Shown piece after piece: positions 1 through 64,000 of a stretch of 64,000 nt of DNA. Origin of the DNA: Arthrobacter sp. CDRTa11 (GTDB lineage Bacteria > Actinomycetota > Actinomycetes > Actinomycetales > Micrococcaceae). The stretch's first letter is position 1, and every line of letters starts with the position of its first letter. Where the stretch lies: contig NZ_CP044532.1 in NCBI RefSeq assembly GCF_026427775.1, positions 2,852,001-2,916,000 of the forward strand, in the 5' to 3' direction. Both the position numbers and the translations under genes were made by a program. The notes beneath the pieces are model-generated. The model did not search any database. It saw only the letters and a list, made by a program, of their open reading frames with translations, and had not been told where the DNA came from.

Positions 1-517
1 TCCAGGCCAGGTCGGTATCACCGGCTTTGTAGGTGGTCCGGATGTTCTCCAGGGCCTGTTGCGGGTCCGGTTCATTCGCGGAATCGGTGATCCGGCGGTG
101 CGCGATCCGCCCGATCGAGGTTTCGCAGGCGTTTTCCGGGGCGCCGTGCGGCCACCACGCCACGATCGGGGCGTCCGGCAGCAACAGCGCGGCGACCAGG
201 GACTCGGACTCGTGTGCGAGCTGGCCGTAGCCGCGCAGCACGATCACCTCGGACGCGCCGGCGTCCCCGCCGACCCGGATCTGCGCGTCCAGCCGGTCCG
301 GGGCGTCCTTGCCGGCGTCGGCCAGCACAATGATCCGGCAGGGGTGTTCCCGGCTGGCCTCGTTCGCGGCCTCGATCGCTTCTTCCTCGAGCCCGGACTT
401 GGTCACGACCACCAGGGTCAGGACCCGGCCCAGCGCGATCACGCCGCCCTGCTCGCGCAGGGCCATGATCTTCTTGGACACCTTCGAAGTGGTGGTGTCC
501 GGCAAATCAACAATCAT
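1..517 (-). CDS. opcA: Glucose-6-phosphate dehydrogenase assembly protein OpcA (partial, C-terminus outside window)
   Basis: OpcA supports assembly and activity of the actinobacterial glucose-6-phosphate dehydrogenase in the oxidative pentose phosphate pathway. The reverse strand stays open from an ATG at 517 to the window edge (172 residues seen). The N-terminus begins MIVDLPDTTTSKVSKK and contains the family motif DAPIVAWWP near residue 115. The ATG overlaps the zwf stop by four bases (ATGA), which indicates translational coupling with the enzyme it serves. The reading frame is cut by the window boundary, not by a mutation. The call rests on motif recognition and on the fixed zwf-opcA order in actinobacteria. 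Confidence 0.93.
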   Translation of the reverse strand, partial: MIVDLPDTTTSKVSKKIMALREQGGVIALGRVLTLVVVTKSGLEEEAIEAANEASREHPCRIIVLADAGKDAPDRLDAQIRVGGDAGASEVIVLRGYGQLAHESESLVAALLLPDAPIVAWWPHGAPENACETSIGRIAHRRITDSANEPDPQQALENIRTTYKAGDTDLAW

Positions 518-2085
518 GGCCTTCTCCAGGTTCGTCCGTCACGGGCCAGCAGCTCATCAGCGCTGGCCGGGCCCCAGGAACCCGGGGCGTAGGGTTCGGG
601 CTGTTCATTCAGTTCGGCCCAGTAGTCCTCGAACGGGTCAAGGATCTTCCAGGACAGCTCCACTTCCTCATGCCGCGGGAACAACGGCGGCTCACCCAAC
701 AGCACGTCCAGGATCAGCCGCTCATACGCCTCGGGGGACGATTCGGTGAAGGAGTGCCCGTAGCCGAAGTCCATCGTCACGTCCCGGACTTCCATCTGGG
801 TGCCCGGGACCTTGGACCCGAACCTGATGGTCACGCCCTCATCGGGCTGGACCCGGATCACCACAGCGTTCTGACCGAAGTCATCCTCACCATGATCACG
901 GAAGAGCAGGTTCGGGGCGCGTTTGAACACCACCGCGATCTCCGTCACCCGCCGTCCCAGCCTTTTGCCCGCGCGCAGATAAAACGGCACTCCGGCCCAG
1001 CGCCGGGTATGGATGTCCACCCGGATCGCGGCGAACGTCTCGGTGGTGGAATCGGCCGGGATGCCCTCTTCCTCCAGGTAGCCCTGGACCTGCTCCCCGC
1101 CCTGCCAGCCGCCGGCGAACTGGCCGCGCGCTGAATGCGTGGACAGGTCATCAGGGAGCTTGACGGCGGCCAGGACCTTTTCCTTCTCGGCGCGCAAATC
1201 ATCGGCATTAAACGAAATCGGCTCTTCCATCGCGGTCAGCGCCAGCAGCTGCAGCAGGTGGTTCTGGATCACGTCGCGGGCCGCGCCCACACCGTCGTAA
1301 TACCCCGCCCGGCCGCCGGTACCAATGTCCTCAGCCATCGTGATCTGGACATGGTCCACGTAGTTCGCGTTCCACAACGGCTCAAACAACTGGTTCGCGA
1401 ACCGCAACGCCAGAATGTTCTGCACCGTCTCCTTCCCCAAATAATGATCGATCCGGAACACCGCGTCCGCGGGGAACACCGACTCCACAATGTCATTGAG
1501 CTTCCGGGCAGATTCCAGGTCATGGCCGAACGGCTTCTCAATCACCACCCGCCGCCACTTATCCCCCTCGGCCTGCGCCAGTCCGTGCTTGGACAGCTGC
1601 CGGCAGACCTGCTCAAACGCCTTCGGCGGGATCGAGAGGTAGAACGCATGGTTCCCCCGGGTCCCGCGGACATCGTCGAGTTCCTTAATGGTCTCGCCGA
1701 GCCGCTCGAAAGCGCCGTCATCATCAAACTCGCCCTGGACAAAACGGATGCCCTCCGAAAGCTGGTTCCACACCGCCTCATCAAAAGGCGTGCGCGCGTA
1801 GGCCTGCACGGAGGCCTTCACCTCAGCGGCGAAATCCTCCTTGTCCCACTCGCGCCGCGCGAAGCCGACCAGCGCGAAACTCGGCGGCAGCAACCCCCGG
1901 TTCGCCAGGTCATACACGGCCGGCATGAGCTTCTTGCGGGCAAGGTCGCCGGTGACTCCGAAGAGTACCAGCGAGGACGGACCGGCGATTCGGTTCAGGC
2001 GGCGGTCCCGCGGATCACGCAACGGATTACGCCCCGATTTACCCGGACGCAACCCGGATGTCCTGCCGTATTCAGTTTCTGGCAT
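514..2085 (-). CDS. zwf: Glucose-6-phosphate 1-dehydrogenase
   Basis: Catalyses NADP-dependent oxidation of glucose 6-phosphate to 6-phosphogluconolactone, the entry step of the oxidative pentose phosphate pathway in the cytosol. The 523-residue product has the nucleotide-binding motif GVTGDLARKKL near residue 45 and the substrate-binding signature RIDHYLGKE near residue 210. Length fits the family, with a short basic N-terminal extension of about 30 residues typical of actinobacterial versions. It lies 14 bases after pgi and overlaps opcA by four bases, so it is part of the same leftward operon. Confidence 0.97.
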   Translation of the reverse strand: MPETEYGRTSGLRPGKSGRNPLRDPRDRRLNRIAGPSSLVLFGVTGDLARKKLMPAVYDLANRGLLPPSFALVGFARREWDKEDFAAEVKASVQAYARTPFDEAVWNQLSEGIRFVQGEFDDDGAFERLGETIKELDDVRGTRGNHAFYLSIPPKAFEQVCRQLSKHGLAQAEGDKWRRVVIEKPFGHDLESARKLNDIVESVFPADAVFRIDHYLGKETVQNILALRFANQLFEPLWNANYVDHVQITMAEDIGTGGRAGYYDGVGAARDVIQNHLLQLLALTAMEEPISFNADDLRAEKEKVLAAVKLPDDLSTHSARGQFAGGWQGGEQVQGYLEEEGIPADSTTETFAAIRVDIHTRRWAGVPFYLRAGKRLGRRVTEIAVVFKRAPNLLFRDHGEDDFGQNAVVIRVQPDEGVTIRFGSKVPGTQMEVRDVTMDFGYGHSFTESSPEAYERLILDVLLGEPPLFPRHEEVELSWKILDPFEDYWAELNEQPEPYAPGSWGPASADELLARDGRTWRRP

Positions 2086-2099
2086 GGTTGCTTTTTGCC

Positions 2100-3734
2100 T
2101 TAGCTTTCAGTGACGGATGCTGACCGAGCGGCAAGGGCTGCGACAATCTCCTGCAGCTGTGCCACCCCGGCGGCGCGGTCGGTCAGGTGCAGACGCAGTA
2201 CGGGCCGTCCGTGGCCGGCCAGGACCTGGGCGTCCCCGGCGGCCTGCGCTGAGATCAGCTCCCCGAAGGTAAAGGGACGGTCAGGGATGGCCAGATCGGT
2301 GGCGGGAGCCGCCGTGACCTGGAGGAAGACGCCGATGGCGGGGCCCCCCTTGTGGAACTGACCGGTGGAGTGCAGGAAGCGCGGTCCCCAGCCGAAGGTG
2401 ACGGGACGGCCGCTGACTGCTGCCAGTTCGTCCCGGATGCCCTCGAGCTGCGCGAACGCGAGCCGGTCAAAGTATGCCTGAACACTGAGGTAGCTGTCCC
2501 CGGCAAGAGTCGCCAGCAGTGCGCGTACGGCGTCCTCGGCCGTGGCGGAGTCGCCGAGCCAGTCGCCGCCCCGTACTTCGACGGCACCGTCAACAAACGC
2601 AGCGGGCGTGGGTTCCGGCTGGGCGTCCAGCAGGCCGCGGGCAGCCACCTTGGCAGCCTCGACGTCGGGCTGGTCAAACGGGTTGATACCCAGCAGCCGT
2701 CCGGCGACGGCCGTGGCGAATTCCCAGACCATCATCTGGGTTGCCAGGCCGCCGGCAATGGCCACCTCGTTTTCACCGAGTTGAACGTCGGCGTCAGCAG
2801 CTACCAGCCGCACCACCAGGACGTCCTCGGCGCCGGAAGTGACCTCAGGCGAGGAGGGGCCGGCCACGACCGGCAGGACACCTGTCCCGAGCTTGCCGGT
2901 GGACTCGGCGATGAGCTGTTCGGCCCAGTCCGCGAAGCCCACAATGCCGGAGCCGTCCTCTGCGATGACAATCTTGTCCCGCAGCGGGCTGGTTCCGCCC
3001 AGGGCCGTTCCGAGGGCCAGCCCGATGTTCTCCGGGGCGTCCTCGTTCAGGATTTCGGCAGCTTCCTCGGCCTCGTCCAGGAAGGCCTGGATGTCCACGC
3101 CGGCCAGGCCCGAGGGCACCAGTCCGAATGCGGTGAGGGCAGAGTAGCGGCCGCCGACGTTGGGGTCGGCGTTGAAGACGGCCCGGTAGCCGGCTTCACG
3201 GGATGCCTTGTCCAGCGGGGAACCGGGATCGGTAACAATGATGATCCGGCTCTTGGCATCGATGCCGGCCTCGTTGAAGGCGTGTTCGAAAATCCTGCGC
3301 TGGGAGTCGGTTTCCAGGGTGGAACCGGACTTGGATGAAACCACAATGGCGGTCTCGGCCAGGCGGTCCGCGAGGGCTGCACTGACATGGTCGGGGTCGG
3401 TGCTGTCCAATACGGTCAGCTCGACGCCAGCGGTGCCGGCGATCACCTCGGGGGCAAGCGATGATCCGCCCATGCCGCAAAGCACGATCCGGGTGACACC
3501 TTCGGCCCTGAGGGCATCGCGCAGTTCCAGGATGCCTGGAACCAAGGGCTGCGAGACGGTGGCTGCCTCAACCCAGCCGAGGCGGACTGCCGACTCGGCT
3601 TCGGCGTCGGGACCCCACAGGGTGTGGTCCTTGGCAAAGATCCGGGTGGCAATGCGCTCCTCGACGAGGACCGGCAGGTGCTGTTCAAGTGCCCGCTGTG
3701 CGGCACCGGTGGCGTCGTAGCTGAGAGTACTCAT
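2100..3734 (-). CDS. pgi: Glucose-6-phosphate isomerase
   Basis: Interconverts glucose 6-phosphate and fructose 6-phosphate, linking glycolysis to the pentose phosphate enzymes encoded on either side. The 544-residue protein carries the SIS sugar-isomerase fold: VVSSKSGSTLET near residue 130 and the C-terminal segment GPRFLHSTGQ followed by HKGGP near residue 455. This isomerase type is found beside transaldolase in actinobacteria and is more divergent than the E. coli enzyme. The ATG at 3734 follows the tal stop by five bases, so tal and pgi are very likely co-transcribed. Confidence 0.93.
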   Translation of the reverse strand: MSTLSYDATGAAQRALEQHLPVLVEERIATRIFAKDHTLWGPDAEAESAVRLGWVEAATVSQPLVPGILELRDALRAEGVTRIVLCGMGGSSLAPEVIAGTAGVELTVLDSTDPDHVSAALADRLAETAIVVSSKSGSTLETDSQRRIFEHAFNEAGIDAKSRIIIVTDPGSPLDKASREAGYRAVFNADPNVGGRYSALTAFGLVPSGLAGVDIQAFLDEAEEAAEILNEDAPENIGLALGTALGGTSPLRDKIVIAEDGSGIVGFADWAEQLIAESTGKLGTGVLPVVAGPSSPEVTSGAEDVLVVRLVAADADVQLGENEVAIAGGLATQMMVWEFATAVAGRLLGINPFDQPDVEAAKVAARGLLDAQPEPTPAAFVDGAVEVRGGDWLGDSATAEDAVRALLATLAGDSYLSVQAYFDRLAFAQLEGIRDELAAVSGRPVTFGWGPRFLHSTGQFHKGGPAIGVFLQVTAAPATDLAIPDRPFTFGELISAQAAGDAQVLAGHGRPVLRLHLTDRAAGVAQLQEIVAALAARSASVTES

Positions 3735-3739
3735 ATGGA

Positions 3740-4855
3740 CTAGGAAGCCTTCCGTGCAGAGGCGAGGGCACCTTCAACGTCAGCCAAAAGTTCCTTCCAG
3801 CTGGCCACGAACTTGTCCAGGCCCTCGGATTCGAGGAGCGCAACGACTTCGTTGTAGGAGATGCCCAGGGCGTCCAGCGCGTCAAGGGTTGCGTTGGCCT
3901 CGGCGTAGCGGCCGGTGATGGTGTCACCGGTGATGACGCCGTGGTCAAACGTGGCGTCCAGCGTCTTCTCTGGCATGGTGTTGACCACACCGGGGGCAAC
4001 CAGTTCGGTCACGTACAGGGTGTCCGGGTAGGCCGGATCCTTCACCCCGGTGGAAGCCCACAGCGGGCGCTGGGGGAGGGCACCGGCGTCGGCCAGCAGG
4101 GCCCAGCGCTCCGTGGCGAAGAGTTCCTCGTAGACCTGGTAGGCCAGGCGGGCGTTGGCCACGCCGGCCTTGCCCTTGAGTGCCTTGGCCTCGTCGGTGC
4201 CGATGGCGTCAAGGCGCTTGTCGATTTCGGAGTCAACGCGGGAAACGAAGAACGAGGCCACCGAGTGGATCCGGGAGAGGTCGTGGCCGTTCTCCTTGGC
4301 CTGCTCAAGACCCAGCTGGAAGGCGTTGATGACAGCGCGGTAGCGCTCGAGCGAGAAGATCAGGGTCACGTTGACGCTGATGCCCTCGGCGAGGGTGGCC
4401 GTGATCGCTTCCAGGCCCTCGAGGGTGGCCGGGATCTTGATGTGGACGTTGTCCTTGTTGACCTTCTTGTAAAGGTGCTTCGCTTCGGCGATGGTGCCGG
4501 CCGTGTCCCATGCCAGGCGGGGATCCACCTCGATGGAAACGCGGCCGTCAACTCCCTTGGTTGCGGCGGCGACCGGTGCAAAGAGGTCGCAGGCGTCGGC
4601 AACGTCCGTGGTGGTGATCTCGAAGATGGTGTCCTCGATGCTGGCACCGGCCTCGGCCTGGGCCGCGATCGTGGCGTCGTAGTCCGTGCCCGAGGTGATC
4701 GCGGCGTGGAAGATGGACGGGTTGGTGGTGACACCAACAACGTTCTTCTCTTCGATGAGCTTGCGCAGCGTGCCGGTTTCGAGGCGGCTGCGGGAAAGGT
4801 CATCGAGCCAGATGGAAACTCCGGCGTCGGAGAGCTGCTGAGTGGGGGTAGTCAT
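3740..4855 (-). CDS. tal: Transaldolase
   Basis: Transfers a dihydroxyacetone unit between sugar phosphates in the non-oxidative pentose phosphate pathway. The 371-residue length matches the actinobacterial class. Landmarks are [15 protein letters not shown] near residue 40 and the Schiff-base lysine in [12 protein letters not shown] near residue 139. The ATG at 4855 is preceded by a clear AGGAG seven to eight bases upstream. It sits 24 bases downstream of tkt and five bases before pgi in one leftward transcription unit. Confidence 0.96.
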
Positions 4856-4879
4856 TTTTTGTATCTCCTGGAATAGGGT

Positions 4880-7066
4880 TCAGGCCTGCAGGCCAGCGAG
4901 GGAGTCCTTGGCAGCGGCGGCGACAGCCTCCGCCGTGATGCCGAACTCCTGGAAAAGGCGCTTGTAGTCGGCGGAAGCGCCATAGTGCTCGAGGCTGATG
5001 GAACGGCCGGCGTCGCCGACGAATTCCCTCCAGCCCAGGGCGAGCCCGGCTTCGACGGATACACGGGCTTTGACGCCGGCCGGAAGTACGGATTCGCGGT
5101 ACGCGGCATCCTGCTTGTTGAACCACTCCACGCAAGGCATGGAGACGACGCGGGCGGCGATGCCTTCAGCCTGGAGCGCTTCGCGTGCCTGGACGGCAAG
5201 CTGGACTTCGGAGCCGGTGCCAATGAGGATAACGTCGGCCGGAACGGTGGCGCCGTCCTTGGACGCCTCAGCCAGGACGTAGCCGCCCCTGGCCACACCG
5301 GAAACCGAACCGAACGTGTCGCCGTCGGCCTTGCCTTCGCCGCGGGCGTAGGTAGGGATGTTCTGGCGGGTCAGCACAATGCCGGCCGGGTTTTCGTGGT
5401 TCTCCAGCATGGTCTTCCATGCCACGGCCACCTCGTTGGCGTCGCCCGGGCGGACAACGTCCAGGCCCACGATGGCGCGCAGAGAGGCAAGCTGTTCCAC
5501 CGGCTGGTGGGTGGGACCGTCTTCGCCCAGGCCAATGGAGTCGTGGGTCCAGACGTACAGCGACGGGACGCCCATCAGGGCACCTAGCCGGATGGCGGGG
5601 CGCTGGTAGTCGCTGAAGATGAGGAAGGTGCCGGAGAAGGACCGGGTGTTGCCGTGGAGGCTGATGCCGTTCACGATGGCTGCCGCGGCGTGCTCACGGA
5701 TACCAAAGTGGAGCACGCGGCCGTACGGGTTGCCGGACCATGCATCAGTTTGCTTGGACGCCGGCACAAACGACGGCGAGCCCTCGATGGTGGTGTTGTT
5801 GGATTCGGCGAGGTCAGCGGAGCCACCCCAGAGTTCCGGCATGACCGGGCCCAGACCGTTGAGCACCTTGCCGGATGCGGCACGGGTGGACACGTCCTTG
5901 CCGGCTGGGAAGACCGGCAGTGCATCGTCCAGGCCTTCAGGCAGTTCGCGGGCTTCGATGCGCTGCAGGAGCGCGGCGCCTTCCGGGTTGGACGCCTGCC
6001 AGGAGTTGAAGGATTCCTCCCATTCCTTGCGGGCAGCTGCTCCGCGGTCCACCACGGCGCGGGCGTGGGCCAGGACGTCCTGGTCAACTTCGAAGGACTT
6101 CGCGGGATCGAACCCCAGGACCTCCTTCAGTGCCGCTACTTCCTCGGAGCCGAGGGCGGAACCGTGGATCTTGCCCGTGTTCTGCTTCTTCGGGGCCGGG
6201 TAGCCGATGATGGTGCGCAGCGAGACGATGGAAGGCTTGGACGTCTCGGCCTTGGCGGCGAGCAGTGCCGAGTAGAGCTCCTGCACGTCTTCCTTGTATT
6301 CGCCGGTTTTGGTCCAGTCGACGCGCTGGGTGTGCCAGCCGTAGGCTTCGTAGCGCTTCAGGACGTCTTCGGTGAAGGAGATGTCGGTATCGTCCTCGAT
6401 GGAGATGTGGTTCTCATCGTAGATAACGACCAGGTTGCCCAGCTCCTGGTGGCCGGCCAGCGAGGAAGCCTCGGCGGTTACGCCTTCCTGGAGATCGCCG
6501 TCGGAGGCGATAACCCAGATGGTGTGGTCGAACGGGCTGGTGCCGGCGGCAGCATCGGCATCGAACAGTCCGCGTTGGCGGCGCTGTGAGTACGCGAAGC
6601 CAACGGAGGACGCGAGTCCCTGGCCCAGCGGGCCGGTGGTGATCTCCACACCGGCAGTGTGCTTGTATTCCGGGTGCCCCGGGGTGAGGGAATTCCAGGT
6701 GCGCAGGGCCTCAAGGTCCTTCAGCTCCAGGCCGTAGCCCGAGAGGAACAGCTGGATGTACAGCGTCAGTGACGTGTGGCCGGGGGACAGGATGAAACGG
6801 TCACGTCCCAGCCAGTCAGGATTCCGCGGATCGTGGCGCATGAGCTTCTGAAAGAGAAGGTATGCGGCGGGCGCAAGGCTCATGGCGGTTCCGGGGTGGC
6901 CGTTGCCCACCTTCTCCACAGCGTCCGCGGCCAAAACGCGGACGGTATCCACGGCGCGCTGGTCCAAGCTGGTCCATGACAGTTCTTGCTCTTCCAAATG
7001 TGGCACGAAAACCGGGCCCCTCTCTGTGCTGATGGCGGGCGGTACACCGGATCCGGTCGGGGGCAC
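4880..7066 (-). CDS. tkt: Transketolase
   Basis: Thiamine-diphosphate enzyme moving two-carbon units between ketoses and aldoses in the non-oxidative pentose phosphate pathway. Seen are the N-terminal GNGHPGTAMSLAP motif, the ThDP-binding stretch ASDGDLQEG, and the pyrimidine-binding domain around GIREHAAAAIVNG. The longest frame gives 728 residues. Its first 20 residues look unlike the family, and an in-frame GTG at 7006 (or TTG at 6997) gives a more usual N-terminus reading EEQELSWTSLDQRAVD, so the true start is probably 7006. It is the first gene of the leftward tkt-tal-pgi-zwf-opcA run. Confidence 0.95.
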   Translation of the reverse strand: MPPTGSGVPPAISTERGPVFVPHLEEQELSWTSLDQRAVDTVRVLAADAVEKVGNGHPGTAMSLAPAAYLLFQKLMRHDPRNPDWLGRDRFILSPGHTSLTLYIQLFLSGYGLELKDLEALRTWNSLTPGHPEYKHTAGVEITTGPLGQGLASSVGFAYSQRRQRGLFDADAAAGTSPFDHTIWVIASDGDLQEGVTAEASSLAGHQELGNLVVIYDENHISIEDDTDISFTEDVLKRYEAYGWHTQRVDWTKTGEYKEDVQELYSALLAAKAETSKPSIVSLRTIIGYPAPKKQNTGKIHGSALGSEEVAALKEVLGFDPAKSFEVDQDVLAHARAVVDRGAAARKEWEESFNSWQASNPEGAALLQRIEARELPEGLDDALPVFPAGKDVSTRAASGKVLNGLGPVMPELWGGSADLAESNNTTIEGSPSFVPASKQTDAWSGNPYGRVLHFGIREHAAAAIVNGISLHGNTRSFSGTFLIFSDYQRPAIRLGALMGVPSLYVWTHDSIGLGEDGPTHQPVEQLASLRAIVGLDVVRPGDANEVAVAWKTMLENHENPAGIVLTRQNIPTYARGEGKADGDTFGSVSGVARGGYVLAEASKDGATVPADVILIGTGSEVQLAVQAREALQAEGIAARVVSMPCVEWFNKQDAAYRESVLPAGVKARVSVEAGLALGWREFVGDAGRSISLEHYGASADYKRLFQEFGITAEAVAAAAKDSLAGLQA

Positions 7067-7190
7067 GCTGTGGTGCCCGCTGCGGTGTGTACCAGCCGTT
7101 CACCATCGAAACGTTGATCTATCACTCAGTCGCCGGCATGGTGGGAATGCGTTTTCCACTGCTTCTCCCGCTGCGTGCTGATCTGGTGAC

Positions 7191-7219
7191 AGCTTAGCTC
7201 CATTCCACTGTCCGGTCAG
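7191..7219 (-). promoter_or_regulatory. Candidate promoter for the tkt operon
   Basis: On the reverse strand CTGACC (7219-7214) and TAAGCT (7196-7191) are separated by 17 bases, a plausible sigma-70-type pair about 185 bases upstream of the likely tkt start at 7006. Neither hexamer is a perfect consensus match and no start site is known, so this is only a candidate. Confidence 0.3.
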
Positions 7220-7354
7220 CGCAAATCTCACGTAGTGGACGCAATTTCCCCTTATGTGAATCACTGTTCCGGGCCGCTGACTTAATCTGATCGAAACAGC
7301 CTGCGCACGATCATCTGGGCCTAAAGCGGCGCCGTCCATCCGGTGCAGGCACGG

Positions 7355-7400
7355 TATGATAGGGAAGGCTTATGCCGGGTTGCCCGGCCCTGATCAGGGC
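7355..7400 (+). promoter_or_regulatory. Candidate ctaB -10 box and leader palindrome
   Basis: The roughly 510-base divergent gap between tkt and ctaB (7007-7516) holds no convincing gene. A good -10 hexamer TATGAT lies at 7355-7360, without a clear -35. Downstream, GCCCTGATCAGGGC at 7387-7400 is a perfect 14-base palindrome. If transcription starts near 7367, ctaB would have a leader of about 150 bases with this palindrome near its beginning, suitable for a repressor site. No regulator can be named from the sequence. Confidence 0.35.
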
Positions 7401-7516
7401 TGACGGAAACCTTCGGCCGTTGCCCGAACTCCTGGAATCGTCCTTTCCGTGGAGTAGCCCGGGGAATACGGCCGCAATGACAGCTGCACAGCAGACAGAA
7501 CTGCCAAACAGAACGG

Positions 7517-8476
7517 GTGACTGCCACCGTGAGCACAACCGATACGCCGTTGAACGCTTCCCGGGCCAGAGGGGGAGCAGGGCTGGCCCGCAAGGCCAAG
7601 GCGTATTTCGCCCTCACGAAGCCCCGGGTTATCGAACTGCTGCTGGTGAGCACTTTGCCCACCATGATCTATGCCGAGCGGGGTTTTCCGTCCGTCGGGC
7701 TCATCCTGGCCACGCTTGTGGGCGGTGCCTTTGCCGCTGGCAGCGCCGGAGCTTTCAACTGCTACATTGACCGGGACATCGACAAACTGATGCATCGCAC
7801 CGAGAACCGGCCCCTGGTCACGGGCGAGGTGACGCCCCGTGAAGCACTCATCTTCTCCTGGCTGCTGGGCGTTGCCGCGATCGTGATCCTCTGGTTCGGC
7901 GCCAACCCGTTGGCGGCGTGGCTGGGACTGGCCGCCATCTTCTTCTACGTGGTCATCTACACCATCATCCTGAAGCGGCGCACGGCGCAAAACATTGTGT
8001 GGGGCGGGGCCGCGGGCTGCTTTCCGGTCCTGATCGCCTGGGCTGCCGTCACCAACTCGGTGGAGTGGCCGGCGGTGATCCTCTTTATGGTCATCTTCCT
8101 GTGGACACCGCCGCATTACTGGCCGCTGTCCATGCGCTACGGCGAGGATTACCGCAACGCCAACGTTCCCATGCTTGGTGCCATCGCCGGCGCCAAGGTG
8201 GTCTCGGTCCAGGTGGTCCTCTACGCCTGGGCCATGGTGGCCTGCTCGTTGCTGATGGTTCCGGCAGGCGGGGCAGGCTGGGTCTACACCGTGACAGCGG
8301 TAGTGGCCGGCGCCTGGTTCCTGTACGAATCGCACTCCCTGTACATCCGCGCCCACCGCGAGGACATCCCGGACAAGCGGGCCATGAAGGTGTTCCACGG
8401 ATCCATCAGCTACCTGACGCTGCTCTTCATCGCACTGGCCGTCGACCCCTTCGTCGGCTCCGCCATCGTGGGCTAA
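7517..8476 (+). CDS. ctaB: Protoheme IX farnesyltransferase (heme O synthase)
   Basis: UbiA-family prenyltransferase that adds a farnesyl group to protoheme to make heme O, needed for aa3-type cytochrome oxidase; integral membrane protein. The 319-residue product is rich in hydrophobic segments and has the allylic-diphosphate motif [20 protein letters not shown] near residue 80 and the second loop [17 protein letters not shown] near residue 150. The chosen start is GTG 7517; a second in-frame GTG at 7529 is possible. Heme A synthase, the next enzyme in the pathway, is encoded just downstream on the other strand. Confidence 0.95.
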
Positions 8477-8515
8477 AGCCAACCAGACCCAACGCTCTCT
8501 CACCTTTCGCAGAAA

Positions 8516-8570
8516 AAACGGAAACCCTCTCGCACTTTCAAGTTCATTCAGTGCGTGAGGGTTTCCGTTT
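8516..8570 (+). terminator. Long hairpin terminator between ctaB and heme A synthase
   Basis: Arms 8516-8536 and 8550-8570 pair over 21 positions with a single mismatch around a 13-base loop, and the 3' end runs into TTT. Because the left arm begins with an A-run, the hairpin can serve both converging genes, ctaB and heme A synthase. Confidence 0.85.
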
Positions 8571-8601
8571 GCGCAGGATCTGAGGGAGGGGTGTCGCCTG
8601 G

Positions 8602-9546
8602 CTACTTGACCGGGCTGGACCGGGCCACATCGGCCGCGTTGGTTGCTGCGCTCATCAGCAGCGCCGCACCGAGCATGTGCGCCGCGACCAGCAGGGCAGG
8701 GATGCTGTTGTAGTACTGCGTGAAGCCGATGACCGCCTGTAGCAGGGTCACAGCCAGCAGCATCAACGCCGCCGTCCTGAAGGGCCCGGAGATGCGCCGT
8801 GTGAAAACGATCACCAGTGCAAAAAGCGTTCCGGCGGTGATCAGGTAGGCAGGAACGGCGTGGATATGGGAGAAGAGGTCCCAGTCCAGCCCGTTCCGCG
8901 GCGCGTCGGCATCGCCGGCATGCGGGCCCGCCCCAGTCACCACCACGCCCAACATCACGGCAGCGGCTGAGAAAAGCGCGACGGCGGCCGTCACCGGACG
9001 CAGGACGCCCGGCAGCGCGGGGAGCAGGGCGCTGGCAAAGCGCCCGGTCCGGCCGTAGGCCCGGTTCACCAGCAGCGTGGCGAACACCACCAGGGCCATC
9101 GAGACGAGGAAGTGCAGCCCGACAACCCACGGGTTGAGATTGGTCAGCACCGTGATGCCCCCAATCACGGCCTGCGCCGGAATACTCGCCAGCAGGCCAA
9201 GCGCCAGCAGGAAGAGGTCCCGCCGTTCCTTGCGAAGGTTCCACAGGTAGACCAGCATGAGCGCCGCCACTGCCGCGAGGGCAAAGGTCAGCAGCCTGTT
9301 ACCGAACTCGATGAATCCATGGATGCCCATTTCCGGGGTGTTCACCAGCGACGTGTCAGTGCAGCGCGGCCAGGTGGGACAGCCAAGGCCCGACGCCGTG
9401 AGCCGGACAGCGCCGCCGGTGACCACCAGGAGGGTCTGGCCGATGAGGGATGCCACCGCAAGGCGGCGGACACGGGTATCGACGGTGCGTGGCAAACCTG
9501 CGATGAGGCGGCCGGCGAACTGGGGGAGGCGTGAAGCCGTGCTCAC
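8602..9546 (-). CDS. ctaA: Heme A synthase (COX15/CtaA family)
   Basis: Oxidises the C8 methyl of heme O to give heme A for cytochrome c oxidase; polytopic membrane enzyme. With the GTG start at 9546 the protein has 314 residues and about eight hydrophobic helices. The first extracellular loop has the CtaA-type cysteine pair in SGLGCPTWPRC, and conserved histidines lie in the following helices. An ATG at 9633 is also in frame but would overlap the permease gene by 80 bases, so I prefer 9546, seven bases after the permease stop. It converges on ctaB, its pathway partner. Confidence 0.92.
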   Translation of the reverse strand: MSTASRLPQFAGRLIAGLPRTVDTRVRRLAVASLIGQTLLVVTGGAVRLTASGLGCPTWPRCTDTSLVNTPEMGIHGFIEFGNRLLTFALAAVAALMLVYLWNLRKERRDLFLLALGLLASIPAQAVIGGITVLTNLNPWVVGLHFLVSMALVVFATLLVNRAYGRTGRFASALLPALPGVLRPVTAAVALFSAAAVMLGVVVTGAGPHAGDADAPRNGLDWDLFSHIHAVPAYLITAGTLFALVIVFTRRISGPFRTAALMLLAVTLLQAVIGFTQYYNSIPALLVAAHMLGAALLMSAATNAADVARSSPVK

Positions 9547-9553
9547 GAATATC

Positions 9554-10354
9554 TCAATTCCACTTGAACCAACGGATGGCTGCGGCCCCGCCAAGGATGG
9601 TCCAGGACAGCAGGATAAGCGCGGCGCCGCCATTGAGCGTGCCGTGCAGGAATGCTTCGCGCAAGGCTTCGCCCAGGGCGCCGGAAGGCAGGTAATGCAC
9701 CACTGCCTGTGCCGCGTCCGGGAGCCGTACGGCAGGGATAACTATCCCGCCCAGGGCGCCGAGCAGGATCCACAGCAGGTTGGTGATGGCCAGCGTGGCC
9801 TCGGGCCGTACCGTCCCGGCAACCAGAAGTCCCAGTGCGGTAAACGCCGCGGCGCCCAGGACAAGAAGGGAAATGCCGGGAAGCCAGCCCGCGGCGGGAG
9901 GCTGCCAGCCCAACGGCAGGGCAACGGCCGTGACCACGCCGATCTGCAGGGCCAGCACCACAAGGACCGCCAGCACCTTGCCGGCGATAAGGCCGACGCG
10001 CCCCAGCGGAGTGGTGGAGAGGAACCGAAGCACGCCGTAGCGCCTGTCGAACCCTGTGGAAATTCCCTGGCCCGTAAATGCCGTGGACATGGCACAGAGC
10101 GCCAGGATGCCCGGGACTGCCACGTTGATCCGGCTCGCCCCCAGCCCGTCGAGCAACGGGGTGACCGTCAGGCCAACCAACGCAAGGAGTGGCAGCACAA
10201 CTGCCAGGATGAGCTGTTCGCCGTTGCGGATCATGGTCAGGGACTCGTACTTGCCCTGCAGCAGGATGCGGCGAAGCAGCGGGGCGGCAGCCGGCGGCGA
10301 CGCGGAGCGGTTGCCCGGGGATGCCGGGACGGTAACCGTGGGCAGACCGTTCAT
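9554..10354 (-). CDS. ABC-2 type transporter permease
   Basis: Membrane half of an ABC exporter. The 266 residues form about six hydrophobic segments in the ABC-2 pattern, with the conserved region FTGQGISTGFDRRYGVLRFL near residue 95, where this family couples to its ATPase. Its ATG overlaps the upstream ATPase gene by four bases, so the two form one transporter. It lies directly before heme A synthase, and this ABC pair is common beside ctaA and sufR in Arthrobacter. The substrate cannot be read from the sequence. Confidence 0.88.
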   Translation of the reverse strand: MNGLPTVTVPASPGNRSASPPAAAPLLRRILLQGKYESLTMIRNGEQLILAVVLPLLALVGLTVTPLLDGLGASRINVAVPGILALCAMSTAFTGQGISTGFDRRYGVLRFLSTTPLGRVGLIAGKVLAVLVVLALQIGVVTAVALPLGWQPPAAGWLPGISLLVLGAAAFTALGLLVAGTVRPEATLAITNLLWILLGALGGIVIPAVRLPDAAQAVVHYLPSGALGEALREAFLHGTLNGGAALILLSWTILGGAAAIRWFKWN

Positions 10355-11319
10355 CGGATCTCCTTTCCGGAAATGTCAAGGAAAACGTCTTCGAGGCTGC
10401 GCGCCTCAAGGCTCATGGAACCGGGCATCACACCATGGGCGGCCCACCAGGTTGCCAACGAGGCAAGATCCTGGGGGGTGAGGGCTCCGGTGGCGACGTA
10501 GCTGCCGGCACGCGTCTCACTGACCGCGATGGCTTCGGGGAGGACACCGGCAAAGTCCAGGCCCGCAGGGGCCTCAAAGAAGAGCGTCCGCACGTGGTCA
10601 ACGCCGTCCTCGACAGCGGGATCCCGCTGGAGCAGCTGGGACACAGTGCCTTCCGCCACGTTCCTGCCGGCGTCGATGATGTAGACGTAGTCCGCCAGCC
10701 GTTGGGCGTCGTCCATCAGGTGGGTAGTCAGGACGATGCCCATCCCGCCGTCCCGCAGCTCCGAGATCAGTTCAAACACCAGCTGCCGGGACTGGGGATC
10801 AAGTCCTGCGCTGGGCTCGTCGAGGAACAGGACCTCGGGGTTTCCGATCAGCGCCGCGGCAAGTGCCAGCCGCTGCTTCTGTCCGCCGGAAAGGCGGCGG
10901 ACGGTGGTCCGGCTGAATCCGTCGATCCCCAACCGCTCCACCAGCTCATGGACCGGCCGTGGGCGCGAATACATGCCCGCGATGTGTTTCAGCAGGGGGA
11001 TCGGACGGGCCGACGGCGGGAGGCCGCCGTCCTGGAGCATGATCCCTACCCGGGAGCGGAGTTCGGCGCCCGCACGGGCGGGATCCTCGCCCAGCAGGGA
11101 AATAGTCCCGCCGCTGCGCTTTTGAAGGCCCTGGGCGCATTCAATGGTGGTGGTTTTTCCGGCGCCGTTCGCGCCAAGGAGGGCAGTAACCTGGCCCCGC
11201 TCAGCAACCAGCGAAACACCGCTGACCACACGGAGCATTTTTCCATCCAGGGCGGCCAGCGGACCAACATCCTTAATTAACCCGCTGATGGACAGAACCG
11301 GGGATTTGGGGGAACGCAC
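10351..11319 (-). CDS. ABC transporter ATP-binding protein
   Basis: Cytosolic ATPase of the exporter formed with the adjacent permease. The 322-residue protein shows Walker A GANGAGKTTT near residue 50, signature LSGGQKQRLALA near residue 140, Walker B VLFLDEPSAGLD near residue 160, and a C-terminal extension of the DrrA/CcmA-type drug-exporter class. The start is GTG 11319. It is transcribed away from sufR, with about 115 bases between the two likely starts. The substrate is unknown. Confidence 0.9.
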   Translation of the reverse strand: MRSPKSPVLSISGLIKDVGPLAALDGKMLRVVSGVSLVAERGQVTALLGANGAGKTTTIECAQGLQKRSGGTISLLGEDPARAGAELRSRVGIMLQDGGLPPSARPIPLLKHIAGMYSRPRPVHELVERLGIDGFSRTTVRRLSGGQKQRLALAAALIGNPEVLFLDEPSAGLDPQSRQLVFELISELRDGGMGIVLTTHLMDDAQRLADYVYIIDAGRNVAEGTVSQLLQRDPAVEDGVDHVRTLFFEAPAGLDFAGVLPEAIAVSETRAGSYVATGALTPQDLASLATWWAAHGVMPGSMSLEARSLEDVFLDISGKEIR

Positions 11320-11435
11320 CCCAGCATTCTACGCGATGTAGTACTGCACCGGTTTTGTTTCGATGCCATACGCAGGCCAGCCTCACCTTACTGGAAGGGG
11401 GGACTAAATTACGACATGATTGTGTTGTGTATTCC

Positions 11436-12266
11436 ATGACCAATGCTTCTGCTGTGCCTTTTGCCGGGCACGGGGCGCCGCGGACCACCGAGGGCGGCCA
11501 TCTCGCTGCCGTGCCGGTGGCTGACGCGGACGAGCGCACCCGGGACCGTGTCCTGGGCGCCGTCCTGGAGCACGGGCCCATCAGCGCGGCCGAGCTCGGT
11601 GACATGCTCGGGTTTACCCCGGCCGCCGTCCGCCGTCACCTGGATCACCTCTCCCGCAGCGGTGTCATTGAGGTCAAGCGCGTGGCCAGGGCCGGTGCCG
11701 GAGCGGGCCGGCCGGCCCGCCGGTACGTCCTCAGTTCCCAAGGGCAATCGACTCTCGGCAACGACTACCTGGATATCGCCACCCTGGCACTCAAGCAGCT
11801 CCAGCAAATGGGCGGCGAAGCAGCGGTGCGGGAATTCGCCGTCGAGCGTTTTGCTGACATGGAGCGCCGGTATGCGCCGGAGATCGAAAAGGCCGGTCCG
11901 GATATCACCGCCCGGGCCCGTGCGCTGTCCGCCGCCCTCAGCCGGGACGGTTTTGTGGCGTCGGCCGCCTCGATCGAGGCCAAAGCCCCGCTGCCCGCGG
12001 CGCTTTCCAGCGTCCAGCTCTGCCAGGGGCACTGCCCCATCCAGCAGCTGGCAGCCCATTTCCCCGTCTTCTGCGATGTCGAGACCGAGGTCTTTGCCCG
12101 GCTCGTAGGCGTGGACGTGCGCCGTCTGTCCACCCTGGCACGCGGCGGACACGTCTGTACCACCCACATACCTACAGGCAGGCTGGCTGCTATGGGACCC
12201 CAAATCCCGGTAGCCGCCCCCGCCAGCCTGAATGAAGTAAACAACCATCAGCAAGAAAGGCCGTGA
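11436..12266 (+). CDS. sufR: SufR-type iron-sulfur transcriptional regulator
   Basis: Winged-helix repressor that holds a Fe-S cluster and controls the suf operon. The DNA-binding helices lie near residues 40-75 ([20 protein letters not shown]). The C-terminal part has the cysteine set expected for cluster binding: [11 protein letters not shown], then FCDVET, then GGHVCTTH. I chose ATG 11436 (276 residues) over an in-frame codon at 11355, because the family begins close to this point and the extra segment looks like promoter DNA. Its stop touches the sufB start, so it is the first gene of the operon it probably regulates. Confidence 0.9.
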
Positions 12267-13729
12267 TGACGGACCAACTATCAGAGAAAGCGGTAGCCGA
12301 AGACACTGTGATCTCGGAGATTCTGGAAAAGAATCCTGAGCTTCACGGCATCGGCACGTACGAGTACGGATGGTCCGACAAGAACGATGTCGGCGCCAAC
12401 GCCCGCCGCGGTATCAGCGACGAGGTTGTCCGCGATATTTCGGACAAGAAGAGCGAGCCGCAATGGATGCTGGACCTTCGCCTGAAGGGCCTGAAGTACT
12501 TCGACCGCAAGCCCATGCCCACCTGGGGTGCAGACCTCTCCGGCATCGACTTTGACAACATCAAGTACTTCGTCCGGTCCACTGAGAAGCAGGCCGCCAC
12601 GTGGGAAGACCTGCCCGAGGACATCCGGAACACCTACGAAAAACTGGGTATCCCGGAAGCTGAGCGCAGCCGCCTGGTCTCAGGTGTGGCCGCACAGTAC
12701 GAGTCCGAAGTTGTGTACCACCAGATCCGTGAAGACCTGGAAGCACAGGGCGTTATCTTCCTGGACACCGACACGGCACTGCGCGAGCACCCGGAGATCT
12801 TCCAGGAGTACTTCGGCACCGTCATTCCGGTGGGCGACAACAAGTTCGCTTCCCTGAACACCGCAGTCTGGTCCGGCGGATCCTTTGTGTACGTCCCCAA
12901 GGGCGTCCACGTGGACATTCCGCTGCAGGCATACTTCCGCATCAACACGGAAAACATGGGCCAGTTCGAGCGCACGCTGATCATCGCCGACGAGGACTCC
13001 TACGTCCACTACATCGAAGGCTGCACGGCTCCGATCTACACCTCGGATTCGCTGCACTCCGCCGTGGTGGAAATCATCGTCAAGAAGGGCGCCCGCGTCC
13101 GTTACACCACCATCCAGAACTGGTCCACCAACGTGTACAACCTGGTGACCAAGCGTGCCATCTGCGAAGAAGGCGCCACCATGGAATGGGTTGACGGCAA
13201 CATCGGTTCCAAGGTCACCATGAAGTACCCGGCCGTGTACCTGGTGGGCGAGCACGCCAAGGGCGAGACCCTGTCCATCGCCTTCGCCGGCGCCGGCCAG
13301 CACCAGGACACCGGCTCCAAGATGGTGCACATCGCGCCGAATACCAAGAGTTCCATCATTTCCAAGTCTGTTGCCCGCGGCGGCGGCCGTGCAGCCTACC
13401 GCGGACTGGTCCAGGTCCGCGAAGGTGCCAAGCACTCTGCCAACACCGTCCGCTGCGACGCCCTGCTGGTGGACACCATCAGCCGCTCGGACACCTACCC
13501 GTACATCGACATCCGCGAGGATGACGTTGTCATGGGCCACGAAGCAACCGTTTCACGGGTCAGCGAAGAGCAGCTCTTCTACCTGATGTCCCGCGGCATG
13601 CGCGAAGACGAAGCCATGGCGATGATCGTCCGCGGCTTCATCGAACCAATTGCCCGCGAACTCCCGATGGAGTACGCACTTGAGCTGAACCGCCTGATTG
13701 AACTGCAGATGGAAGGGTCCGTCGGATAA
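12266..13729 (+). CDS. sufB: Fe-S cluster assembly protein SufB
   Basis: Scaffold subunit of the SufBCD complex on which Fe-S clusters are built. The 487-residue length is typical. Family landmarks are [20 protein letters not shown] near residue 210, the conserved cysteine in YIEGCTAP near residue 250, and [20 protein letters not shown] near residue 425. An in-frame GTG sits one codon upstream at 12263, but the AGAAAGG ribosome site is better spaced for ATG 12266, which overlaps the sufR stop by one base. Confidence 0.97.
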
Positions 13730-13731
13730 CG

Positions 13732-15018
13732 ATGACTGAAATCACTACTGAAAAGGCGCGCATCGGCGCGCCCTCAGCCCAGCCGTTTATTAACGGTTTC
13801 ACCGAAGAGGGCGAAAGCCTGTCACCGATCAACGCGGCCGCCTCCAAGGCCCCGCTTGCAGGTGAAGCGGTTAAGAGCCATTCACATGGCGGCGGCGTTG
13901 GTATCCCGGACAGCTCACGCGCCGGCCGCCTGACCTCGTACAACCTGGCCGACTTCAAGCCGCTCACCGGCTTGGAAGAGGACTGGCGGTTCACGCCGCT
14001 CAAGCGGCTGCGCGGACTTCACAGCGAAGTCCTCGCGGGGGCGGCTCCGGCCGTTACCGTCAGCGGCCCGGACCGGATCCAGGTGGAGACGGTGGCCCGC
14101 GGTGACAAACGCATTGGTTCTGCCGGCATCCCGGAGGACCGTGTGTCCGCCAACGCCTGGGAGAACTTCAGCGAAGCCACCGTCATCACCGTCCCGGCCG
14201 AGTTCGAGGCTGATACGGAAATCTCGGTCCTCATCACCGGCCAGTCGACAGAAGCGGCCGCCCAGCACCTGCTGATCGTGGCTGAAAAGTTCTCCAAGTC
14301 TGTTGTGGTCCTGGATCACCAGGGCTCGGCTGTGGTCTCCGAAAACGTTGAAATCGTTGTTGAAGACGGCGCCGACCTCACCGTTGTCTCCCTCCAGGAA
14401 TGGAACGACGACGCCGTCCACGCCTCCTCCCAGCAGGCGAAAATCGGCCGTGACGCCAAGCTCAAGCACGTGGTGGTCAGCCTCGGCGGAGACCTCGTCC
14501 GGGTGACCCCCTCGGCCCGCTTCACCGCCCCCGGCGGCGAGGCTGAAATGTTCGGCCTGTACTTCGCCGACGCCGGCCAGCACCTGGAGCAGCGGCTGTT
14601 CGTAGACCACGCTGTGGCCAACTGCACCTCCAACGTCCTGTACAAGGGCGCCCTGCAGGGCAGGAACGCGCACGCAGTGTGGGTTGGCGACGTCCTGATC
14701 CGCAAGGAAGCCGAAGGCACCGACAGCTACGAGGCCAACCGCAACCTTCTGCTCACCGACGGCGCGCGCGCCGACTCGGTTCCGAACCTGGAAATTGAAA
14801 CAGGCCTGATCAAGGGTGCCGGCCACGCCAGCGCCACGGGGCGCCTGGACGACGAGCACCTGTTCTACCTCATGGCCCGCGGCATCCCCGAGGATGTTGC
14901 GCGCCGCCTGGTAGTCCGCGGCTTCCTCTACGAGATCATCCAGCAGATCAAGGTTCCGGCCCTCGAAGAGCGGCTCACGGATGCTGTTGAGCGCGAGCTC
15001 GCCGTGACCAACAACTAG
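13732..15018 (+). CDS. sufD: Fe-S cluster assembly protein SufD
   Basis: Partner of SufB in the SufBC2D scaffold complex. The 428-residue product ends with the shared SufB/D segment DDEHLFYLMARGIPEDVARRL. The N-terminal 70 residues are low in similarity to SufB, as usual for SufD, and include a GGGVGIPDSSRAGRL stretch. It starts two bases after sufB. Confidence 0.96.
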   Translation: MTEITTEKARIGAPSAQPFINGFTEEGESLSPINAAASKAPLAGEAVKSHSHGGGVGIPDSSRAGRLTSYNLADFKPLTGLEEDWRFTPLKRLRGLHSEVLAGAAPAVTVSGPDRIQVETVARGDKRIGSAGIPEDRVSANAWENFSEATVITVPAEFEADTEISVLITGQSTEAAAQHLLIVAEKFSKSVVVLDHQGSAVVSENVEIVVEDGADLTVVSLQEWNDDAVHASSQQAKIGRDAKLKHVVVSLGGDLVRVTPSARFTAPGGEAEMFGLYFADAGQHLEQRLFVDHAVANCTSNVLYKGALQGRNAHAVWVGDVLIRKEAEGTDSYEANRNLLLTDGARADSVPNLEIETGLIKGAGHASATGRLDDEHLFYLMARGIPEDVARRLVVRGFLYEIIQQIKVPALEERLTDAVERELAVTNN

Positions 15019-15035
15019 ACGGCACAGGACTACAG

Positions 15036-15395
15036 ATGACTGACCAGCCAAAGGGCGAATTCGTCTGCAAGGTCGATGAAATCCAGCTCAAGCAGGCGCT
15101 GCGGATCCTGATCGATGACTACCCCGTAGCCATCGTCAAGGACTCCATGGGCGAGATCCACGCCATCGGCGACACCTGCTCGCACGCGGACATCTCTTTG
15201 TCCGAGGGCGAGGTGGAAGGCTGCATGATCGAGTGCTGGGGCCACGGCTCCCAGTTCGACCTGAGAAGCGGGGAACCGCTGCAGCTTCCGGCGTATGATC
15301 CGGTCCCGGTGTTCGCCGTCGAGATCGTCGGGGATGAGGTCTACGTGGACTTCACCAACGTGGTCAACGGCGCGGAAGCCCCCAACTTTGGCTAG
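15036..15395 (+). CDS. Rieske [2Fe-2S] ferredoxin-like protein
   Basis: Small electron-transfer protein of 119 residues with both Rieske ligand pairs: CSHADISL near residue 48 (Cys-x-His) and CWGHGSQFD near residue 67 (Cys-x2-His). It resembles the ferredoxin subunit of non-heme iron oxygenases, but no oxygenase is nearby. Its position inside the suf operon suggests a role as electron donor or client in cluster assembly, which is inference. It begins 17 bases after sufD. Confidence 0.92.
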   Translation: MTDQPKGEFVCKVDEIQLKQALRILIDDYPVAIVKDSMGEIHAIGDTCSHADISLSEGEVEGCMIECWGHGSQFDLRSGEPLQLPAYDPVPVFAVEIVGDEVYVDFTNVVNGAEAPNFG

Positions 15396-15502
15396 CAGCC
15401 ACCTTGCCTGAGGCAAACAACAACAGCACCAGCAACAGAACCAACTTCCAGACTAAGACCGCACCGCAGCCGGAAGGCGCGGGGCAAAGGAGAACAAGAC
15501 AC

Positions 15503-16294
15503 ATGTCTACTCTTGAGATCAAGGACCTGCACGTCAGCATTGACACTGAGCAGGGCACCAAGGAGATCCTGAAGGGCGTCAGCCTGACCATCAAGACCGG
15601 CCAGACCCACGCCATCATGGGACCCAACGGCTCCGGCAAGTCCACGCTGGCCTCCACCATCGCCGGCCACCCCCGCTACAACGTCACCAGCGGCTCCATC
15701 ACCCTCGACGGCGAAGACGTCCTGGCCATGAGCGTTGACGAGCGCGCCCGCGCCGGCGTGTTCCTGGCCATGCAGTACCCCGTGGAGGTCCCCGGTGTCA
15801 GCATGACCAACTTCCTGCGCACCGCCAAGACCGCCATCGACGGCGAAGCTCCCAAGCTGCGCACCTGGACCAAGGAAGTCAAGGATGCCATGCAGAAGCT
15901 GCGCATCGATGCCGATTTCGCCCAGCGCAACGTCAACGAAGGCTTCTCCGGCGGCGAGAAGAAGCGTGTGGAGATCCTGCAGCTGGAACTCTTCAAGCCG
16001 AAGTTCGCCATCCTGGACGAGACCGACTCCGGCCTGGACGTCGACGCGCTGAAGGTCGTCTCCGAGGGTGTCAACCGCGCACACGCCGAGGGCAACATGG
16101 GCACGCTGCTCATCACGCACTACACGCGCATCCTGCGCTACATCAAGCCGGACTTCGTCCACGTGTTTGTTGACGGCCAGGTTGTCGAAGAAGGCGGCCC
16201 CGAGCTGGCTGACCGCCTCGAAGAAGAAGGCTACGACCGCTACGCCAAGGGCGCCGGCGCTGCCTCCATCGCCGCAGCAACGGCACAGGCTTAG
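15503..16294 (+). CDS. sufC: Fe-S cluster assembly ATPase SufC
   Basis: ABC-type ATPase that drives the SufBCD scaffold. Walker A is GPNGSGKSTL near residue 38, the SufC-type signature FSGGEKKR near residue 150, and Walker B KFAILDETDSGLD near residue 170. I chose ATG 15503 (263 residues), preceded by AAAGGAG, over a frame reaching back to 15404. The 107 bases before it follow the Rieske gene without a visible hairpin, so read-through from sufD is likely. Confidence 0.96.
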   Translation: MSTLEIKDLHVSIDTEQGTKEILKGVSLTIKTGQTHAIMGPNGSGKSTLASTIAGHPRYNVTSGSITLDGEDVLAMSVDERARAGVFLAMQYPVEVPGVSMTNFLRTAKTAIDGEAPKLRTWTKEVKDAMQKLRIDADFAQRNVNEGFSGGEKKRVEILQLELFKPKFAILDETDSGLDVDALKVVSEGVNRAHAEGNMGTLLITHYTRILRYIKPDFVHVFVDGQVVEEGGPELADRLEEEGYDRYAKGAGAASIAAATAQA

Positions 16295-16306
16295 TAAGGA
16301 CCTGCC

Positions 16307-16639
16307 ATGACCGAAATCGATTCGGCCCGCACGGGCCTCGAAGACGTCGAAGAAGCACTCAAGGACGTCATCGACCCCGAGCTCGGCGTTAACATCGTTG
16401 ACCTCGGGCTGCTGTATGGCCTGAAGTACTCAGACGACGACGGCGCCCTGTTGATCGACATGACGCTGACCACGGCCGCCTGCCCGCTCACCGATGTCAT
16501 CGAGGAGCAGGTGGGCAAGGCCCTGGACGGCATCGTGGACGACTGGCGCCTGAACTGGGTATGGATGCCGCCATGGGGTCCGGAGCGGATCACCGACGAC
16601 GGCAAGGACCAGATGCGGGCCCTCGGCTTCAACATCTGA
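16307..16639 (+). CDS. Metal-sulfur cluster assembly factor, DUF59/MIP18 family (SufT-like)
   Basis: Small Fe-S maturation factor of 110 residues. It shows the family pattern: DVIDPELGVNIVDLGLLY near residue 20 and the conserved cysteine in LTTAACPLTD near residue 60. It closes the suf operon 12 bases after sufC. In many actinobacteria sufS and sufU separate sufC from this gene; both are missing here. Confidence 0.93.
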   Translation: MTEIDSARTGLEDVEEALKDVIDPELGVNIVDLGLLYGLKYSDDDGALLIDMTLTTAACPLTDVIEEQVGKALDGIVDDWRLNWVWMPPWGPERITDDGKDQMRALGFNI

Positions 16640-16653
16640 CCCTTCACGCAAGT

Positions 16654-16700
16654 ACGACGACGGACGGCACCTTCCCAGCGAAGGTGCCGTCCGTTGTCGT
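16654..16700 (+). terminator. Hairpin terminator of the suf operon
   Basis: Arms 16654-16674 and 16680-16700 pair over 21 positions, with only one G-U type wobble, around a five-base loop CCAGC, and are soon followed by a TTTT run. It lies 14 bases after the DUF59 stop. Confidence 0.88.
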
Positions 16701-16701
16701 C

Positions 16702-16755
16702 CGGTTTTAAGAAGTCCGGCTTTAAGAATAAGTACGGATTTAAGGACCAGTACGG
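16702..16755. repeat. Degenerate direct repeats after the suf terminator
   Basis: Three successive units start at 16702 (15 bases), 16717 (18) and 16735 (18), each beginning CGGNTTTAAGRA, with a further CGG at 16753. They fill the space between the suf terminator and the converging metallopeptidase gene. Confidence 0.7.
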
Positions 16756-16759
16756 TGGA

Positions 16760-17638
16760 TCAGAGGGTGGCCGCCGAGAACGTGTCGCACTGGTTGATGT
16801 CGCCGGTCTGATACCCCAGGGAGAACCACTTTTGCCGCTGCTCACTGGATCCATGGGTCCAGGCTTCCGGCGTCACCCTTCCAGTGGCGGCCTGCTGGAT
16901 CCGGTCATCGCCCACTGCCGATGCTGCCGACAGGGCGTCGTTCAGATCCTGCTGGGTAATGGGCTCCAGGAAGGGCTGGCCGTCGGGTCCCGGCTGGGTG
17001 GAGGCATGCTTGACCCAGAGGCCGGCATAGCAGTCGGCCTGGAGTTCCACGCGGACAGCGCCCGATTCAGGCCCCTGTGGATCCTGCTGGGCGCGGTCAA
17101 GGTATCCCAGCACATTCTGGATGTGGTGGCCGAACTCGTGGGCAACCACATACTCCTGGGCCAGGGGGCCGCCCGAGGACCCAAACCTGTCCACCAGGTC
17201 CTGGAAGAATCCGGGATCAAAGTAGGCAGTGGTGTCCGCGGGGCAATAGAACGGGCCCACAGCGCTGGACGCCGTCCCGCAACCGGTGCTGACGGCGTCG
17301 TCGAAGATGACCGTTTCCGGCTGGGGGTACTGCACGTTGTAGTTCCGGAGGTAACCGGGCCAGAAAGCGTTGAGGCTGTTGACAGTCCCGGTGATCCGGC
17401 AGTCCAGGCGTGCGTCCGCGTCGGCTCCCGTTTTGCACGCGGGCGCGGTACCCTGGCTCTGCGGATCGGGCGCCGCGCCGCCCAGCCCCTCCAGCAGTTG
17501 CGGATTCACGCCGAGAAGCAAGGCGACCAGGAGGATGAGCCCGCCCCCGATGCCACCGCCCACTTTAGCCCCGCGGCCCATGCCACGGCGGTCCTGCACT
17601 TGCGAGGGGTCCAGCTGGACATTGTCATTGAAACTCAT
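16760..17638 (-). CDS. Neutral zinc metallopeptidase (YpfJ/KPN_00809 family)
   Basis: Membrane-anchored putative metalloprotease. With ATG 17638 the protein has 292 residues: a short polar N-terminus, a glycine-rich then hydrophobic anchor (GGGIGGGLILLVALLLG) near residue 30, and a catalytic domain with HEFGHHIQNVLG (HExxH) near residue 170. A longer frame upstream to 17875 overlaps the start of the acyl-CoA ligase gene and is unlikely. It is transcribed divergently from that ligase with about 60 bases between. The natural substrate of this family is unknown. Confidence 0.88.
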   Translation of the reverse strand: MSFNDNVQLDPSQVQDRRGMGRGAKVGGGIGGGLILLVALLLGVNPQLLEGLGGAAPDPQSQGTAPACKTGADADARLDCRITGTVNSLNAFWPGYLRNYNVQYPQPETVIFDDAVSTGCGTASSAVGPFYCPADTTAYFDPGFFQDLVDRFGSSGGPLAQEYVVAHEFGHHIQNVLGYLDRAQQDPQGPESGAVRVELQADCYAGLWVKHASTQPGPDGQPFLEPITQQDLNDALSAASAVGDDRIQQAATGRVTPEAWTHGSSEQRQKWFSLGYQTGDINQCDTFSAATL

Positions 17639-17699
17639 AGAGTCACAATAGTCCTCGCGCTTGGGTGGCAGCCGGTGTCTGGCCGGTAAAGTTGATCTG

Positions 17700-19106
17700 A
17701 TGCCTTTCTTGAACAGAATCCAGCGCTGGGCCGAAGAGCGGCCGCACGACACCGCCGTCGTGGTCGAAGGCAAACGCCTGGACTGGCTGACACTCCGGGA
17801 TGCCGCCGCAGCAGCAGTGGCCGGTTCTGCTGGCGTAACGGTCCTTGCTGAGGCCAACTCTGTGGACTTCGCCATCAGGTTCGCGGCGGGTGTTGCGGGG
17901 GAACGGCAATGCGCCGTCCTGGATCCGGCGTGGCCGGCCCTGCTGCGCGAGGAGATCCATCAGCGGCTCCGCGTATCCAAGCAACCGCCTGCCGTGTCCG
18001 GGGAAGACCCGCTGGCTGACGGTTCACCCGACTCCACCTTCCTGATCGGGCTCACCTCGGGAACCACCTCGGTGCCCAAGGCCTTCACCAGGTCGCGGCG
18101 GTCCTGGCAGCAGTCCTTTGACGCCTCGATCGAGTTCTTTGGCCTCCGGCAGGACGACGTGACGCTGGCGCCCGGCCCGCTCGCTGCCAGCCTCAACCTC
18201 TACGCCCTGGCCGAGTGCCTCTACGCCGGTTCGGAATTCCAGACCCTCGAACATTTCGATGTTGGTGACGTTCACGCTGCCATAGCGCACGACGGCGTGA
18301 CCCGGCTGGTGCTGGTTCCCACCATGCTTCGGCTGCTGAGCGAGCGCGGGCTGACAGGCTGTGTTGATGCGTCCGGTGTCCGCACCATCATCTGCGCCGG
18401 CTCGAAGCTCGACGCGCGTACGCTGGAAGCGGCCCGCCGCTGGGCTCCCCATGCCACCATCTTCGAATACTATGGCGCGTCCGAACTCAGCTTCGTTTCG
18501 GGGACAGGCCTCCCTGCGGGAGAGTTGCCTGATGCCGGCGGAACCGGGATCGGACACCCGTTTCCCGGTGTGGAGGTACGGATCCTGGACGACGCCGGAG
18601 CGCCCCTGGCGGATGGCGCCGCGGGAAATATCTGCGTGCGCAGCCCGATGGTGAGCAACGGCTACCTCTGGGGTGACGACGGCGAGGCCCTGCGCTCTTT
18701 CGACGGCTGGTACACGGTGGGGGACCAGGGTTACCTGGCGGATGGTGAACTGCACATCCTGGGCCGCCGCGCCGACATGATCCTGACCTCCGGAAAGAAC
18801 GTTTATCCGCACGAGGTGGAGCTTGCGCTGGCTTCCGTGCCGGGCGTCGCCGCTGCGGTCGCGGCCGGGATGCCGGACGACCTCAGGGGTCAGCGGGTGG
18901 TGGCCGGGGTCCTGCCCTCGCACGGCGGAATCACGGCCACGCAGCTCAGGGCAGGACTGGAAAACATCCTGTCCCGGGATAAACGGCCCCTGCAGTATTT
19001 TGCGCTGACCGAACTCCCCACCACCGATCGCGGCAAGGTCAGCCGGAACATGTTCCTCGAATGGATCGGCTCGCAGGACCAAAGGGCCCGGCACCTTGGC
19101 CACTGA
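17700..19106 (+). CDS. AMP-dependent acyl-CoA synthetase/ligase (YhfT-like)
   Basis: ANL-superfamily enzyme that activates a carboxylic acid as acyl-AMP and then acyl-CoA. The 468-residue protein has the phosphate-binding loop LTSGTTSVPKA near residue 118, YYGASELSF near residue 260, the hinge segment GRRADMILTSGKNVYPHEVE near residue 360, and the C-terminal lysine in TTDRGKVSRN near residue 445. ATG 17700 is chosen over an upstream in-frame codon at 17661. The next gene overlaps its end by 11 bases. The order ligase-thiolase beside bioY recalls the BirA-regulated yhfTSU genes of Bacillus subtilis. The substrate is not evident; short for a long-chain FadD. Confidence 0.88.
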   Translation: MPFLNRIQRWAEERPHDTAVVVEGKRLDWLTLRDAAAAAVAGSAGVTVLAEANSVDFAIRFAAGVAGERQCAVLDPAWPALLREEIHQRLRVSKQPPAVSGEDPLADGSPDSTFLIGLTSGTTSVPKAFTRSRRSWQQSFDASIEFFGLRQDDVTLAPGPLAASLNLYALAECLYAGSEFQTLEHFDVGDVHAAIAHDGVTRLVLVPTMLRLLSERGLTGCVDASGVRTIICAGSKLDARTLEAARRWAPHATIFEYYGASELSFVSGTGLPAGELPDAGGTGIGHPFPGVEVRILDDAGAPLADGAAGNICVRSPMVSNGYLWGDDGEALRSFDGWYTVGDQGYLADGELHILGRRADMILTSGKNVYPHEVELALASVPGVAAAVAAGMPDDLRGQRVVAGVLPSHGGITATQLRAGLENILSRDKRPLQYFALTELPTTDRGKVSRNMFLEWIGSQDQRARHLGH

Positions 19107-20280
19107 TCTCCTTCCCGAAGACCGGCAGCCAGTCATCATCGGTGCTCGCCGCACCCCAGTCTGCCGCGCGAACGGGGCCCTGAAGGAGCTGCGGGCACAC
19201 CAGCTGCTGGCGCCTGTCCTGGCTCAGCTGCTTGCTGACAGCCGCATTCCGTCCGGGGCCGTCACCGATGTTGTGATCGGCAACGCGGTGGGCGGCGGTG
19301 GAAATGTGGCCCGGCTCGCCCTGCTGGAGGCGGGCCTTCCTGTCAGCGTCCCGGGCGTCACCGTGGACCGGCAGTGCGGCTCGGGGCTGGATGCCATCGT
19401 GCTGGCCTCCAGGCTGGTGGCCGCCGGGGGCGGTCCCGTCTATCTGGCCGGGGGAGTGGAAAGCATCAGCACCGCGCCGCTGCGCGCACACCGGAACGAC
19501 GACGGCGGGCCTGACTTCTTTTCCCGGGCGCAGTTTGTGCCGCACAGCTTTGGTGACCCCGACATGGGTGTGGCTGCCGAGAACGTCGCAGCCAGGTTTT
19601 CGGTCAGCCGGGAGAGCCAGGATTCCTTTGCCCTGCGGAGCCATCAACGGGCAGTCGAAGCAGTCCAGGCGGGCCTGTTTACCGGCGAAATCACTCCGCT
19701 GGAAACGTCGTCCGGGACCATCAGTACTGATGACGGCCCACGTCCGCGGCTGACTGCCGGCGTCCTGGGCAGGTTCCCGGCAGCCTTTGTGGATCAGGGA
19801 ACTGTCACCGCCGGGAACTCATGCTTCGACGCGGATGCGGCGTCCGCCGTCGTGATCACGTCCTTGGAGCGTGCACGGGAATTGCGCGTGCCGGACGGCC
19901 TGCTGGTTCTGGCCACTGAGACTGTGGGTGTGGAACCGCGGCTGCTGGGAATCGGGGCTGCGATGGCCGCGGAAAAGCTTCTTGCGGCCAGGGCTTTGTC
20001 TGTCGCGGCGCTGGGCCTGGTGGAGTTCAATGAGGCTTTTGCGTCGCAAGCACTTGCGTGCCTTGACCACCTTGGCGTTGATCCGCTTCTGGTGAATCAC
20101 GACGGCGGTGCGCTGGCTTTGGGCCATGCGTACGGGGCGTCAGGGGCCGTGCTGGTGACGCGCCTGCTGGCTCAGGCAAGGCGGAAAGCCGAGGCAGGCT
20201 GCCTGGCCCTGGCCATAATCAGCATTGCCGGCGGCATGGGTACCGCGGCACTGCTGCAGTATGAGAAGTTTGCCGGCTGA
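19096..20280 (+). CDS. Thiolase family protein (YhfS-like) with altered second catalytic cysteine
   Basis: Thiolases cleave or form beta-ketoacyl-CoA. The 394-residue product keeps the nucleophile in DRQCGSGLD (Cys94), the NEAFA motif near residue 313, and the histidine in GGALALGHAYGASGA near residue 340. At the place of the usual C-terminal CxGG motif it reads ISIAGGMG, with Ser376 where the proton-relay cysteine should be. The start is TTG 19096, inside the end of the ligase gene, so translation is coupled. Function is probably acyl-CoA related and perhaps linked to biotin, judging from its neighbours, but degradative activity is doubtful. Confidence 0.85.
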   Translation: MATDLLPEDRQPVIIGARRTPVCRANGALKELRAHQLLAPVLAQLLADSRIPSGAVTDVVIGNAVGGGGNVARLALLEAGLPVSVPGVTVDRQCGSGLDAIVLASRLVAAGGGPVYLAGGVESISTAPLRAHRNDDGGPDFFSRAQFVPHSFGDPDMGVAAENVAARFSVSRESQDSFALRSHQRAVEAVQAGLFTGEITPLETSSGTISTDDGPRPRLTAGVLGRFPAAFVDQGTVTAGNSCFDADAASAVVITSLERARELRVPDGLLVLATETVGVEPRLLGIGAAMAAEKLLAARALSVAALGLVEFNEAFASQALACLDHLGVDPLLVNHDGGALALGHAYGASGAVLVTRLLAQARRKAEAGCLALAIISIAGGMGTAALLQYEKFAG

Positions 20281-20292
20281 TCAAGCGCGTTC

Positions 20293-20349
20293 GGGTTTTC
20301 ACGCTGTTCAGGGTTTTCAGGCTGTCCGTTTTCAGCGGCCGCTTTTCAG
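20293..20349. repeat. Degenerate direct repeats between converging thiolase and bioN genes
   Basis: GGGTTTTCACGCTGTTCA (20293) is followed by GGGTTTTCAGGCTGTCCG (20311), then two shorter TTTTCAG units at 20329 and 20343. They occupy almost the whole 72-base gap. Confidence 0.65.
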
Positions 20350-20352
20350 CCC

Positions 20353-20976
20353 TCATTCTTCGGGCTCGCCCAGTCCGCGGGCCGCCAGTGCCTCGCCGGT
20401 CTGCCTCGCGAACGCCACGGTGGTGATGATGACGGGCAGCACGAGGGCACGGGGGTTGCGCTCCAGCCCGCGGGCACGGGCGGAGTCCCGAACGTCGGCG
20501 AACGCGCCGGCAATGTAGGGGATGCTCCGCAGCATGATGGCGATGGTGAGGGCAAAGCGCTCGGGGTCGGCGCCAAAGCGGCGGAAGGGCCTGGCCAGGG
20601 AAACCACACCGTCCAGCAGCCGCTGCATCGGGGTGGTGGCTGTCAGCAGGGACGCCGCAACCACGCAGACCAGGATGTTCAGGACAATGCGTGCGGCGGT
20701 GGGGCCACCCAGCTGCCACCATTGGAACAGGCCGATCACCAGCAGTACCAGGATCAGCGGCCGGATGGCGGCGAGCAGCCTGAGCGCACCCGCGCCGGTC
20801 AGGAGAAACAGCCCGCACATCACGGCAAGGACCGCGGCGGACGCCAGCCAGTCGGCAATCAGGAACGACGACAGGCCACAGCCGATGACCAGCAGGAACT
20901 TGGCTGCCAGCGGTGCCCGGTGGATGACTGAGTTGCCGGGAACATAGTTGGCCAGCAGGAAGCCATGCCCCCTCAC
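20353..20976 (-). CDS. bioN: Energy-coupling factor transporter membrane protein (BioN/EcfT)
   Basis: Membrane T component linking the ATPase to the biotin-binding S component. The 207-residue protein has several hydrophobic helices and two Ala-Arg-Gly coupling motifs, SARARG near residue 160 and ALAARG near residue 200, diagnostic of EcfT. GTG 20976 is chosen because it overlaps the bioM stop as GTGA; an ATG at 21000 would overlap further. The bioY-bioM-bioN order supports the biotin assignment. Confidence 0.9.
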   Translation of the reverse strand: MRGHGFLLANYVPGNSVIHRAPLAAKFLLVIGCGLSSFLIADWLASAAVLAVMCGLFLLTGAGALRLLAAIRPLILVLLVIGLFQWWQLGGPTAARIVLNILVCVVAASLLTATTPMQRLLDGVVSLARPFRRFGADPERFALTIAIMLRSIPYIAGAFADVRDSARARGLERNPRALVLPVIITTVAFARQTGEALAARGLGEPEE

Positions 20977-21689
20977 GGGGATGCCAGGCCGTTGGCGCAA
21001 AGCGCCCGGTACCCGTCCACCGCCTCGGCAGGGCCGCCGTCGAACACCACCCGGCCTGCTTCGACCACCAGCACACGGTCCATTTCCAGTGCCAAATCCA
21101 GGTCATGGGTGGACATGATGATCTGCTGGTCAAGAGCCGACAGCGTACGCCGCAGCAGCTCGCGGTTCCGCAGATCCAGCAGCGTTGAAGGCTCATCCAG
21201 TACCAGTACCGAAGGGTTTACGGCCAGAACGGCCGCGAGTGCCATCAGTTGGCGTTCTCCGCCGGAGAGCTCGTAGATGCTCTGGTCGGCGAGCGGGAGG
21301 ATGCCGAACCGGTCCAGGGCGGCTTCCGCCTGGCGGCGCCGCTCCTGTCCGTTGCGGACCGGCCGGCGCAATGACAGTTCAACGTCCTCGCGTCCTGTGG
21401 GCATCACCAGTTGCGACAGCGGATCGGTGAAAACAAACCCGACCTGCCGGCGAACAGCACGGACGGCCCGGACAGTATCGGCGCCGTCCACACTGACCGA
21501 GCCCGAACTTGGCTGGACAAGCCCATTGATCAGGCGCAGCAGCGTGGACTTGCCGGAGCCGTTGGCCCCGATAACGCCGATCCGCTGTTCAGTCAGGTCC
21601 AACGTGACGTCCCGGAGGAGTGCTTTGGACTCATTCCGGCCTTCTACAGCCACCTCCACGCTGGCATGCTGGAATGAAATGCTGGCCAT
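20973..21689 (-). CDS. bioM: Energy-coupling factor ATPase (BioM/EcfA)
   Basis: ATPase powering biotin uptake. The 238-residue product shows Walker A GANGSGKSTLL near residue 42, the ECF-type Q-loop region FVFTDPLSQLVMPT near residue 90, signature LSGGERQLMALA near residue 140 and Walker B VLVLDEPSTLLD near residue 160. It lies 11 bases after bioY and overlaps bioN by four bases. Confidence 0.92.
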   Translation of the reverse strand: MASISFQHASVEVAVEGRNESKALLRDVTLDLTEQRIGVIGANGSGKSTLLRLINGLVQPSSGSVSVDGADTVRAVRAVRRQVGFVFTDPLSQLVMPTGREDVELSLRRPVRNGQERRRQAEAALDRFGILPLADQSIYELSGGERQLMALAAVLAVNPSVLVLDEPSTLLDLRNRELLRRTLSALDQQIIMSTHDLDLALEMDRVLVVEAGRVVFDGGPAEAVDGYRALCANGLASP

Positions 21690-21700
21690 GGCTGGTAACC

Positions 21701-22330
21701 CTACGCCGCGATCCGCTTAACGCGGCGCACCAGCAGGTCAGGAAAGGCCCGGTGCAGGGCAACCGCGATCGCTGCCGCCAGGACGTTCTTGACGACGTCG
21801 CCGGGGTAGAAGATGAGGTCGGCAACAAAGGCCTCGCCCAGGGTCGCCTTGGTGTTCAGGGCAATCCCGGCAATCCCGAGGGTGTGCACCACAACAATGC
21901 TGGTTACCGTGGCTGCGGCGAAGAACCACAGCGCCCTGGCACGCGACGTGCGGCGGATAACCACTGTTGCCAGCCAGCCGACCACGGCCGCGGCGATGGG
22001 GAAGGCGATGATATAGCCTGCTGACGGTCCGGCGAGGATACCCAGGCCGCTGCGGCCCTGGCTGAAGATCGGCAGTCCAGCCAGCCCCAGGACCGTGTAG
22101 AGGCCGACGGCGGCGAAGCCGCGTCCAGGGCCCAGCATCAGTCCGGTGAGCATCACGGCGAGCGTCTGGAAGGTGATGGGAACGCCGAAGACATTGGCGG
22201 CGATGCCGGGAATCATGGCTGATGCTGCCACCAGCGCGGCGAAAACGGCGATCAGCCCAAGGTCCGTGGCGTTCCAGCGGGTGCGTTCACGGGCGGCGGT
22301 GCCGGAGACAGCAGTGTCAGTCTTGCTCAT
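21701..22330 (-). CDS. bioY: Biotin transporter substrate-binding component BioY
   Basis: S component of the BioMNY uptake system. The 209-residue membrane protein has the BioY signature VPITFQTLAVMLTGLMLGP and, near residue 110, SGLGILAGPSAGYIIAFP. ATG 22330 is preceded by AGGAC at proper spacing; an upstream in-frame TTG at 22354 is less likely. It is the first gene of the bioY-bioM-bioN operon, with a candidate operator about 80 bases upstream. Confidence 0.95.
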   Translation of the reverse strand: MSKTDTAVSGTAARERTRWNATDLGLIAVFAALVAASAMIPGIAANVFGVPITFQTLAVMLTGLMLGPGRGFAAVGLYTVLGLAGLPIFSQGRSGLGILAGPSAGYIIAFPIAAAVVGWLATVVIRRTSRARALWFFAAATVTSIVVVHTLGIAGIALNTKATLGEAFVADLIFYPGDVVKNVLAAAIAVALHRAFPDLLVRRVKRIAA

Positions 22331-22405
22331 GGAAGTCCTGTCGGGGGTATACAAGCGGGGATAGGGGTCATCCTGACGTTACCGGCCCAGGAAAGCGGCC
22401 ATTTT

Positions 22406-22418
22406 GTAGGCAACCTAC
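22406..22418 (-). promoter_or_regulatory. Candidate operator upstream of bioY
   Basis: GTAGG-CAA-CCTAC is a 13-base inverted repeat with five-base arms, about 76 bases upstream of the bioY ATG. The 5-3-5 geometry resembles the 13-base BioQ operators known from corynebacterial biotin genes, though the arm sequence differs. Confidence 0.4.
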
Positions 22419-22513
22419 TAACCGCGGGTCCCGCACCTGATGGCAGCCCACAAAAACGTCCGGGGCCAAGGCAGTGTCCCGGCACGGACACCCAAGGTAT
22501 GTGTGCGGAAGCT

Positions 22514-22723
22514 TCAGCCGGTGTTTTCCAGAACCAGCTCATGAACCGCCGAGGCCAGGGCGTTCATGTCGAACCAGGCAACCGGCAACAGTTCATGGAT
22601 AAAGGCATCAAAATCAAAGGGATGGCAATCCCCACCGTGGTTCCAGTACAGGATCCAGAGGTCAGTCAAGGCCACATCATCCCGCTGCAGCAGGATCCTC
22701 GCCGTGTGCCGCAGGTCTTCCAT
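22514..22723 (-). CDS. Small hypothetical protein (69 aa)
   Basis: I do not recognise this family. The frame starts at ATG 22723, six bases after an AAGGA ribosome site, and encodes an acidic, aromatic-rich protein with ILYWNHGGDCHPFDFDAF in the middle and no membrane segment. Amino acid make-up looks like a real soluble protein. It stands alone between bioY and the GAF-ANTAR gene, on the reverse strand. No function can be assigned. Confidence 0.6.
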   Translation of the reverse strand: MEDLRHTARILLQRDDVALTDLWILYWNHGGDCHPFDFDAFIHELLPVAWFDMNALASAVHELVLENTG

Positions 22724-22907
22724 AACCAATCCTTGCTTCTGCTACCCGCACCCCACAAGACCGGCAACGGCATTGCTGCAATTTGTGAGGTGTGGGATGT
22801 CAAAATCCCGGGCCGGCAGGGGTTGCGGGAGTCGGCAGGCCTGCCGCGTTTCCTGCTGCAGTGGGCCGCTGTTGTAGCCGCACTCCTGCTCCAATAGATT
22901 GACCACT

Positions 22908-23642
22908 ATGGATACACCTGAAGAGATGGACGACGTCGAACGGCTGCAGGACCTTGTTGCCGACATGGAAGACATCAAAGGGTTCCTCCAGGGCATGACG
23001 GGTCGGGCAGCCGCTGCAATGACCCGCGCCACGAACACACGCATTGAGTGTGCCGTTACGCTTCGGCGCCGCAAGCGCTCCGCGACGATCGCCGGTAGCA
23101 GCGATGATGCGGTCCTCCTGGACGGCATCGAACAGCGGCTCGGAGACGGGCCGTGCCTGCTGGCGGTGCGGACAGGCGTCCCGGTACTGCTGGGCGATGT
23201 ATCATCCGATGCCCGCTGGCCGGAGTTCCGTGAAGAACTGGGGGATAAGGGCTTTCACAGCGCCCTGGGCATCCCCTTGGAAGTGGGCAGCAATGCGTCG
23301 GCCGTCCTGAATTTCTTCGCTGCCGAGAGGGGCGTCTTTACCCAGGAAACGATCGACGAGGCTGAGCGCTTCGGTGACGTGGCCGCGCGTGCGCTCCGCC
23401 TGGGCCTCAGGATCGCCGCCGCCGAGTTGCGCGCCCATGACCTCGCCTCGGCCATGGAGTCCAGGACCACCATCGACATGGCACGTGGCATCATCATGGC
23501 GCAGAACCGCTGCACGGGCGAAGAAGCCTTCGATATCCTGCGTCGCGTTTCAAGCACCCGAAACGAGAAGCTGCATGATGTTGCCGGTGGCGTCGTCGCC
23601 GGGGTTGCAGGACCGCCCAGGGCAATGCACTTCGAGCCGTGA
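22908..23642 (+). CDS. GAF and ANTAR domain-containing regulator
   Basis: Predicted RNA-binding antitermination regulator. The 244-residue protein has a short acidic coiled N-terminus, a GAF sensor domain around residues 40-160 (GDGPCLLAVRTGVPVLLGD), and a C-terminal ANTAR domain with SRTTIDMARGIIMAQNRC near residue 190. ANTAR domains bind paired hairpins in target mRNAs. The ATG at 22908 is preferred to the TTG three codons upstream. No sensory kinase or target gene is evident beside it. Confidence 0.9.
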   Translation: MDTPEEMDDVERLQDLVADMEDIKGFLQGMTGRAAAAMTRATNTRIECAVTLRRRKRSATIAGSSDDAVLLDGIEQRLGDGPCLLAVRTGVPVLLGDVSSDARWPEFREELGDKGFHSALGIPLEVGSNASAVLNFFAAERGVFTQETIDEAERFGDVAARALRLGLRIAAAELRAHDLASAMESRTTIDMARGIIMAQNRCTGEEAFDILRRVSSTRNEKLHDVAGGVVAGVAGPPRAMHFEP

Positions 23643-23835
23643 CGTACCGGCGGCCAGGCGGCCTTCCGGGCCACGGAAATCACGACGGCGGCAGGGCGGT
23701 TATGCAGTGAAGCTGCGGCCGGTAGACTTGTAAAGGCCGTTCTCTGGCCAATCTGCCCGTTTCTTCCAGATGCCCTCATCCCAGACGACATCCGTTGAGC
23801 CGTGGCGTTCCCCGTTGTGAAAGGCCTTACCTGCT

Positions 23836-25434
23836 GTGATTACCGTCCAGGATCTTGAATTGCGCGCCGGCGCCCGGCTCCTTATGGACCAGGTGAGCTT
23901 CCGCATCGACAAGGGAGACAAGATCGGCCTCGTGGGCCGAAACGGAGCAGGCAAGACCACCCTGACCCGCGTATTGGCCGGTGAAGGACTTCCAGCCGCC
24001 GGCAAAGTGACCCGCACCGGAGAGATCGGTTACCTTCCGCAGGATCCCCGCACCCCGGACATGGAGCAGCTTGCCCGCGACCGTATCCTGGCTGCCAGGG
24101 GGCTGGACATCGCCGTCGGCAAGCTCCGGCAGGCGCACGATGAGATGGCGAGCGAGGACGCCGACGTCCAGCGCAAGGCGATGAACCGCTACGACCGGCT
24201 GGAATCAGAGTTCCTGGCCGCCGGCGGCTACTCCGCTGAGGCCGAAGCCGCCGCCATCTGCTCCAACCTGGCACTGCCGGACCGTATCCTGAACCAGCCG
24301 CTTAAGACGCTATCTGGTGGGCAGCGCCGGCGTGTTGAACTGGCACGGATCCTGTACTCCGACGCCGAGACCATGCTGCTGGATGAACCTACCAACCACC
24401 TTGATGCGGACTCCATCGCGTGGCTCCGCGACTTCCTGAAAAACCATCAGGGCGGGCTCATTGTCATCAGCCACGATACCGAGCTCCTGGAAGCCACCGT
24501 CAACAAGGTCTTCCTGCTCGACGCCAACCGCGCCCAGATCGACTTCTACAACATGGACTGGAAGCGCTACCTCACCCAGCGGGAGACCGACGAACGAGCC
24601 CGCAAGCGGGAACGCGCCAACGCGGAAAAGAAGGCCCAGGTCCTGTTTGACCAGGCCAACAAGATGCGGGCCAAGGCCACCAAGGCAGTTGCGGCCCAGA
24701 ACATGGCCAAGCGTGCCGAGCGGCTGCTCAGCGGGCTGGAAGCCGTCCGCGAAAACGACCGCGTGGCCGCCCTCCGCTTCCCGGATCCGTCACCCTGCGG
24801 CAAGACCCCGCTGACGGCAGAAGGCCTCAGCAAGTCCTACGGTTCCCTGGAGATCTTCACCGATGTGGATCTGGCGATCGACCGCGGTTCCAAGGTGGTT
24901 ATCCTGGGCCTGAACGGCGCCGGAAAGACCACCCTGCTGCGCATGCTCGCCGGCGTGGACAAGCCCGACACCGGAGACATCATCCCTGGGCACGGGCTCA
25001 AGGTGGGCTACTATGCCCAGGAGCACGAAACCCTGGACGTCGACCGGACCGTCCTGCAGAACATGCGTTCTTCAGCGCCGGACATGCAGGACGCCGAAGT
25101 CCGCGGCATCCTTGGCTCGTTCCTGTTCTCCGGGGACGACGTCGACAAGCCGGCCGGCGTCCTTTCAGGTGGTGAGAAAACCCGCCTGGCCCTGGCCACC
25201 ATTGTGGCTTCCAGCGCCAATGTGCTTCTGCTGGACGAACCCACGAACAACCTGGACCCTGCCAGCCGCGCCGAGATCCTGGGCGCCCTGCGCAACTACA
25301 GCGGCGCCGTGGTCCTTGTCAGCCACGACGAAGGCGCAGTGGAAGCACTGAATCCGGAGCGGGTAGTCCTCCTGCCGGACGGCGTCGAGGACCTCTGGAA
25401 CGAGGACTACCTGGACCTCATCACACTGGCCTAG
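23836..25434 (+). CDS. ABC-F family ATPase
   Basis: Soluble tandem ABC ATPase of the ribosome-associated ABC-F family, with no membrane domain. The 532 residues contain Walker A GRNGAGKTTL near residue 35, signature LSGGQRRRVELA near residue 160, a charged linker (QRETDERARKRERANAEKKA) near residue 255, a second Walker A GLNGAGKTTL near residue 358 and signature LSGGEKTRLALA near residue 445. Start is GTG 23836. Members act in translation or in ribosome protection against antibiotics; which applies here cannot be told. Confidence 0.92.
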   Translation: MITVQDLELRAGARLLMDQVSFRIDKGDKIGLVGRNGAGKTTLTRVLAGEGLPAAGKVTRTGEIGYLPQDPRTPDMEQLARDRILAARGLDIAVGKLRQAHDEMASEDADVQRKAMNRYDRLESEFLAAGGYSAEAEAAAICSNLALPDRILNQPLKTLSGGQRRRVELARILYSDAETMLLDEPTNHLDADSIAWLRDFLKNHQGGLIVISHDTELLEATVNKVFLLDANRAQIDFYNMDWKRYLTQRETDERARKRERANAEKKAQVLFDQANKMRAKATKAVAAQNMAKRAERLLSGLEAVRENDRVAALRFPDPSPCGKTPLTAEGLSKSYGSLEIFTDVDLAIDRGSKVVILGLNGAGKTTLLRMLAGVDKPDTGDIIPGHGLKVGYYAQEHETLDVDRTVLQNMRSSAPDMQDAEVRGILGSFLFSGDDVDKPAGVLSGGEKTRLALATIVASSANVLLLDEPTNNLDPASRAEILGALRNYSGAVVLVSHDEGAVEALNPERVVLLPDGVEDLWNEDYLDLITLA

Positions 25435-25448
25435 GCTCTCAGCGGGGC

Positions 25449-25853
25449 TCAGGCAGCCAGGCCAGCCATCTTCGTTCGTGCCATGCTGGTTGGCGTCCTT
25501 TGTGTCAGTGTCCCGGCCGTCGCGGCCGAAGCCGGTGCACTCATGGCCGGTGCAGTCATGACTGCAGTGCTTGGCGGTACCACCCGGAGCCTGCAGTCCG
25601 CCTGGTAGGGATCGATCTGCACGGGCAGGTGACGCGTCCGGGAGCACTTGTTCAGTTGCTCCAGCGCGTCCGGCTCAACCCAGGCGTGGGTCATGTCGAT
25701 TTCCAGGTCAAGATTTTCCCGGAGGGCGTTGGCTCGCTTTACCACAACGTAAAGGGCCTGGATGCTTTTGGTGGTCACATGGCCTCGGGTGGAAACCTGG
25801 GCGCGGGCGGAATCGAGGTCTACTCGAACGAGAATACTGAGCTTGTCGGTCAA
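25449..25853 (-). CDS. Hypothetical protein (about 134 aa)
   Basis: No recognised family. The central region, from LTDKLSILVRVDLDSARAQV to DPYQADCRLRVVP, has the alternating pattern of an alpha/beta protein, while the last 40 residues are low-complexity Ala/Thr/Pro. I place the start at TTG 25853, where the conserved-looking part begins; the frame is open back to 25988 with an ATG there. It converges on the ABC-F gene with 14 bases between. The gene is probably real but its start is uncertain. Confidence 0.55.
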   Translation of the reverse strand: MTDKLSILVRVDLDSARAQVSTRGHVTTKSIQALYVVVKRANALRENLDLEIDMTHAWVEPDALEQLNKCSRTRHLPVQIDPYQADCRLRVVPPSTAVMTAPAMSAPASAATAGTLTQRTPTSMARTKMAGLAA

Positions 25854-25944
25854 GACGCTGCCCTTCGTTAGGGGTGGCCGCGACGCTGCGGCCTCACCCA
25901 GACTAGGCAATCGATGTGACCTGCGCAACATTTGATTCAGGTTT

Positions 25945-26088
25945 TTACTCGGAAGGCTCTCCTGGCGCGCTCGGCCGGTCCGCCTCAACGTCCGGATCCA
26001 CTACCGGCGAAAGGGCATCAGCGAGGAATTCCCGCGGGCTTTCGTCATCGCGTACCGGCGGGTCATCTTCGGCTGGATTCTCGCTCAT
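25945..26088 (-). CDS. Small acidic hypothetical protein (47 aa)
   Basis: Short frame from ATG 26088, beginning MSENPAEDDPPVRDDESPRE and ending GEPSE. It is acidic and proline-rich, probably disordered, and follows the SURF1 gene by 58 bases on the same strand. The ribosome site is weak. No family recognised, so it is listed with caution. Confidence 0.4.
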   Translation of the reverse strand: MSENPAEDDPPVRDDESPREFLADALSPVVDPDVEADRPSAPGEPSE

Positions 26089-26146
26089 GCCGTCATAGTA
26101 ACCCCGCGGCGGCTGCGGCCGCCGTGGGAACGGGGACGGATATCCG

Positions 26147-27022
26147 TTACATGCCCCGCGCGTCCAGGATGGCGTCTTCCTCTTCCTCCGACGTCGCGTT
26201 CCTGCGTTTACGGGCAACGGCGGGACGACGGCGGGCCGCCGAGTGCATTGTGCTACCGGAGTCAATTCCGTCCTCCGCTTCCTCTTCCGCGTCGATCGCC
26301 GCGTTACGGGCCTGCTGCCTGGCGGCATAGCCGAAGCCCACAAACATCAGGACTCCAAAGGCAAACCACTGCAGCGAGTAGGACAGATGCGTCCCCTCCT
26401 CCGTGGAGGGCATGGGGAAGGGAAAAGGCATGTCAGCCACTGGCGGCGACTCGCTGGCCAGCTGCCCGTAGGCGCCGGTCAGAAGGGGATAGCCCAGCTC
26501 AGCCGAGTAGGTGGGAAGGTCAATGGAGGCCAGTTGCCCGGCCGGGGCCCCGCGCTGCAGCTGCGGCTCACCTGGTTTGAGCCGGACAACGGCAGTCACT
26601 TCCCCGGAGGGCGGTTCCGGGACCGAGTCGGGGCTGCCCGGATTGTTGTTGCCAATGGGCAGCCATCCGCGGTCGATGACCACTGTCTCGCCCGAATCAA
26701 GCCTGAACGGAACCACTACCTCATAACCCGGCTGGCCGTTCAGCGGACGGTTCCTGACAATCCGTTGGCCTGCGACGTCATAGCGGCCCTTCAGTTCAAC
26801 CTGAGTCCATTCCTTCTCCGGATCCAGACTGATGAAGTCGTCCCTCGCGTCAGCGAAGGGAATGGGGGCTGCCGAATAATTGGAGACCACCCGGTTGATC
26901 TCTGCAAGGGTTTCAGCCCTGCGGTCCATCTGCCACCGCCCCAGGAAGACACAGGCCGCCGCGAAAAGGGCGGCCAGCAGGAGGTAGCCCAGCCACTTGC
27001 TGGAAAAGAGGAACCGGTACAT
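26147..27022 (-). CDS. SURF1 family protein
   Basis: Membrane assembly factor for heme-copper cytochrome oxidase. The 291-residue protein has the SURF1 design: an N-terminal helix (WLGYLLLAALFAAACVFLGRWQ, residues about 9-30), a periplasmic domain with VVIDRGWLPIGNN near residue 130, and a second helix LQWFAFGVLMFVGFGYAA near residue 230. The basic tail is a lineage-specific extension. It fits with the heme A genes elsewhere in the window. The gene upstream ends exactly one base before its start. Confidence 0.92.
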   Translation of the reverse strand: MYRFLFSSKWLGYLLLAALFAAACVFLGRWQMDRRAETLAEINRVVSNYSAAPIPFADARDDFISLDPEKEWTQVELKGRYDVAGQRIVRNRPLNGQPGYEVVVPFRLDSGETVVIDRGWLPIGNNNPGSPDSVPEPPSGEVTAVVRLKPGEPQLQRGAPAGQLASIDLPTYSAELGYPLLTGAYGQLASESPPVADMPFPFPMPSTEEGTHLSYSLQWFAFGVLMFVGFGYAARQQARNAAIDAEEEAEDGIDSGSTMHSAARRRPAVARKRRNATSEEEEDAILDARGM

Positions 27023-27291
27023 TCAGCCGTCCTGCCTTGCAGGGGCATGTCCGGCCTCCGCCTCGGGAGCCAGGGCTACGGTGTCCTTCCAAAGCCCACG
27101 CGTCTGGAGATAGTCCTCAAGCCAGGCACGGTGCTCGTTGCAGGCGAGCCAGATCTTCCGCCGTTCCGGAGTGTGGATCTTGGGATTGTTCCAGAGGAGC
27201 TGCCAGACGGCATTCGAACGGCAGGCTTTCCGGGAGCACATGGCAGGCCCGGCCGGCCCGGGATCCGTCCCTGCAGCCAGGTCGAAAATGT

Positions 27292-27295
<4 letters not shown>
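27023..27295 (-). CDS. Small cysteine-containing actinobacterial protein (90 aa)
   Basis: Function unknown. It has CSRKAC near residue 20 and CNEH near residue 52, a possible metal site, plus a tryptophan-rich middle (WQLLWNNPKIHTPERRKIW). ATG 27295 overlaps the DUF3099 stop by four bases, and its own stop abuts the SURF1 start, so the three genes form one transcript. The tight linkage with SURF1 may point to a role in respiratory assembly, but this is inference. Confidence 0.75.
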
Positions 27296-28602
<1,307 letters not shown>

Positions 28603-28610
28603 CGCGCGGC

Positions 28611-28988
28611 TCATTCCGCGGCGCCGTGCGCCTCCCGGATCCAGTCAGCCACCTCGGCGTCAAGTTGATCCGCCCGGCGGAGCTCCAGGTGGTGCATCCA
28701 TACCGTGGGGGACGGGTGGACGATTTCCTTGAATCTGGGCGAATCGACCCGCCGGGGCAGCGCAAGGGAAAGCACCGCGGGAACATCGGTACTGAGATGG
28801 CGGCGCGGATTCCACACATAGGCAAAGCCACGCCGACGGCGGAACGCCACCTGGCTGGCGGTCGTTCGTACGGTGGCCTCCACGGTGGTGGTGATCAGGC
28901 GGTGCGCTGCACGGTACAGTTCCAGCCCGTCCGGGGACGATTGAAAGAGCTCCTCCGGGCTGGAATCAACGCCATGCGCTCCAGTCAA
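28611..28988 (-). CDS. DUF5655 domain protein
   Basis: Protein of 125 residues matching the DUF5655 pattern: an N-terminal SPEELFQSSPDGLELYRA, a central FRRRRGFAYVWNPRRHL strand pair, and a C-terminal DQLDAEVADWIREAH helix. The family is predicted to bind nucleic acid or a small ligand but is uncharacterised. It converges on fabG with eight bases between stops. An alternative start a few codons in is possible. Confidence 0.8.
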   Translation of the reverse strand: MTGAHGVDSSPEELFQSSPDGLELYRAAHRLITTTVEATVRTTASQVAFRRRRGFAYVWNPRRHLSTDVPAVLSLALPRRVDSPRFKEIVHPSPTVWMHHLELRRADQLDAEVADWIREAHGAAE

Positions 28989-29169
28989 GGCTGCGGCCCT
29001 GCATCTTTATGGCACCTAGGCATGGCGGCAGCCTACGCCTGCCGACGGGCCGGCAACTAGCCGGCCGGGGCTTCTTTGTTGGGCTTGAACAAGCGTAATG
29101 GAGTCCTGCGCTGGCATGATGGACTGCAGGCCTAGACATATTTAGACGTTTCGAACAAAGGAAGTACCT

Positions 29170-29922
29170 GTGGGACTGCTGGACAACAAAACAGCCATCG
29201 TGACCGGATCCTCGCGCGGAATTGGCGCCGAAGTGGCCAAAAACCTCGCTGCCGAGGGTGCCGCCGTCGTTGTTAACTACCGTCAGAAGGCGCCCCGCGC
29301 CAACAAGGTTGTGGCTGGCATCGAAGCCGCCGGCGGCCGCGCCGTGGCGGTGGGCGCAGATCTCACCACCCGGGAAGGCGTGCAGGCGCTGGCCAGCGCG
29401 GCCATGGAGAACTTTGGGTCACTTGATGTCCTGGTGCTCAATGCATCCGGCGGCATGGAGTCCGGCATGGAAGATGACTACGCGCTCAAGCTCAACCGCG
29501 ACGCCCAGGTCAACATGCTCAATGCCGCAGTGCCCCTGATGAAGGAAGGCTCCCGCGTAGTCTTCGTGACCAGCCACCAGGCCCACTTCATCAATTCCGT
29601 CCCCACCATGCCGGAATACGAGCCGGTCGCCCGCAGCAAGCGCGCGGGGGAAGATGCGCTCCGTGAACTTTTGCCGAACCTGGCTGAAAAGGGCATCTCC
29701 CTGGTGGTGGTGTCAGGCGACATGATCGAGGGCACGGTCACCGCCACCCTCCTGGACCGTTCCAGCCCGGGCGCCATCGAGGCACGCCGTGCAGAGGCCG
29801 GCAAGCTGTATTCAGTGGAAGAGTTCGCTGAAGTGGTGGCCGGCATGGCCACCGCAGACGTGGAGTCCGGCCACACTGAATACGCGGGCGGTGCCGACTA
29901 CTTCGGCAAGAGCGTCAAGTAA
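29170..29922 (+). CDS. SDR family oxidoreductase with altered catalytic spacing
   Basis: NAD(P)-binding short-chain dehydrogenase of 250 residues. The Rossmann glycine motif TGSSRGIG lies near residue 13 and NASGG near residue 92. In place of the usual Tyr-x3-Lys it reads YEPVARSK, so Tyr150 and Lys157 are separated by six residues; the supporting Ser lies in VTSHQAHF. GTG 29170 is preceded by AAAGGAAG. Probably an actinobacterial SDR subfamily with its own active-site geometry; substrate unknown. Confidence 0.88.
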   Translation: MGLLDNKTAIVTGSSRGIGAEVAKNLAAEGAAVVVNYRQKAPRANKVVAGIEAAGGRAVAVGADLTTREGVQALASAAMENFGSLDVLVLNASGGMESGMEDDYALKLNRDAQVNMLNAAVPLMKEGSRVVFVTSHQAHFINSVPTMPEYEPVARSKRAGEDALRELLPNLAEKGISLVVVSGDMIEGTVTATLLDRSSPGAIEARRAEAGKLYSVEEFAEVVAGMATADVESGHTEYAGGADYFGKSVK

Positions 29923-29960
29923 GCACGGTCACGGAGGGCTGAGTAGACCTTCGGAGGGAT

Positions 29961-29997
29961 TTTGGCGGCAGTGTTCTGCATGAACACTGCCGCCAAA
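29961..29997 (+). terminator. Bidirectional hairpin terminator
   Basis: Arms 29961-29976 and 29982-29997 form a perfect 16-base stem around TGCAT. With T/A runs at both feet it can stop the SDR transcript and the converging serB transcript. Confidence 0.88.
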
Positions 29998-30017
29998 CGC
30001 CACCTCGTTTTTGTCCG

Positions 30018-30923
30018 TCAAACGCCCGCGATGTGGCGCACGGCGTCAAGGTACGGCATGTTGATCGCCGAATCAGCAACGGCGCGAACCGCGGGCTTGG
30101 CGTTGAAGGCAACGCCTATTCCTGCGGCACCCAGCATGTCCAGGTCGTTGGCGCCATCGCCCACGGCGATGGTGTGCTCCATCGGGATGCCCTCGGCCGC
30201 GGCCCATTCGCGCAGGTATTTTTCCTTGGCGGCCCGGTCAATGACCGCCCCGAGCACTTTGCCGGTCAAGGCACCGTCGACGATTTCGAGCTCATTGGCC
30301 ATCCAGTAGTCCAGCCCCAGTTCGTCGGCGATCGGCTCCAGGATCTGGTTGAACCCGCCGGAAACGACGGCGACGACGTGACCGGCGGCCTTGAAGGCAG
30401 CCACCAGTTCGGCAGCTCCCGCGCTCAGCTTCACTTCCCTGCGGACGGCGTCGACGACGTCCGACGGGAGGCCGGCGAGGACGGCAACCCTGGCATGCAG
30501 GCTCTGTGCGAAATCAAGTTCGCCGCGCATGGCGGCTTCTGTCACCGCGGCGACTTCCTCCCGCTTGCCTGCATAGGCCGCAAGGAGCTCAATGACTTCC
30601 TGCTGGATCAGCGTTGAGTCAACATCCATGATCAGCAGCTTGCGGGGAGCATTTCGCAACCCCGACGGCACAATCGCGGTGTCCATGGCCCTCTCCGGTC
30701 CGTCCTCTGAGGCTCCTGCCACGGCCCTCCGCAGGGCGGCGATGCCGGCATGGGTAGCCTCCGGGAGGCCCAGTTCCGCGGTGTGAACCTCATACCGGCT
30801 GTCCGCGGCACGGGATTCGTCGTGAACGGATGCACCGTTTTCGATCAGGAGGGAACGCAGCTGTTCCAGCTCCCCTGGGGTCAGTTTGAGGCCGTAGCTG
30901 ACCGCAGTCACGTTCGAAGTCAT
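30018..30923 (-). CDS. serB: Phosphoserine phosphatase
   Basis: HAD-type phosphatase for the last step of serine synthesis. The 301-residue protein has an N-terminal regulatory region of about 90 residues and a catalytic HAD domain with LIMDVDSTLI (nucleophile Asp in DxDST) near residue 98, SGGFNQ near residue 188 and GDGANDLDML near residue 256. Standard SerB with an N-terminal domain as in mycobacteria. Divergent from the ABC ATPase at 31055. Confidence 0.95.
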   Translation of the reverse strand: MTSNVTAVSYGLKLTPGELEQLRSLLIENGASVHDESRAADSRYEVHTAELGLPEATHAGIAALRRAVAGASEDGPERAMDTAIVPSGLRNAPRKLLIMDVDSTLIQQEVIELLAAYAGKREEVAAVTEAAMRGELDFAQSLHARVAVLAGLPSDVVDAVRREVKLSAGAAELVAAFKAAGHVVAVVSGGFNQILEPIADELGLDYWMANELEIVDGALTGKVLGAVIDRAAKEKYLREWAAAEGIPMEHTIAVGDGANDLDMLGAAGIGVAFNAKPAVRAVADSAINMPYLDAVRHIAGV

Positions 30924-31054
30924 GGCTGCAATCTTAGCCAGCGGGGGAGTCCTGTCCGAATTCGTTGCGCCGTTTGCGCCTGCCCCGGACTTCCCCTGCA
31001 GTCGTCGGGTATCAGTTATCAGTCCGCCCGCGTTTTGTCCTAGTGTCTACTCCT

Positions 31055-31840
31055 ATGAGTGAAGTTCTTGAATTGGCCGCCGTCAGCGTTGTCCGTGGAG
31101 CCAAAACGCTTCTGAACAAGGTGGACTGGCAGGTCAAGGAGGGCGAGCGTTGGGTCATCCTGGGCCCCAACGGCGCCGGCAAGACCACGCTCCTTCAGAT
31201 TGCTGCCGCGCGGCTTCATCCGACCAGCGGCATGGCCGGCATCCTGGAGGAAATCCTGGGTGCTGTGGACGTGTTTGAGCTCCGTCCCCGCATTGGGCTC
31301 TCCTCCGCCGCGCTGGCCAACCAGATCCCCGAGCATGAGAAAGTCCTCAACGTTGTGGTGACGGCCGCCTATGGCGTAACCGGCCGCTGGCGTGAGGGCT
31401 ATGAGCGCGACGACGAACGCCGGGCCTTCACCCTGCTGAACGAATGGGGCATGGGACCGCTGCTCAACCGGCCCTTCGCCTCCCTGTCCGAAGGTGAGCG
31501 CAAGCGTGTGCAGATCGCCCGTGCCCTGATGACAGATCCGGAACTTCTGCTCCTCGACGAGCCGGCCGCCGGCCTGGACCTTGGCGGGCGCGAAGACCTG
31601 GTGCACCGCCTCAGTGAGCTGGCCCAGGACGAGTCGGCGCCGGCCATCGTCCTGGTCACCCACCACCTTGAAGAGGTCCCGCCCGGATTCACCCATGCCA
31701 TGCTGCTCCGCGACGCGAATGTTGTGGCCGCCGGACCCATCGCCGACGTGCTGACCGCCGCCCACCTGAGCCAGACTTTCGGGCTGGACCTTGACGTCAC
31801 CGTCACCGGGGGCCGCTACACCGCCACCGCCCGCCGCTAA
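31055..31840 (+). CDS. Stand-alone ABC transporter ATP-binding protein
   Basis: ATPase of 261 residues from ATG 31055. Walker A GPNGAGKTTL near residue 38, signature LSEGERKRVQIA near residue 147, Walker B LLLLDEPAAGLD near residue 165, and an H-loop in LVTHHLEE. No permease gene is adjacent. The sequence is of the type sometimes annotated as iron or molybdate ATPase, but substrate and partner cannot be determined. A TSUP permease gene follows after 20 bases, probably in the same transcript. Confidence 0.87.
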   Translation: MSEVLELAAVSVVRGAKTLLNKVDWQVKEGERWVILGPNGAGKTTLLQIAAARLHPTSGMAGILEEILGAVDVFELRPRIGLSSAALANQIPEHEKVLNVVVTAAYGVTGRWREGYERDDERRAFTLLNEWGMGPLLNRPFASLSEGERKRVQIARALMTDPELLLLDEPAAGLDLGGREDLVHRLSELAQDESAPAIVLVTHHLEEVPPGFTHAMLLRDANVVAAGPIADVLTAAHLSQTFGLDLDVTVTGGRYTATARR

Positions 31841-31860
31841 ACCGGCGGCGGCAACCTCAG

Positions 31861-32646
31861 GTGGACCTTCTCAGCAGTACCTTTGTGACCTTCGCCGGCC
31901 TCTGGGCAGGCACCATCAACGCCGTCGTAGGGTCCGGCACCCTGGTGACCTTCCCGGTGCTGATCGCCCTCGGCGTCACTCCCGTTGTGGCATCCATGAG
32001 CAACGCCATGGGCCTGGTGGCCGGCACCGCCGCCGGCGCGTGGGGCTACCGCCGTGAACTCACGGGCCGCGGCAGGCAACTGCTCAGGCTGCTGCCGGCC
32101 TCGTTGCTGGGAGGGATCTCCGGAGCCTGGCTGCTCCTCCACCTCCCGGAGAGGGTCTTCCACTTCGTGGCCCCTGTGCTGCTGGTCATGGCCCTTCTTA
32201 TGGTCCTTTTCCAGCCGCGGCTGCAGTCCTGGGTGCTCAACCGCGAGGTGAATCCTGAGCATGCCATTCGGGACAAGCGCCATGGGTTTCTCCTGGTGGT
32301 GCTGGTCTACCTCGCCGGCGTATATGGCGGGTATTTTGTCGCGGCCCAGGGAATCCTGCTGGTTGGCATCCTGGGGATATTCCTGACCGGAACCATCCAG
32401 AACGCCAACGCCATGAAGAACATCCTGGTTCTGGGCGTGAACTTCGTCGCGGCCGTCTCCTACCTGCTGTTCGCCTTTGACCGGATCAACTGGCTGGTGG
32501 TGCTCCTGATCGCCGTCAGCTCCACGGTGGGGGGACTCCTGGGCTCGAGGGTCGGCAGGCGCCTGTCGCCCGCCGTGCTGCGGGGGATTATCTTCGCGCT
32601 CGGCCTGATGGCGCTGGGCTTTATGATTGCCAATCTGCTGAAATAA
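31861..32646 (+). CDS. TSUP family membrane permease (TauE/SafE)
   Basis: Putative anion or organosulfonate exporter of 261 residues with about eight hydrophobic segments. The family shows in FAGLWAGTINAVVGSGTLVT near residue 10 and its second-half repeat YLAGVYGGYFVAAQGILLV near residue 150. The start is GTG 31861. It lies eight bases before the trmH gene. Confidence 0.9.
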   Translation: MDLLSSTFVTFAGLWAGTINAVVGSGTLVTFPVLIALGVTPVVASMSNAMGLVAGTAAGAWGYRRELTGRGRQLLRLLPASLLGGISGAWLLLHLPERVFHFVAPVLLVMALLMVLFQPRLQSWVLNREVNPEHAIRDKRHGFLLVVLVYLAGVYGGYFVAAQGILLVGILGIFLTGTIQNANAMKNILVLGVNFVAAVSYLLFAFDRINWLVVLLIAVSSTVGGLLGSRVGRRLSPAVLRGIIFALGLMALGFMIANLLK

Positions 32647-32653
32647 TCAACCG

Positions 32654-33544
32654 GTGACAATCCACTACCTTGAGTCCGCCGGGGATCCCCGTGTCTCGGA
32701 CTACACACAGCTGACGGATGTGCACCTGCGAAAACTACGCGAGCCCGCCGAGGGTATGTACATAGCGGAGTCCTCCCGCGTGCTGCGCCGGGCACTGGCG
32801 GCGGGCCACACGCCGCGTTCCTTTTTCCTCGCGGAGAAGTGGCTTGATGACCTGCAGGACATCCTCGGCTCCTATCCGGACGTCCCGGCTTTCATCGGCA
32901 GTGCGGCACTGCTGGAGGAAATCACCGGCTTCCACCTGCACCGCGGCGCCATGGCGGCGATGCAGCGCCCGGCGCCCGTCCCGCTTGCGGAACTGCTCGC
33001 AGGCGCGCGGCGGGTGGCAGTCCTGGAGGACATTGTGGACCACACCAACGTCGGGTGTTCCAAAATGTCGGGCGTCGATCCTGAGAGACGAGGGCGTTCG
33101 AGGATCGCAGTGCTTGAAAATCTGACTGATCATACAAACGTAGGCGCGGTTTTTCGCAGCGCCGCGGCGATCGGCGTCGATGCCGTGCTGGTGACGCCGC
33201 AGTGCGCCGACCCCCTTTACCGCCGCTCGATCCGAGTGTCCATGGGCACGGTGTTCCAGGTGCCGTGGACGCGGATCGAGTCATGGCCCGAGGACGTCGG
33301 GCTGCTGAAGGAGGCTGGCTATGTCTTGGCGGGGATGACGCTGGGGGAGGGGGCGATCACGCTGGACGAGCTGGTCGCCGAGGACCATGAGAACCTAGCG
33401 CTGGTCTTCGGTACTGAGGGGGAGGGGCTTACCCCGGAGACGGATCGGGTGCTCGACCGGCGGGTCACCATCCCGATGATGAACGGCGTGGACTCTCTCA
33501 ATGTCGCTGCCTCGTCGGCCGTCGCTTTCTATGCGACGCGGTAG
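32654..33544 (+). CDS. Hybrid TrmH/SpoU RNA 2'-O-methyltransferase made at an insertion junction
   Basis: SAM-dependent ribose methyltransferase for tRNA or rRNA. Residues 1-134 are the native substrate-binding domain up to DHTNVG. Residues 135-149 are a linker with no family match. From residue 150 a second motif copy (RIAVLENLTDHTNVG) leads into a complete SPOUT domain, with AVFRSAAA near residue 165, LALVFGTEGEGL near residue 252 and [13 protein letters not shown] near residue 275. The protein is 296 residues, about 30 longer than expected. All three SpoU motifs are intact, so activity is plausible. The displaced native 3' half lies at 36437-36850. Start is GTG 32654, eight bases after the TSUP gene. 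Confidence 0.88.
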   Translation: MTIHYLESAGDPRVSDYTQLTDVHLRKLREPAEGMYIAESSRVLRRALAAGHTPRSFFLAEKWLDDLQDILGSYPDVPAFIGSAALLEEITGFHLHRGAMAAMQRPAPVPLAELLAGARRVAVLEDIVDHTNVGCSKMSGVDPERRGRSRIAVLENLTDHTNVGAVFRSAAAIGVDAVLVTPQCADPLYRRSIRVSMGTVFQVPWTRIESWPEDVGLLKEAGYVLAGMTLGEGAITLDELVAEDHENLALVFGTEGEGLTPETDRVLDRRVTIPMMNGVDSLNVAASSAVAFYATR

Positions 33545-34211
33545 TGGCTTGGCCGGAAGTCGCATGATTCGATTCGGTCACGACGTCTCGGCAACTGGAC
33601 CCACCTCACTGCGGTGTCTGGGGCGAACTATGAATCCACACATGGGTCTTGATTCTGTGGCTCTGGGCGGTGCGGTGCCAGGCCCCGGTGGCCCGGACTG
33701 GTACTCAGGCCATGACCGACATCCTGCTTGGGTTTGGCCACAGGGGCCGCCTGCTGTGCACCGCAGCGACGAGGACGCGTACCGCGTCGTGTGGACCGGC
33801 ACGATCGACGACGGCCGGACGTCGGGGACGTGAGACGACGACGACAACGGCTCCAATCGGACCGGCGACGACACGGGACCCGGAGCGATCCCGATCCGGG
33901 CAGACTCGATCGCGCTGGACTACATCTTCAGCTCCGGGGCGAAGACCCCGAATTCGTGCCCGTCGACGGCAACGAGGGCAAGGCCGTGGCAGCCCGGCCG
34001 GCCAATCCTTTCAAGCCACCCTTCCGGCTGACCCGCCAAAGCCACACCCGGCACCCCTGGGTGACGGCGAGCATACAAAGCCCACCAACCACACATCAAC
34101 AACGTGAGGATCCCGCCCCATCGGGCACGAAGCCGCAGCCGTCGGTCTCGTCTCGAGCCTGCAGCACAAGTCTCACCGCCCCTCAGCGATCGCCGGCCGC
34201 CGATGGCCGGG
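33545..34211. other. Tract without a supported gene inside the insertion
   Basis: Several short frames exist on both strands, but none keeps a domain, a good ribosome site or protein-like composition. Short stretches such as EDAYRVVWTGTIDDG (forward, about 33770-33815) and ADSIALDYIF (about 33900-33930) look protein-like yet fall in different frames. The tract may be a decayed gene. Confidence 0.5.
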
Positions 34212-35597
34212 TCACGCCGAGGCGATGAGCCGGGGGAGGTTGGAGAGCGCTCCGGCGGCATGGGCTCGGCTGCGCCCGCGAGCCTCGGGGAGGCGTGGGT
34301 CGTCGGCGTAACGCTCCAGCTCGGCGAAAGGATACAGTCGGCTCGTGCGCGACCAAGCGGACACGGCCGGATGCTGGCCGCGAGCCCGGGCGTTCGCCAT
34401 CAGCGCGGCGTAGGAGATGAGGAAGTCGACATTCCGATCCCAGAGGTGCAGCGGGCGGCACAGCTCGTTCTTCTGGTCGTCGTCGTGGAGTTCGGCTTCG
34501 ACGACGCCAAGCATCGCGTACTGGAACGAGACGGTGCCCCAGAACATCGGCTGAAGCGTGATGCGGCCAGGCCCGAAGATCGGACGGAGTGGCGGCCGGA
34601 CGAGCCCCGACGCCGCGCAGTGGAGGTGCAGCGTGTCGCGTGTCGTGGGGATGATACCGTCGTCGAGGATGATGCGGTCGCGCTCGACAGTACGCACGTG
34701 ACCGAGGCGGACGACATCCTCGATTCGCCGGAGGAGGGCGATCTCGGCTTCTCCGACGATCGCGCCGTGGAACATTGTGGGTGGCACCGAGGGATCGACC
34801 CGCAGCAGGATTCCCTGTTCGTCGAGCCGTGCGAAGAGATCGTCAACCGTCGTCGCTTGGGCCATGGCCTCGATCTGCGCGGCGTTCGCGACGTACTGGT
34901 CGACGACAAGGTCGTGCGGCTGCAGGTAGCGTCGATTCGGCCACCATCCCTCACGCGGTTTGATCCACGTGACGTCGGCGGGATCCACACCCCGCTCGAG
35001 AAGCCACACACACGTGTCGAGGGCGGTCTTTCCCGCGCCGATCACCGTGAAGCGTCCGGCCGGGTGGGCGAGTCGGGCTAGCCCACCGGTGGGGATGCAG
35101 CGGACTCCCTCGGCCACAGCGAACGGCGGGGCGGAGGTGGCGGGGATGCGGCCCTCGAGGTACCTCGCATCCACCACGCGGCGGCGCACGGTGACGGGCA
35201 CGGTGCGGCCGTCCAGACGGGAGACGATCCGACCCTCGTCAACGAACTCGCACTCGGGCAGGTAGACTACACGACCGGTCGGCAGGAAGACCCGCGTCAT
35301 CGCCTCTTCGAAGTGCGCGCAGATCTCGCTCGGGCCGGCCAGCTCGTACATGCCTGCGTTCGTGCCGCTGACGTCGCGCCTGTCGGCTCCGAATGGCACG
35401 GATTCGACGCCGTAGAGGTTCGCGGGCTGGTGCAGCCGAACGAACGGATATGCGTCCTGCCAGTGTCCCCCGGGCGCGTGCCGGCGATCGACGATCGCGA
35501 CCGTGGCATCCGAATGCGCGAGGATCCGGTCGGTGAAGACCATCCCCGCTGTCCCAGCGCCGACCACCAGATAGTCGGCTTCGATGCGCCCTCGCAC
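34212..35597 (-). CDS. FAD/NAD(P)-binding monooxygenase-like flavoprotein
   Basis: Cargo gene of the insertion, 461 residues and apparently intact. The N-terminal FAD fold has VVGAGTAGM near residue 12 followed by APGGHWQDAYPFVRLHQPAN near residue 41, a pattern seen in flavin-containing monooxygenases. A second dinucleotide motif, VIGAGKTALDTCVWLLE, lies near residue 185. No membrane segments. GTG 35597 is the first start giving a full Rossmann strand. Two nested inverted repeats sit 55-90 bases upstream. The substrate cannot be inferred. Confidence 0.85.
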   Translation of the reverse strand: MRGRIEADYLVVGAGTAGMVFTDRILAHSDATVAIVDRRHAPGGHWQDAYPFVRLHQPANLYGVESVPFGADRRDVSGTNAGMYELAGPSEICAHFEEAMTRVFLPTGRVVYLPECEFVDEGRIVSRLDGRTVPVTVRRRVVDARYLEGRIPATSAPPFAVAEGVRCIPTGGLARLAHPAGRFTVIGAGKTALDTCVWLLERGVDPADVTWIKPREGWWPNRRYLQPHDLVVDQYVANAAQIEAMAQATTVDDLFARLDEQGILLRVDPSVPPTMFHGAIVGEAEIALLRRIEDVVRLGHVRTVERDRIILDDGIIPTTRDTLHLHCAASGLVRPPLRPIFGPGRITLQPMFWGTVSFQYAMLGVVEAELHDDDQKNELCRPLHLWDRNVDFLISYAALMANARARGQHPAVSAWSRTSRLYPFAELERYADDPRLPEARGRSRAHAAGALSNLPRLIASA

Positions 35598-35652
35598 GCA
35601 CTCATAGTAGCCTTGGCCGGCTGCGCGGGGAATCCTCCGGTGCGCAGGTACA

Positions 35653-35686
35653 GTCGGGCGGCCGCCCGACCGGTTATCGCCCGGTC
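35653..35686 (-). promoter_or_regulatory. Nested inverted repeats upstream of the flavoprotein gene
   Basis: GTCGGGCGGCCGCCCGAC at 35653-35670 is a perfect 18-base palindrome. Overlapping its end, GACCGG (35668-35673) pairs with CCGGTC (35681-35686) across seven bases. They could be an operator, a hairpin, or a recombination site of the element. Confidence 0.45.
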
Positions 35687-35875
35687 TGCGCCTGACCTAC
35701 GGGCGGAAGAGCTGCTCGAACGTGCCCGACTTCGTCGGCGAGAAGGTGTTTGCGAGGCACTCGAGGTGCCAGGTCGCGCCGGACTGGCCTTCAGCCGACT
35801 TCCTCATCCACATGACCCCATCGTCACCATCGTTTTCGCGGTCTTCGTGCTCTACACCCAGATGCTGTTCCGCGC

Positions 35876-36257
35876 CTAAGGGCGGTACACCCACGGCCCG
35901 ACAGGAGCCTGGACCGTCTCCGGCACGGCCAGCAGGAGCAGCGCCCCGATGACGAGGAGGAGCGCGAACACGAAATAGGGGGTGAACAGTGGCGAGGGAA
36001 CGTACTCGGCCAGGACTCCGCTTGCCAGCGGCCCCAGGCCGAGGCCGCCGATGTCGGCCGCAGTCGAGACCACTTCGGCGCGGCGAGGTCCCCAGCGCGG
36101 TCGTGCCCGGCTGTAGAGCTCGGTGAGGTGCGCCGTAGCGGTTGCCGTCAGCATGCCAAATGCCGAGCCCACTCAGTAGTCGGACGACGAGGAGGGCGGG
36201 CAATGCGTGCCAGACCATGAAGGCGGACGGCAGCGGAAACTCTGAGCGCACCCTCAT
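35876..36257 (-). pseudogene. MFS transporter remnant, 5'-truncated and frameshifted
   Basis: Two frames together encode the C-terminal part of a major facilitator. The first reads AFMVWHALPALLVVRLLSGLG; near 36160-36175 the match shifts frame to GSAFGMLTATATAHLTELYSR and then runs through AADIGGLGLGPLASGVLAEY and a last helix to the stop at 35876. About half of a normal 400-residue transporter is missing at the N-terminus. It lies upstream of the flavoprotein gene on the same strand and may once have shared its transcript. Confidence 0.7.
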
Positions 36258-36436
36258 CTATGGTGCGATCCATTGGCGACGGGAGTGACGTCCTGACGTG
36301 ATAGATGCCGCCCGCTGTCGAGATGTCCGCGGATACCGCGCCCGCGACAACTACCGACTCCACATTGCTGAATCTTCCTGACGGACTATCAGTAGCTGTA
36401 ATCATGTCTGGGGAGCATATTGCAGTACCTACTAGC

Positions 36437-36850
36437 GTGGGCGCCATTTTCCGGTCCGCCGCCGCTTTGGACATTGATGCGGTGCTTATTTCGCCGCGGT
36501 GCGGGGATCCGCTCTACCGCAGGAGCGTTCGGGTCAGCATGGGCACCGTCTTCCAGGTGCCGTGGGCACGGCTGGAAAGCTGGCCGCATGACCTGAACGT
36601 TCTCAGGGACGCCGGCTTCACGGTGGCCGCCATGGAATTAACACCCGACGCCGTGGACGTGGATGAACTCGCCGCGCGCAACCCGGCCCGGCTGGCCCTG
36701 GTGCTGGGCACCGAAGGCGCGGGCATGAGCGCGGAGACTCTCGCCGCCGTCGACCTCGCTGTCAAGATCCCCATGCGGGCAGGCGTTGACTCACTCAACG
36801 TGGCCGCAGCCTCTGCCGTGGCCTTTTGGGAGCTACGGACCCGGCAGTAG
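36437..36850 (+). pseudogene. Displaced native 3' half of trmH/SpoU
   Basis: From VGAIFRSAAALDIDAVLISP to the stop the frame encodes a full SPOUT catalytic domain, with GTVFQVPWARLESW, LALVLGTEGAGM and [13 protein letters not shown]. It is similar throughout to the catalytic half of the hybrid gene at 32654 but clearly a different sequence. It has lost the substrate-binding domain. The frame is open back to an ATG at 36305, so a 181-residue fusion could in theory be made, but the added 44 residues are unlike any TrmH. Confidence 0.85.
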
Positions 36851-36862
36851 GCAGGAAAGCGG

Positions 36863-36892
36863 TTCGCGGGGACCCCCACGATCCGCTATTAT
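36863..36892 (+). promoter_or_regulatory. Candidate rpmE2 promoter
   Basis: A good -10 hexamer TATTAT lies at 36887-36892, about 100 bases before the L31 gene, with a weak -35 TTCGCG at 36863-36868 (18-base spacer). The -10 sits inside GCTATTATTGGTAGC, which has short inverted ends. Confidence 0.4.
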
Positions 36893-36992
36893 TGGTAGCT
36901 GGCCGCAATGCTTTATCTGCGTCGCGGAAAGCGGCCATCCCATTCATACCTGGCAACTGGCAAAATCCAGTTGTGCGAACAAAGGTCCCATT

Positions 36993-37250
36993 ATGAAGTC
37001 TGATATCCACCCGAAGTACGAAGCTGTTGTTTTCAACGACCTGGCTTCCGGCGTCAAGTTCCTGACCAAGTCCACCGTGTCTTCCAAGAAGACCATCGAG
37101 TGGGAAGACGGTAACACCTACCCGGTCATCGACGTCGAAATCTCCTCCGAGTCCCACCCGTTCTACACGGGTAAGCAGCGCATCATGGACTCTGCAGGCC
37201 GCGTCGAGCGCTTCAACGCTCGCTTCAAGGGCTTCGGCGGCAAGAAGTAA
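36993..37250 (+). CDS. rpmE2: Ribosomal protein L31 type B
   Basis: Large-subunit ribosomal protein of 85 residues beginning [16 protein letters not shown] and ending RFKGFGGKK. It has no cysteines, so it is the zinc-independent type B paralogue that in many bacteria replaces zinc-binding L31 under zinc limitation. AAAGG lies eight bases before the ATG. I did not find a clear Zur-type operator upstream, so zinc control is not supported by what I can see. Confidence 0.96.
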
Positions 37251-37271
37251 TTCACTTCCCGCAAAGTTCTT

Positions 37272-37305
37272 AGGAAGCCCGCACCGGCAACGGTGCGGGC
37301 TTCCT
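37272..37305 (+). terminator. Hairpin terminator after rpmE2
   Basis: AGGAAGCCCGCACCG (37272-37286) and its exact complement (37291-37305) form a 15-base stem with a GCAA tetraloop. There is only a weak T-run after it. Confidence 0.85.
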
Positions 37306-37315
37306 GCGTTTCAGG

Positions 37316-37407
37316 TTCTGCGTACATTTTCTGCGTACTCGATCTGCGTTCCACCTTCTGCGTTCCACGTTCTGCGTTCCAGGTTCTGCATTCCGCCTTT
37401 GTCTGCG
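37316..37407. repeat. Short tandem repeats between rpmE2 and the lipoate ligase gene
   Basis: TTCTGCG-like cores recur at 37316, 37329, 37342, 37356, 37370, 37384 and 37401, spaced 13-14 bases and then 17. The best unit is TTCTGCGTTCCACG. The units abut without spacers. Confidence 0.75.
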
Positions 37408-37421
37408 GCAGGATGGAAGCC

Positions 37422-38525
37422 ATGACGCAGCCTATGCCCCGCCCCGTTCCCCCCTCTCCCGGAACGGCAGCAAACCGCCACGGCGAGTACAAGGTGCCCG
37501 GCGGCAAGCTGGTGGTGGTGGATCTCGACGTCGTGGACGGTTTCCTGTCCAACGTCTCCCTCAGCGGGGATTTCTTCCTGGAGCCCGATGACGCACTGCC
37601 GGCCATGAACCAGGCCCTGGCCGGGCTCCCCGAAACGGCGACGGCGGCAGAGCTGTCCGCCGCCGTGTCAGCGTCCCTGCCGCCGGGCGCCGTCCTGTTC
37701 GGCTTCTCCGCGGATGCTGTGGCGGTCACTGTCCGCCGCGCCCTGGCAAAGGCTACGTCCTGGTCAGACCACCACTGGAACGTCATCGCTCCCACCGTGC
37801 TGCCCACACACATCAACGTCGCGTTGGACGAAGTGCTGACCGAGGAGGTGGGCGCCGGCCGGCGCAACCCCACGCTGCGCTTCTGGGACTGGGAGGAACC
37901 CTCGGTGGTGATCGGCAGCTTCCAGTCGGTCCGCAATGAGATAGACCCCGACGGCGTTTCCCGGCACGGCATCACCGTGGTCCGCAGGATCAGCGGCGGG
38001 GGAGCGATGTTCATGGAAGCCGGCAACTGCATCACGTACTCCCTGTACCTTCCACAGACGCTGGTGGACGGCATCAGCTTCGCGGACTCCTACGCATTCC
38101 TTGATGCCTGGGTGATGGCCGCCCTGGAGAAGCTCGGGATCAGCGCCTTCTACGTGCCGCTGAACGATATCGCCACGGAACAGGGGAAGATCGGCGGTGC
38201 AGCCCAGAAGCGCCTCGCCAACGGCGGCATGCTTCACCACGTGACCATGAGCTATGACATCGACGCCGACAAAATGGTGGAAGTGCTGCGCATCGGCAAG
38301 GAGAAGCTCTCGGACAAGGGGACGCGCAGCGCCAAAAAACGCGTTGATCCGCTCCGGCGGCAGACGGGGCTGGCGCGCACGGAGATCATCTCGGCCATGA
38401 TGGAGGTTTTCACCGAAAGGTATGCTGCCACCCCTTCTGAACTTACCGAAGCGGAACTCACGGCTGCCCGGGAGCGCGTGGCATCAAAGTTCGGCACCGC
38501 GGAATGGCTGAACCGGGTTCCCTAA
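37422..38525 (+). CDS. Lipoate-protein ligase with permuted accessory domain
   Basis: Attaches lipoate to carrier proteins of 2-oxoacid dehydrogenases and the glycine cleavage system. From ATG 37422 (367 residues) the first 110 residues match the lipoate-ligase accessory domain (HGEYKVPGGKLVVVDLDV, then GDFFLEPDDAL). The catalytic LplA/LipB domain follows, with VVRRISGGGAMFMEAGN near residue 185 and the lysine region EQGKIGGAAQKR near residue 255. In E. coli LplA the accessory domain is C-terminal, so the order is reversed. A second ATG at 37413 is possible. Confidence 0.87.
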   Translation: MTQPMPRPVPPSPGTAANRHGEYKVPGGKLVVVDLDVVDGFLSNVSLSGDFFLEPDDALPAMNQALAGLPETATAAELSAAVSASLPPGAVLFGFSADAVAVTVRRALAKATSWSDHHWNVIAPTVLPTHINVALDEVLTEEVGAGRRNPTLRFWDWEEPSVVIGSFQSVRNEIDPDGVSRHGITVVRRISGGGAMFMEAGNCITYSLYLPQTLVDGISFADSYAFLDAWVMAALEKLGISAFYVPLNDIATEQGKIGGAAQKRLANGGMLHHVTMSYDIDADKMVEVLRIGKEKLSDKGTRSAKKRVDPLRRQTGLARTEIISAMMEVFTERYAATPSELTEAELTAARERVASKFGTAEWLNRVP

Positions 38526-38591
38526 CCGTCAGTGCGCGTGGACCTGCGGGTTCGCTGCGCAGGGACTGCCCCCGCGCACCGAACCCCGGCT

Positions 38592-41240
38592 TCACTGCGC
38601 AGCGGGGTACGGCAAAGGCTCAGGTGAATGCACGTCGGCGGCCTGCGCGGTGAGCGCCCGGAGCAGGTGGCTGCGCTGCTCGATGACAATCCGCCGGAGG
38701 GCAGGCGGAGCGTCCGCATTCCCGTCCAGCCACTCGTCAGTGCGGATCACCACCGGATGCTGGTCGGGGCGGCTCCCGTCCAGCGGCATATCCTGGGCCA
38801 GGGGAAACAGTCCCCGGACGATCCGGCTGGCGATTTCGATGCTCCAGTCTTCCCACACGCCGCGAAGGCACTCGAAATAGGGCTCCACATAGGGCTCCAG
38901 GAGGGCTGAAGGCGCAGTACTGAAGCCCGTGATGGTGGCGCTGAGGAGCTGGTTGGACAGTTCCGTTCCGTGCACGGCGGCGTCCCAGGCAGACTTCTTG
39001 ACCTCGGGATCGGGGCGGGCGGCGAGCGCCGTCGCGTGGCCGGCACGGCCTGAGGCTGTGGTGTCCCGGGCCAATTCCTCGTCAAGCAAGGCCTGTGTTG
39101 CCTCTCCGTTGGCCGCCAGGGCGTGCCAGATGTTCCACCGCAGCTCTGCGTCCACTGCAAGGCCCTCCACCACAGCCGTTCCATCCAGAAGGCCCCTGAG
39201 CGTGGAAAGGAAGGCCGCGTCATGGCGGCTGACGGCCGCGAGGGTGCGGGCCCATGCAAGCTGGTGGTCCGAACCCGGTGCGGCACTTTCCAGCCGCGTG
39301 TTGACTGCCGTGAGGAAGGCTGCCCGGACGGCGTCCCTTTCGTGCAGAGGAACATAGCGTTCGACGGCGGTCGAGGCGTTGTCGAGGATGTTCAGCAGGA
39401 CGCCAATCCCCGTTTCGGAAGGCCCGAAGGCCTGGACGGCCTCAATGTACCGGGTCGCAGGGCTTTCACCGTCGCGCGCAGAGTTCCACAGCGCTGTCCA
39501 GCAGAGTGCACGGGCCATCGGATCCGTGATTCGGTCAAGCGACTCCAGCACGGTGGCCTCAGACAACGGATCCAGCCGTACCTTGGCATAGCTGAGGTCA
39601 TCGTCGTTGAGCAGCAGGAGGGCAGGTTCCGGGCGGCCCGTAAGCTCTGGTAGTTCCGTCCGGGCACCGGCAACATCCGTTTCCACACTTTCTGTCCGGA
39701 CCAGGGCGCCGTCCGTGGCGAAGTCGTAGAATCCCAGCCGGAGCCGGTGCGGGCGGAATTCCTGGCGTCCGCTGACGGGGTCCTCAGCGTCCTGGACGAT
39801 GGCCACTGTGCCGAGGACGCCGTCGTGCGCCCCGGTCTCCACGGACAGGGTGGAGATGCCTGAAGTCTGCAGCCACTGCGCTGCCCACCCGGCCAGGTCA
39901 CGGCCGGAGGAAGCACTGAGCGCCTCCAGCAGGTCCGCGAGCGTCGTGTTGCCGTATGCGTGGTCCCGGAAGTACTGCCGGGAACCTGCGATGAAGGCTT
40001 CAAAGCCCACGTAGGCCACCAATTGCTTGAGCACCGAGGCGCCCTTGGCGTAGGTGATGCCGTCAAAGTTCTGCTTGGCCGCCTCCAGGTCCGGGATGTC
40101 GGCCACGATCGGATGCGTTGTGGGCAGCTGGTCCTGGACGTAGGCCCACGCCTTCCGTTTGTTCGCAAAGTCCACCCAGGCGGTGTCCCAGCCGGTGGCC
40201 CGGTCCACGCCAAGTGTCCCCATGTAGTCGGCGAAGGATTCCTTGAGCCACAGGTCGTCCCACCACTGCATGGTCACCAGGTCACCGAACCACATGTGGG
40301 CCATCTCGTGCATCAGGGTGTTGGCCCGGGCCTGGTACTGGGAATCGGTGGCGCGTGAGGTGAAAACGTAGCTTTCGGTGAACGTCACCAGCCCGGGGTT
40401 TTCCATGGCGCCCAGGTTGTACTCCGGGACAAAGGCCTGATCGTACTTTCCCCAGGGATAGGGGTAGTCGAAGAGCCGGTTGAAGAACTCCAGCCCATTC
40501 TTGGTCAGCTTGAACAGCTCGGCAGCATCAAAGGACTCCGCCATGGACGCCCGGCAGTATAGAGCCAGGGGAACATCCAGTTGGGTACCGTCATCCAGCG
40601 TTGCCTGCCACCTGTCCTCCGCTTTGAAGTACGGACCGGCAAGGATGGAGGTGATGTAGGTGGATATTGGTTTGGTGGGTGCGAAATCCCAGCGGCTCGT
40701 GGCGGGATCACTGGTGAGCTGGGTTCGGGCCGTCTCCGCACCGTTGGAGGTCACCTCCCACCCGGAAGGCGCCATGACGTGGAACGTGAATTCGGCTTTG
40801 AGGTCGGGCTGCTCAAAATTGGCAAACACGCGCCGGGCATCCGCCGGTTCGTACTGGGTGTACAGGTAGCACTGGCCGTCGGCCGGATCAACAAAGCGGT
40901 GCATCCCTTCGCCGGAGCGGCTGTAGAGGGCCGTGCCGGTCACTGTCACCTGGTTCTCTGCCTGCAGGTTGTCCAGCCGGATCCGGGAACCGTCCACCAC
41001 CTGGGCCACGGGCAACCCTTTGCCGTTGAGGAAAACGCTGTGCACATCGCTGCCAATGAAGTCCAGGAAGGTGGAACCGCCTGGCTCCGCCGCAGAGAAG
41101 TTGATGACACTGCGGCTTGGATACCCTGCCACGTCAGGGTTCTCCGCCTGCCGCACGTCCAGGGAAATGTCGTAGCTGTGGGTGGTGATCAGGGCTGAAC
41201 GTTCGGCGGCTTCGGCGCGCTGCAGATTCTCAAGTGGCAC
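38592..41240 (-). CDS. pepN: Aminopeptidase N (M1 family)
   Basis: Zinc aminopeptidase releasing N-terminal residues from peptides. The 882-residue protein carries the exopeptidase motif GAMENPGLVTF near residue 278 and the zinc site HEMAHMWFGD with its downstream KESFADY near residues 310-335. A long helical C-terminal domain (ERAP1-like) completes the usual M1 length. The ATG at 41240 begins MPLENLQRAEAAER. It appears to be transcribed alone or after the YeiH gene, 53 bases upstream. Confidence 0.96.
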   Translation of the reverse strand: MPLENLQRAEAAERSALITTHSYDISLDVRQAENPDVAGYPSRSVINFSAAEPGGSTFLDFIGSDVHSVFLNGKGLPVAQVVDGSRIRLDNLQAENQVTVTGTALYSRSGEGMHRFVDPADGQCYLYTQYEPADARRVFANFEQPDLKAEFTFHVMAPSGWEVTSNGAETARTQLTSDPATSRWDFAPTKPISTYITSILAGPYFKAEDRWQATLDDGTQLDVPLALYCRASMAESFDAAELFKLTKNGLEFFNRLFDYPYPWGKYDQAFVPEYNLGAMENPGLVTFTESYVFTSRATDSQYQARANTLMHEMAHMWFGDLVTMQWWDDLWLKESFADYMGTLGVDRATGWDTAWVDFANKRKAWAYVQDQLPTTHPIVADIPDLEAAKQNFDGITYAKGASVLKQLVAYVGFEAFIAGSRQYFRDHAYGNTTLADLLEALSASSGRDLAGWAAQWLQTSGISTLSVETGAHDGVLGTVAIVQDAEDPVSGRQEFRPHRLRLGFYDFATDGALVRTESVETDVAGARTELPELTGRPEPALLLLNDDDLSYAKVRLDPLSEATVLESLDRITDPMARALCWTALWNSARDGESPATRYIEAVQAFGPSETGIGVLLNILDNASTAVERYVPLHERDAVRAAFLTAVNTRLESAAPGSDHQLAWARTLAAVSRHDAAFLSTLRGLLDGTAVVEGLAVDAELRWNIWHALAANGEATQALLDEELARDTTASGRAGHATALAARPDPEVKKSAWDAAVHGTELSNQLLSATITGFSTAPSALLEPYVEPYFECLRGVWEDWSIEIASRIVRGLFPLAQDMPLDGSRPDQHPVVIRTDEWLDGNADAPPALRRIVIEQRSHLLRALTAQAADVHSPEPLPYPAAQ

Positions 41241-41293
41241 TCCGCTATCTAATCATGCGGGCAACGCTGATAAACCACCGTTGAACCCCAGTC

Positions 41294-42409
41294 CTAGCCT
41301 GTCATCAGCAGCGCAGCCCCGAGGCCCAGCAGCGCGATCAGGAGCCACGCGGCAAGCGCTGCGAGCAACGCCCGGCCACCGGTGTGCAGCAGCGTTCGGA
41401 TCCGCACCGCAGAGCCCAGCCCGAACAGCGCCGCGCCCAGGAGGATGTCCTGCAGTCCCGCCCCGGCCTCGAGCCAGCCGGGGGTCAGCCAGCCGCTCGA
41501 GCGAAGCGCCACCATGGCCACGAACCCCACCACGAACAGGGGCACTATAGGCGGCAGGGCGAGTTCCGGTGACACCGGCCCGGCCGCGGCACTCCCGGAC
41601 GGGTTCTGCGCGCCGGCGCTTCGGCGCAGCCTCCCCGTGCTCACTCTCTGCTGCAGTCCTGCCACGGCCACCACAGGCGCCAGCAGCAGCACCCTGGTGA
41701 GTTTGACCACGACGGCGATGCCAAGGGCCGCTGTGCCGGCAGTCTGCGCCGTGGCCACCACCTGGCCGACGTCGTGCACGGAGGCCCCTGTCCAGGCGCC
41801 GAAGGCGAGGGGAGACAGGGCCAGCGGGTGCACCAGCAGCGGCAGCACCCCGATGGCGAGTGTTCCGCACAGCGTCACCAGCGCCACCGGAAGGACGGTG
41901 TCCACATGCCGGATCCGTCGGACGGCGGCCATGGCACCGATTGCCGAGGCTCCGCAGATTGAAAAGCCGGTGGCAACCAGCAGTGATGTCTCGGTCGGCA
42001 GCCGGAAGAGGCGGGCTATCAGGTAGGTGCCCCAGAAACTCACCAGCACCACGCCGGCGATCAGGACCATGGCCAACCAGCCCAGGCCCAGGATGTCCAT
42101 GATGCTGACCTTGAGCCCCAGCAGGACGATCCCGCCGCGCATGAAGTGTTTTCCGGCGAAGTCAAGGCCCGGCCTGGCCCGGCCGGCGATCCAGACCGCG
42201 GTGCCGGGCAGGTTGGCGGCGAGGAGGCCCAGGACAACGGCCAGGGTCATGGCGGGGAGGACAGGCACCAGGGCATGGACAGTGAAGACGGCTGCCAGGG
42301 AAAGGGCAGCGGTCAGCAGGCCCGGCAGGAGACGGTCAGCAGGGGCGTGCGGCAGTCCCGGCTGTCTGGTGCCCGGCCCCTTTCGGGAGTCGCGCCGGCT
42401 TCTGTTCAT
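41294..42409 (-). CDS. YeiH family putative sulfate exporter (UPF0324)
   Basis: Polytopic membrane protein of 371 residues with about ten hydrophobic helices. Family landmarks are FAGKHFMRGGIVLLGLKV near residue 85, GFSICGASAIGAMAAV near residue 150 and GAWTGASVHDVGQVVATAQT near residue 210. Transport of sulfate has been proposed for the family but rests on limited evidence. ATG 42409 fits the AGGTGAG ribosome site better than the GTG two codons upstream. Confidence 0.88.
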   Translation of the reverse strand: MNRSRRDSRKGPGTRQPGLPHAPADRLLPGLLTAALSLAAVFTVHALVPVLPAMTLAVVLGLLAANLPGTAVWIAGRARPGLDFAGKHFMRGGIVLLGLKVSIMDILGLGWLAMVLIAGVVLVSFWGTYLIARLFRLPTETSLLVATGFSICGASAIGAMAAVRRIRHVDTVLPVALVTLCGTLAIGVLPLLVHPLALSPLAFGAWTGASVHDVGQVVATAQTAGTAALGIAVVVKLTRVLLLAPVVAVAGLQQRVSTGRLRRSAGAQNPSGSAAAGPVSPELALPPIVPLFVVGFVAMVALRSSGWLTPGWLEAGAGLQDILLGAALFGLGSAVRIRTLLHTGGRALLAALAAWLLIALLGLGAALLMTG

Positions 42410-42527
42410 TGCCACTCACCTACTTTGCCGGAAAGGACACGGATTCCACGAACCCGCGATGCCGTCCCAACACGCCACAATGGATCGCAGTAATGCTTTC
42501 GAAACAAAAAGATGGTTGGCTAAAGGA

Positions 42528-44084
42528 ATGTCAGACCTATTCCAGGATTACTCCGAGGCCGCCGGGAGAACCGGCGCCTACGACGAGATGTTCACCCCCG
42601 GCCAGGAACCCCGTGACTCCTACGGCCAGGTGGCGGATGCCCTGCAGAAGCTGTCCCTCGCCGACGTCAGCGCGCGGGCCGATTCCATGGCGCGGACGTT
42701 CCTGGACCGCGGTGTGACCTTCGACTTCGCGGGGGAGGAGCGGCCGTTCCCGCTGGACATCGTTCCCCGCGTAATTCCGGCTGACGAATGGGACGTGCTG
42801 GAGGGCGGCGTAGCCCAGCGGGTCCGGGCCCTCGAAGCCTTCCTTGATGACGTTTACGACAAGATGAACGTGGTGGCCGACGGCGTGATTCCCCGCCAGC
42901 TGGTCACCACCAGCGCCCACTTCCACCGCCAGGTGCAGGGTTTTGAGCCGGCCGGCGGGGTTCGGGTTCACATCTCGGGCATCGACGTCGTCCGCGATGC
43001 CGCCGGCACGTTCCGTGTCCTCGAGGACAACGTCCGGGTCCCCTCCGGCGTGAGCTACGTCCTGGAAAACCGCCGCGCCATGGCCAAGGGCCTGCCGGAG
43101 GCGTTCGGCCAGCAACTCATCCGGCCCGTGGAGGAGTACCCCCGCCGGCTGCTGTCCGCCCTGCGAAAGACCGCCCCGTCCGGCGTCGACGATCCTACCG
43201 TGGTGGTCCTCACTCCCGGTGTCTTCAACAGCGCCTACTTTGAGCACACCCTCCTGGCCGGCCTGATGGGCGTGGAGCTGGTGGAGGGGCGTGACCTTAT
43301 CTGCCGCGGCAACCGCGTCTACATGCGTACCACCGCCGGCGAGCAGCGCGTGGACGTGATCTACAAACGGATCGACGACGAATTCCTGGACCCGCTGCAG
43401 TTCCGCTCCGATTCCATGCTTGGCTGCCCTGGCCTGGTCAATGCTGCCCGCGCGGGCGGCGTGACCATCGCCAACGCCGTGGGCAACGGAGTGGCAGACG
43501 ACAAGCTTGTGTACAGCTACGTCCCGGACCTGATCCGCTACTACCTGAACGAGGAACCTGTCATCGCGAACGTTGACACGTTCCGGCTGGAGGAAAAGGA
43601 AGCCCGCGAGTACGTCCTGGACAACCTCGCGGAGCTTGTTGTCAAGCCGGTGGACGGGTCCGGCGGCAAGGGCCTGGTGATCGGGCCTGACGCCTCACGG
43701 GACGAGCTCGATGCCCTCCGCAAGCGGGTCATCGCCGATCCCCGCGGCTGGATCGCGCAGCCGGTGCTCCAGCTGTCCACCGTGCCTACCCTGAGCGGAG
43801 ACAAGTTCGGTCCCCGCCACGTGGATCTTCGCCCCTTCGCGGTCAACGACGGCGACAACGTCTGGGTCCTGCCCGGCGGACTCACCAGGGTGGCGCTGAA
43901 AGAGGGTTCGCTGATCGTCAACTCCAGCCAGGGCGGCGGATCCAAGGACACCTGGGTCCTGGCCGGTTCACCCCAGGTCCCCGTCGAAACCATTCCGCGG
44001 CCGTCCATCACCATCCGGGAGCGTGTCTCCGTCTGGCCAGTGGAGAGCAATTGGCGCGACCGCCAGTCGGAGCAGCAGCAGTGA
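42528..44084 (+). CDS. Circularly permuted ATP-grasp protein
   Basis: Predicted ATP-dependent carboxylate-amine ligase of 518 residues. It contains LEDNVRVPSGVSYVLENR near residue 170 and the ATP-grasp core NLAELVVKPVDGSGGKGLV near residue 370, with DLRPFAVNDG near residue 435. ATG 42528 follows AAAGGA very closely; an in-frame ATG at 42480 is the alternative. First gene of the conserved triad ATP-grasp/alpha-E/transglutaminase, proposed from comparative genomics to make or modify a peptide; no product is known. Confidence 0.88.
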   Translation: MSDLFQDYSEAAGRTGAYDEMFTPGQEPRDSYGQVADALQKLSLADVSARADSMARTFLDRGVTFDFAGEERPFPLDIVPRVIPADEWDVLEGGVAQRVRALEAFLDDVYDKMNVVADGVIPRQLVTTSAHFHRQVQGFEPAGGVRVHISGIDVVRDAAGTFRVLEDNVRVPSGVSYVLENRRAMAKGLPEAFGQQLIRPVEEYPRRLLSALRKTAPSGVDDPTVVVLTPGVFNSAYFEHTLLAGLMGVELVEGRDLICRGNRVYMRTTAGEQRVDVIYKRIDDEFLDPLQFRSDSMLGCPGLVNAARAGGVTIANAVGNGVADDKLVYSYVPDLIRYYLNEEPVIANVDTFRLEEKEAREYVLDNLAELVVKPVDGSGGKGLVIGPDASRDELDALRKRVIADPRGWIAQPVLQLSTVPTLSGDKFGPRHVDLRPFAVNDGDNVWVLPGGLTRVALKEGSLIVNSSQGGGSKDTWVLAGSPQVPVETIPRPSITIRERVSVWPVESNWRDRQSEQQQ

Positions 44085-44168
44085 CCCGGAAGCGCGACGC
44101 CGCACCGTTGTTCAGAGGTCCCTTTCCAGAAATCACCGAAGTACCGGACGCGCAGGAGGTAGCCGCGA

Positions 44169-45095
44169 ATGCTTAGCCGTATTGCTGAGTCCCTTTTTTG
44201 GATCGGACGCTATGTCGAGCGGGCGGACGGTACGGCCCGGATCCTGGATGTGCACCTCGAACGCCTGAACCACCTTCCCATGGACGAACGACGCAGTGTC
44301 GCGCAGGAACTCCTCGCTGTGATGGGCGCCCGGCCCGACAGCGCCGACTTCGGACTGCCGGAGCTGCTCCATGCCCTGGCTTATGACAAGACAAGCGCGA
44401 CGTCCATTGCAGGTTCCCTCGGCGCTGCCCGCGAGAATGCCCGGCGCGCCCGCGAAACAGTGTCGTCCGGCCTGTGGGAAAGCCTCAACACCACCTACTA
44501 CGGGCTTAGCCAGCACCGTAAGGACGTTGTGGGTACATACCGTTTCTGCAACTGGACACTGGAACGGACCGCCATGGTCAGCGGACTGGCAGACACCACT
44601 GTCAGCCATGATGAAAGCTGGCTCTTCCTGGTGCTTGGCCGTTCCCTGGAGCGGGCGGACATGACGGCACGCATGCTCTCCACCCGGGATGTGCTCTCCG
44701 CAGGAATGTCCTGGGTCAACATGCTGCGCTGTGCCGGAGCCTACGAATCGTTCCTGCGGACCCGCCGCGCCGCGTTCGGGGACCAGCACGCCGCCGAGTT
44801 CCTGCTGCTGGACCGCCTGTTTCCGCGTTCCATCGTCTATGCCCTGCGGGACGCCGACGAATGCCTGGCCAAACTGGACCCCTCGGCCCAGCGCGTGGGC
44901 TTCATCAACGACGCCCGCCGCATCGTGGGCCAGGCCAGGACCTTCCTGGAATTCCACCGGACGGATGACCTGATGTCCGAACTGCCCGAGCACATGGAAC
45001 GCGTGCAGAAGGCCGTTTCGCAGGCCTCCGACGCCATATCCCGTAAGTACTTCAATCAGGCGGACGAACTGGCCTGGGTGGGAGAAGTTTCATGA
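44169..45095 (+). CDS. Alpha-E domain protein (DUF403)
   Basis: Helical protein of 308 residues with the family opening MLSRIAESLFWIGRYVERAD and repeated arginine-rich helices (LGRSLERADMTARML near residue 160). Function unknown. It is invariably linked with circularly permuted ATP-grasp and transglutaminase-like proteins and may be a scaffold for them. A strong AGGAGGTAG ribosome site precedes ATG 44169, 84 bases after the ATP-grasp gene, and its stop overlaps the next ATG. Confidence 0.9.
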   Translation: MLSRIAESLFWIGRYVERADGTARILDVHLERLNHLPMDERRSVAQELLAVMGARPDSADFGLPELLHALAYDKTSATSIAGSLGAARENARRARETVSSGLWESLNTTYYGLSQHRKDVVGTYRFCNWTLERTAMVSGLADTTVSHDESWLFLVLGRSLERADMTARMLSTRDVLSAGMSWVNMLRCAGAYESFLRTRRAAFGDQHAAEFLLLDRLFPRSIVYALRDADECLAKLDPSAQRVGFINDARRIVGQARTFLEFHRTDDLMSELPEHMERVQKAVSQASDAISRKYFNQADELAWVGEVS

Positions 45096-45943
45096 CCCGG
45101 CTAAACATCATCCACAGGACCGCGTACAAGTACAACAAGCGGGTCACCCTGTCCTACAACGAGGCCCGGGTGACGCCCCTGACGGACCCCCAGCAGGTGG
45201 TCCTCGAATCGGTGCTCAAGGTCTCGCCGTCGCAGGCGGCCGTGAGCAGCTACCGGGACTACTGGGGCACCAGGGTCACAGCCTTTGACATGCAGATGCC
45301 GCATGACCACCTTGAGGTGGTTTCCAACAGCACGGTTGAGGTGCACCGCGCGGAAAGGATTCCGTCCGACGCCGACATTGCCGGCTGGGACGTGCTGTCC
45401 TCCACGGAGACGCTGAACACGTACAGCGACTGGCTCCCGCAGTCTCAGCTGAGCGGCCCGGGCGCCGAGGTGTTGGGGATCATTCCGGAAGTGGCGGCCG
45501 GCAAGAACCCGCATGAGGCGGCCCTGGCCATCTTTGAATGGATGCGCGGCGAAATGACCTATGTGTCAGGCTCCACCGCCGTCACCACCAATGCTGAAGA
45601 GGCGTGGGGGCAGCGGCAGGGAGTTTGCCAGGACCTCGCCCACCTTGCCATTGGGGCCTTGCGCAGTTGCGGCATACCGGCGCGTTACGTTTCCGGTTAC
45701 CTGCATCCGCGGTCGACGGCGGACATTGGCGAAACGGTTGCCGGCCAGTCGCATGCGTGGCTTGAGTGGTGGGACGGCCAATGGCGCAGCTGGGACCCCA
45801 CCAACCACAAGCCGGCCGGCGATTACCACGTCACGGTGGCCAAGGGCCGGGATTACCGTGACGTACCGCCTTTGAAGGGCATTCTGTCGGGCGGCGGGGG
45901 ATCGGCGCTGAGTGTCAGCGTGGAGATCACCCGGCTCGCTTAG
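45092..45943 (+). CDS. Transglutaminase-like cysteine peptidase
   Basis: The 283-residue protein has an N-terminal bacterial transglutaminase-like beta domain and a papain-like core with the triad cysteine in RQGVCQDLAHLAIGALRS near residue 175, the histidine in GQSHAWLEWW near residue 222 and the aspartate in WDPTNHK near residue 237. It completes the three-gene operon through an ATGA overlap with the alpha-E gene. It may cleave or ligate the peptide product predicted for this system. Confidence 0.92.
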   Translation: MTRLNIIHRTAYKYNKRVTLSYNEARVTPLTDPQQVVLESVLKVSPSQAAVSSYRDYWGTRVTAFDMQMPHDHLEVVSNSTVEVHRAERIPSDADIAGWDVLSSTETLNTYSDWLPQSQLSGPGAEVLGIIPEVAAGKNPHEAALAIFEWMRGEMTYVSGSTAVTTNAEEAWGQRQGVCQDLAHLAIGALRSCGIPARYVSGYLHPRSTADIGETVAGQSHAWLEWWDGQWRSWDPTNHKPAGDYHVTVAKGRDYRDVPPLKGILSGGGGSALSVSVEITRLA

Positions 45944-46005
45944 GATCCCTCTGGCTCCGCCTGACGGGGCGGTCTGGCGGAGCAGCGCCCCGGCACCGGG
46001 CTGGC

Positions 46006-46473
46006 TTACTCCGGGGCCGTCCTGACGGCGCCGCTGAGTTGCGTCCACCAGGTCATGGGTGCGGTGACCTTGAACCGCCGTCCCGTAATGGAGTCCGGGT
46101 TTATCCGGATGAAGGCGTCCTTCTTTCCTGCCTGCCACGGGAACAGGTAAAGGGCTGCGGTATCCAGGATGTCCTCTGTGCCCGTGATGACCGCGGCCGG
46201 CCCCTTGGCCACAACGCTCCAGGCCAGCCCGCTCACGGCATCTACTCCATCGGCTTCCAATGCCACCTGGGCGCCGCCGGACGCACCGGCCAGTTTGGTT
46301 CCTTCGCCGGTGCGGAACACGAGCGTCCCGCCGTCGACCGTGTAGTTAATGGGAAAGATGTCCGGCTGGCCGTTCACCAGGACGGCCAGCCGTCCGACTG
46401 AGACTGTCCGCAACAGGTCCCAGCACTCGCGGTGATCCAAACTGTGCACTTCTGACATTGACTCGCTGCTCAT
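46006..46473 (-). CDS. Pyridoxamine 5'-phosphate oxidase family (split-barrel) protein
   Basis: Small flavin- or deazaflavin-binding protein of 155 residues. The pattern LLRTVSVGRLAVLVNGQPDI near residue 20 and FPINYTVDGGTLVFRTGEGT near residue 40 marks the FMN-binding split barrel. Related proteins act in F420 or FMN redox reactions and nitro-compound reduction. It converges on the transglutaminase gene and is not obviously part of its operon. Confidence 0.87.
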   Translation of the reverse strand: MSSESMSEVHSLDHRECWDLLRTVSVGRLAVLVNGQPDIFPINYTVDGGTLVFRTGEGTKLAGASGGAQVALEADGVDAVSGLAWSVVAKGPAAVITGTEDILDTAALYLFPWQAGKKDAFIRINPDSITGRRFKVTAPMTWWTQLSGAVRTAPE

Positions 46474-46523
46474 GCCGTGAGCCTACGCCACAGTGCCAAG
46501 GCAGGACAGTAGGGGCAGGGTCC

Positions 46524-46600
46524 CGATCCTGTCACCAGTGACTGGGTGCCGATCCTGTCACCAGTGACTGGGTTCGGTCCCCGTTACCAGGGACTGGGCT
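46524..46600. repeat. Direct repeats derived from the 3' end of the neighbouring SDR gene
   Basis: Units starting at 46524, 46550 and about 46575 share CGATCCTGTCACCAGTGACTG-like sequence at 25-26 base spacing. Each contains the dyad CCAGT-N-ACTGG. The third, more diverged unit is the last codons and stop of the SDR gene, so the repeats appear to be copied out of coding sequence. Confidence 0.75.
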
Positions 46601-48035
46601 TATAGTCCTTCAGGAAAACGCCATACTGGTCCTCGCCTTTTTCGCCCATCACAATGGGATCGTAGACGCGCGCGGCTCCGTCAACGAGGTCCAGCGGGGC
46701 GTGGAAGCCTTCCTCCATCAGCCGGACCTTGGTGACGTGGGGGCGCTCGTCGGTGATCCAGCCCGTGTCCACCGCGGTCATCAGGATGCCGTCGGATTCC
46801 AGCATTTCCTGCGCGCTGGTCCGGGTCATCATGTTCAGCGCCGCCTTGGCCATGTTGGTGTGCGGATGCCCGGGCCCCTTGTAGGCGCGCGAGAACTGGC
46901 CTTCCATGGCGGAGACGTTGACGATGTACTTCCGGTGCGCGGTGGATCGCTTCATGGCCGGACGCAGCCGGCTGACCAACAGGAAGGGTGCCGTGACGTT
47001 GCAGAGCTGAACTTCCAGCATTTCCAGGGGGTCTACCTCGTCCACCACCTGGGTCCAGCTGTTGATGGCGCCAAGGTCGGGGACGAGTCCACCGGCGTCG
47101 ATGGCGGTTCCGGACGCAATCCGCTCCAGAGATGCGGAGCCGGTGGACAATGCCAGGGACGTGATGGCATCTCCAGCCAGTACCGGGTGCTCGGTGACGC
47201 TGCTGGCCAGCGCGAGGGGGTGCTTGTCATGGGCATGCCCAAACGTCACCAGTTCCGGCCCGCCGCTGCCAGGCTCCAGCGCTGCCGGAAGCGGCTCGTC
47301 CTCGGCATCCACCAGCGGCTTATAGGCGTTGCCGGAGCGGCGAACGGTCTGGGCAGCGTTGTTGATGATGATGTCCAGGGGGCCGGCAGCGTCGATCGAG
47401 TCGGTCAGGGCCATCACCTGGGAGGGGTCGCGGAGGTCGATGCCAACGATCCGAAGCCGGTGCAGCCATTCGGCGCTGTCTTCCATGGCGGCGAACCGGC
47501 GGGCAGCATCCTTGGGGAAACGGGTGGTGATGGTGGTATGCGCACCGTCCCGCAACAGGCGCAGGGCGATGTACATGCCGATTTTTGCCCGTCCGCCGGT
47601 CAGGAGGGCGCGCCGGCCCGTGAGGTCGGTGCGGGCGTCACGCTTGGTGTGGCTGAACGCCGCGCACTCGGGGCAGAGCTGGTGGTAGAACGCATCCACC
47701 TGGGTGTAGTGCTGCTTGCAGATGTAGCACGGGCGTGAACGGATGAGGTGGCCGGCAACCTTACCGGTGGCAGACGTCTCCAGCTTGTTTCCGCGGGTTT
47801 CGTCGTCGATCCGGTCCGGAGCCGCGGTTGCCGTCTGTGCCAGCACCGCCCGGTCGGCTTCGGAAATCAGGTCGCGCTTGGTGACCCGGCGGTGCCGCTT
47901 GACGGCCTTGAACATCTTCCCGGTGGCACGGCGCACGGAGACGAAGTCCGGATGTTCCTCGTCGTAGACGTGAATGCTGTTCAAGACCTTGAGGCAGGCC
48001 TGGATTTCCTCAGGCGTTAAATCGGGGGAGCTCAT
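46584..48035 (-). CDS. SDR-like protein with N-terminal zinc-ribbon region and no catalytic Tyr
   Basis: The 483-residue protein is almost twice normal SDR length. The first 130 residues include a basic helical part (MFKAVKRHRRVTKRDLISEA) and a zinc-ribbon-like RPCYICKQHYTQ followed by HQLCPECAAF. The Rossmann domain starts with LTGGRAKIGMYIALRLL near residue 143 and keeps INNAAQT near residue 225 and the serine in NVSAMEGQF. Where Tyr-x3-Lys is expected it reads TNMAK, with Thr393 for Tyr. Classic dehydrogenase chemistry is therefore doubtful. The gene seems to stand alone. Confidence 0.85.
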   Translation of the reverse strand: MSSPDLTPEEIQACLKVLNSIHVYDEEHPDFVSVRRATGKMFKAVKRHRRVTKRDLISEADRAVLAQTATAAPDRIDDETRGNKLETSATGKVAGHLIRSRPCYICKQHYTQVDAFYHQLCPECAAFSHTKRDARTDLTGRRALLTGGRAKIGMYIALRLLRDGAHTTITTRFPKDAARRFAAMEDSAEWLHRLRIVGIDLRDPSQVMALTDSIDAAGPLDIIINNAAQTVRRSGNAYKPLVDAEDEPLPAALEPGSGGPELVTFGHAHDKHPLALASSVTEHPVLAGDAITSLALSTGSASLERIASGTAIDAGGLVPDLGAINSWTQVVDEVDPLEMLEVQLCNVTAPFLLVSRLRPAMKRSTAHRKYIVNVSAMEGQFSRAYKGPGHPHTNMAKAALNMMTRTSAQEMLESDGILMTAVDTGWITDERPHVTKVRLMEEGFHAPLDLVDGAARVYDPIVMGEKGEDQYGVFLKDYKPSPW

Positions 48036-48137
48036 TGTACCGATTTTACAGCCTGAAGAACGCCAGCCCGGCCGACGCCCGTCAGGTGCCGGCCCGGGAC
48101 GGCCCGGCCACGAATGAATGGGTCAGGAACGCCGGGG

Positions 48138-49547
48138 TCAGGAACGGCGGGCGCCGGGCGAAACCTCCGCTGCCGTTTTTGCGTGGATCTCCGCGGTCTG
48201 GTCCACGGATTCCCGCAGGTCAGGATAGTTGGCGGTGGCAGCCTTGACGGCGTTGGGAACCAGGTGCAGGTTCCGGGCCGAGAGGGCAAGCTCTTCCTCG
48301 CCAGGTTCCGGCACCTGCTGGCCCTTGGCCAGCACGGTGATTCCTGATTCGGTCACCTTGAAGCCCCTGGCGCGGTCAAGCTCCGGATCCAGCCCAATCG
48401 CAGCACCGGCCGGGATCTTGACGTATTTGTCGATGATGGCCCGGTTGATCACGGCGCCCTCGCCGACGTTTACCTTGTCCATCAGCACCGAGTCGATCAC
48501 GCGACTTCTGGTTCCCACAAAGACGTCGTTGGAAAGCACTGAGCCCTCCACCACGCCGCCGGAAATGACCACGCCGTTGGAAACGATCGAATCCAGCGCC
48601 GTTCCGACCGTGTTTTTCTGCCCGCGGACGAACTTTGCCGGCGGGGAAATGGTCTGCCGGGTGTAGATGGGCCACTCGGAGTTGTACAGGTTGAAGACCG
48701 GAAGGGGGGAGATGAGGTCCATGTGGGCGTCATAGAAGGAGTCGATGGTGCCGACGTCGCGCCAGTAAGTGCGGTCACGCTCGGTGGAACCGGGGATGTC
48801 GTTGAGGGTGAAGTCGTAGACTCCTGCGTCACCCTGGTTAACGAAGTAGGGGATGATGTCCCCGCCCATGTCGTGCTTGGTGTCCAGGCGTTCGGCGTCA
48901 ACGTGGAGTGCTTCCACCAGGGCGTCGGCGTCGAAGACGTAGTTGCCCATCGATGCCAGGAACTGTGTGGGGTCGGCGGCGAGTCCCGGTGTGGTGGCGG
49001 GTTTCTCCACAAAAGCGGCGATCTTTTGCGGGTTTTCCTGGTCCACTTCGATCACACCGAACTGGTCGGCCATGCTCAAGGGCTGGCGCACCGCGGCAAC
49101 GGTGGCCTTGGCGCCGCTCTTGACGTGCTGGTCAACCATCTGGGCGAAGTCCATGCGGTAGACGTGGTCTGCGCCGACCACCACCACGATGTCGGGATTG
49201 GCGTCGTGGATCAGGTTCAGGGACTGGTAGATGGCGTTGGCGCTGCCCAGGAACCAGCTCTTGCCTACACGCTGTTGGGCCGGGACGGATGCCACGTAGT
49301 TGCCCAGTTGGGTGGACATCCGCCAGGTCTCGGATATATGTCGGTCAAGGCTGTGCGATTTGTACTGGGTGAGCACAACGATCTGCAGGTAGCGCGAATT
49401 CACCAGGTTGGACAGGGCAAAGTCGATCAGGCGGTAGCTGCCGGCAAAGGGCACAGCAGGTTTTGCCCGGTCTGCCGTCAGTGGCATGAGCCGGTTTCCC
49501 TCGCCGCCAGCGAGGACAATGGCCAGGACTTTTTTGTTCAACGGCAT
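48138..49547 (-). CDS. glgC: Glucose-1-phosphate adenylyltransferase
   Basis: Makes ADP-glucose for glycogen synthesis. The 469-residue protein has the nucleotidyltransferase signature [20 protein letters not shown] at residues 11-30, [13 protein letters not shown] near residue 125, FVEKP near residue 175, and a C-terminal left-handed beta-helix with hexapeptide repeats ([20 protein letters not shown]). Divergent from glgA with 99 bases between starts, so the two may share a control region. Confidence 0.95.
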
Positions 49548-49646
49548 GTGGTGACTCCTGTACGCCTTCGTAACTCCCCAAACAGTCCGGCATGCCCGGA
49601 CTCCTTCACACTAGAACAGATACGCGGGAAGGACTACCTTGGAACG

Positions 49647-50843
49647 GTGCGAATAGACATTGTGACTAAAGAGTTCCCGCCGGAGATCTACGGTGGCGCC
49701 GGAGTCCACGTGGCCGAATTGAGCAGGGTGCTGAGTAAGCACGTTGACCTGCAGGTTCGTGCTTTCGGGGCGCCCCGCGATGCCGACTACCACGGTGCCG
49801 GGGTGACATCCTATACCGTGCCCGAGGACCTTGGATCCGCTAACGCAGCGGTCCAGACGCTCGGGGTGGATCTGCGGATCGTTCCCGACATCGAGGGCGC
49901 AGACGTCGTCCATTCCCACACCTGGTACGCCAACATGGCAGGGCATCTGGCGTCCCTGCTGCATGGCATCCCGCATGTGCTCAGCGCGCACAGCCTTGAA
50001 CCCTTGAGGCCGTGGAAGGCTGAGCAGCTCGGCGGCGGTTACGCACTGTCTTCCTGGGTGGAAAAGACCGCCTATGAGGCCGCTGCAGCCATCATCGCCG
50101 TTTCCGAAGGCATGCGCCAGGACATCCTGCGCAGCTACCCGGATGTTGACCCTGCCAAGGTGCGTGTGGTCCACAACGGCATCGACGTCGACCAGTGGCA
50201 CCGTGATGAAGGCGAAGACGCCGTTCGCGCCCTGGGCATCGATCCTGAGAAGCCCAGCGTGGTCTTTGTGGGGCGCAACACCCGCCAAAAGGGCGTGCCG
50301 TACCTGCTGCGCGCCGCGGCCAAGCTTCCGGCCGATGTTCAGCTGGTGCTGTGCCTCGGGGCGGCGGATACCCCTGAACTCGCCGCCGAGACGGCGCGCC
50401 TGATTGAGGAGCTCCAGAGCCAGCGGACAGGTGTGGTCCTCATCGAGCGGATGCTGCCGCGCAAGGAGCTCATCCAGGTTCTGAGCCATGCCACCGCCTT
50501 TGCCTGCCCCTCGATCTATGAACCCCTGGGCATCGTGAACCTTGAGGCGATGGCCTGCGGGGCCGCTGTTGTAGCCAGCGCCACGGGAGGGATCCCGGAG
50601 GTGGTCAAGCACGGCGAAACTGGCCTGCTGGTTGACATCGAACAGGTCACCGATGGCACGGGCACACCCTTGGATCCGGAGAAGTTCGTCACGGAATTCG
50701 CCGCAGCACTCATTGAGGTTGTGTCCGATCCCGAGCGTGCCCGGGCCATGGGACAGGCCGGCCGCCGCCGTGCCGAAGAGCATTTCTCCTGGGAGTCCAT
50801 CACCGAAACAACCCTTGAGGTATACCGTTCAGTCCTGAACTGA
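49647..50843 (+). CDS. glgA: Glycogen synthase / ADP-glucose glucosyltransferase (GT4)
   Basis: GT-B fold glycosyltransferase of 398 residues using ADP-glucose from GlgC. It shows VTKEFPPEIYGGAGVHVAEL at the N-terminus (acceptor loop), NGIDVDQW near residue 177, VFVGRNTRQKGVPYLL near residue 205 and the EPLGIVNLEAMACG retaining-GT motif near residue 290. The start is GTG 49647; a much longer frame reaching back to 48723 is only the antisense of glgC. Actinobacterial members of this group can also make maltose 1-phosphate (GlgM), which cannot be excluded. Confidence 0.92.
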   Translation: MRIDIVTKEFPPEIYGGAGVHVAELSRVLSKHVDLQVRAFGAPRDADYHGAGVTSYTVPEDLGSANAAVQTLGVDLRIVPDIEGADVVHSHTWYANMAGHLASLLHGIPHVLSAHSLEPLRPWKAEQLGGGYALSSWVEKTAYEAAAAIIAVSEGMRQDILRSYPDVDPAKVRVVHNGIDVDQWHRDEGEDAVRALGIDPEKPSVVFVGRNTRQKGVPYLLRAAAKLPADVQLVLCLGAADTPELAAETARLIEELQSQRTGVVLIERMLPRKELIQVLSHATAFACPSIYEPLGIVNLEAMACGAAVVASATGGIPEVVKHGETGLLVDIEQVTDGTGTPLDPEKFVTEFAAALIEVVSDPERARAMGQAGRRRAEEHFSWESITETTLEVYRSVLN

Positions 50844-50913
50844 CACCCCTGATCCGCGGCCGGTTTGGGGCCGCAGCCTCTTGACCCCGTTCAGCAGGAC
50901 TAACCCGGTCATC

Positions 50914-50959
50914 ACGACGGCGCCGCTCCCTTCAGTGGGGAGCGGCGCCGTCGTTTTTT
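50914..50959 (+). terminator. Strong hairpin terminator after glgA
   Basis: ACGACGGCGCCGCTCCC (50914-50930) pairs fully with 50938-50954, a 17-base stem, and is followed directly by a run of T. Confidence 0.92.
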
Positions 50960-50983
50960 GCTGGACCGTCGTTTTTTGCTGGA
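50948..50983. repeat. Tandem 18-base duplication of the glgA terminator tail
   Basis: CCGTCGTTTTTTGCTGGA occurs twice without a break (50948-50965 and 50966-50983). The first copy holds the end of the terminator stem and its T-tract, so the T-tract is doubled. Confidence 0.9.
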
Positions 50984-50992
50984 CAGGGGCAG

Positions 50993-53119
50993 TCAGGCTC
51001 CGGACTGGCCCCTGGCTGCCCCGGAGGTGCGGGCAAGCAGCACTTTCTCGTCCACCGGGGCCTGGCCGCTGGCCCGTTGGCTCCTGAAATACGCGCGAGC
51101 CTCATCCTGCCGGGTCTTTTCTGCACCGGTGGCGACCGCCGCGCGGATGTGGTCCTGGCTGTAGCCGAACGCCTCCACAAGATCGAGGGCGTGTGGACGG
51201 ATCTTCACCAGGAGCCGGTTGATGTACTCGCCCACGGTGCGCCCGCGCTGCATGGACAGCCTGCCGTTCATGAGGTACCAGGCCAGGTTCTTCTCAATCA
51301 GGGAAAGTCCAAAGAGGTCACGCAACCACGTCAGCACTGTCTTGGTGCCCGGATCCGCGATGTCCTTCAGCGCCTCCGTGAAGGCCTCCCACTGCAGCAG
51401 CTCAGCGTGGGCCTGCGCGGCCTCGATCAGCTCGTTCTGGTGCTTGTTGAAGAGTGCGGCCCCTTTGTCGTGGGGCAGCCGGTTGGCTCCGTTGAGGGCG
51501 GCACCCACGTCCGCCACCATCGTCTGGACCCGGTCCGTCAGCAGGGCCCGCTGGCCTTCTTCGTCCCTCAAGGCGAGGGCGGCCTTTTGCACTGATCCCG
51601 TATCGGCCACAAACTGGGCCACCTGCCGCAGCCCGGTGCGGTGGAGGGCCACGCCCGTCGCCTGGCCCACAACGTAGCGGGCCAGGACGCCAAAATCCAC
51701 ATTCCTGAACTCTTTGGCGTAGTCGGCCAGGAGCCGCTTGGCCACGAGCTGAAGCAGCACCGTGTTGTCACCTTCGAACGTGGCATAGACGTCCAGGTCC
51801 GCCCGCAGGGAAGCGAAGCGGTTTTCGATCAGGAAGCCTGCGCCGCCGCAGGCTTCGCGGCACTCCTGCAGTGTATCGAGGGCATGCCAGGTGCTGAGCG
51901 GCTTCAGGGCCGCAGCAAGGGTTTCAAGATCCTGCCGGTCTTCGTCGGTGTCGTGGGCGCCGGAAAACACGTCGTCGAACTTCTGGAGCAGCTGCTCATG
52001 GGCAAAGCCCGCGGCGTAGGTGGTGGCCAGCCGCGTGAAGAGCCGGCGCTGGTGCCGCTGGTAGTCGAGAAGTACTTCCTCCTCCGTGTGGGACGAGGCG
52101 TTGAACTGGCGCCGTTCCGTGGCGTAGCGGATGGCAGCGGTGAGGGCGATCTTGGACGCGGCCACTGCCGCACCATCAAGTGACACCCGTCCCTGGACCA
52201 GGGTCCCCAGCATCGTGAAGAAACGGCGGCCGGGGCTGGCAATGGGCGAGCTGTAGGTGCCGTCAACATCCACATTGCCGTACCGGTTGAGAAGATTGGA
52301 CCGCGGGATGCGGACGTTGGTGAAATGCAGCCGGCCGTTGTCGATGCCGTTAAGGCCGCCCTTCACGCCGTCGTCCTCGCCGCCGATGCCGGGCAGGAAC
52401 TCTTTGGTCTGAGGATCGCGCAGGTCCACGTAGAAGGCATGCACTCCGTGGTTGACACCTTGGGTGACCAGCTGCGCAAAGACCACTGCGCCGAGTCCAT
52501 CGATGGCAGCGTTGCCGATGTAGTCCTTCCATGCGGCACGGAACGGCGTATGGACCACGAATTCCTGGGTTCCGGGGTGGTACGTGGCTGTTGTGGCAAT
52601 GCTGGCGACGTCGGAGCCGTGGCCTGTTTCCGTCATTGCAAAGCAGCCGGGAATATCAAGATTCATGATTCCCGGGAGCCACTTGGCATGGTGTTCCTCA
52701 GTGCCAAGGTGCATCACCGCCGAACCAAAAAGGCCCCATTGGACGCCGGCTTTGATCTGCAGGGACGGATCAGCGGTCACCAGCTCCTCGAAGCCCGCGA
52801 TGTTGCCCCCATGGTCGTCAGAGCCGCCCAGCGCTGTGGGAAAGGCACGGTGAACGGCTTCATTCTCCACGAGGTACTTCAACTGGCCGAACGTTCGGAT
52901 CCGATGTTCGGTGTGGGGCAGGCCCTCGGTCTTGTGCAGCTCCGGACGGGCGGCCAGGTCCCGCGCCTGCAGACGGATCTCAGCCCATCGGCCCAGGAGC
53001 AGCCGGCCAAGGCCTGCAACGTCCACGGCTGGCTGTCCTTGAGCCGGCTTACCGTCCCCCGGGGTGGCGGCGGCAGGCCGGGATCCCCTGCCGGCGGGTC
53101 GGTCCACTAGTTCGGTCAT
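50993..53119 (-). CDS. Acyl-CoA dehydrogenase/oxidase family flavoprotein
   Basis: Catalyses the first oxidation of acyl-CoA in beta-oxidation. With ATG 53119 and an AAGGA seven bases upstream the protein has 708 residues, the length of the acyl-CoA oxidase-like class. It shows CFAMTETGHGSDVASI near residue 165, GRVSLDGAAVAASKIAL near residue 310, and ECREACGGAGFLIENR near residue 430, where the catalytic-base region lies. The frame reaches back to 53212 but those residues look untranslated. The gene follows tetR on the same strand and likely serves the FadI/FabG/MaoC genes on the other side. Confidence 0.9.
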   Translation of the reverse strand: MTELVDRPAGRGSRPAAATPGDGKPAQGQPAVDVAGLGRLLLGRWAEIRLQARDLAARPELHKTEGLPHTEHRIRTFGQLKYLVENEAVHRAFPTALGGSDDHGGNIAGFEELVTADPSLQIKAGVQWGLFGSAVMHLGTEEHHAKWLPGIMNLDIPGCFAMTETGHGSDVASIATTATYHPGTQEFVVHTPFRAAWKDYIGNAAIDGLGAVVFAQLVTQGVNHGVHAFYVDLRDPQTKEFLPGIGGEDDGVKGGLNGIDNGRLHFTNVRIPRSNLLNRYGNVDVDGTYSSPIASPGRRFFTMLGTLVQGRVSLDGAAVAASKIALTAAIRYATERRQFNASSHTEEEVLLDYQRHQRRLFTRLATTYAAGFAHEQLLQKFDDVFSGAHDTDEDRQDLETLAAALKPLSTWHALDTLQECREACGGAGFLIENRFASLRADLDVYATFEGDNTVLLQLVAKRLLADYAKEFRNVDFGVLARYVVGQATGVALHRTGLRQVAQFVADTGSVQKAALALRDEEGQRALLTDRVQTMVADVGAALNGANRLPHDKGAALFNKHQNELIEAAQAHAELLQWEAFTEALKDIADPGTKTVLTWLRDLFGLSLIEKNLAWYLMNGRLSMQRGRTVGEYINRLLVKIRPHALDLVEAFGYSQDHIRAAVATGAEKTRQDEARAYFRSQRASGQAPVDEKVLLARTSGAARGQSGA

Positions 53120-53233
53120 GTCAATGTCCTTCGTTGGTTCTGACAGATGGGTTCTGATGAAAGGTTTGGCCGGTTGGTCCGGACGGATGGGGGTTGCACG
53201 CCGCGGCGTCACAGTCTGCCTTCCGGCAAGGTC

Positions 53234-53926
53234 CTACGGTGATTTTGACTGGTCCAGCTCCGGCGCGATCCCCACACACAGCCAGGCGGTGATCTGGCGT
53301 GCCATGGCTTCCTGGTCCGGCTTGGAGTCTGAAGCCGGTGTGCTCAACCATTGCTCACCGGCATTGCGGACAAGCCCAATGGCAGCCATGGGCCAATATC
53401 CGATCACGGCTTCCTTGCCGTCCCCAAGATGCGTCCGCATCGGAGTGGCGATCATTTCTCCGATGGACTCGAAGAAGTGGCCCAGCGCGCCTGAGATTGC
53501 CGCTGCATTTTGCGAAGTGTCTGCGTCAGCGGGGGAGTAACGGGTCACGAAGCTGTAGACATTCGGGCTTGTCTCAGCCATCTGGAGATAGGCGGAAACC
53601 ATGGCGAACAGGCCCTGGCGCGGGGTCTGGGCACTCTGGGCAGCTTCCCGGATCCGCTGCTGCATCTGGCTCAGGACCACTTCGCCCACGGCCTGCTGAA
53701 GGCCCGCCTTATCCCCGAAGTAGCGATAAAAGACTGACTTGGACGTTCCTGCGGCTGCCGCAATTTCCTCCATGGAAGCGTCGCTTCCCAGCGCATGCAC
53801 AGCCCGCCGCGCAGACTTGATGAGTTCACGGCGGCGGTCCTCGCGGTGGGTCTGCCAACGGGCCGAACGGCCGTCGGCACTGCCAGCGGCAAAGGCCGGA
53901 GGGGACACGGGTAGGAGCTTGTTCAC
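53234..53926 (-). CDS. TetR family transcriptional regulator
   Basis: Repressor of 230 residues. The N-terminal helix-turn-helix lies near residues 52-72 (SMEEIAAAAGTSKSVFYRYFGDK). The C-terminal domain resembles regulators of fatty-acid degradation. GTG 53926 lies at the edge of a large inverted repeat, so the protein probably represses itself and the divergent thiolase operon. A long-chain acyl-CoA is a reasonable inducer given the neighbours, but this is inference. Confidence 0.9.
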   Translation of the reverse strand: MNKLLPVSPPAFAAGSADGRSARWQTHREDRRRELIKSARRAVHALGSDASMEEIAAAAGTSKSVFYRYFGDKAGLQQAVGEVVLSQMQQRIREAAQSAQTPRQGLFAMVSAYLQMAETSPNVYSFVTRYSPADADTSQNAAAISGALGHFFESIGEMIATPMRTHLGDGKEAVIGYWPMAAIGLVRNAGEQWLSTPASDSKPDQEAMARQITAWLCVGIAPELDQSKSP

Positions 53927-53958
53927 GATACTCAGCGTATCAGGTACGCTGAGTATCG
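53926..53958. promoter_or_regulatory. 33-base inverted repeat operator between tetR and the thiolase gene
   Basis: CGATACTCAGCGTA (53926-53939) pairs exactly with 53945-53958 across a five-base centre, giving 14-base arms. It fills most of the 59-base divergent gap, covering the tetR start region and lying 28 bases before the thiolase ATG. Size and symmetry suit a TetR-dimer site. Confidence 0.85.
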
Positions 53959-53985
53959 GTAACCGACAACCAGAGGAGTCATCTC

Positions 53986-55353
53986 ATGTCCGTCGATGGA
54001 CAATCCGCAACCGGACCACAGGATTTCAGCACCCCGGCCTCCCCTGGAGCCGGCGTGACCCTTCGCGATGCCGTCATCGTGGGCGGCAACAGAATTCCGT
54101 TTGCCCGATCGGGAGGCGCCTACACCAAGTCCTCGAACCAGGACATGCTGACGGCCGCGCTGGAGGGTCTCATCGCCAGGTTCGGCCTCCAGGATGAGCG
54201 GATTGGCGAAGTCGCCGCCGGAGCCGTCCTGAAGCACTCCAGGGACTTCAACCTGACCCGCGAGGCTGTCCTCGGCTCCTCATTGTCTGCTGAAACGCCT
54301 GCCTACGACGTGCAGCAGGCCTGCGCAACCGGCCTGGAAACCGTCCTGGGCCTCGCCAACAAAATCAAGCTTGGCCAGATTGATTCCGCCATTGCCGGTG
54401 GCGTGGATTCTGCGTCAGACGCGCCCATTGCGGTCAGCGAGGGGTTGCGGGCCGTTCTCCTGGACCTCAGCCGCGCCAAGACCCTGCCGCAGCGCCTCCA
54501 AGCTTTTAGCCGGCTTCGCCCCAAGGACCTGGCCCCGGACGCGCCAAGCACCGGCGAACCCCGCACCGGCCTGTCAATGGGGGAACACCAGGCGCTGACG
54601 ACAGCGCAGTGGAACATCACACGCGAGGCACAGGACGAGATCGCGCTGAACAGCCACCGCAACCTGGCGGCTGCCTACGGAGCCGGATTCTTTGACGACC
54701 TCCTGACCCCGTACCGGGGGCTGGCGCGGGATTCGAATCTGCGGCCGGATACGACGCTGGAGAAGCTGGCATCGCTGAAGCCTGTTTTCGGAAAGAACCT
54801 GGGTGCAGAAGCCACCATGACGGCGGGTAATTCCACCCCGTTGACGGACGGCGCATCGACTGTCCTGCTGGCATCTGCAGAATGGGCAGACGCCCATGAC
54901 CTGCCCAAGCTGGCGAAGGTAGTGGACGGTGAAGCTGCCGCTGTGGATTTTGTCCACGGCAAGGACGGGCTCCTCATGGCTCCCGCCTTCGCCGTCCCGC
55001 GCCTGCTGGCACGCCGCGGACTGACCCTTGATGATTTTGATTTCTTTGAAATCCACGAAGCCTTTGCCGGTACCGTCCTCAGCACGCTTGCGGCGTGGGA
55101 GGACGAGGAGTTCGGCAAAACCAGGCTTGGGCTCGACGGGGCGTTTGGCAGTGTCGACCGCAGCAAACTCAACGTCAACGGGTCCTCGCTCGCCGTTGGA
55201 CACCCCTTTGCCGCTACGGGCGGCCGCATCGCTGCCTCGCTCGCAAAGATGCTGCACGAGAAAGGGACGGTAAACGGCCGGCCTGCCCGCGGGCTCATCT
55301 CGGTCTGCGCCGCCGGCGGCCAGGGCGTCGTTGCCATTCTCGAAGCGCTGTAA
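53986..55353 (+). CDS. Acetyl-CoA C-acyltransferase (FadI-like thiolase)
   Basis: Final thiolytic step of beta-oxidation. The 455-residue protein has the nucleophile in YDVQQACATGLE near residue 107, the EIHEAF motif near residue 353, the catalytic histidine in LAVGHPFAATGGR near residue 405, and the second cysteine in ISVCAAGGQG near residue 441. All catalytic residues are present, unlike the thiolase at 19096. ATG 53986 follows AGAGGAG. First gene of a rightward operon with a FabG-like reductase and a MaoC hydratase. Confidence 0.95.
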   Translation: MSVDGQSATGPQDFSTPASPGAGVTLRDAVIVGGNRIPFARSGGAYTKSSNQDMLTAALEGLIARFGLQDERIGEVAAGAVLKHSRDFNLTREAVLGSSLSAETPAYDVQQACATGLETVLGLANKIKLGQIDSAIAGGVDSASDAPIAVSEGLRAVLLDLSRAKTLPQRLQAFSRLRPKDLAPDAPSTGEPRTGLSMGEHQALTTAQWNITREAQDEIALNSHRNLAAAYGAGFFDDLLTPYRGLARDSNLRPDTTLEKLASLKPVFGKNLGAEATMTAGNSTPLTDGASTVLLASAEWADAHDLPKLAKVVDGEAAAVDFVHGKDGLLMAPAFAVPRLLARRGLTLDDFDFFEIHEAFAGTVLSTLAAWEDEEFGKTRLGLDGAFGSVDRSKLNVNGSSLAVGHPFAATGGRIAASLAKMLHEKGTVNGRPARGLISVCAAGGQGVVAILEAL

Positions 55354-55363
55354 GGAGCATCGG

Positions 55364-56704
55364 ATGACAGACACATACACCCAACTGGTCAGCCACGGAC
55401 CGGGCAGGAAGGTCGCCCGGAAGCTCGGCCTTCCCCAGCCGGCGCTGCTGCGCAGGTACCAGCCGGGCCAGCCGCTCATTACCGGACCCATCCTGGTGCA
55501 GGGGACAACAAACGGCGCGGACGAGTTGGCCGCCGTCCTGCTCTCCTGGGACCTGGATGTCCGGCGCCACGCGGTGCCCCGCGAAAAACTTGGTGCCATC
55601 ATTCTTGTCCTGGACGATGTGGCCAGGCCCGAGGACCTCGAAAGACCGGTCCTGGCAGCCGCATCCTCGCTGCGGGACCTCGCCCCGAGCGCCCGCTTCG
55701 TCACCGTTTCCCGCCCTGCCAGTGAGGCAGGAACACCTTCCGAGGCGGCGGCCCGCCAGGGGGTTGACGGTTTCCTGCGTTCGCTCGCAAAGGAACTCCG
55801 TGCCGGTGCCACGGCCAACGGGATCCTGCTCGCCGGCGAAACAACCGCTGCCAGCCCCGGCAGCGTGGCTGCCCTGGGGTTTTTCCTCTCCGGCCGCTCC
55901 GCCTTTGTGGACGGCCAGTTCCTGACGGTTACGACGACGGCGGGCCAACTCCCTGCCGACGTTGAAAGGCCGCTTGCCGGCAAGGTCGCCGTGGTCACCG
56001 GTGCAGCGCGTGGAATAGGCGCAGCCATAGCCAGGACCCTCCACCGGGACGGCGCCACACTGGTCCTGGTTGACATACCGGCAGCGGGTGACCATCTGGC
56101 AACGGTGGCCAACGAGGTCCGTGGCACTGCCCTTCAGCTGGACATCAGCAGGGATGACGCCGGGCAGCGGATCATCGAGCACGCCGTGCAACGCCACGGG
56201 CACCTGGACATAGTGGTCCACAACGCCGGCATTACCAGGGACAAACTGCTGGCCAACATGGATCATTCCCGCTGGAGTTCGGTGATCAACGTCAACATCG
56301 CCGCCCAACTGCGGATCAACGAAGCCTTGCTCGCCGCGGAAATCTTCAATGGGTCACCAAGGATTGTGTCGGTGGCGTCAACCAGCGGAATAGCAGGGAA
56401 CAGGGGGCAGACGAACTATGCGGCATCCAAGGGCGGGGTCATGGGAATGGTTCGTTCCACCGCCCCGCTCATGGCAGCCAAAGGAGGCACAATCAACGCC
56501 GTTGCGCCAGGTTTTATCGAAACGGAGATGACAGCCCGCATCCCCTTCGCCATGAGGGAACTGGGCCGGCGGCTCAACTCCCTCCAGCAAGGCGGCGAGC
56601 CGACAGACGTCGCCGAGGCCATCGCCTTCCTCGCCAGTGATGCAGCAGGGGGCATCAACGGGGAAGTGCTGCGGGTCTGCGGACAGCACATGGTGGGGGC
56701 ATGA
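55364..56704 (+). CDS. High-molecular-weight FabG-like 3-oxoacyl-CoA/ACP reductase
   Basis: SDR of 446 residues in the FabG4 layout: an N-terminal nucleotide-binding-like domain of about 195 residues that has lost its active site, then a full SDR domain with VVTGAARGIGAAIA near residue 210, HNAGITRDKL near residue 285, and YAASKGG near residue 352. FabG4 enzymes use NAD(H) and act on longer acyl-CoAs. ATG 55364 follows TAAGGAGC, ten bases after the thiolase stop. In this operon it probably interconverts 3-hydroxyacyl- and 3-oxoacyl-CoA. Confidence 0.92.
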   Translation: MTDTYTQLVSHGPGRKVARKLGLPQPALLRRYQPGQPLITGPILVQGTTNGADELAAVLLSWDLDVRRHAVPREKLGAIILVLDDVARPEDLERPVLAAASSLRDLAPSARFVTVSRPASEAGTPSEAAARQGVDGFLRSLAKELRAGATANGILLAGETTAASPGSVAALGFFLSGRSAFVDGQFLTVTTTAGQLPADVERPLAGKVAVVTGAARGIGAAIARTLHRDGATLVLVDIPAAGDHLATVANEVRGTALQLDISRDDAGQRIIEHAVQRHGHLDIVVHNAGITRDKLLANMDHSRWSSVINVNIAAQLRINEALLAAEIFNGSPRIVSVASTSGIAGNRGQTNYAASKGGVMGMVRSTAPLMAAKGGTINAVAPGFIETEMTARIPFAMRELGRRLNSLQQGGEPTDVAEAIAFLASDAAGGINGEVLRVCGQHMVGA

Positions 56705-57624
56705 CCACGGCTCAGCCAACGCCTCAACCCGTCATTCTTGGCGAGATGCCCTCGCTCTCCAAGCTCTACGTGAACGCGGCCGCCCAGGCGGCCCGCCGCC
56801 GGGTACTGGGAGCAAACAACGGCTCCAGCCTCCCGGACGCCAGCCATGAAGTGCGCGGCGTCATGGCCGACGTCGGCAACCTCACCGCTTACCAGCACCT
56901 CATCGGGGAAACAGCCAGCGACGTCCTGCCGGCCGGCTACATCCATGCCCTCGCCTTCCCGGTGGCCATCAGCGTGATGAACCGGGACGACTTCCCGCTG
57001 CCCGTCCTGGGCATGATCCATTTGAGCAACTACGTGGAGCAGCGTTCGCCAGTCACGTTCACTGAGCCGCTGGACATTACGGCACGGGTGGCGAACCTGC
57101 GCGGACACCGCGCAGGGACACAGCTGGATGTTGTTGCGGAGGTGCGCCGTACTGGCGCCTCGGAGGTCCGCTGGACCGGTGTCTCCACGTACCTTGCCAA
57201 GGGCGTGTTCCTGCCCGGAATCGACAAGCCGTCCCCATCCAGCGTCCCCGCGGAGTTCAGGCCACCGGACCCCACTGCGCTCTGGCACCTGGGCGTGGAC
57301 ACGGGGAGATCCTATGCTGCCGTTTCCGGGGATTTTAACCCCATCCACCTCAGCGTCCTCTCGGCTAAGGCATTGGGAATGCGCCGCTCCATCGCCCATG
57401 GGATGTACCTCGCCTCAAGGGCACTCGCCGACGTCGGGGCAGTCAAGGGCGATTCCTTCAGCTGGAGCATCGAGTTTGAGGCGCCGGTGTTCCTGCCGGG
57501 CCGCGTCGGCCTGCACATCACTTCTGTGGAGGCCGCTGAGGGGGCATGGAAACGGTCGGAGTTCGTAGCCTGGAACCCCCGGTCCGGACGCCGGCACTTC
57601 AGCGGCGCTGTGGCAGGGCTCTAA
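56701..57624 (+). CDS. MaoC-like enoyl-CoA hydratase
   Basis: Double hot-dog hydratase of 307 residues. The hydratase motif is AAVSGDFNPIHLSVLSAKAL near residue 205, with Asp and His of the catalytic pair, followed by SIAHGMYLASRALA. The N-terminal hot dog lacks the motif, as usual. ATGA overlap with the reductase gene shows coupling. With FadI, the reductase and the acyl-CoA dehydrogenase it supplies a complete set of beta-oxidation activities. Its stop overlaps the converging FUSC stop. Confidence 0.92.
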   Translation: MTTAQPTPQPVILGEMPSLSKLYVNAAAQAARRRVLGANNGSSLPDASHEVRGVMADVGNLTAYQHLIGETASDVLPAGYIHALAFPVAISVMNRDDFPLPVLGMIHLSNYVEQRSPVTFTEPLDITARVANLRGHRAGTQLDVVAEVRRTGASEVRWTGVSTYLAKGVFLPGIDKPSPSSVPAEFRPPDPTALWHLGVDTGRSYAAVSGDFNPIHLSVLSAKALGMRRSIAHGMYLASRALADVGAVKGDSFSWSIEFEAPVFLPGRVGLHITSVEAAEGAWKRSEFVAWNPRSGRRHFSGAVAGL

Positions 57625-58739
57625 GACGCCGGACGCACGGCCCGGAGAATCCGGTGCAGGCTCAGGAGGATGGACTCGGAGGCGGGCACAGTGCCGGCCT
57701 CCGGGGCATTTCCCGATGTCGCCTCCACGCAGGCTTCCACCGCCGATTCCGCCGCCGCGAAGCGCTCCGCCTGGAGTTCAGGATCGCCCTCACGGAACGA
57801 GGAAAGCAACATGCCCGTGGCAGTCAGGGCATCGGCCAGGGGGCGGCTGTCCTCCGGAGGAACTGCATACGGCGCGTCCTCCTCCCAGATCACGTCGGAC
57901 AGGACATCGGTCATGTCCTGGATATGGAATGTCACACGCTCAAGCTCGCGCAGGTTGCGGTAGTCAAGGTCCACGTCGCGCGGATGCAGCTTTCGGCGCG
58001 GGTTGGCCCGCCGGCTCATGTCAGCCTCCCGGACCAGGTGGCGGACGGTACGGGCAGCTGAGGCCAGTTCATCCGAGCGTCGGGACCAGTCCTCATGTTC
58101 GGGCGGCCAGCTTTCAGTAAGTGCCGATCCCATGTCAGTCAACTGCTTGCCCAGGGCGGCACGGAGTTCGTCAAGGCTCGCCGCTGCAGCGTCAAAATGC
58201 AGGGGTGGAAAGACCAGGAAGTTGACGGCGATGCCAACGGCTACTCCGGCGCCCATTTGGAGAAGGTATCCGAAGGAAAAGTCGTCAGGATTGCTGCCGC
58301 CCACCAGCAGAACCAGCAGGGCCGCCGTCGGAATCCAGTCGCTGCCGGATCCGATCCGGGGAAGTCCGCCCAGGAGCACTCCAATACCCATTAAGATGGC
58401 CACCGAAAGCGGCGAGGGGTCCGTGATGTTGACCAGGAGGAAAGCCAGCCCGATTCCCATGGCCAACCCGATCAGGGTTTGCAGGCCCTGCTTCACCGAG
58501 CCAGCCACATTGTGATACATCGCCACCAGAGCCCCCAGCGGCGCGTAGTAGGGGTAGTCCGCCGCCGCCCCGGGCATGAGGGGAGCGACGAGAAAAGCGA
58601 GGCCGGCAGCCATCGCAGCCTTGGCGGCAAGCTGCAGGCGCTGTGCTGTAAACGCGGCCGAAAGTCCGGCCGCTGCGTTCTTCAAGAGACGGGTGCCCGT
58701 GGTCCACCTGGCTGCCGTCTGGACTTTCGAATTATCCAC
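57621..58739 (-). CDS. FUSC family membrane protein
   Basis: Aromatic-acid-exporter-like protein of 372 residues. The N-terminal 175 residues hold about five to six hydrophobic helices (AAMAAGLAFLVAPLMPG, LIGLAMGIGLAFLLVNI and others) in the FUSC pattern. The C-terminal half is soluble and helical, with a histidine- and arginine-rich stretch near residue 240. Substrate unknown. It overlaps the MaoC stop by three bases on the opposite strand. Confidence 0.87.
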   Translation of the reverse strand: MDNSKVQTAARWTTGTRLLKNAAAGLSAAFTAQRLQLAAKAAMAAGLAFLVAPLMPGAAADYPYYAPLGALVAMYHNVAGSVKQGLQTLIGLAMGIGLAFLLVNITDPSPLSVAILMGIGVLLGGLPRIGSGSDWIPTAALLVLLVGGSNPDDFSFGYLLQMGAGVAVGIAVNFLVFPPLHFDAAAASLDELRAALGKQLTDMGSALTESWPPEHEDWSRRSDELASAARTVRHLVREADMSRRANPRRKLHPRDVDLDYRNLRELERVTFHIQDMTDVLSDVIWEEDAPYAVPPEDSRPLADALTATGMLLSSFREGDPELQAERFAAAESAVEACVEATSGNAPEAGTVPASESILLSLHRILRAVRPAS

Positions 58740-58765
58740 CGCCCCACACTAGGGCTGGACGCGGG

Positions 58766-59881
58766 CTAGGACAAGGCGGATGCAGCCTGCCGGACCGCCG
58801 CGGCCAGGCGGTGCGCCTTGCCGGGGGTGCGCCCATCCTCCGCACGCCGGGGAACATAGCCAAAGCCAAGCCCGTAGGCAGGGTCGGCAAAACCCAAGGC
58901 AGCATTGGCGCCTTCATGGCCAAAGGCACGATGACTCCCGAAATTCCGCGAGGGATGCGGTTTCATAAAGACCACCGCGAACGCGTTATCCAGTCCCGAG
59001 GAACGGTCCAGGCCCCAGACCTGTTCCTGCGTCATCACACCGATCGTCCCGGGAGTAAGCAGGGGCGGCTCCCCATCCACGCCCGTTGTAGTTGCAGCGT
59101 ACAGCCGTGCCATCCCTTCGGCAGATCCGACTCCACCGGCCGCGCTCATGCCGGCGGCCCGGATGGTGCGGTGGTTGGGAAGCTCCATGATGGTGCTGAC
59201 CGGGGCGTTGCTGTTAAGTCCTTCCAGGCTGAGCGGGTCCACCCACGGCTGCCGGGCGTCAACGTCGTAGAGAACATCCCGGTAGCGCTCCTCCAACTCT
59301 TCGGGCAGTCCCAGGAAGAAGTCCACCCCGGAGGGCTTCCTGATGCGGCGGTCATAGAGGTTTTGCAGGGTGTCCCCGGCGACCCGCCTGCACAGCTCTT
59401 CCATCAGGATCCCGATGGTCAGGGCGTGGTAGCCAAAGCAGCTGCCCGGGGTCCATTCCGGTTGGGCCGCAGCCAATCGGGCGGCAGCCAACGGAGTAGT
59501 GAATTCGTCCAGGGCAAAGCCGCCTTCAACGCCCATCAGGCCGGCCTGGTGTGACAGGGCCGCACGCACCAGGAGCCGCTCCTTGCCGTGAACCCCGAAC
59601 TCCGGCCAGTAATGGGCCACGGTGCGGTCCAAATCCAGCAGTCCGTCCTGGACCAGCAGGGATATCACCACGGCAGCGACGCCCTTGGAACAGGAGTAGG
59701 TGCCTGTCAGGGTATCGGCACTGATCTCCGGGCCGCCTGCCAGGTCCAGCACCTTGATGCCGTTCCGGTACGCCGCCACCTGGGCGCTGTACAGCGGGTC
59801 GTCAGCCAGGAAGGACCCGAAAAGATCCAGGACGTCCTCATACCCGGGCGCGGCAAAGCCGTGTGAAATCTGCATGCTCAT
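58766..59881 (-). CDS. Serine hydrolase of the beta-lactamase/family VIII esterase class
   Basis: The 371-residue protein has the SxxK nucleophile motif in GTYSCSKGVAAVVIS near residue 63 and a tyrosine motif YHALTIGILMEEL near residue 150. No signal peptide is evident, so it is probably cytosolic and more likely an esterase or transacylase than a resistance enzyme. The C-terminus has HRAFGHEGANAALGFADP, the HxG-type third motif. 26 bases separate it from the FUSC gene start. Confidence 0.9.
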   Translation of the reverse strand: MSMQISHGFAAPGYEDVLDLFGSFLADDPLYSAQVAAYRNGIKVLDLAGGPEISADTLTGTYSCSKGVAAVVISLLVQDGLLDLDRTVAHYWPEFGVHGKERLLVRAALSHQAGLMGVEGGFALDEFTTPLAAARLAAAQPEWTPGSCFGYHALTIGILMEELCRRVAGDTLQNLYDRRIRKPSGVDFFLGLPEELEERYRDVLYDVDARQPWVDPLSLEGLNSNAPVSTIMELPNHRTIRAAGMSAAGGVGSAEGMARLYAATTTGVDGEPPLLTPGTIGVMTQEQVWGLDRSSGLDNAFAVVFMKPHPSRNFGSHRAFGHEGANAALGFADPAYGLGFGYVPRRAEDGRTPGKAHRLAAAVRQAASALS

Positions 59882-59909
59882 AGCTTAGGGGGCAGAAAGC
59901 GCTTCCCGG

Positions 59910-60986
59910 TCAAGCTGCGGCGCCGTGCCCCGCAGCGATCTCTTCGCCAGGCCGGACGGGTCCCGGGGGAGTACCGTCGCCAAACGGGCGCCCACCCAGT
60001 GACTCCCTGCCATGGGGCTTGAGCCAGCCCGTCAGGTCGGGGCCGTGCGGAACGATCCCGGTGGGATTGATGTCCTCGTGGACGATGTAGTAGTGCTGCT
60101 TGATCTGGACGAAATCGATCGTGTCACCAAAGCCCGGAGTCTGGAACAGGTCACGCGCGTATGCCCACAGGGCGGGCATCTCGCTGAGTTTCTGCCGGTT
60201 GCATTTGAAATGGCCGTGGTACACAGCGTCGAACCTGGCCAGGGTGGTGAACAGCCGCACGTCGGCCTCCGTAATGGTCTCTCCCACCAGGTACCGCTGC
60301 CTTGCCAGGCGCTCTTCAAGCCAGTCCAGGGCTGTCCAAAGCCGAGAGTAGGCGGCGTCGTAGGCCTTCTGTGAACCCGCAAAACCGCAGCGGTAGACGC
60401 CGTTGTTCACCTCGGTAAAGACGCGTTTGTTGACGGCGTCAATTTCGGGCCGAAGCTCCTCAGGATAAAGCCGGGGGGCGCCGGGCCGGTGGAATTCGGT
60501 CCACTCAGTGGAGAAGTCCAAAGTGATCTGGGGAAAGTTGTTCGTTACCACCGCACCGCTGGCAACATCCACTAAGGCCGGAACGGTGATGCCCCGCGGA
60601 TACCCTGGGAACCTCGTGAAATAAGCACTTTGAAGCCGCTCAATCCCCAGCACGGGGTCCACGCCACCCGGGTCCAGGTCAAAGGTCCAGGACCGGGCGT
60701 CGTGCGTGGGACCCGGCTGGCCCAGGGAGATGGCGTCCTCCAGGCCAAGGAGCCGCCGGACAATAACTGCCCTGTTCGCCCACGGACAGGCCCTTGCGGC
60801 AATCAGCCGGTAGCGTCCAGGTTCCACCGGCCAGCCCGGCTCGCCGTTGCTGCCGGAAGAACCGTGGCGCGTGATCCGGTCCTCAATGTAGTTGGTGTCG
60901 CGGTTGAATTCGGCGCCCTCCGCTACGTAGGCACCCGTGGTGCTGTGGCCAGCGGACGCTGGAGCGGCCTGTGTTTCCTTGCCCAT
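59910..60986 (-). CDS. Glutathionyl-hydroquinone reductase-like GST (Xi class)
   Basis: Thiol-dependent reductase of 358 residues. The catalytic cysteine lies in RACPWANRAVIVRRLLGLE near residue 70, and the C-terminal helical domain has LVGETITEADVRLFTTLARFD near residue 230. Xi-class enzymes reduce glutathionyl-hydroquinones; actinobacteria usually use mycothiol instead, so the true cofactor is uncertain. It follows the M50 peptidase gene by nine bases and is likely in the same transcript. Confidence 0.92.
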   Translation of the reverse strand: MGKETQAAPASAGHSTTGAYVAEGAEFNRDTNYIEDRITRHGSSGSNGEPGWPVEPGRYRLIAARACPWANRAVIVRRLLGLEDAISLGQPGPTHDARSWTFDLDPGGVDPVLGIERLQSAYFTRFPGYPRGITVPALVDVASGAVVTNNFPQITLDFSTEWTEFHRPGAPRLYPEELRPEIDAVNKRVFTEVNNGVYRCGFAGSQKAYDAAYSRLWTALDWLEERLARQRYLVGETITEADVRLFTTLARFDAVYHGHFKCNRQKLSEMPALWAYARDLFQTPGFGDTIDFVQIKQHYYIVHEDINPTGIVPHGPDLTGWLKPHGRESLGGRPFGDGTPPGPVRPGEEIAAGHGAAA

Positions 60987-60995
60987 GGGTTAAGC

Positions 60996-61739
60996 CTAGG
61001 TGCCGGCTGCAAGGATTGTGGAGATGGGCTGCCAGGCAACCAGCCAGGACCCGGCCACAATCGCTGTAAAAAGGCCTATCCAAATAAAGGAAGGCACCGA
61101 TGTGGCGCGGTACAGCAGGTAAGCATCCGAACTTGCCAGACGCTCCCTTCGCCGCAGGTGCACCTGCGAAAGCTTCAGCAGGTCCCGGACGGAGGCCACC
61201 AACAGGGCGAGCCCAAGGATGACGGCCACGTGGCCTGTGAACGTATGCGGTACAAAAAGTATGAGTGCGGCACCGCCTGCGACCGCCCCAGTGGTGATCA
61301 GGAAGCCTGCCACATTCCGTATGAACAGCAGCGATGCAAGCAGGATCAGGGTGCCGGTTGCCAGTGCGGCGGGGCCCCAGCCGCCAAAGCCTGCGGAAAC
61401 AAGGGCAGCACCCGTCATCGCCGGAACCGGATAGCCCCAAAAACCGGACCAGACGGTGGCCAGCCGTCCACGGCTGTAACTTGTGGTGGTTCCGGAGTGG
61501 TCCAGGCTGAGCCGGATCCCTCCGAGTCTTTGGCCGCTGACCACCGCCGCGAAGGCGTGGCCCAGTTCATGGGTGGCGGTGGCCAACAGGCCAAAGTACC
61601 TCCACGTGACCCGCGGGACGGACAACGCAATGGCCATCACGAGCACCAGGGACAACTCAAAGAGGGAAACCTCCGGGATGTCGGTGCGGCTGAAGGCTTC
61701 AAGGATGCGTTGCCATAGTTGTCCGGGGAAGGAGGTCAT
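60996..61739 (-). CDS. M50 family membrane metallopeptidase
   Basis: Integral membrane protein of 247 residues with about six hydrophobic helices. The zinc motif HELGHAF (HExxH) lies inside the second helix region near residue 57, and a GGIRLSLDHSG strand follows, as in this M50 subgroup. The downstream M50 aspartate is not obvious. Actinobacterial members are of unknown function and may not be active site-2 proteases. First gene of the M50-GST pair. Confidence 0.87.
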   Translation of the reverse strand: MTSFPGQLWQRILEAFSRTDIPEVSLFELSLVLVMAIALSVPRVTWRYFGLLATATHELGHAFAAVVSGQRLGGIRLSLDHSGTTTSYSRGRLATVWSGFWGYPVPAMTGAALVSAGFGGWGPAALATGTLILLASLLFIRNVAGFLITTGAVAGGAALILFVPHTFTGHVAVILGLALLVASVRDLLKLSQVHLRRRERLASSDAYLLYRATSVPSFIWIGLFTAIVAGSWLVAWQPISTILAAGT

Positions 61740-61848
61740 ACCCTGCAGTGCCGGGAATAGTCATTGTCAGCCATAGACCTCTACGGTACTAGAGGGACGG
61801 TTCGCCGCCGCCCTGCCCGATGGGGTGCCCTGCTACTCGAGGAACATC

Positions 61849-62313
61849 GTGACCACTTTGAAGGAACGCCTGCATGCTGACGTAGTTGCGCACATGAAGG
61901 ACCGCAACAAGATCGCCCTGGCAACGGTGCGAAACGTTCTGGGCGAGATCGAAACGCGCGAAAAGTCGGGCAAAACGCCCATGGTGCTCGACGACGCCCA
62001 GGTAACGTCGCTGCTGCAAAAGGAAGCGGCTAAGCGCCGTGACACCGCCCGGATTTACTCCGAGGCCGGCGAACCTGAACGGGCAGCAGCCGAAATCGCT
62101 GAAGCTGAGGTCATTGAGGCGTATCTTCCGCAGGCCCTGACCCCAGCGGAAGTGGAAGCCATCGTGGATGAAACCATCGCAGAACTCACCGCCGAAGGGC
62201 AGGCACCCACCTTGCGCCACATGGGCGCCGTCATGAAACCCGTTACCGCCAAGGTGGCAGGGCGCTTCGATGGCAAGGCCGTCAGCGAAATCGTCCGGAG
62301 CCGCCTCACCTAA
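61849..62313 (+). CDS. GatB/YqeY domain protein
   Basis: Helical protein of 154 residues related to the tail domain of the amidotransferase subunit GatB. It begins MTTLKERLHADVVAHMKDRN and has ARIYSEAGEPERAAAEIAEA near residue 70 and a C-terminal GRFDGKAVSEIVRSRL. It probably binds tRNA but its role is not established. GTG 61849 follows GAGGA at normal distance. Confidence 0.92.
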   Translation: MTTLKERLHADVVAHMKDRNKIALATVRNVLGEIETREKSGKTPMVLDDAQVTSLLQKEAAKRRDTARIYSEAGEPERAAAEIAEAEVIEAYLPQALTPAEVEAIVDETIAELTAEGQAPTLRHMGAVMKPVTAKVAGRFDGKAVSEIVRSRLT

Positions 62314-62320
62314 AACGAAA

Positions 62321-62347
62321 GGCACGTCCACTGTCAGTGGGCGTGCC
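62321..62347 (+). terminator. Hairpin terminator after yqeY
   Basis: GGCACGTCCACTG (62321-62333) pairs with 62335-62347 with one G-T wobble; the tight centre CTGTCAG leaves a small loop. It lies between converging yqeY and DUF4193 genes, with only a weak T-run. Confidence 0.75.
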
Positions 62348-62406
62348 TCATCGAATCGTGCGGGCGCCGGCGGTTTAAGCCGACAGTGGACTCCGGAGGT
62401 CCGGAA

Positions 62407-62709
62407 TCAGCCTTCGCAGTCGGTGCAGTAGCTGTGTCCATCTTTTTGCCGTGCAATCTGGGACCGGTGCCGCACCAGGAAGCAGGAGTAGCAGGTGAAC
62501 TCGTCGTCTGCCTGGGGAATGACCTGCACGACCAGTTCCTCGGCGACAAATTCGCCTCCCGGAACGCCGGCGCCATCCAGCCCATCGGCCTCATCGAGTT
62601 CGAGGACGACGCTGCGTGCGTCCGGTGCATTGGCGGACTGAAGCGCCTCCAGCGAGTTGTCCTGCGATTCCTTGACGTCGGAGCGGAGCTCGTCGTAATC
62701 GGTTGCCAC
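62407..62709 (-). CDS. DUF4193 protein with C-terminal zinc ribbon
   Basis: Actinobacterial protein of 100 residues: an acidic N-terminal half starting MATDYDELRSDVKESQDNSL and a C-terminal zinc ribbon with CYSC near residue 73 and CTDCEG at the end. Function unknown, but the family is highly conserved in actinobacteria. Start is GTG 62709. Confidence 0.92.
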   Translation of the reverse strand: MATDYDELRSDVKESQDNSLEALQSANAPDARSVVLELDEADGLDGAGVPGGEFVAEELVVQVIPQADDEFTCYSCFLVRHRSQIARQKDGHSYCTDCEG

Positions 62710-63075
62710 TTAGGTGTTTCTCTTTTCTTTGGTTCTGTCTGTCGCGTATGCAACGTACAGCATCAGGCTGGTATTCCCCAATAGGCAGCGACGATCATTT
62801 GCACAAAGACACGTCCGGTTGGTGCTTTTGTGACCAATGGCACCGCTGGGAGACGAAATTCCGCGTCTTAAGGCGCGACTGGTGCGAGTTGCCGCCCAAT
62901 TGTGACGCACAGGAGTCGGACGCGGCAAGAGTTTGTGCGTGCAGGGGATGGGAGGCTTTCCGCGACGGGATCGGCAGTGGCGCCCATGTGACGGACGCCA
63001 TGGCCAGGTTGCCCGGGCCAGGCCGGGCCGGCAGGTAACCTGTTCGTTCCGGCCACACCTTTAAAGGACACGAAT
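62710..63075. other. Gap of 366 bases between DUF4193 and the HNH gene
   Basis: Divergent control region. The open frames in it give cysteine/tryptophan/arginine-rich translations with no family features and are not supported. It ends with AAAGGA at 63063-63068, the apparent ribosome site of the HNH gene. Confidence 0.5.
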
Positions 63076-63762
63076 ATCTCCAGCTTCCCCGTAAAAGCCC
63101 TGTCCCTATTCGTTGCAGCCCTGCTGACCGGCGGCCTGACCGGTTGCGAACCCGGCTCAACGAGGGGCACCGCCTACGCAGGGACAGAGGCGAAGGCCGG
63201 CGACGCCGCAGCCGCGCTTGCCCAATTGGAGACAATCCCAGTAAAGGGCCGTGCACCCAAGACCGGCTACAGCCGGGGCGAGTTTGGTCCGGCCTGGGCG
63301 GATGTGGACCGGAACGGCTGCGACACCCGCAACGACATCCTGGCCCGTGACCTCGTCGAAGAGACGTTTAAGGACGGGACCCACAATTGCGTTGTGCTGA
63401 CCGGAACGCTCCCCGACAAATACACAGGGAAGACCATAGCGTTCATCCGGGGAGCCGAGACAAGCTCCGAGGTCCAGATCGACCATCTTGTCCCGTTGTC
63501 GCTGGCATGGCAGACCGGTGCCCAGCAGATCAGCGAAGAAGAACGAAAACAATTTGCCAACGATCCCCTTAACCTGATGGCAGCGGACGGCCCGGCGAAC
63601 ATGTCCAAATCCGGCAAGGACGCCGCCACCTGGCTGCCGTCCAACAAATCGTTTCGCTGTGAGTACGTTGCCCGCCAGACGGCAGTCAAGGCCAAGTACA
63701 AGCTGTGGGTCACCAAGCCGGAGCATGACGCCATCGCCGGAATCCTGAACACCTGCCAATAG
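63076..63762 (+). CDS. Lipoprotein HNH/GmrSD-type nuclease with unusual start
   Basis: Secreted or lipid-anchored nuclease. From the ATC at 63076 the frame gives SSFPVKALSLFVAALLTGGL and then LTGC, a full lipoprotein signal peptide and lipobox. The mature part has the DUF1524-like HNH core: SSEVQIDHLVPLSLAW near residue 135 and FANDPLNLMAADGPANMSKS near residue 165, ending LNTCQ. In-frame upstream there is no ATG, GTG or TTG before a stop at 62989-62991; the first usual codon is TTG 63226, which would delete the signal. AAAGGA lies seven bases before ATC. Start assignment is therefore inferred from RBS and signal peptide. Confidence 0.8.
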   Translation: MSSFPVKALSLFVAALLTGGLTGCEPGSTRGTAYAGTEAKAGDAAAALAQLETIPVKGRAPKTGYSRGEFGPAWADVDRNGCDTRNDILARDLVEETFKDGTHNCVVLTGTLPDKYTGKTIAFIRGAETSSEVQIDHLVPLSLAWQTGAQQISEEERKQFANDPLNLMAADGPANMSKSGKDAATWLPSNKSFRCEYVARQTAVKAKYKLWVTKPEHDAIAGILNTCQ

Positions 63763-63820
63763 GCTGTCTCCGCTTCGTCCCGGCTTTCAGGCTCTTATCC
63801 CTCCACCCGCAGACGACGTT

Positions 63821-64000
63821 TTAACCCGCCGGGTTAAGCCGCTTCGGAAAAGCAACCCGGTCAAGGTCGTTGGCAATCACCACTGTTGCTCCTCCGGCAC
63901 GTGCCCTGGCCTGTGCTGCCAGTAAGCCAACGTCTGGGTAGCGGGCGGAGAAGTGGGTCAGGACCAGAGTGCGGACGCGGCCAGCGGCCGCCAAAGCGCC
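63821..64000 (-). CDS. rnz: Ribonuclease Z (partial, C-terminal end only)
   Basis: The last 59 residues of a reverse-strand gene that continues past the window. It reads VRTLVLTHFSARYPDVGLLA and later ANDLDRVAFPKR, matching the C-terminal metallo-beta-lactamase part of RNase Z, which trims tRNA 3' ends; the histidine in LTHFSARY is a zinc ligand. The stop codon lies in TTAACCC-GCC-GGGTTAA, an inverted repeat that may help termination. Confidence 0.85.
   Translation of the reverse strand, partial: GALAAAGRVRTLVLTHFSARYPDVGLLAAQARARAGGATVVIANDLDRVAFPKRLNPAG

Follow-up and report, generated by a model that had tools for sequence, protein, structure and literature searches.

An insert inside trmH of Arthrobacter sp. 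CDRTa11 supplies a complete SPOUT domain in frame with the native N-terminal half

SCCmec in rlmH and SXT in prfC are known cases in which an element integrates site-specifically into a translation-related gene whose product is kept. As described in the available part of its source, prophage e14 of Escherichia coli K-12 interrupts the housekeeping gene icd behind codon 362 and brings an in-frame substitute for the missing C-terminal coding part, with the native end beyond it; the substitute comprises 54 residues and is near-identical to the native part, with two conservative changes (PMC11148124). In Mycobacterium abscessus, the prophage site attB-29 is located in a SpoU-like methyltransferase gene with the join at the sixth codon, and in the accessible sections of that paper its authors leave open whether expression of the SpoU-like gene is reconstituted (PMC10654092). 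No trmH-targeting element with a replacement catalytic domain was found in the open-access literature.

In the window (the whole stretch of DNA analyzed, 64,000 nucleotides), trmH is split, and the coordinates given by the initial annotation, with the native part reading up to DHTNVG at 33055 and resuming at 36437, stand uncorrected. The cut site lies inside the conserved N-V-G motif at codon 133. V133 is the GTC codon at 33050-33052, up to which the native frame reads ...VLEDIVDHTNV; past it there is no stop, and the frame passes through GCSKMSGVDPERRGR into S149-RIAVLENLTDHTNVGAVFRS..., with the stop ending at 33544. The annotated in-frame, stop-free opening of the insert is borne out by this 296-aa ORF across the junction, which has a single SpoU_methylase match (PF00588, residues 151-293, E=3.2e-34), and both the PF00588 domain and the SpoU fold are present in the hybrid trmH. 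The inserted SPOUT domain shares 61% amino acid identity with the native 3' half and thus belongs to another lineage rather than being a copy of the host's own, in agreement with the second, foreign and complete SPOUT domain initially annotated. A whole SPOUT domain has been added, and the duplicated strand and translated att half-site remain as a linker. The features of the locus are as follows.

31861..32646, + strand: upstream neighbor of trmH, a 261-aa membrane-transporter-like gene (named by eye)
32654..33544, + strand: hybrid trmH, 296 aa, one open frame over the left junction (open reading frame and Pfam match)
32654..33049, + strand: native N-terminal half, residues 1-132, last residues ...DHTN
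33050..33097, + strand: element's left end, an att half-site that is read in frame as the linker VGCSKMSGVDPERRGR, residues 133-148 (similar in L034, L036 and L055)
33098..33541, + strand: complete foreign SPOUT domain brought by the element, residues 149-296
34212..35597, - strand: cargo gene for an FAD/NAD(P)-binding oxidoreductase, 461 aa (NAD_binding_8 match, E=1.9e-5)
35697..36257, - strand: open frames resembling a broken transporter gene (by eye)
36413..36438, + strand: element's right end, a conserved att half-site (GAGCATATTGCAGTACCTACTAGCGT)
36437..36850, + strand: native 3' half of trmH, now orphaned and starting with the V codon of N-V-G
36993..37250, + strand: downstream neighbor, an rpmE2-like gene that we take to encode ribosomal protein L31, directly beside trmH at empty sites

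The insert is 3.4 kb in size, and beyond it the native 3' half restarts at GTG 36437 (VGAIFRSAAALD) and runs to 36850. The distance from trmH to rpmE2 is 3463 bp here; of the 15 native loci that could be measured, 14 have 132-212 bp and one has 853 bp, so the split is not a matter of chance. The same transporter-like neighbor precedes the other trmH genes read, hybrid and native alike. The FAD oxidoreductase is 94-98% identical to those of six other elements; the frames 35876-36172 and 36148-36474 of the broken transporter-like region have no Pfam match. As a core part of the element, the FAD gene was rejected, as it occurs at four places away from a trmH hybrid (three in G512 and one in G440); it is also found beside a plain trmH in G145.

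Elements of this kind recur, and the insert is one example. A search for interrupted trmH genes, as the initial annotation had suggested, revealed the mobile SPOUT in 22 of 206 genus genomes, in 20 of which it shares a single open frame with an N-terminal half; the hybrid of G029 has an internal stop, and the N-terminal half of G131 appears frameshifted. (The entries L037/L049 and L043/L051 each represent a single genome, and L055 comprises two or three units.) The duplicated strand and linker are kept in 15 of the 22 hybrids. Downstream of the hybrid, 10 of the 22 genomes still have the orphaned native half or what is left of it (weak in one case); all 10 are duplication-keeping, and the probability that remnants are confined to these 15 by chance is 0.0046; for 12 hybrids, no native remnant is present in the stretch read. 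The other seven hybrids are trimmed, being seamless or almost so without att-like duplication, and presumably represent an older stage; P0083 is wholly seamless. The same hybrid as an ordinary uninterrupted trmH had been named as evidence against an insertion: hybrids without an adjoining native remnant do occur, but only as trimmed, older-looking forms (7/22) or with no remnant in the stretch read. Empty sites were found as well, also within one species, since Arthrobacter bambusae has one empty-site strain and one filled strain. In addition, tandem copies occur in Pseudarthrobacter and Sinomonas, and similar hybrids in Kocuria, Leucobacter and Streptomyces. A SPOUT match on a Pusillibacter plasmid is not a hybrid according to its annotation.

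The comparative data (empty sites, and orphaned halves in 10 of 22) support the earlier proposal of an element that targets trmH and brings a catalytic half in exchange. Most likely, the insert derives from integrative elements that target the trmH catalytic motif N-V/I-G-A in Actinobacteria and bring a SPOUT replacement, either as a remnant that lacks the integrase or as a cassette moved in trans. Judged by sequence, the junctions, open frame, foreign lineage, empty sites, recurrence and tandems are established, as is a serine integrase beside the junction in Streptomyces-type relatives. In the proposed mechanism, a large serine integrase would join a short attP to the N-V/I-G-A motif, and beside attP the element would carry a complete SPOUT domain without the N-terminal domain. 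After integration, the host N-terminal half would be followed by an att half-site, now the linker, and then by the element's SPOUT, so that read-through would still make a full-length methyltransferase. The native 3' half would be orphaned and decay, and later loss of the duplicated strand and linker would turn the event into a permanent domain replacement.

Relatives with an integrase are known from phages and viral contigs. In the Streptomyces phages Sitrop and Kamino, a serine integrase, attP (a dyad-flanked core) and a SPOUT half stand side by side, while phages related to them have the integrase and the core and no SPOUT. The trmH motif is the likely target of the Sitrop and Kamino integrases; the part of the Kamino paper's text at hand does not mention TrmH (PMC11536984). 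A relative with a recombinase at the junction, as the initial annotation had called for, is L280, a 6.7-kb IMG/VR contig with an integrated copy: a hybrid trmH, a serine integrase (PF00239, PF07508) at the right junction, and the native 3' half. In L281, another serine integrase adjoins a trmH 3' half starting with TNIGA. The large serine recombinase domains PF00239 and PF07508 are both found in L280, Kamino and L281. Neither the first SPOUT query nor the attP patterns gave a match in the viral contigs.

Further examination of the Arthrobacter group revealed conserved att sites at both element ends (attL and attR) with a common core of about AANGT. Over 24 bases, eight elements resemble one another at their right ends (0.65, versus 0.23-0.27 upstream), two of the eight having been found via that pattern. 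Scanning the 206 genomes with it gave 7 matches in 6 genomes, against at least 11 for the reversed control, and five of the seven were kept because trmH or a mobile SPOUT half comes next. Inverted half-sites, as expected for an attP of about 50 bp, are clear in L280, whose dyad (17/22) was matched by none of 1000 shuffles. For Sitrop and Kamino, 0 and 4 of 500 shuffles were as good, but a different cut of the sequence did not show the dyad (106 and 739 of 1000). Results for the Arthrobacter-group dyad are mixed: 3 of 1000 shuffles were as good at one tandem joint, 393 of 1000 at another and 224 of 1000 for a composite, and 345 and 60 of 500 in a separate test. Joins in the Arthrobacter group and the Streptomyces type differ in their dinucleotide, with an offset of one to three codons between them, and the two therefore probably use different integrases.

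A serine integrase presumably moved the window element and the other Arthrobacter-group copies. Searches with PF07508 and PF00589 covered 15 of the 22 hybrid genomes, including the window's own. PF07508 had no match in the window element or its own genome, which fits the "remnant" of the initial annotation, with movement in trans as the alternative. A local serine-integrase profile built on Kamino-like proteins had no match in the open frames of the window, L001-L126 and L164-L205. The Kamino integrase has matches in 124 of 395 family genomes, with no trmH in the short flanks of the 30 loci listed, and only one of 396 phylum genomes matches at E<=1e-60; no close relative of Kamino's or L281's integrase was found beside trmH in the Arthrobacter group. 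No tyrosine integrase was found near trmH in the 15 genomes, apart from RIT-like genes inside the G105 island. These genes are located terminally on contig C44, some 27 kb away from the right junction with the two G105 contigs in their inferred order, and were rejected as the junction's integrase. Since no serine integrase was found in the Arthrobacter-group elements read, the window element is either a remnant or was moved in trans; without a large serine recombinase of its own, it is regarded as working like, or deriving from, integrative elements of the large serine integrase kind and is not counted among them.

It is possible, if rather doubtful, that the Arthrobacter-group elements are non-autonomous cassettes of att half-sites, SPOUT and cargo, down to about 2 kb in size, that never had an integrase and are moved in trans by one from a phage or some other element, in a manner reminiscent of integron cassettes. 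Consistent with this, no serine integrase was found in any element read (sizes of about 2 to 19.6 kb), small ones in L039, L041 and L187 consist of SPOUT and the FAD gene only, and elements accumulate in tandem. However, post-integration deletion explains the same pattern, the phage and L280 relatives do have an integrase, and no helper was found, as the att motif is absent from the 20 regions scanned around serine recombinases of hybrid-bearing genomes.

Compared with integration at the motif, an exchange of domains in which foreign trmH DNA recombined in the ordinary way, homologously or illegitimately, is improbable. The seven seamless or nearly seamless hybrids, and the wholly seamless P0083, would suit it, but homologous exchange would leave none of the duplicated strand and linker (15/22), same-motif joins, conserved ends and orphaned native halves (in 10) that are observed. 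We also consider it unlikely that, with a real element, the hybrid fails to work as an enzyme, the gene being dispensable and the open frame incidental. In the accessible sections of the respective papers, a SpoU-like gene of M. abscessus is described as non-essential (PMC10654092), and a SpoU-family knockout of Streptomyces albidoflavus grows normally (PMC12772374). Nevertheless, the frame is open in 20 of 22 hybrids, and the inserted SPOUTs are under purifying selection (dN/dS 0.050, with a hybrid dS near saturation, median 1.27), whereas the duplicated strand and linker vary. The structure model of the hybrid is folded with a low-confidence linker, and the hybrid enzyme is predicted to work, which would preserve the host function.

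Trees of the two gene halves conflict. The C-terminal halves of the mobile type form one group (support 89), while the N-terminal halves of these hybrids are intermixed with natives (12 label changes, at least 3 forced); the phage SPOUTs do not cluster with the Streptomyces hybrids in the C-half tree. These trees exclude L061 (not caught by the motif search), L035, L041, L045 and L047, with L048 representing L035. Two old adjacent trmH genes, one lost in most strains, are extremely improbable and were rejected: the window and some relatives do have two consecutive SPOUT halves, but the second copy lacks the N-domain and starts mid-motif, the half-gene trees conflict, native loci have gaps of 132-212 bp (14/15), and the empty-site strain of A. 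bambusae contradicts them, the initial annotation having held that such genes would come with no empty site.

If the insert is indeed such a trmH-targeting element, mobile DNA would have a route for replacing, again and again, the entire catalytic domain of a conserved enzyme of RNA modification, and its fresh, decaying and seamless stages could be compared side by side. Defence genes occupy the trmH cargo site in two orders, with an ApeA-like gene in Pseudarthrobacter and CRISPR-Cas I-E in Streptomyces. Moreover, a target site of known phages' serine integrases is predicted, and phage-driven gene chimerism becomes directly testable. More tentatively, mobile cassettes may dock across genera at the enzyme's catalytic motif and repay it with a whole catalytic domain. 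At least two serine integrase lineages would then use the motif, and integrase-free, tandem-stacking cassettes of the Arthrobacter group would repeatedly make a chimeric RNA methyltransferase whose catalytic domain has its own horizontal history.

Compared with SCCmec and SXT, which are not known to restore or replace more than a terminal stretch, a catalytic domain is concerned here. Integron gene cassettes are likened to the Arthrobacter-group elements by analogy alone. The site attB-29, as far as its description is available, is likewise a mobile element's site in a gene of trmH's family, but has its join at the sixth codon. Sitrop and Kamino share the adjacency of integrase, attP and SPOUT half; they are whole phages, whereas integrase and phage genes are both absent from the window element. 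Like e14 in icd, as described in the part of the source at hand, the window element supplies the missing part of its target gene in frame, and unlike e14 it supplies a whole catalytic domain of another lineage (61%), together with a duplicated strand and linker.

Within the window, the native reading of trmH ends at the HTNV motif (V133, codon GTC at 33050), beyond which the open frame reads GCSKMSGVDPERRGR and then a second SPOUT domain, itself complete (residues 149-296), up to the stop at 33544; the native 3' half of the gene restarts at GTG 36437. The hybrid protein has one PF00588 match (residues 151-293). The inserted SPOUT domain is 61% identical to the native one and 99% identical to its counterpart in Sinomonas sp. 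R1AF57. Between the two SPOUT versions lie frames resembling a broken transporter and one further gene:

Window 34212-35597: FAD/NAD(P)-binding oxidoreductase gene (the FAD oxidoreductase gene).

At E≤1e-70, the mobile SPOUT, i.e., the catalytic C-half brought by such elements, was found in 22 of 206 genomes of the genus (own genome counted), and in 20 of them it forms a single open frame with the N-half; the exceptions are G029 (internal stop) and G131 (N-half apparently frameshifted). By our own count, 15 of the 22 hybrids keep the duplicated strand and the linker translated from the att half-site, with visible degradation in three of the 15 (G482, G503, and G512), and seven are trimmed of both (G116, G050, G042, G131, G090, G491, and G440). 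A native 3' half or its remnant is present in 10 of the 22 genomes (G000 [the window's own], G029, G070, G013, G127, G125, G105, G065, G510, and, weakly, G482), all of which belong to the 15 that keep the duplication (chance probability 0.0046). The P0083 hybrid is fully seamless. We read the trimmed hybrids as older forms. The same type of join was also observed in trmH of Leucobacter sp. wl10 (L057:9560-10453), with a duplicated strand, linker EGSKKSVETIFESLR, and a second SPOUT start.

The hybrid SPOUTs have a median dN/dS of 0.050, calculated from 76 of 78 pairs at a median dS of 1.27, which is close to saturation; the value for natives is 0.075 (45 pairs). Compared with natives, four orphaned halves give 0.083-0.106 and thus show no clear decay as yet. 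In the structural model of the hybrid (mean pLDDT 72.3, pTM 0.73), most of the SPOUT domain is confident and residues 120-145 have no confident structure; the best structural matches are SpoU methyltransferases. In Streptomyces albidoflavus, a knockout of a SpoU-family gene, comparable with trmH at the family level, is viable and has lost ribose methylation at position 32 in two tRNAs (PMC12772374).

Empty and filled sites were told apart by how far the trmH stop lies from a motif that marks the rpmE2 start. Among native loci, this gap was measurable in 15 (all except L105 and L108); it spans 132-212 bp in 14 of them and 853 bp in L101. Among hybrid rows, six were not measurable; the other 15 represent 14 genomes, because L043 and L051 are the same genome, and here the gap is 287 bp in L196 and 1.4-13.9 kb in the remaining 14. 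Within Arthrobacter bambusae, the site is empty in strain DP-A9 (155 bp) and filled in DS999 (8483 bp). Quick trees based on few columns were built for both halves. In the C-half tree (76 rows), a branch with support 89 separates 24 mobile rows of Arthrobacter and Sinomonas; the starred set around them also takes in five SPOUTs from Leucobacter, Brachybacterium, Kocuria soli, Demequina, and Microbacterium, and natives are separate from it. In the N-half tree (70 rows), mobile rows are partly clustered, because their label requires 12 changes (at least three forced by starred branches) compared to a mean of 17.7 with shuffled labels.

Eight element right ends (window, Hiyo4, two of P. siccitolerans, Sinomonas mesophila, G013, G105, and Kocuria soli) resemble one another in the final 24 bases, with a mean pairwise identity of 0.65 that falls to 0.23-0.27 further upstream; the similarity of the G105 and second P. 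siccitolerans ends is not independent, as both were located by a right-end pattern. All left ends start at one and the same codon, and approximately AANGT is common to the native site and the element ends. P. siccitolerans contains two tandem elements with the native half 3' of the second, and S. mesophila has three consecutive SPOUT copies. The smallest elements, consisting of SPOUT and the FAD gene, are about 2 kb long; the element in G065 measures 19.6 kb, and that in G105 at least 35 kb provided that its two contigs adjoin. Among the cargo are genes judged by eye to be catabolic and, in P. siccitolerans, genes for SLFN-AlbA and ApeA-like proteins. The FAD oxidoreductase gene (L208, L209, L217, L219, and L211) is mobile in its own right; near-identical copies occur at three other places in G512 and one in G440, and another adjoins an ordinary trmH in G145. 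The window's own genome encodes, at a different place, another relative of the FAD gene with 43% identity (G000:C1:2265251-2266618).

No recombinase was found in the elements of the Arthrobacter group, and PF07508 had no match in the window's own genome. Shuffle tests for a dyad in the ends of these elements gave mixed results. Both decay of autonomous elements and movement of cassettes in trans fit these elements. At one end of contig C44, the G105 island contains three neighbouring RIT-like tyrosine recombinase genes next to a transposase-like gene (L204:1461-4726).

Relatives with an integrase were found in IMG/VR. In contig 3300049165_000206 (L280; 6697 bp), a Streptomyces-like trmH N-half is connected by linker MFGLDLQDPAGQ to a SPOUT. 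Two ORFs follow, the first with no Pfam match and the second transposase-like, and after them come a serine integrase (PF00239, E=5e-30; PF07508, E=5.1e-9; 55% identical to that of Streptomyces phage Kamino) and a native-type 3' half; the ends in L280 form a dyad matching at 17 of 22 positions, equalled by 0 of 1000 shuffles. The 75-kb viral contig 2765236019 (L281) encodes a 582-aa serine integrase (L281:8191-9939; PF00239 and PF07508), distant from Kamino's, which adjoins a trmH 3' half, the host's or the phage's, beginning TNIGA; no trmH N-half is present in this record. The Arthrobacter group and L281-like cases are joined at the V codon, L280 and the Streptomyces hybrids one to three codons past it. 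Because these positions differ slightly, different integrases probably reached the same trmH motif.

A search with the Kamino SPOUT (E≤1e-50) matched 34 of 295 Streptomyces genomes, natives among them. Clear hybrids with the duplication are L221, L222, and L228, while L237, L244, and L245 are degraded and L243 and L250 appear native. Their linker (MLPLGLQERAGQ in L228) is similar to the translated attP half-site of Kamino (FSQFGLQRVAGQ). In G1064, an element of about 12 kb carries Cas3, Cse1, Cas5, and Cas2 genes followed by the native 3' half:

L257:1503-12954: CRISPR-Cas type I-E locus at the trmH site (Streptomyces).

In Streptomyces phages Kamino and Sitrop, a SPOUT half lies directly alongside the serine integrase and a dyad-flanked core that contains GTGGGCGC; the text of the Kamino paper does not mention TrmH. 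Among 41 phage records with an integrase at least 60% identical to Kamino's, three (one of Kamino and two of Sitrop) match SPOUT, and the search of phage records matched no other Streptomyces phage. In the tree, phage SPOUTs are not nested among the Streptomyces hybrids; therefore, none of the phages seen is a direct donor. The phiScoe45 integrase is 98.3% identical to Kamino's, with no SPOUT match in that phage, and IMG/VR phages L130, L131, and L132 (integrases 79, 76, and 67% identical to Kamino's) share this core and lack a SPOUT. Thus, the phage SPOUT half is an accessory gained or lost next to attP, and lysogeny by L130-L132 might disrupt trmH.
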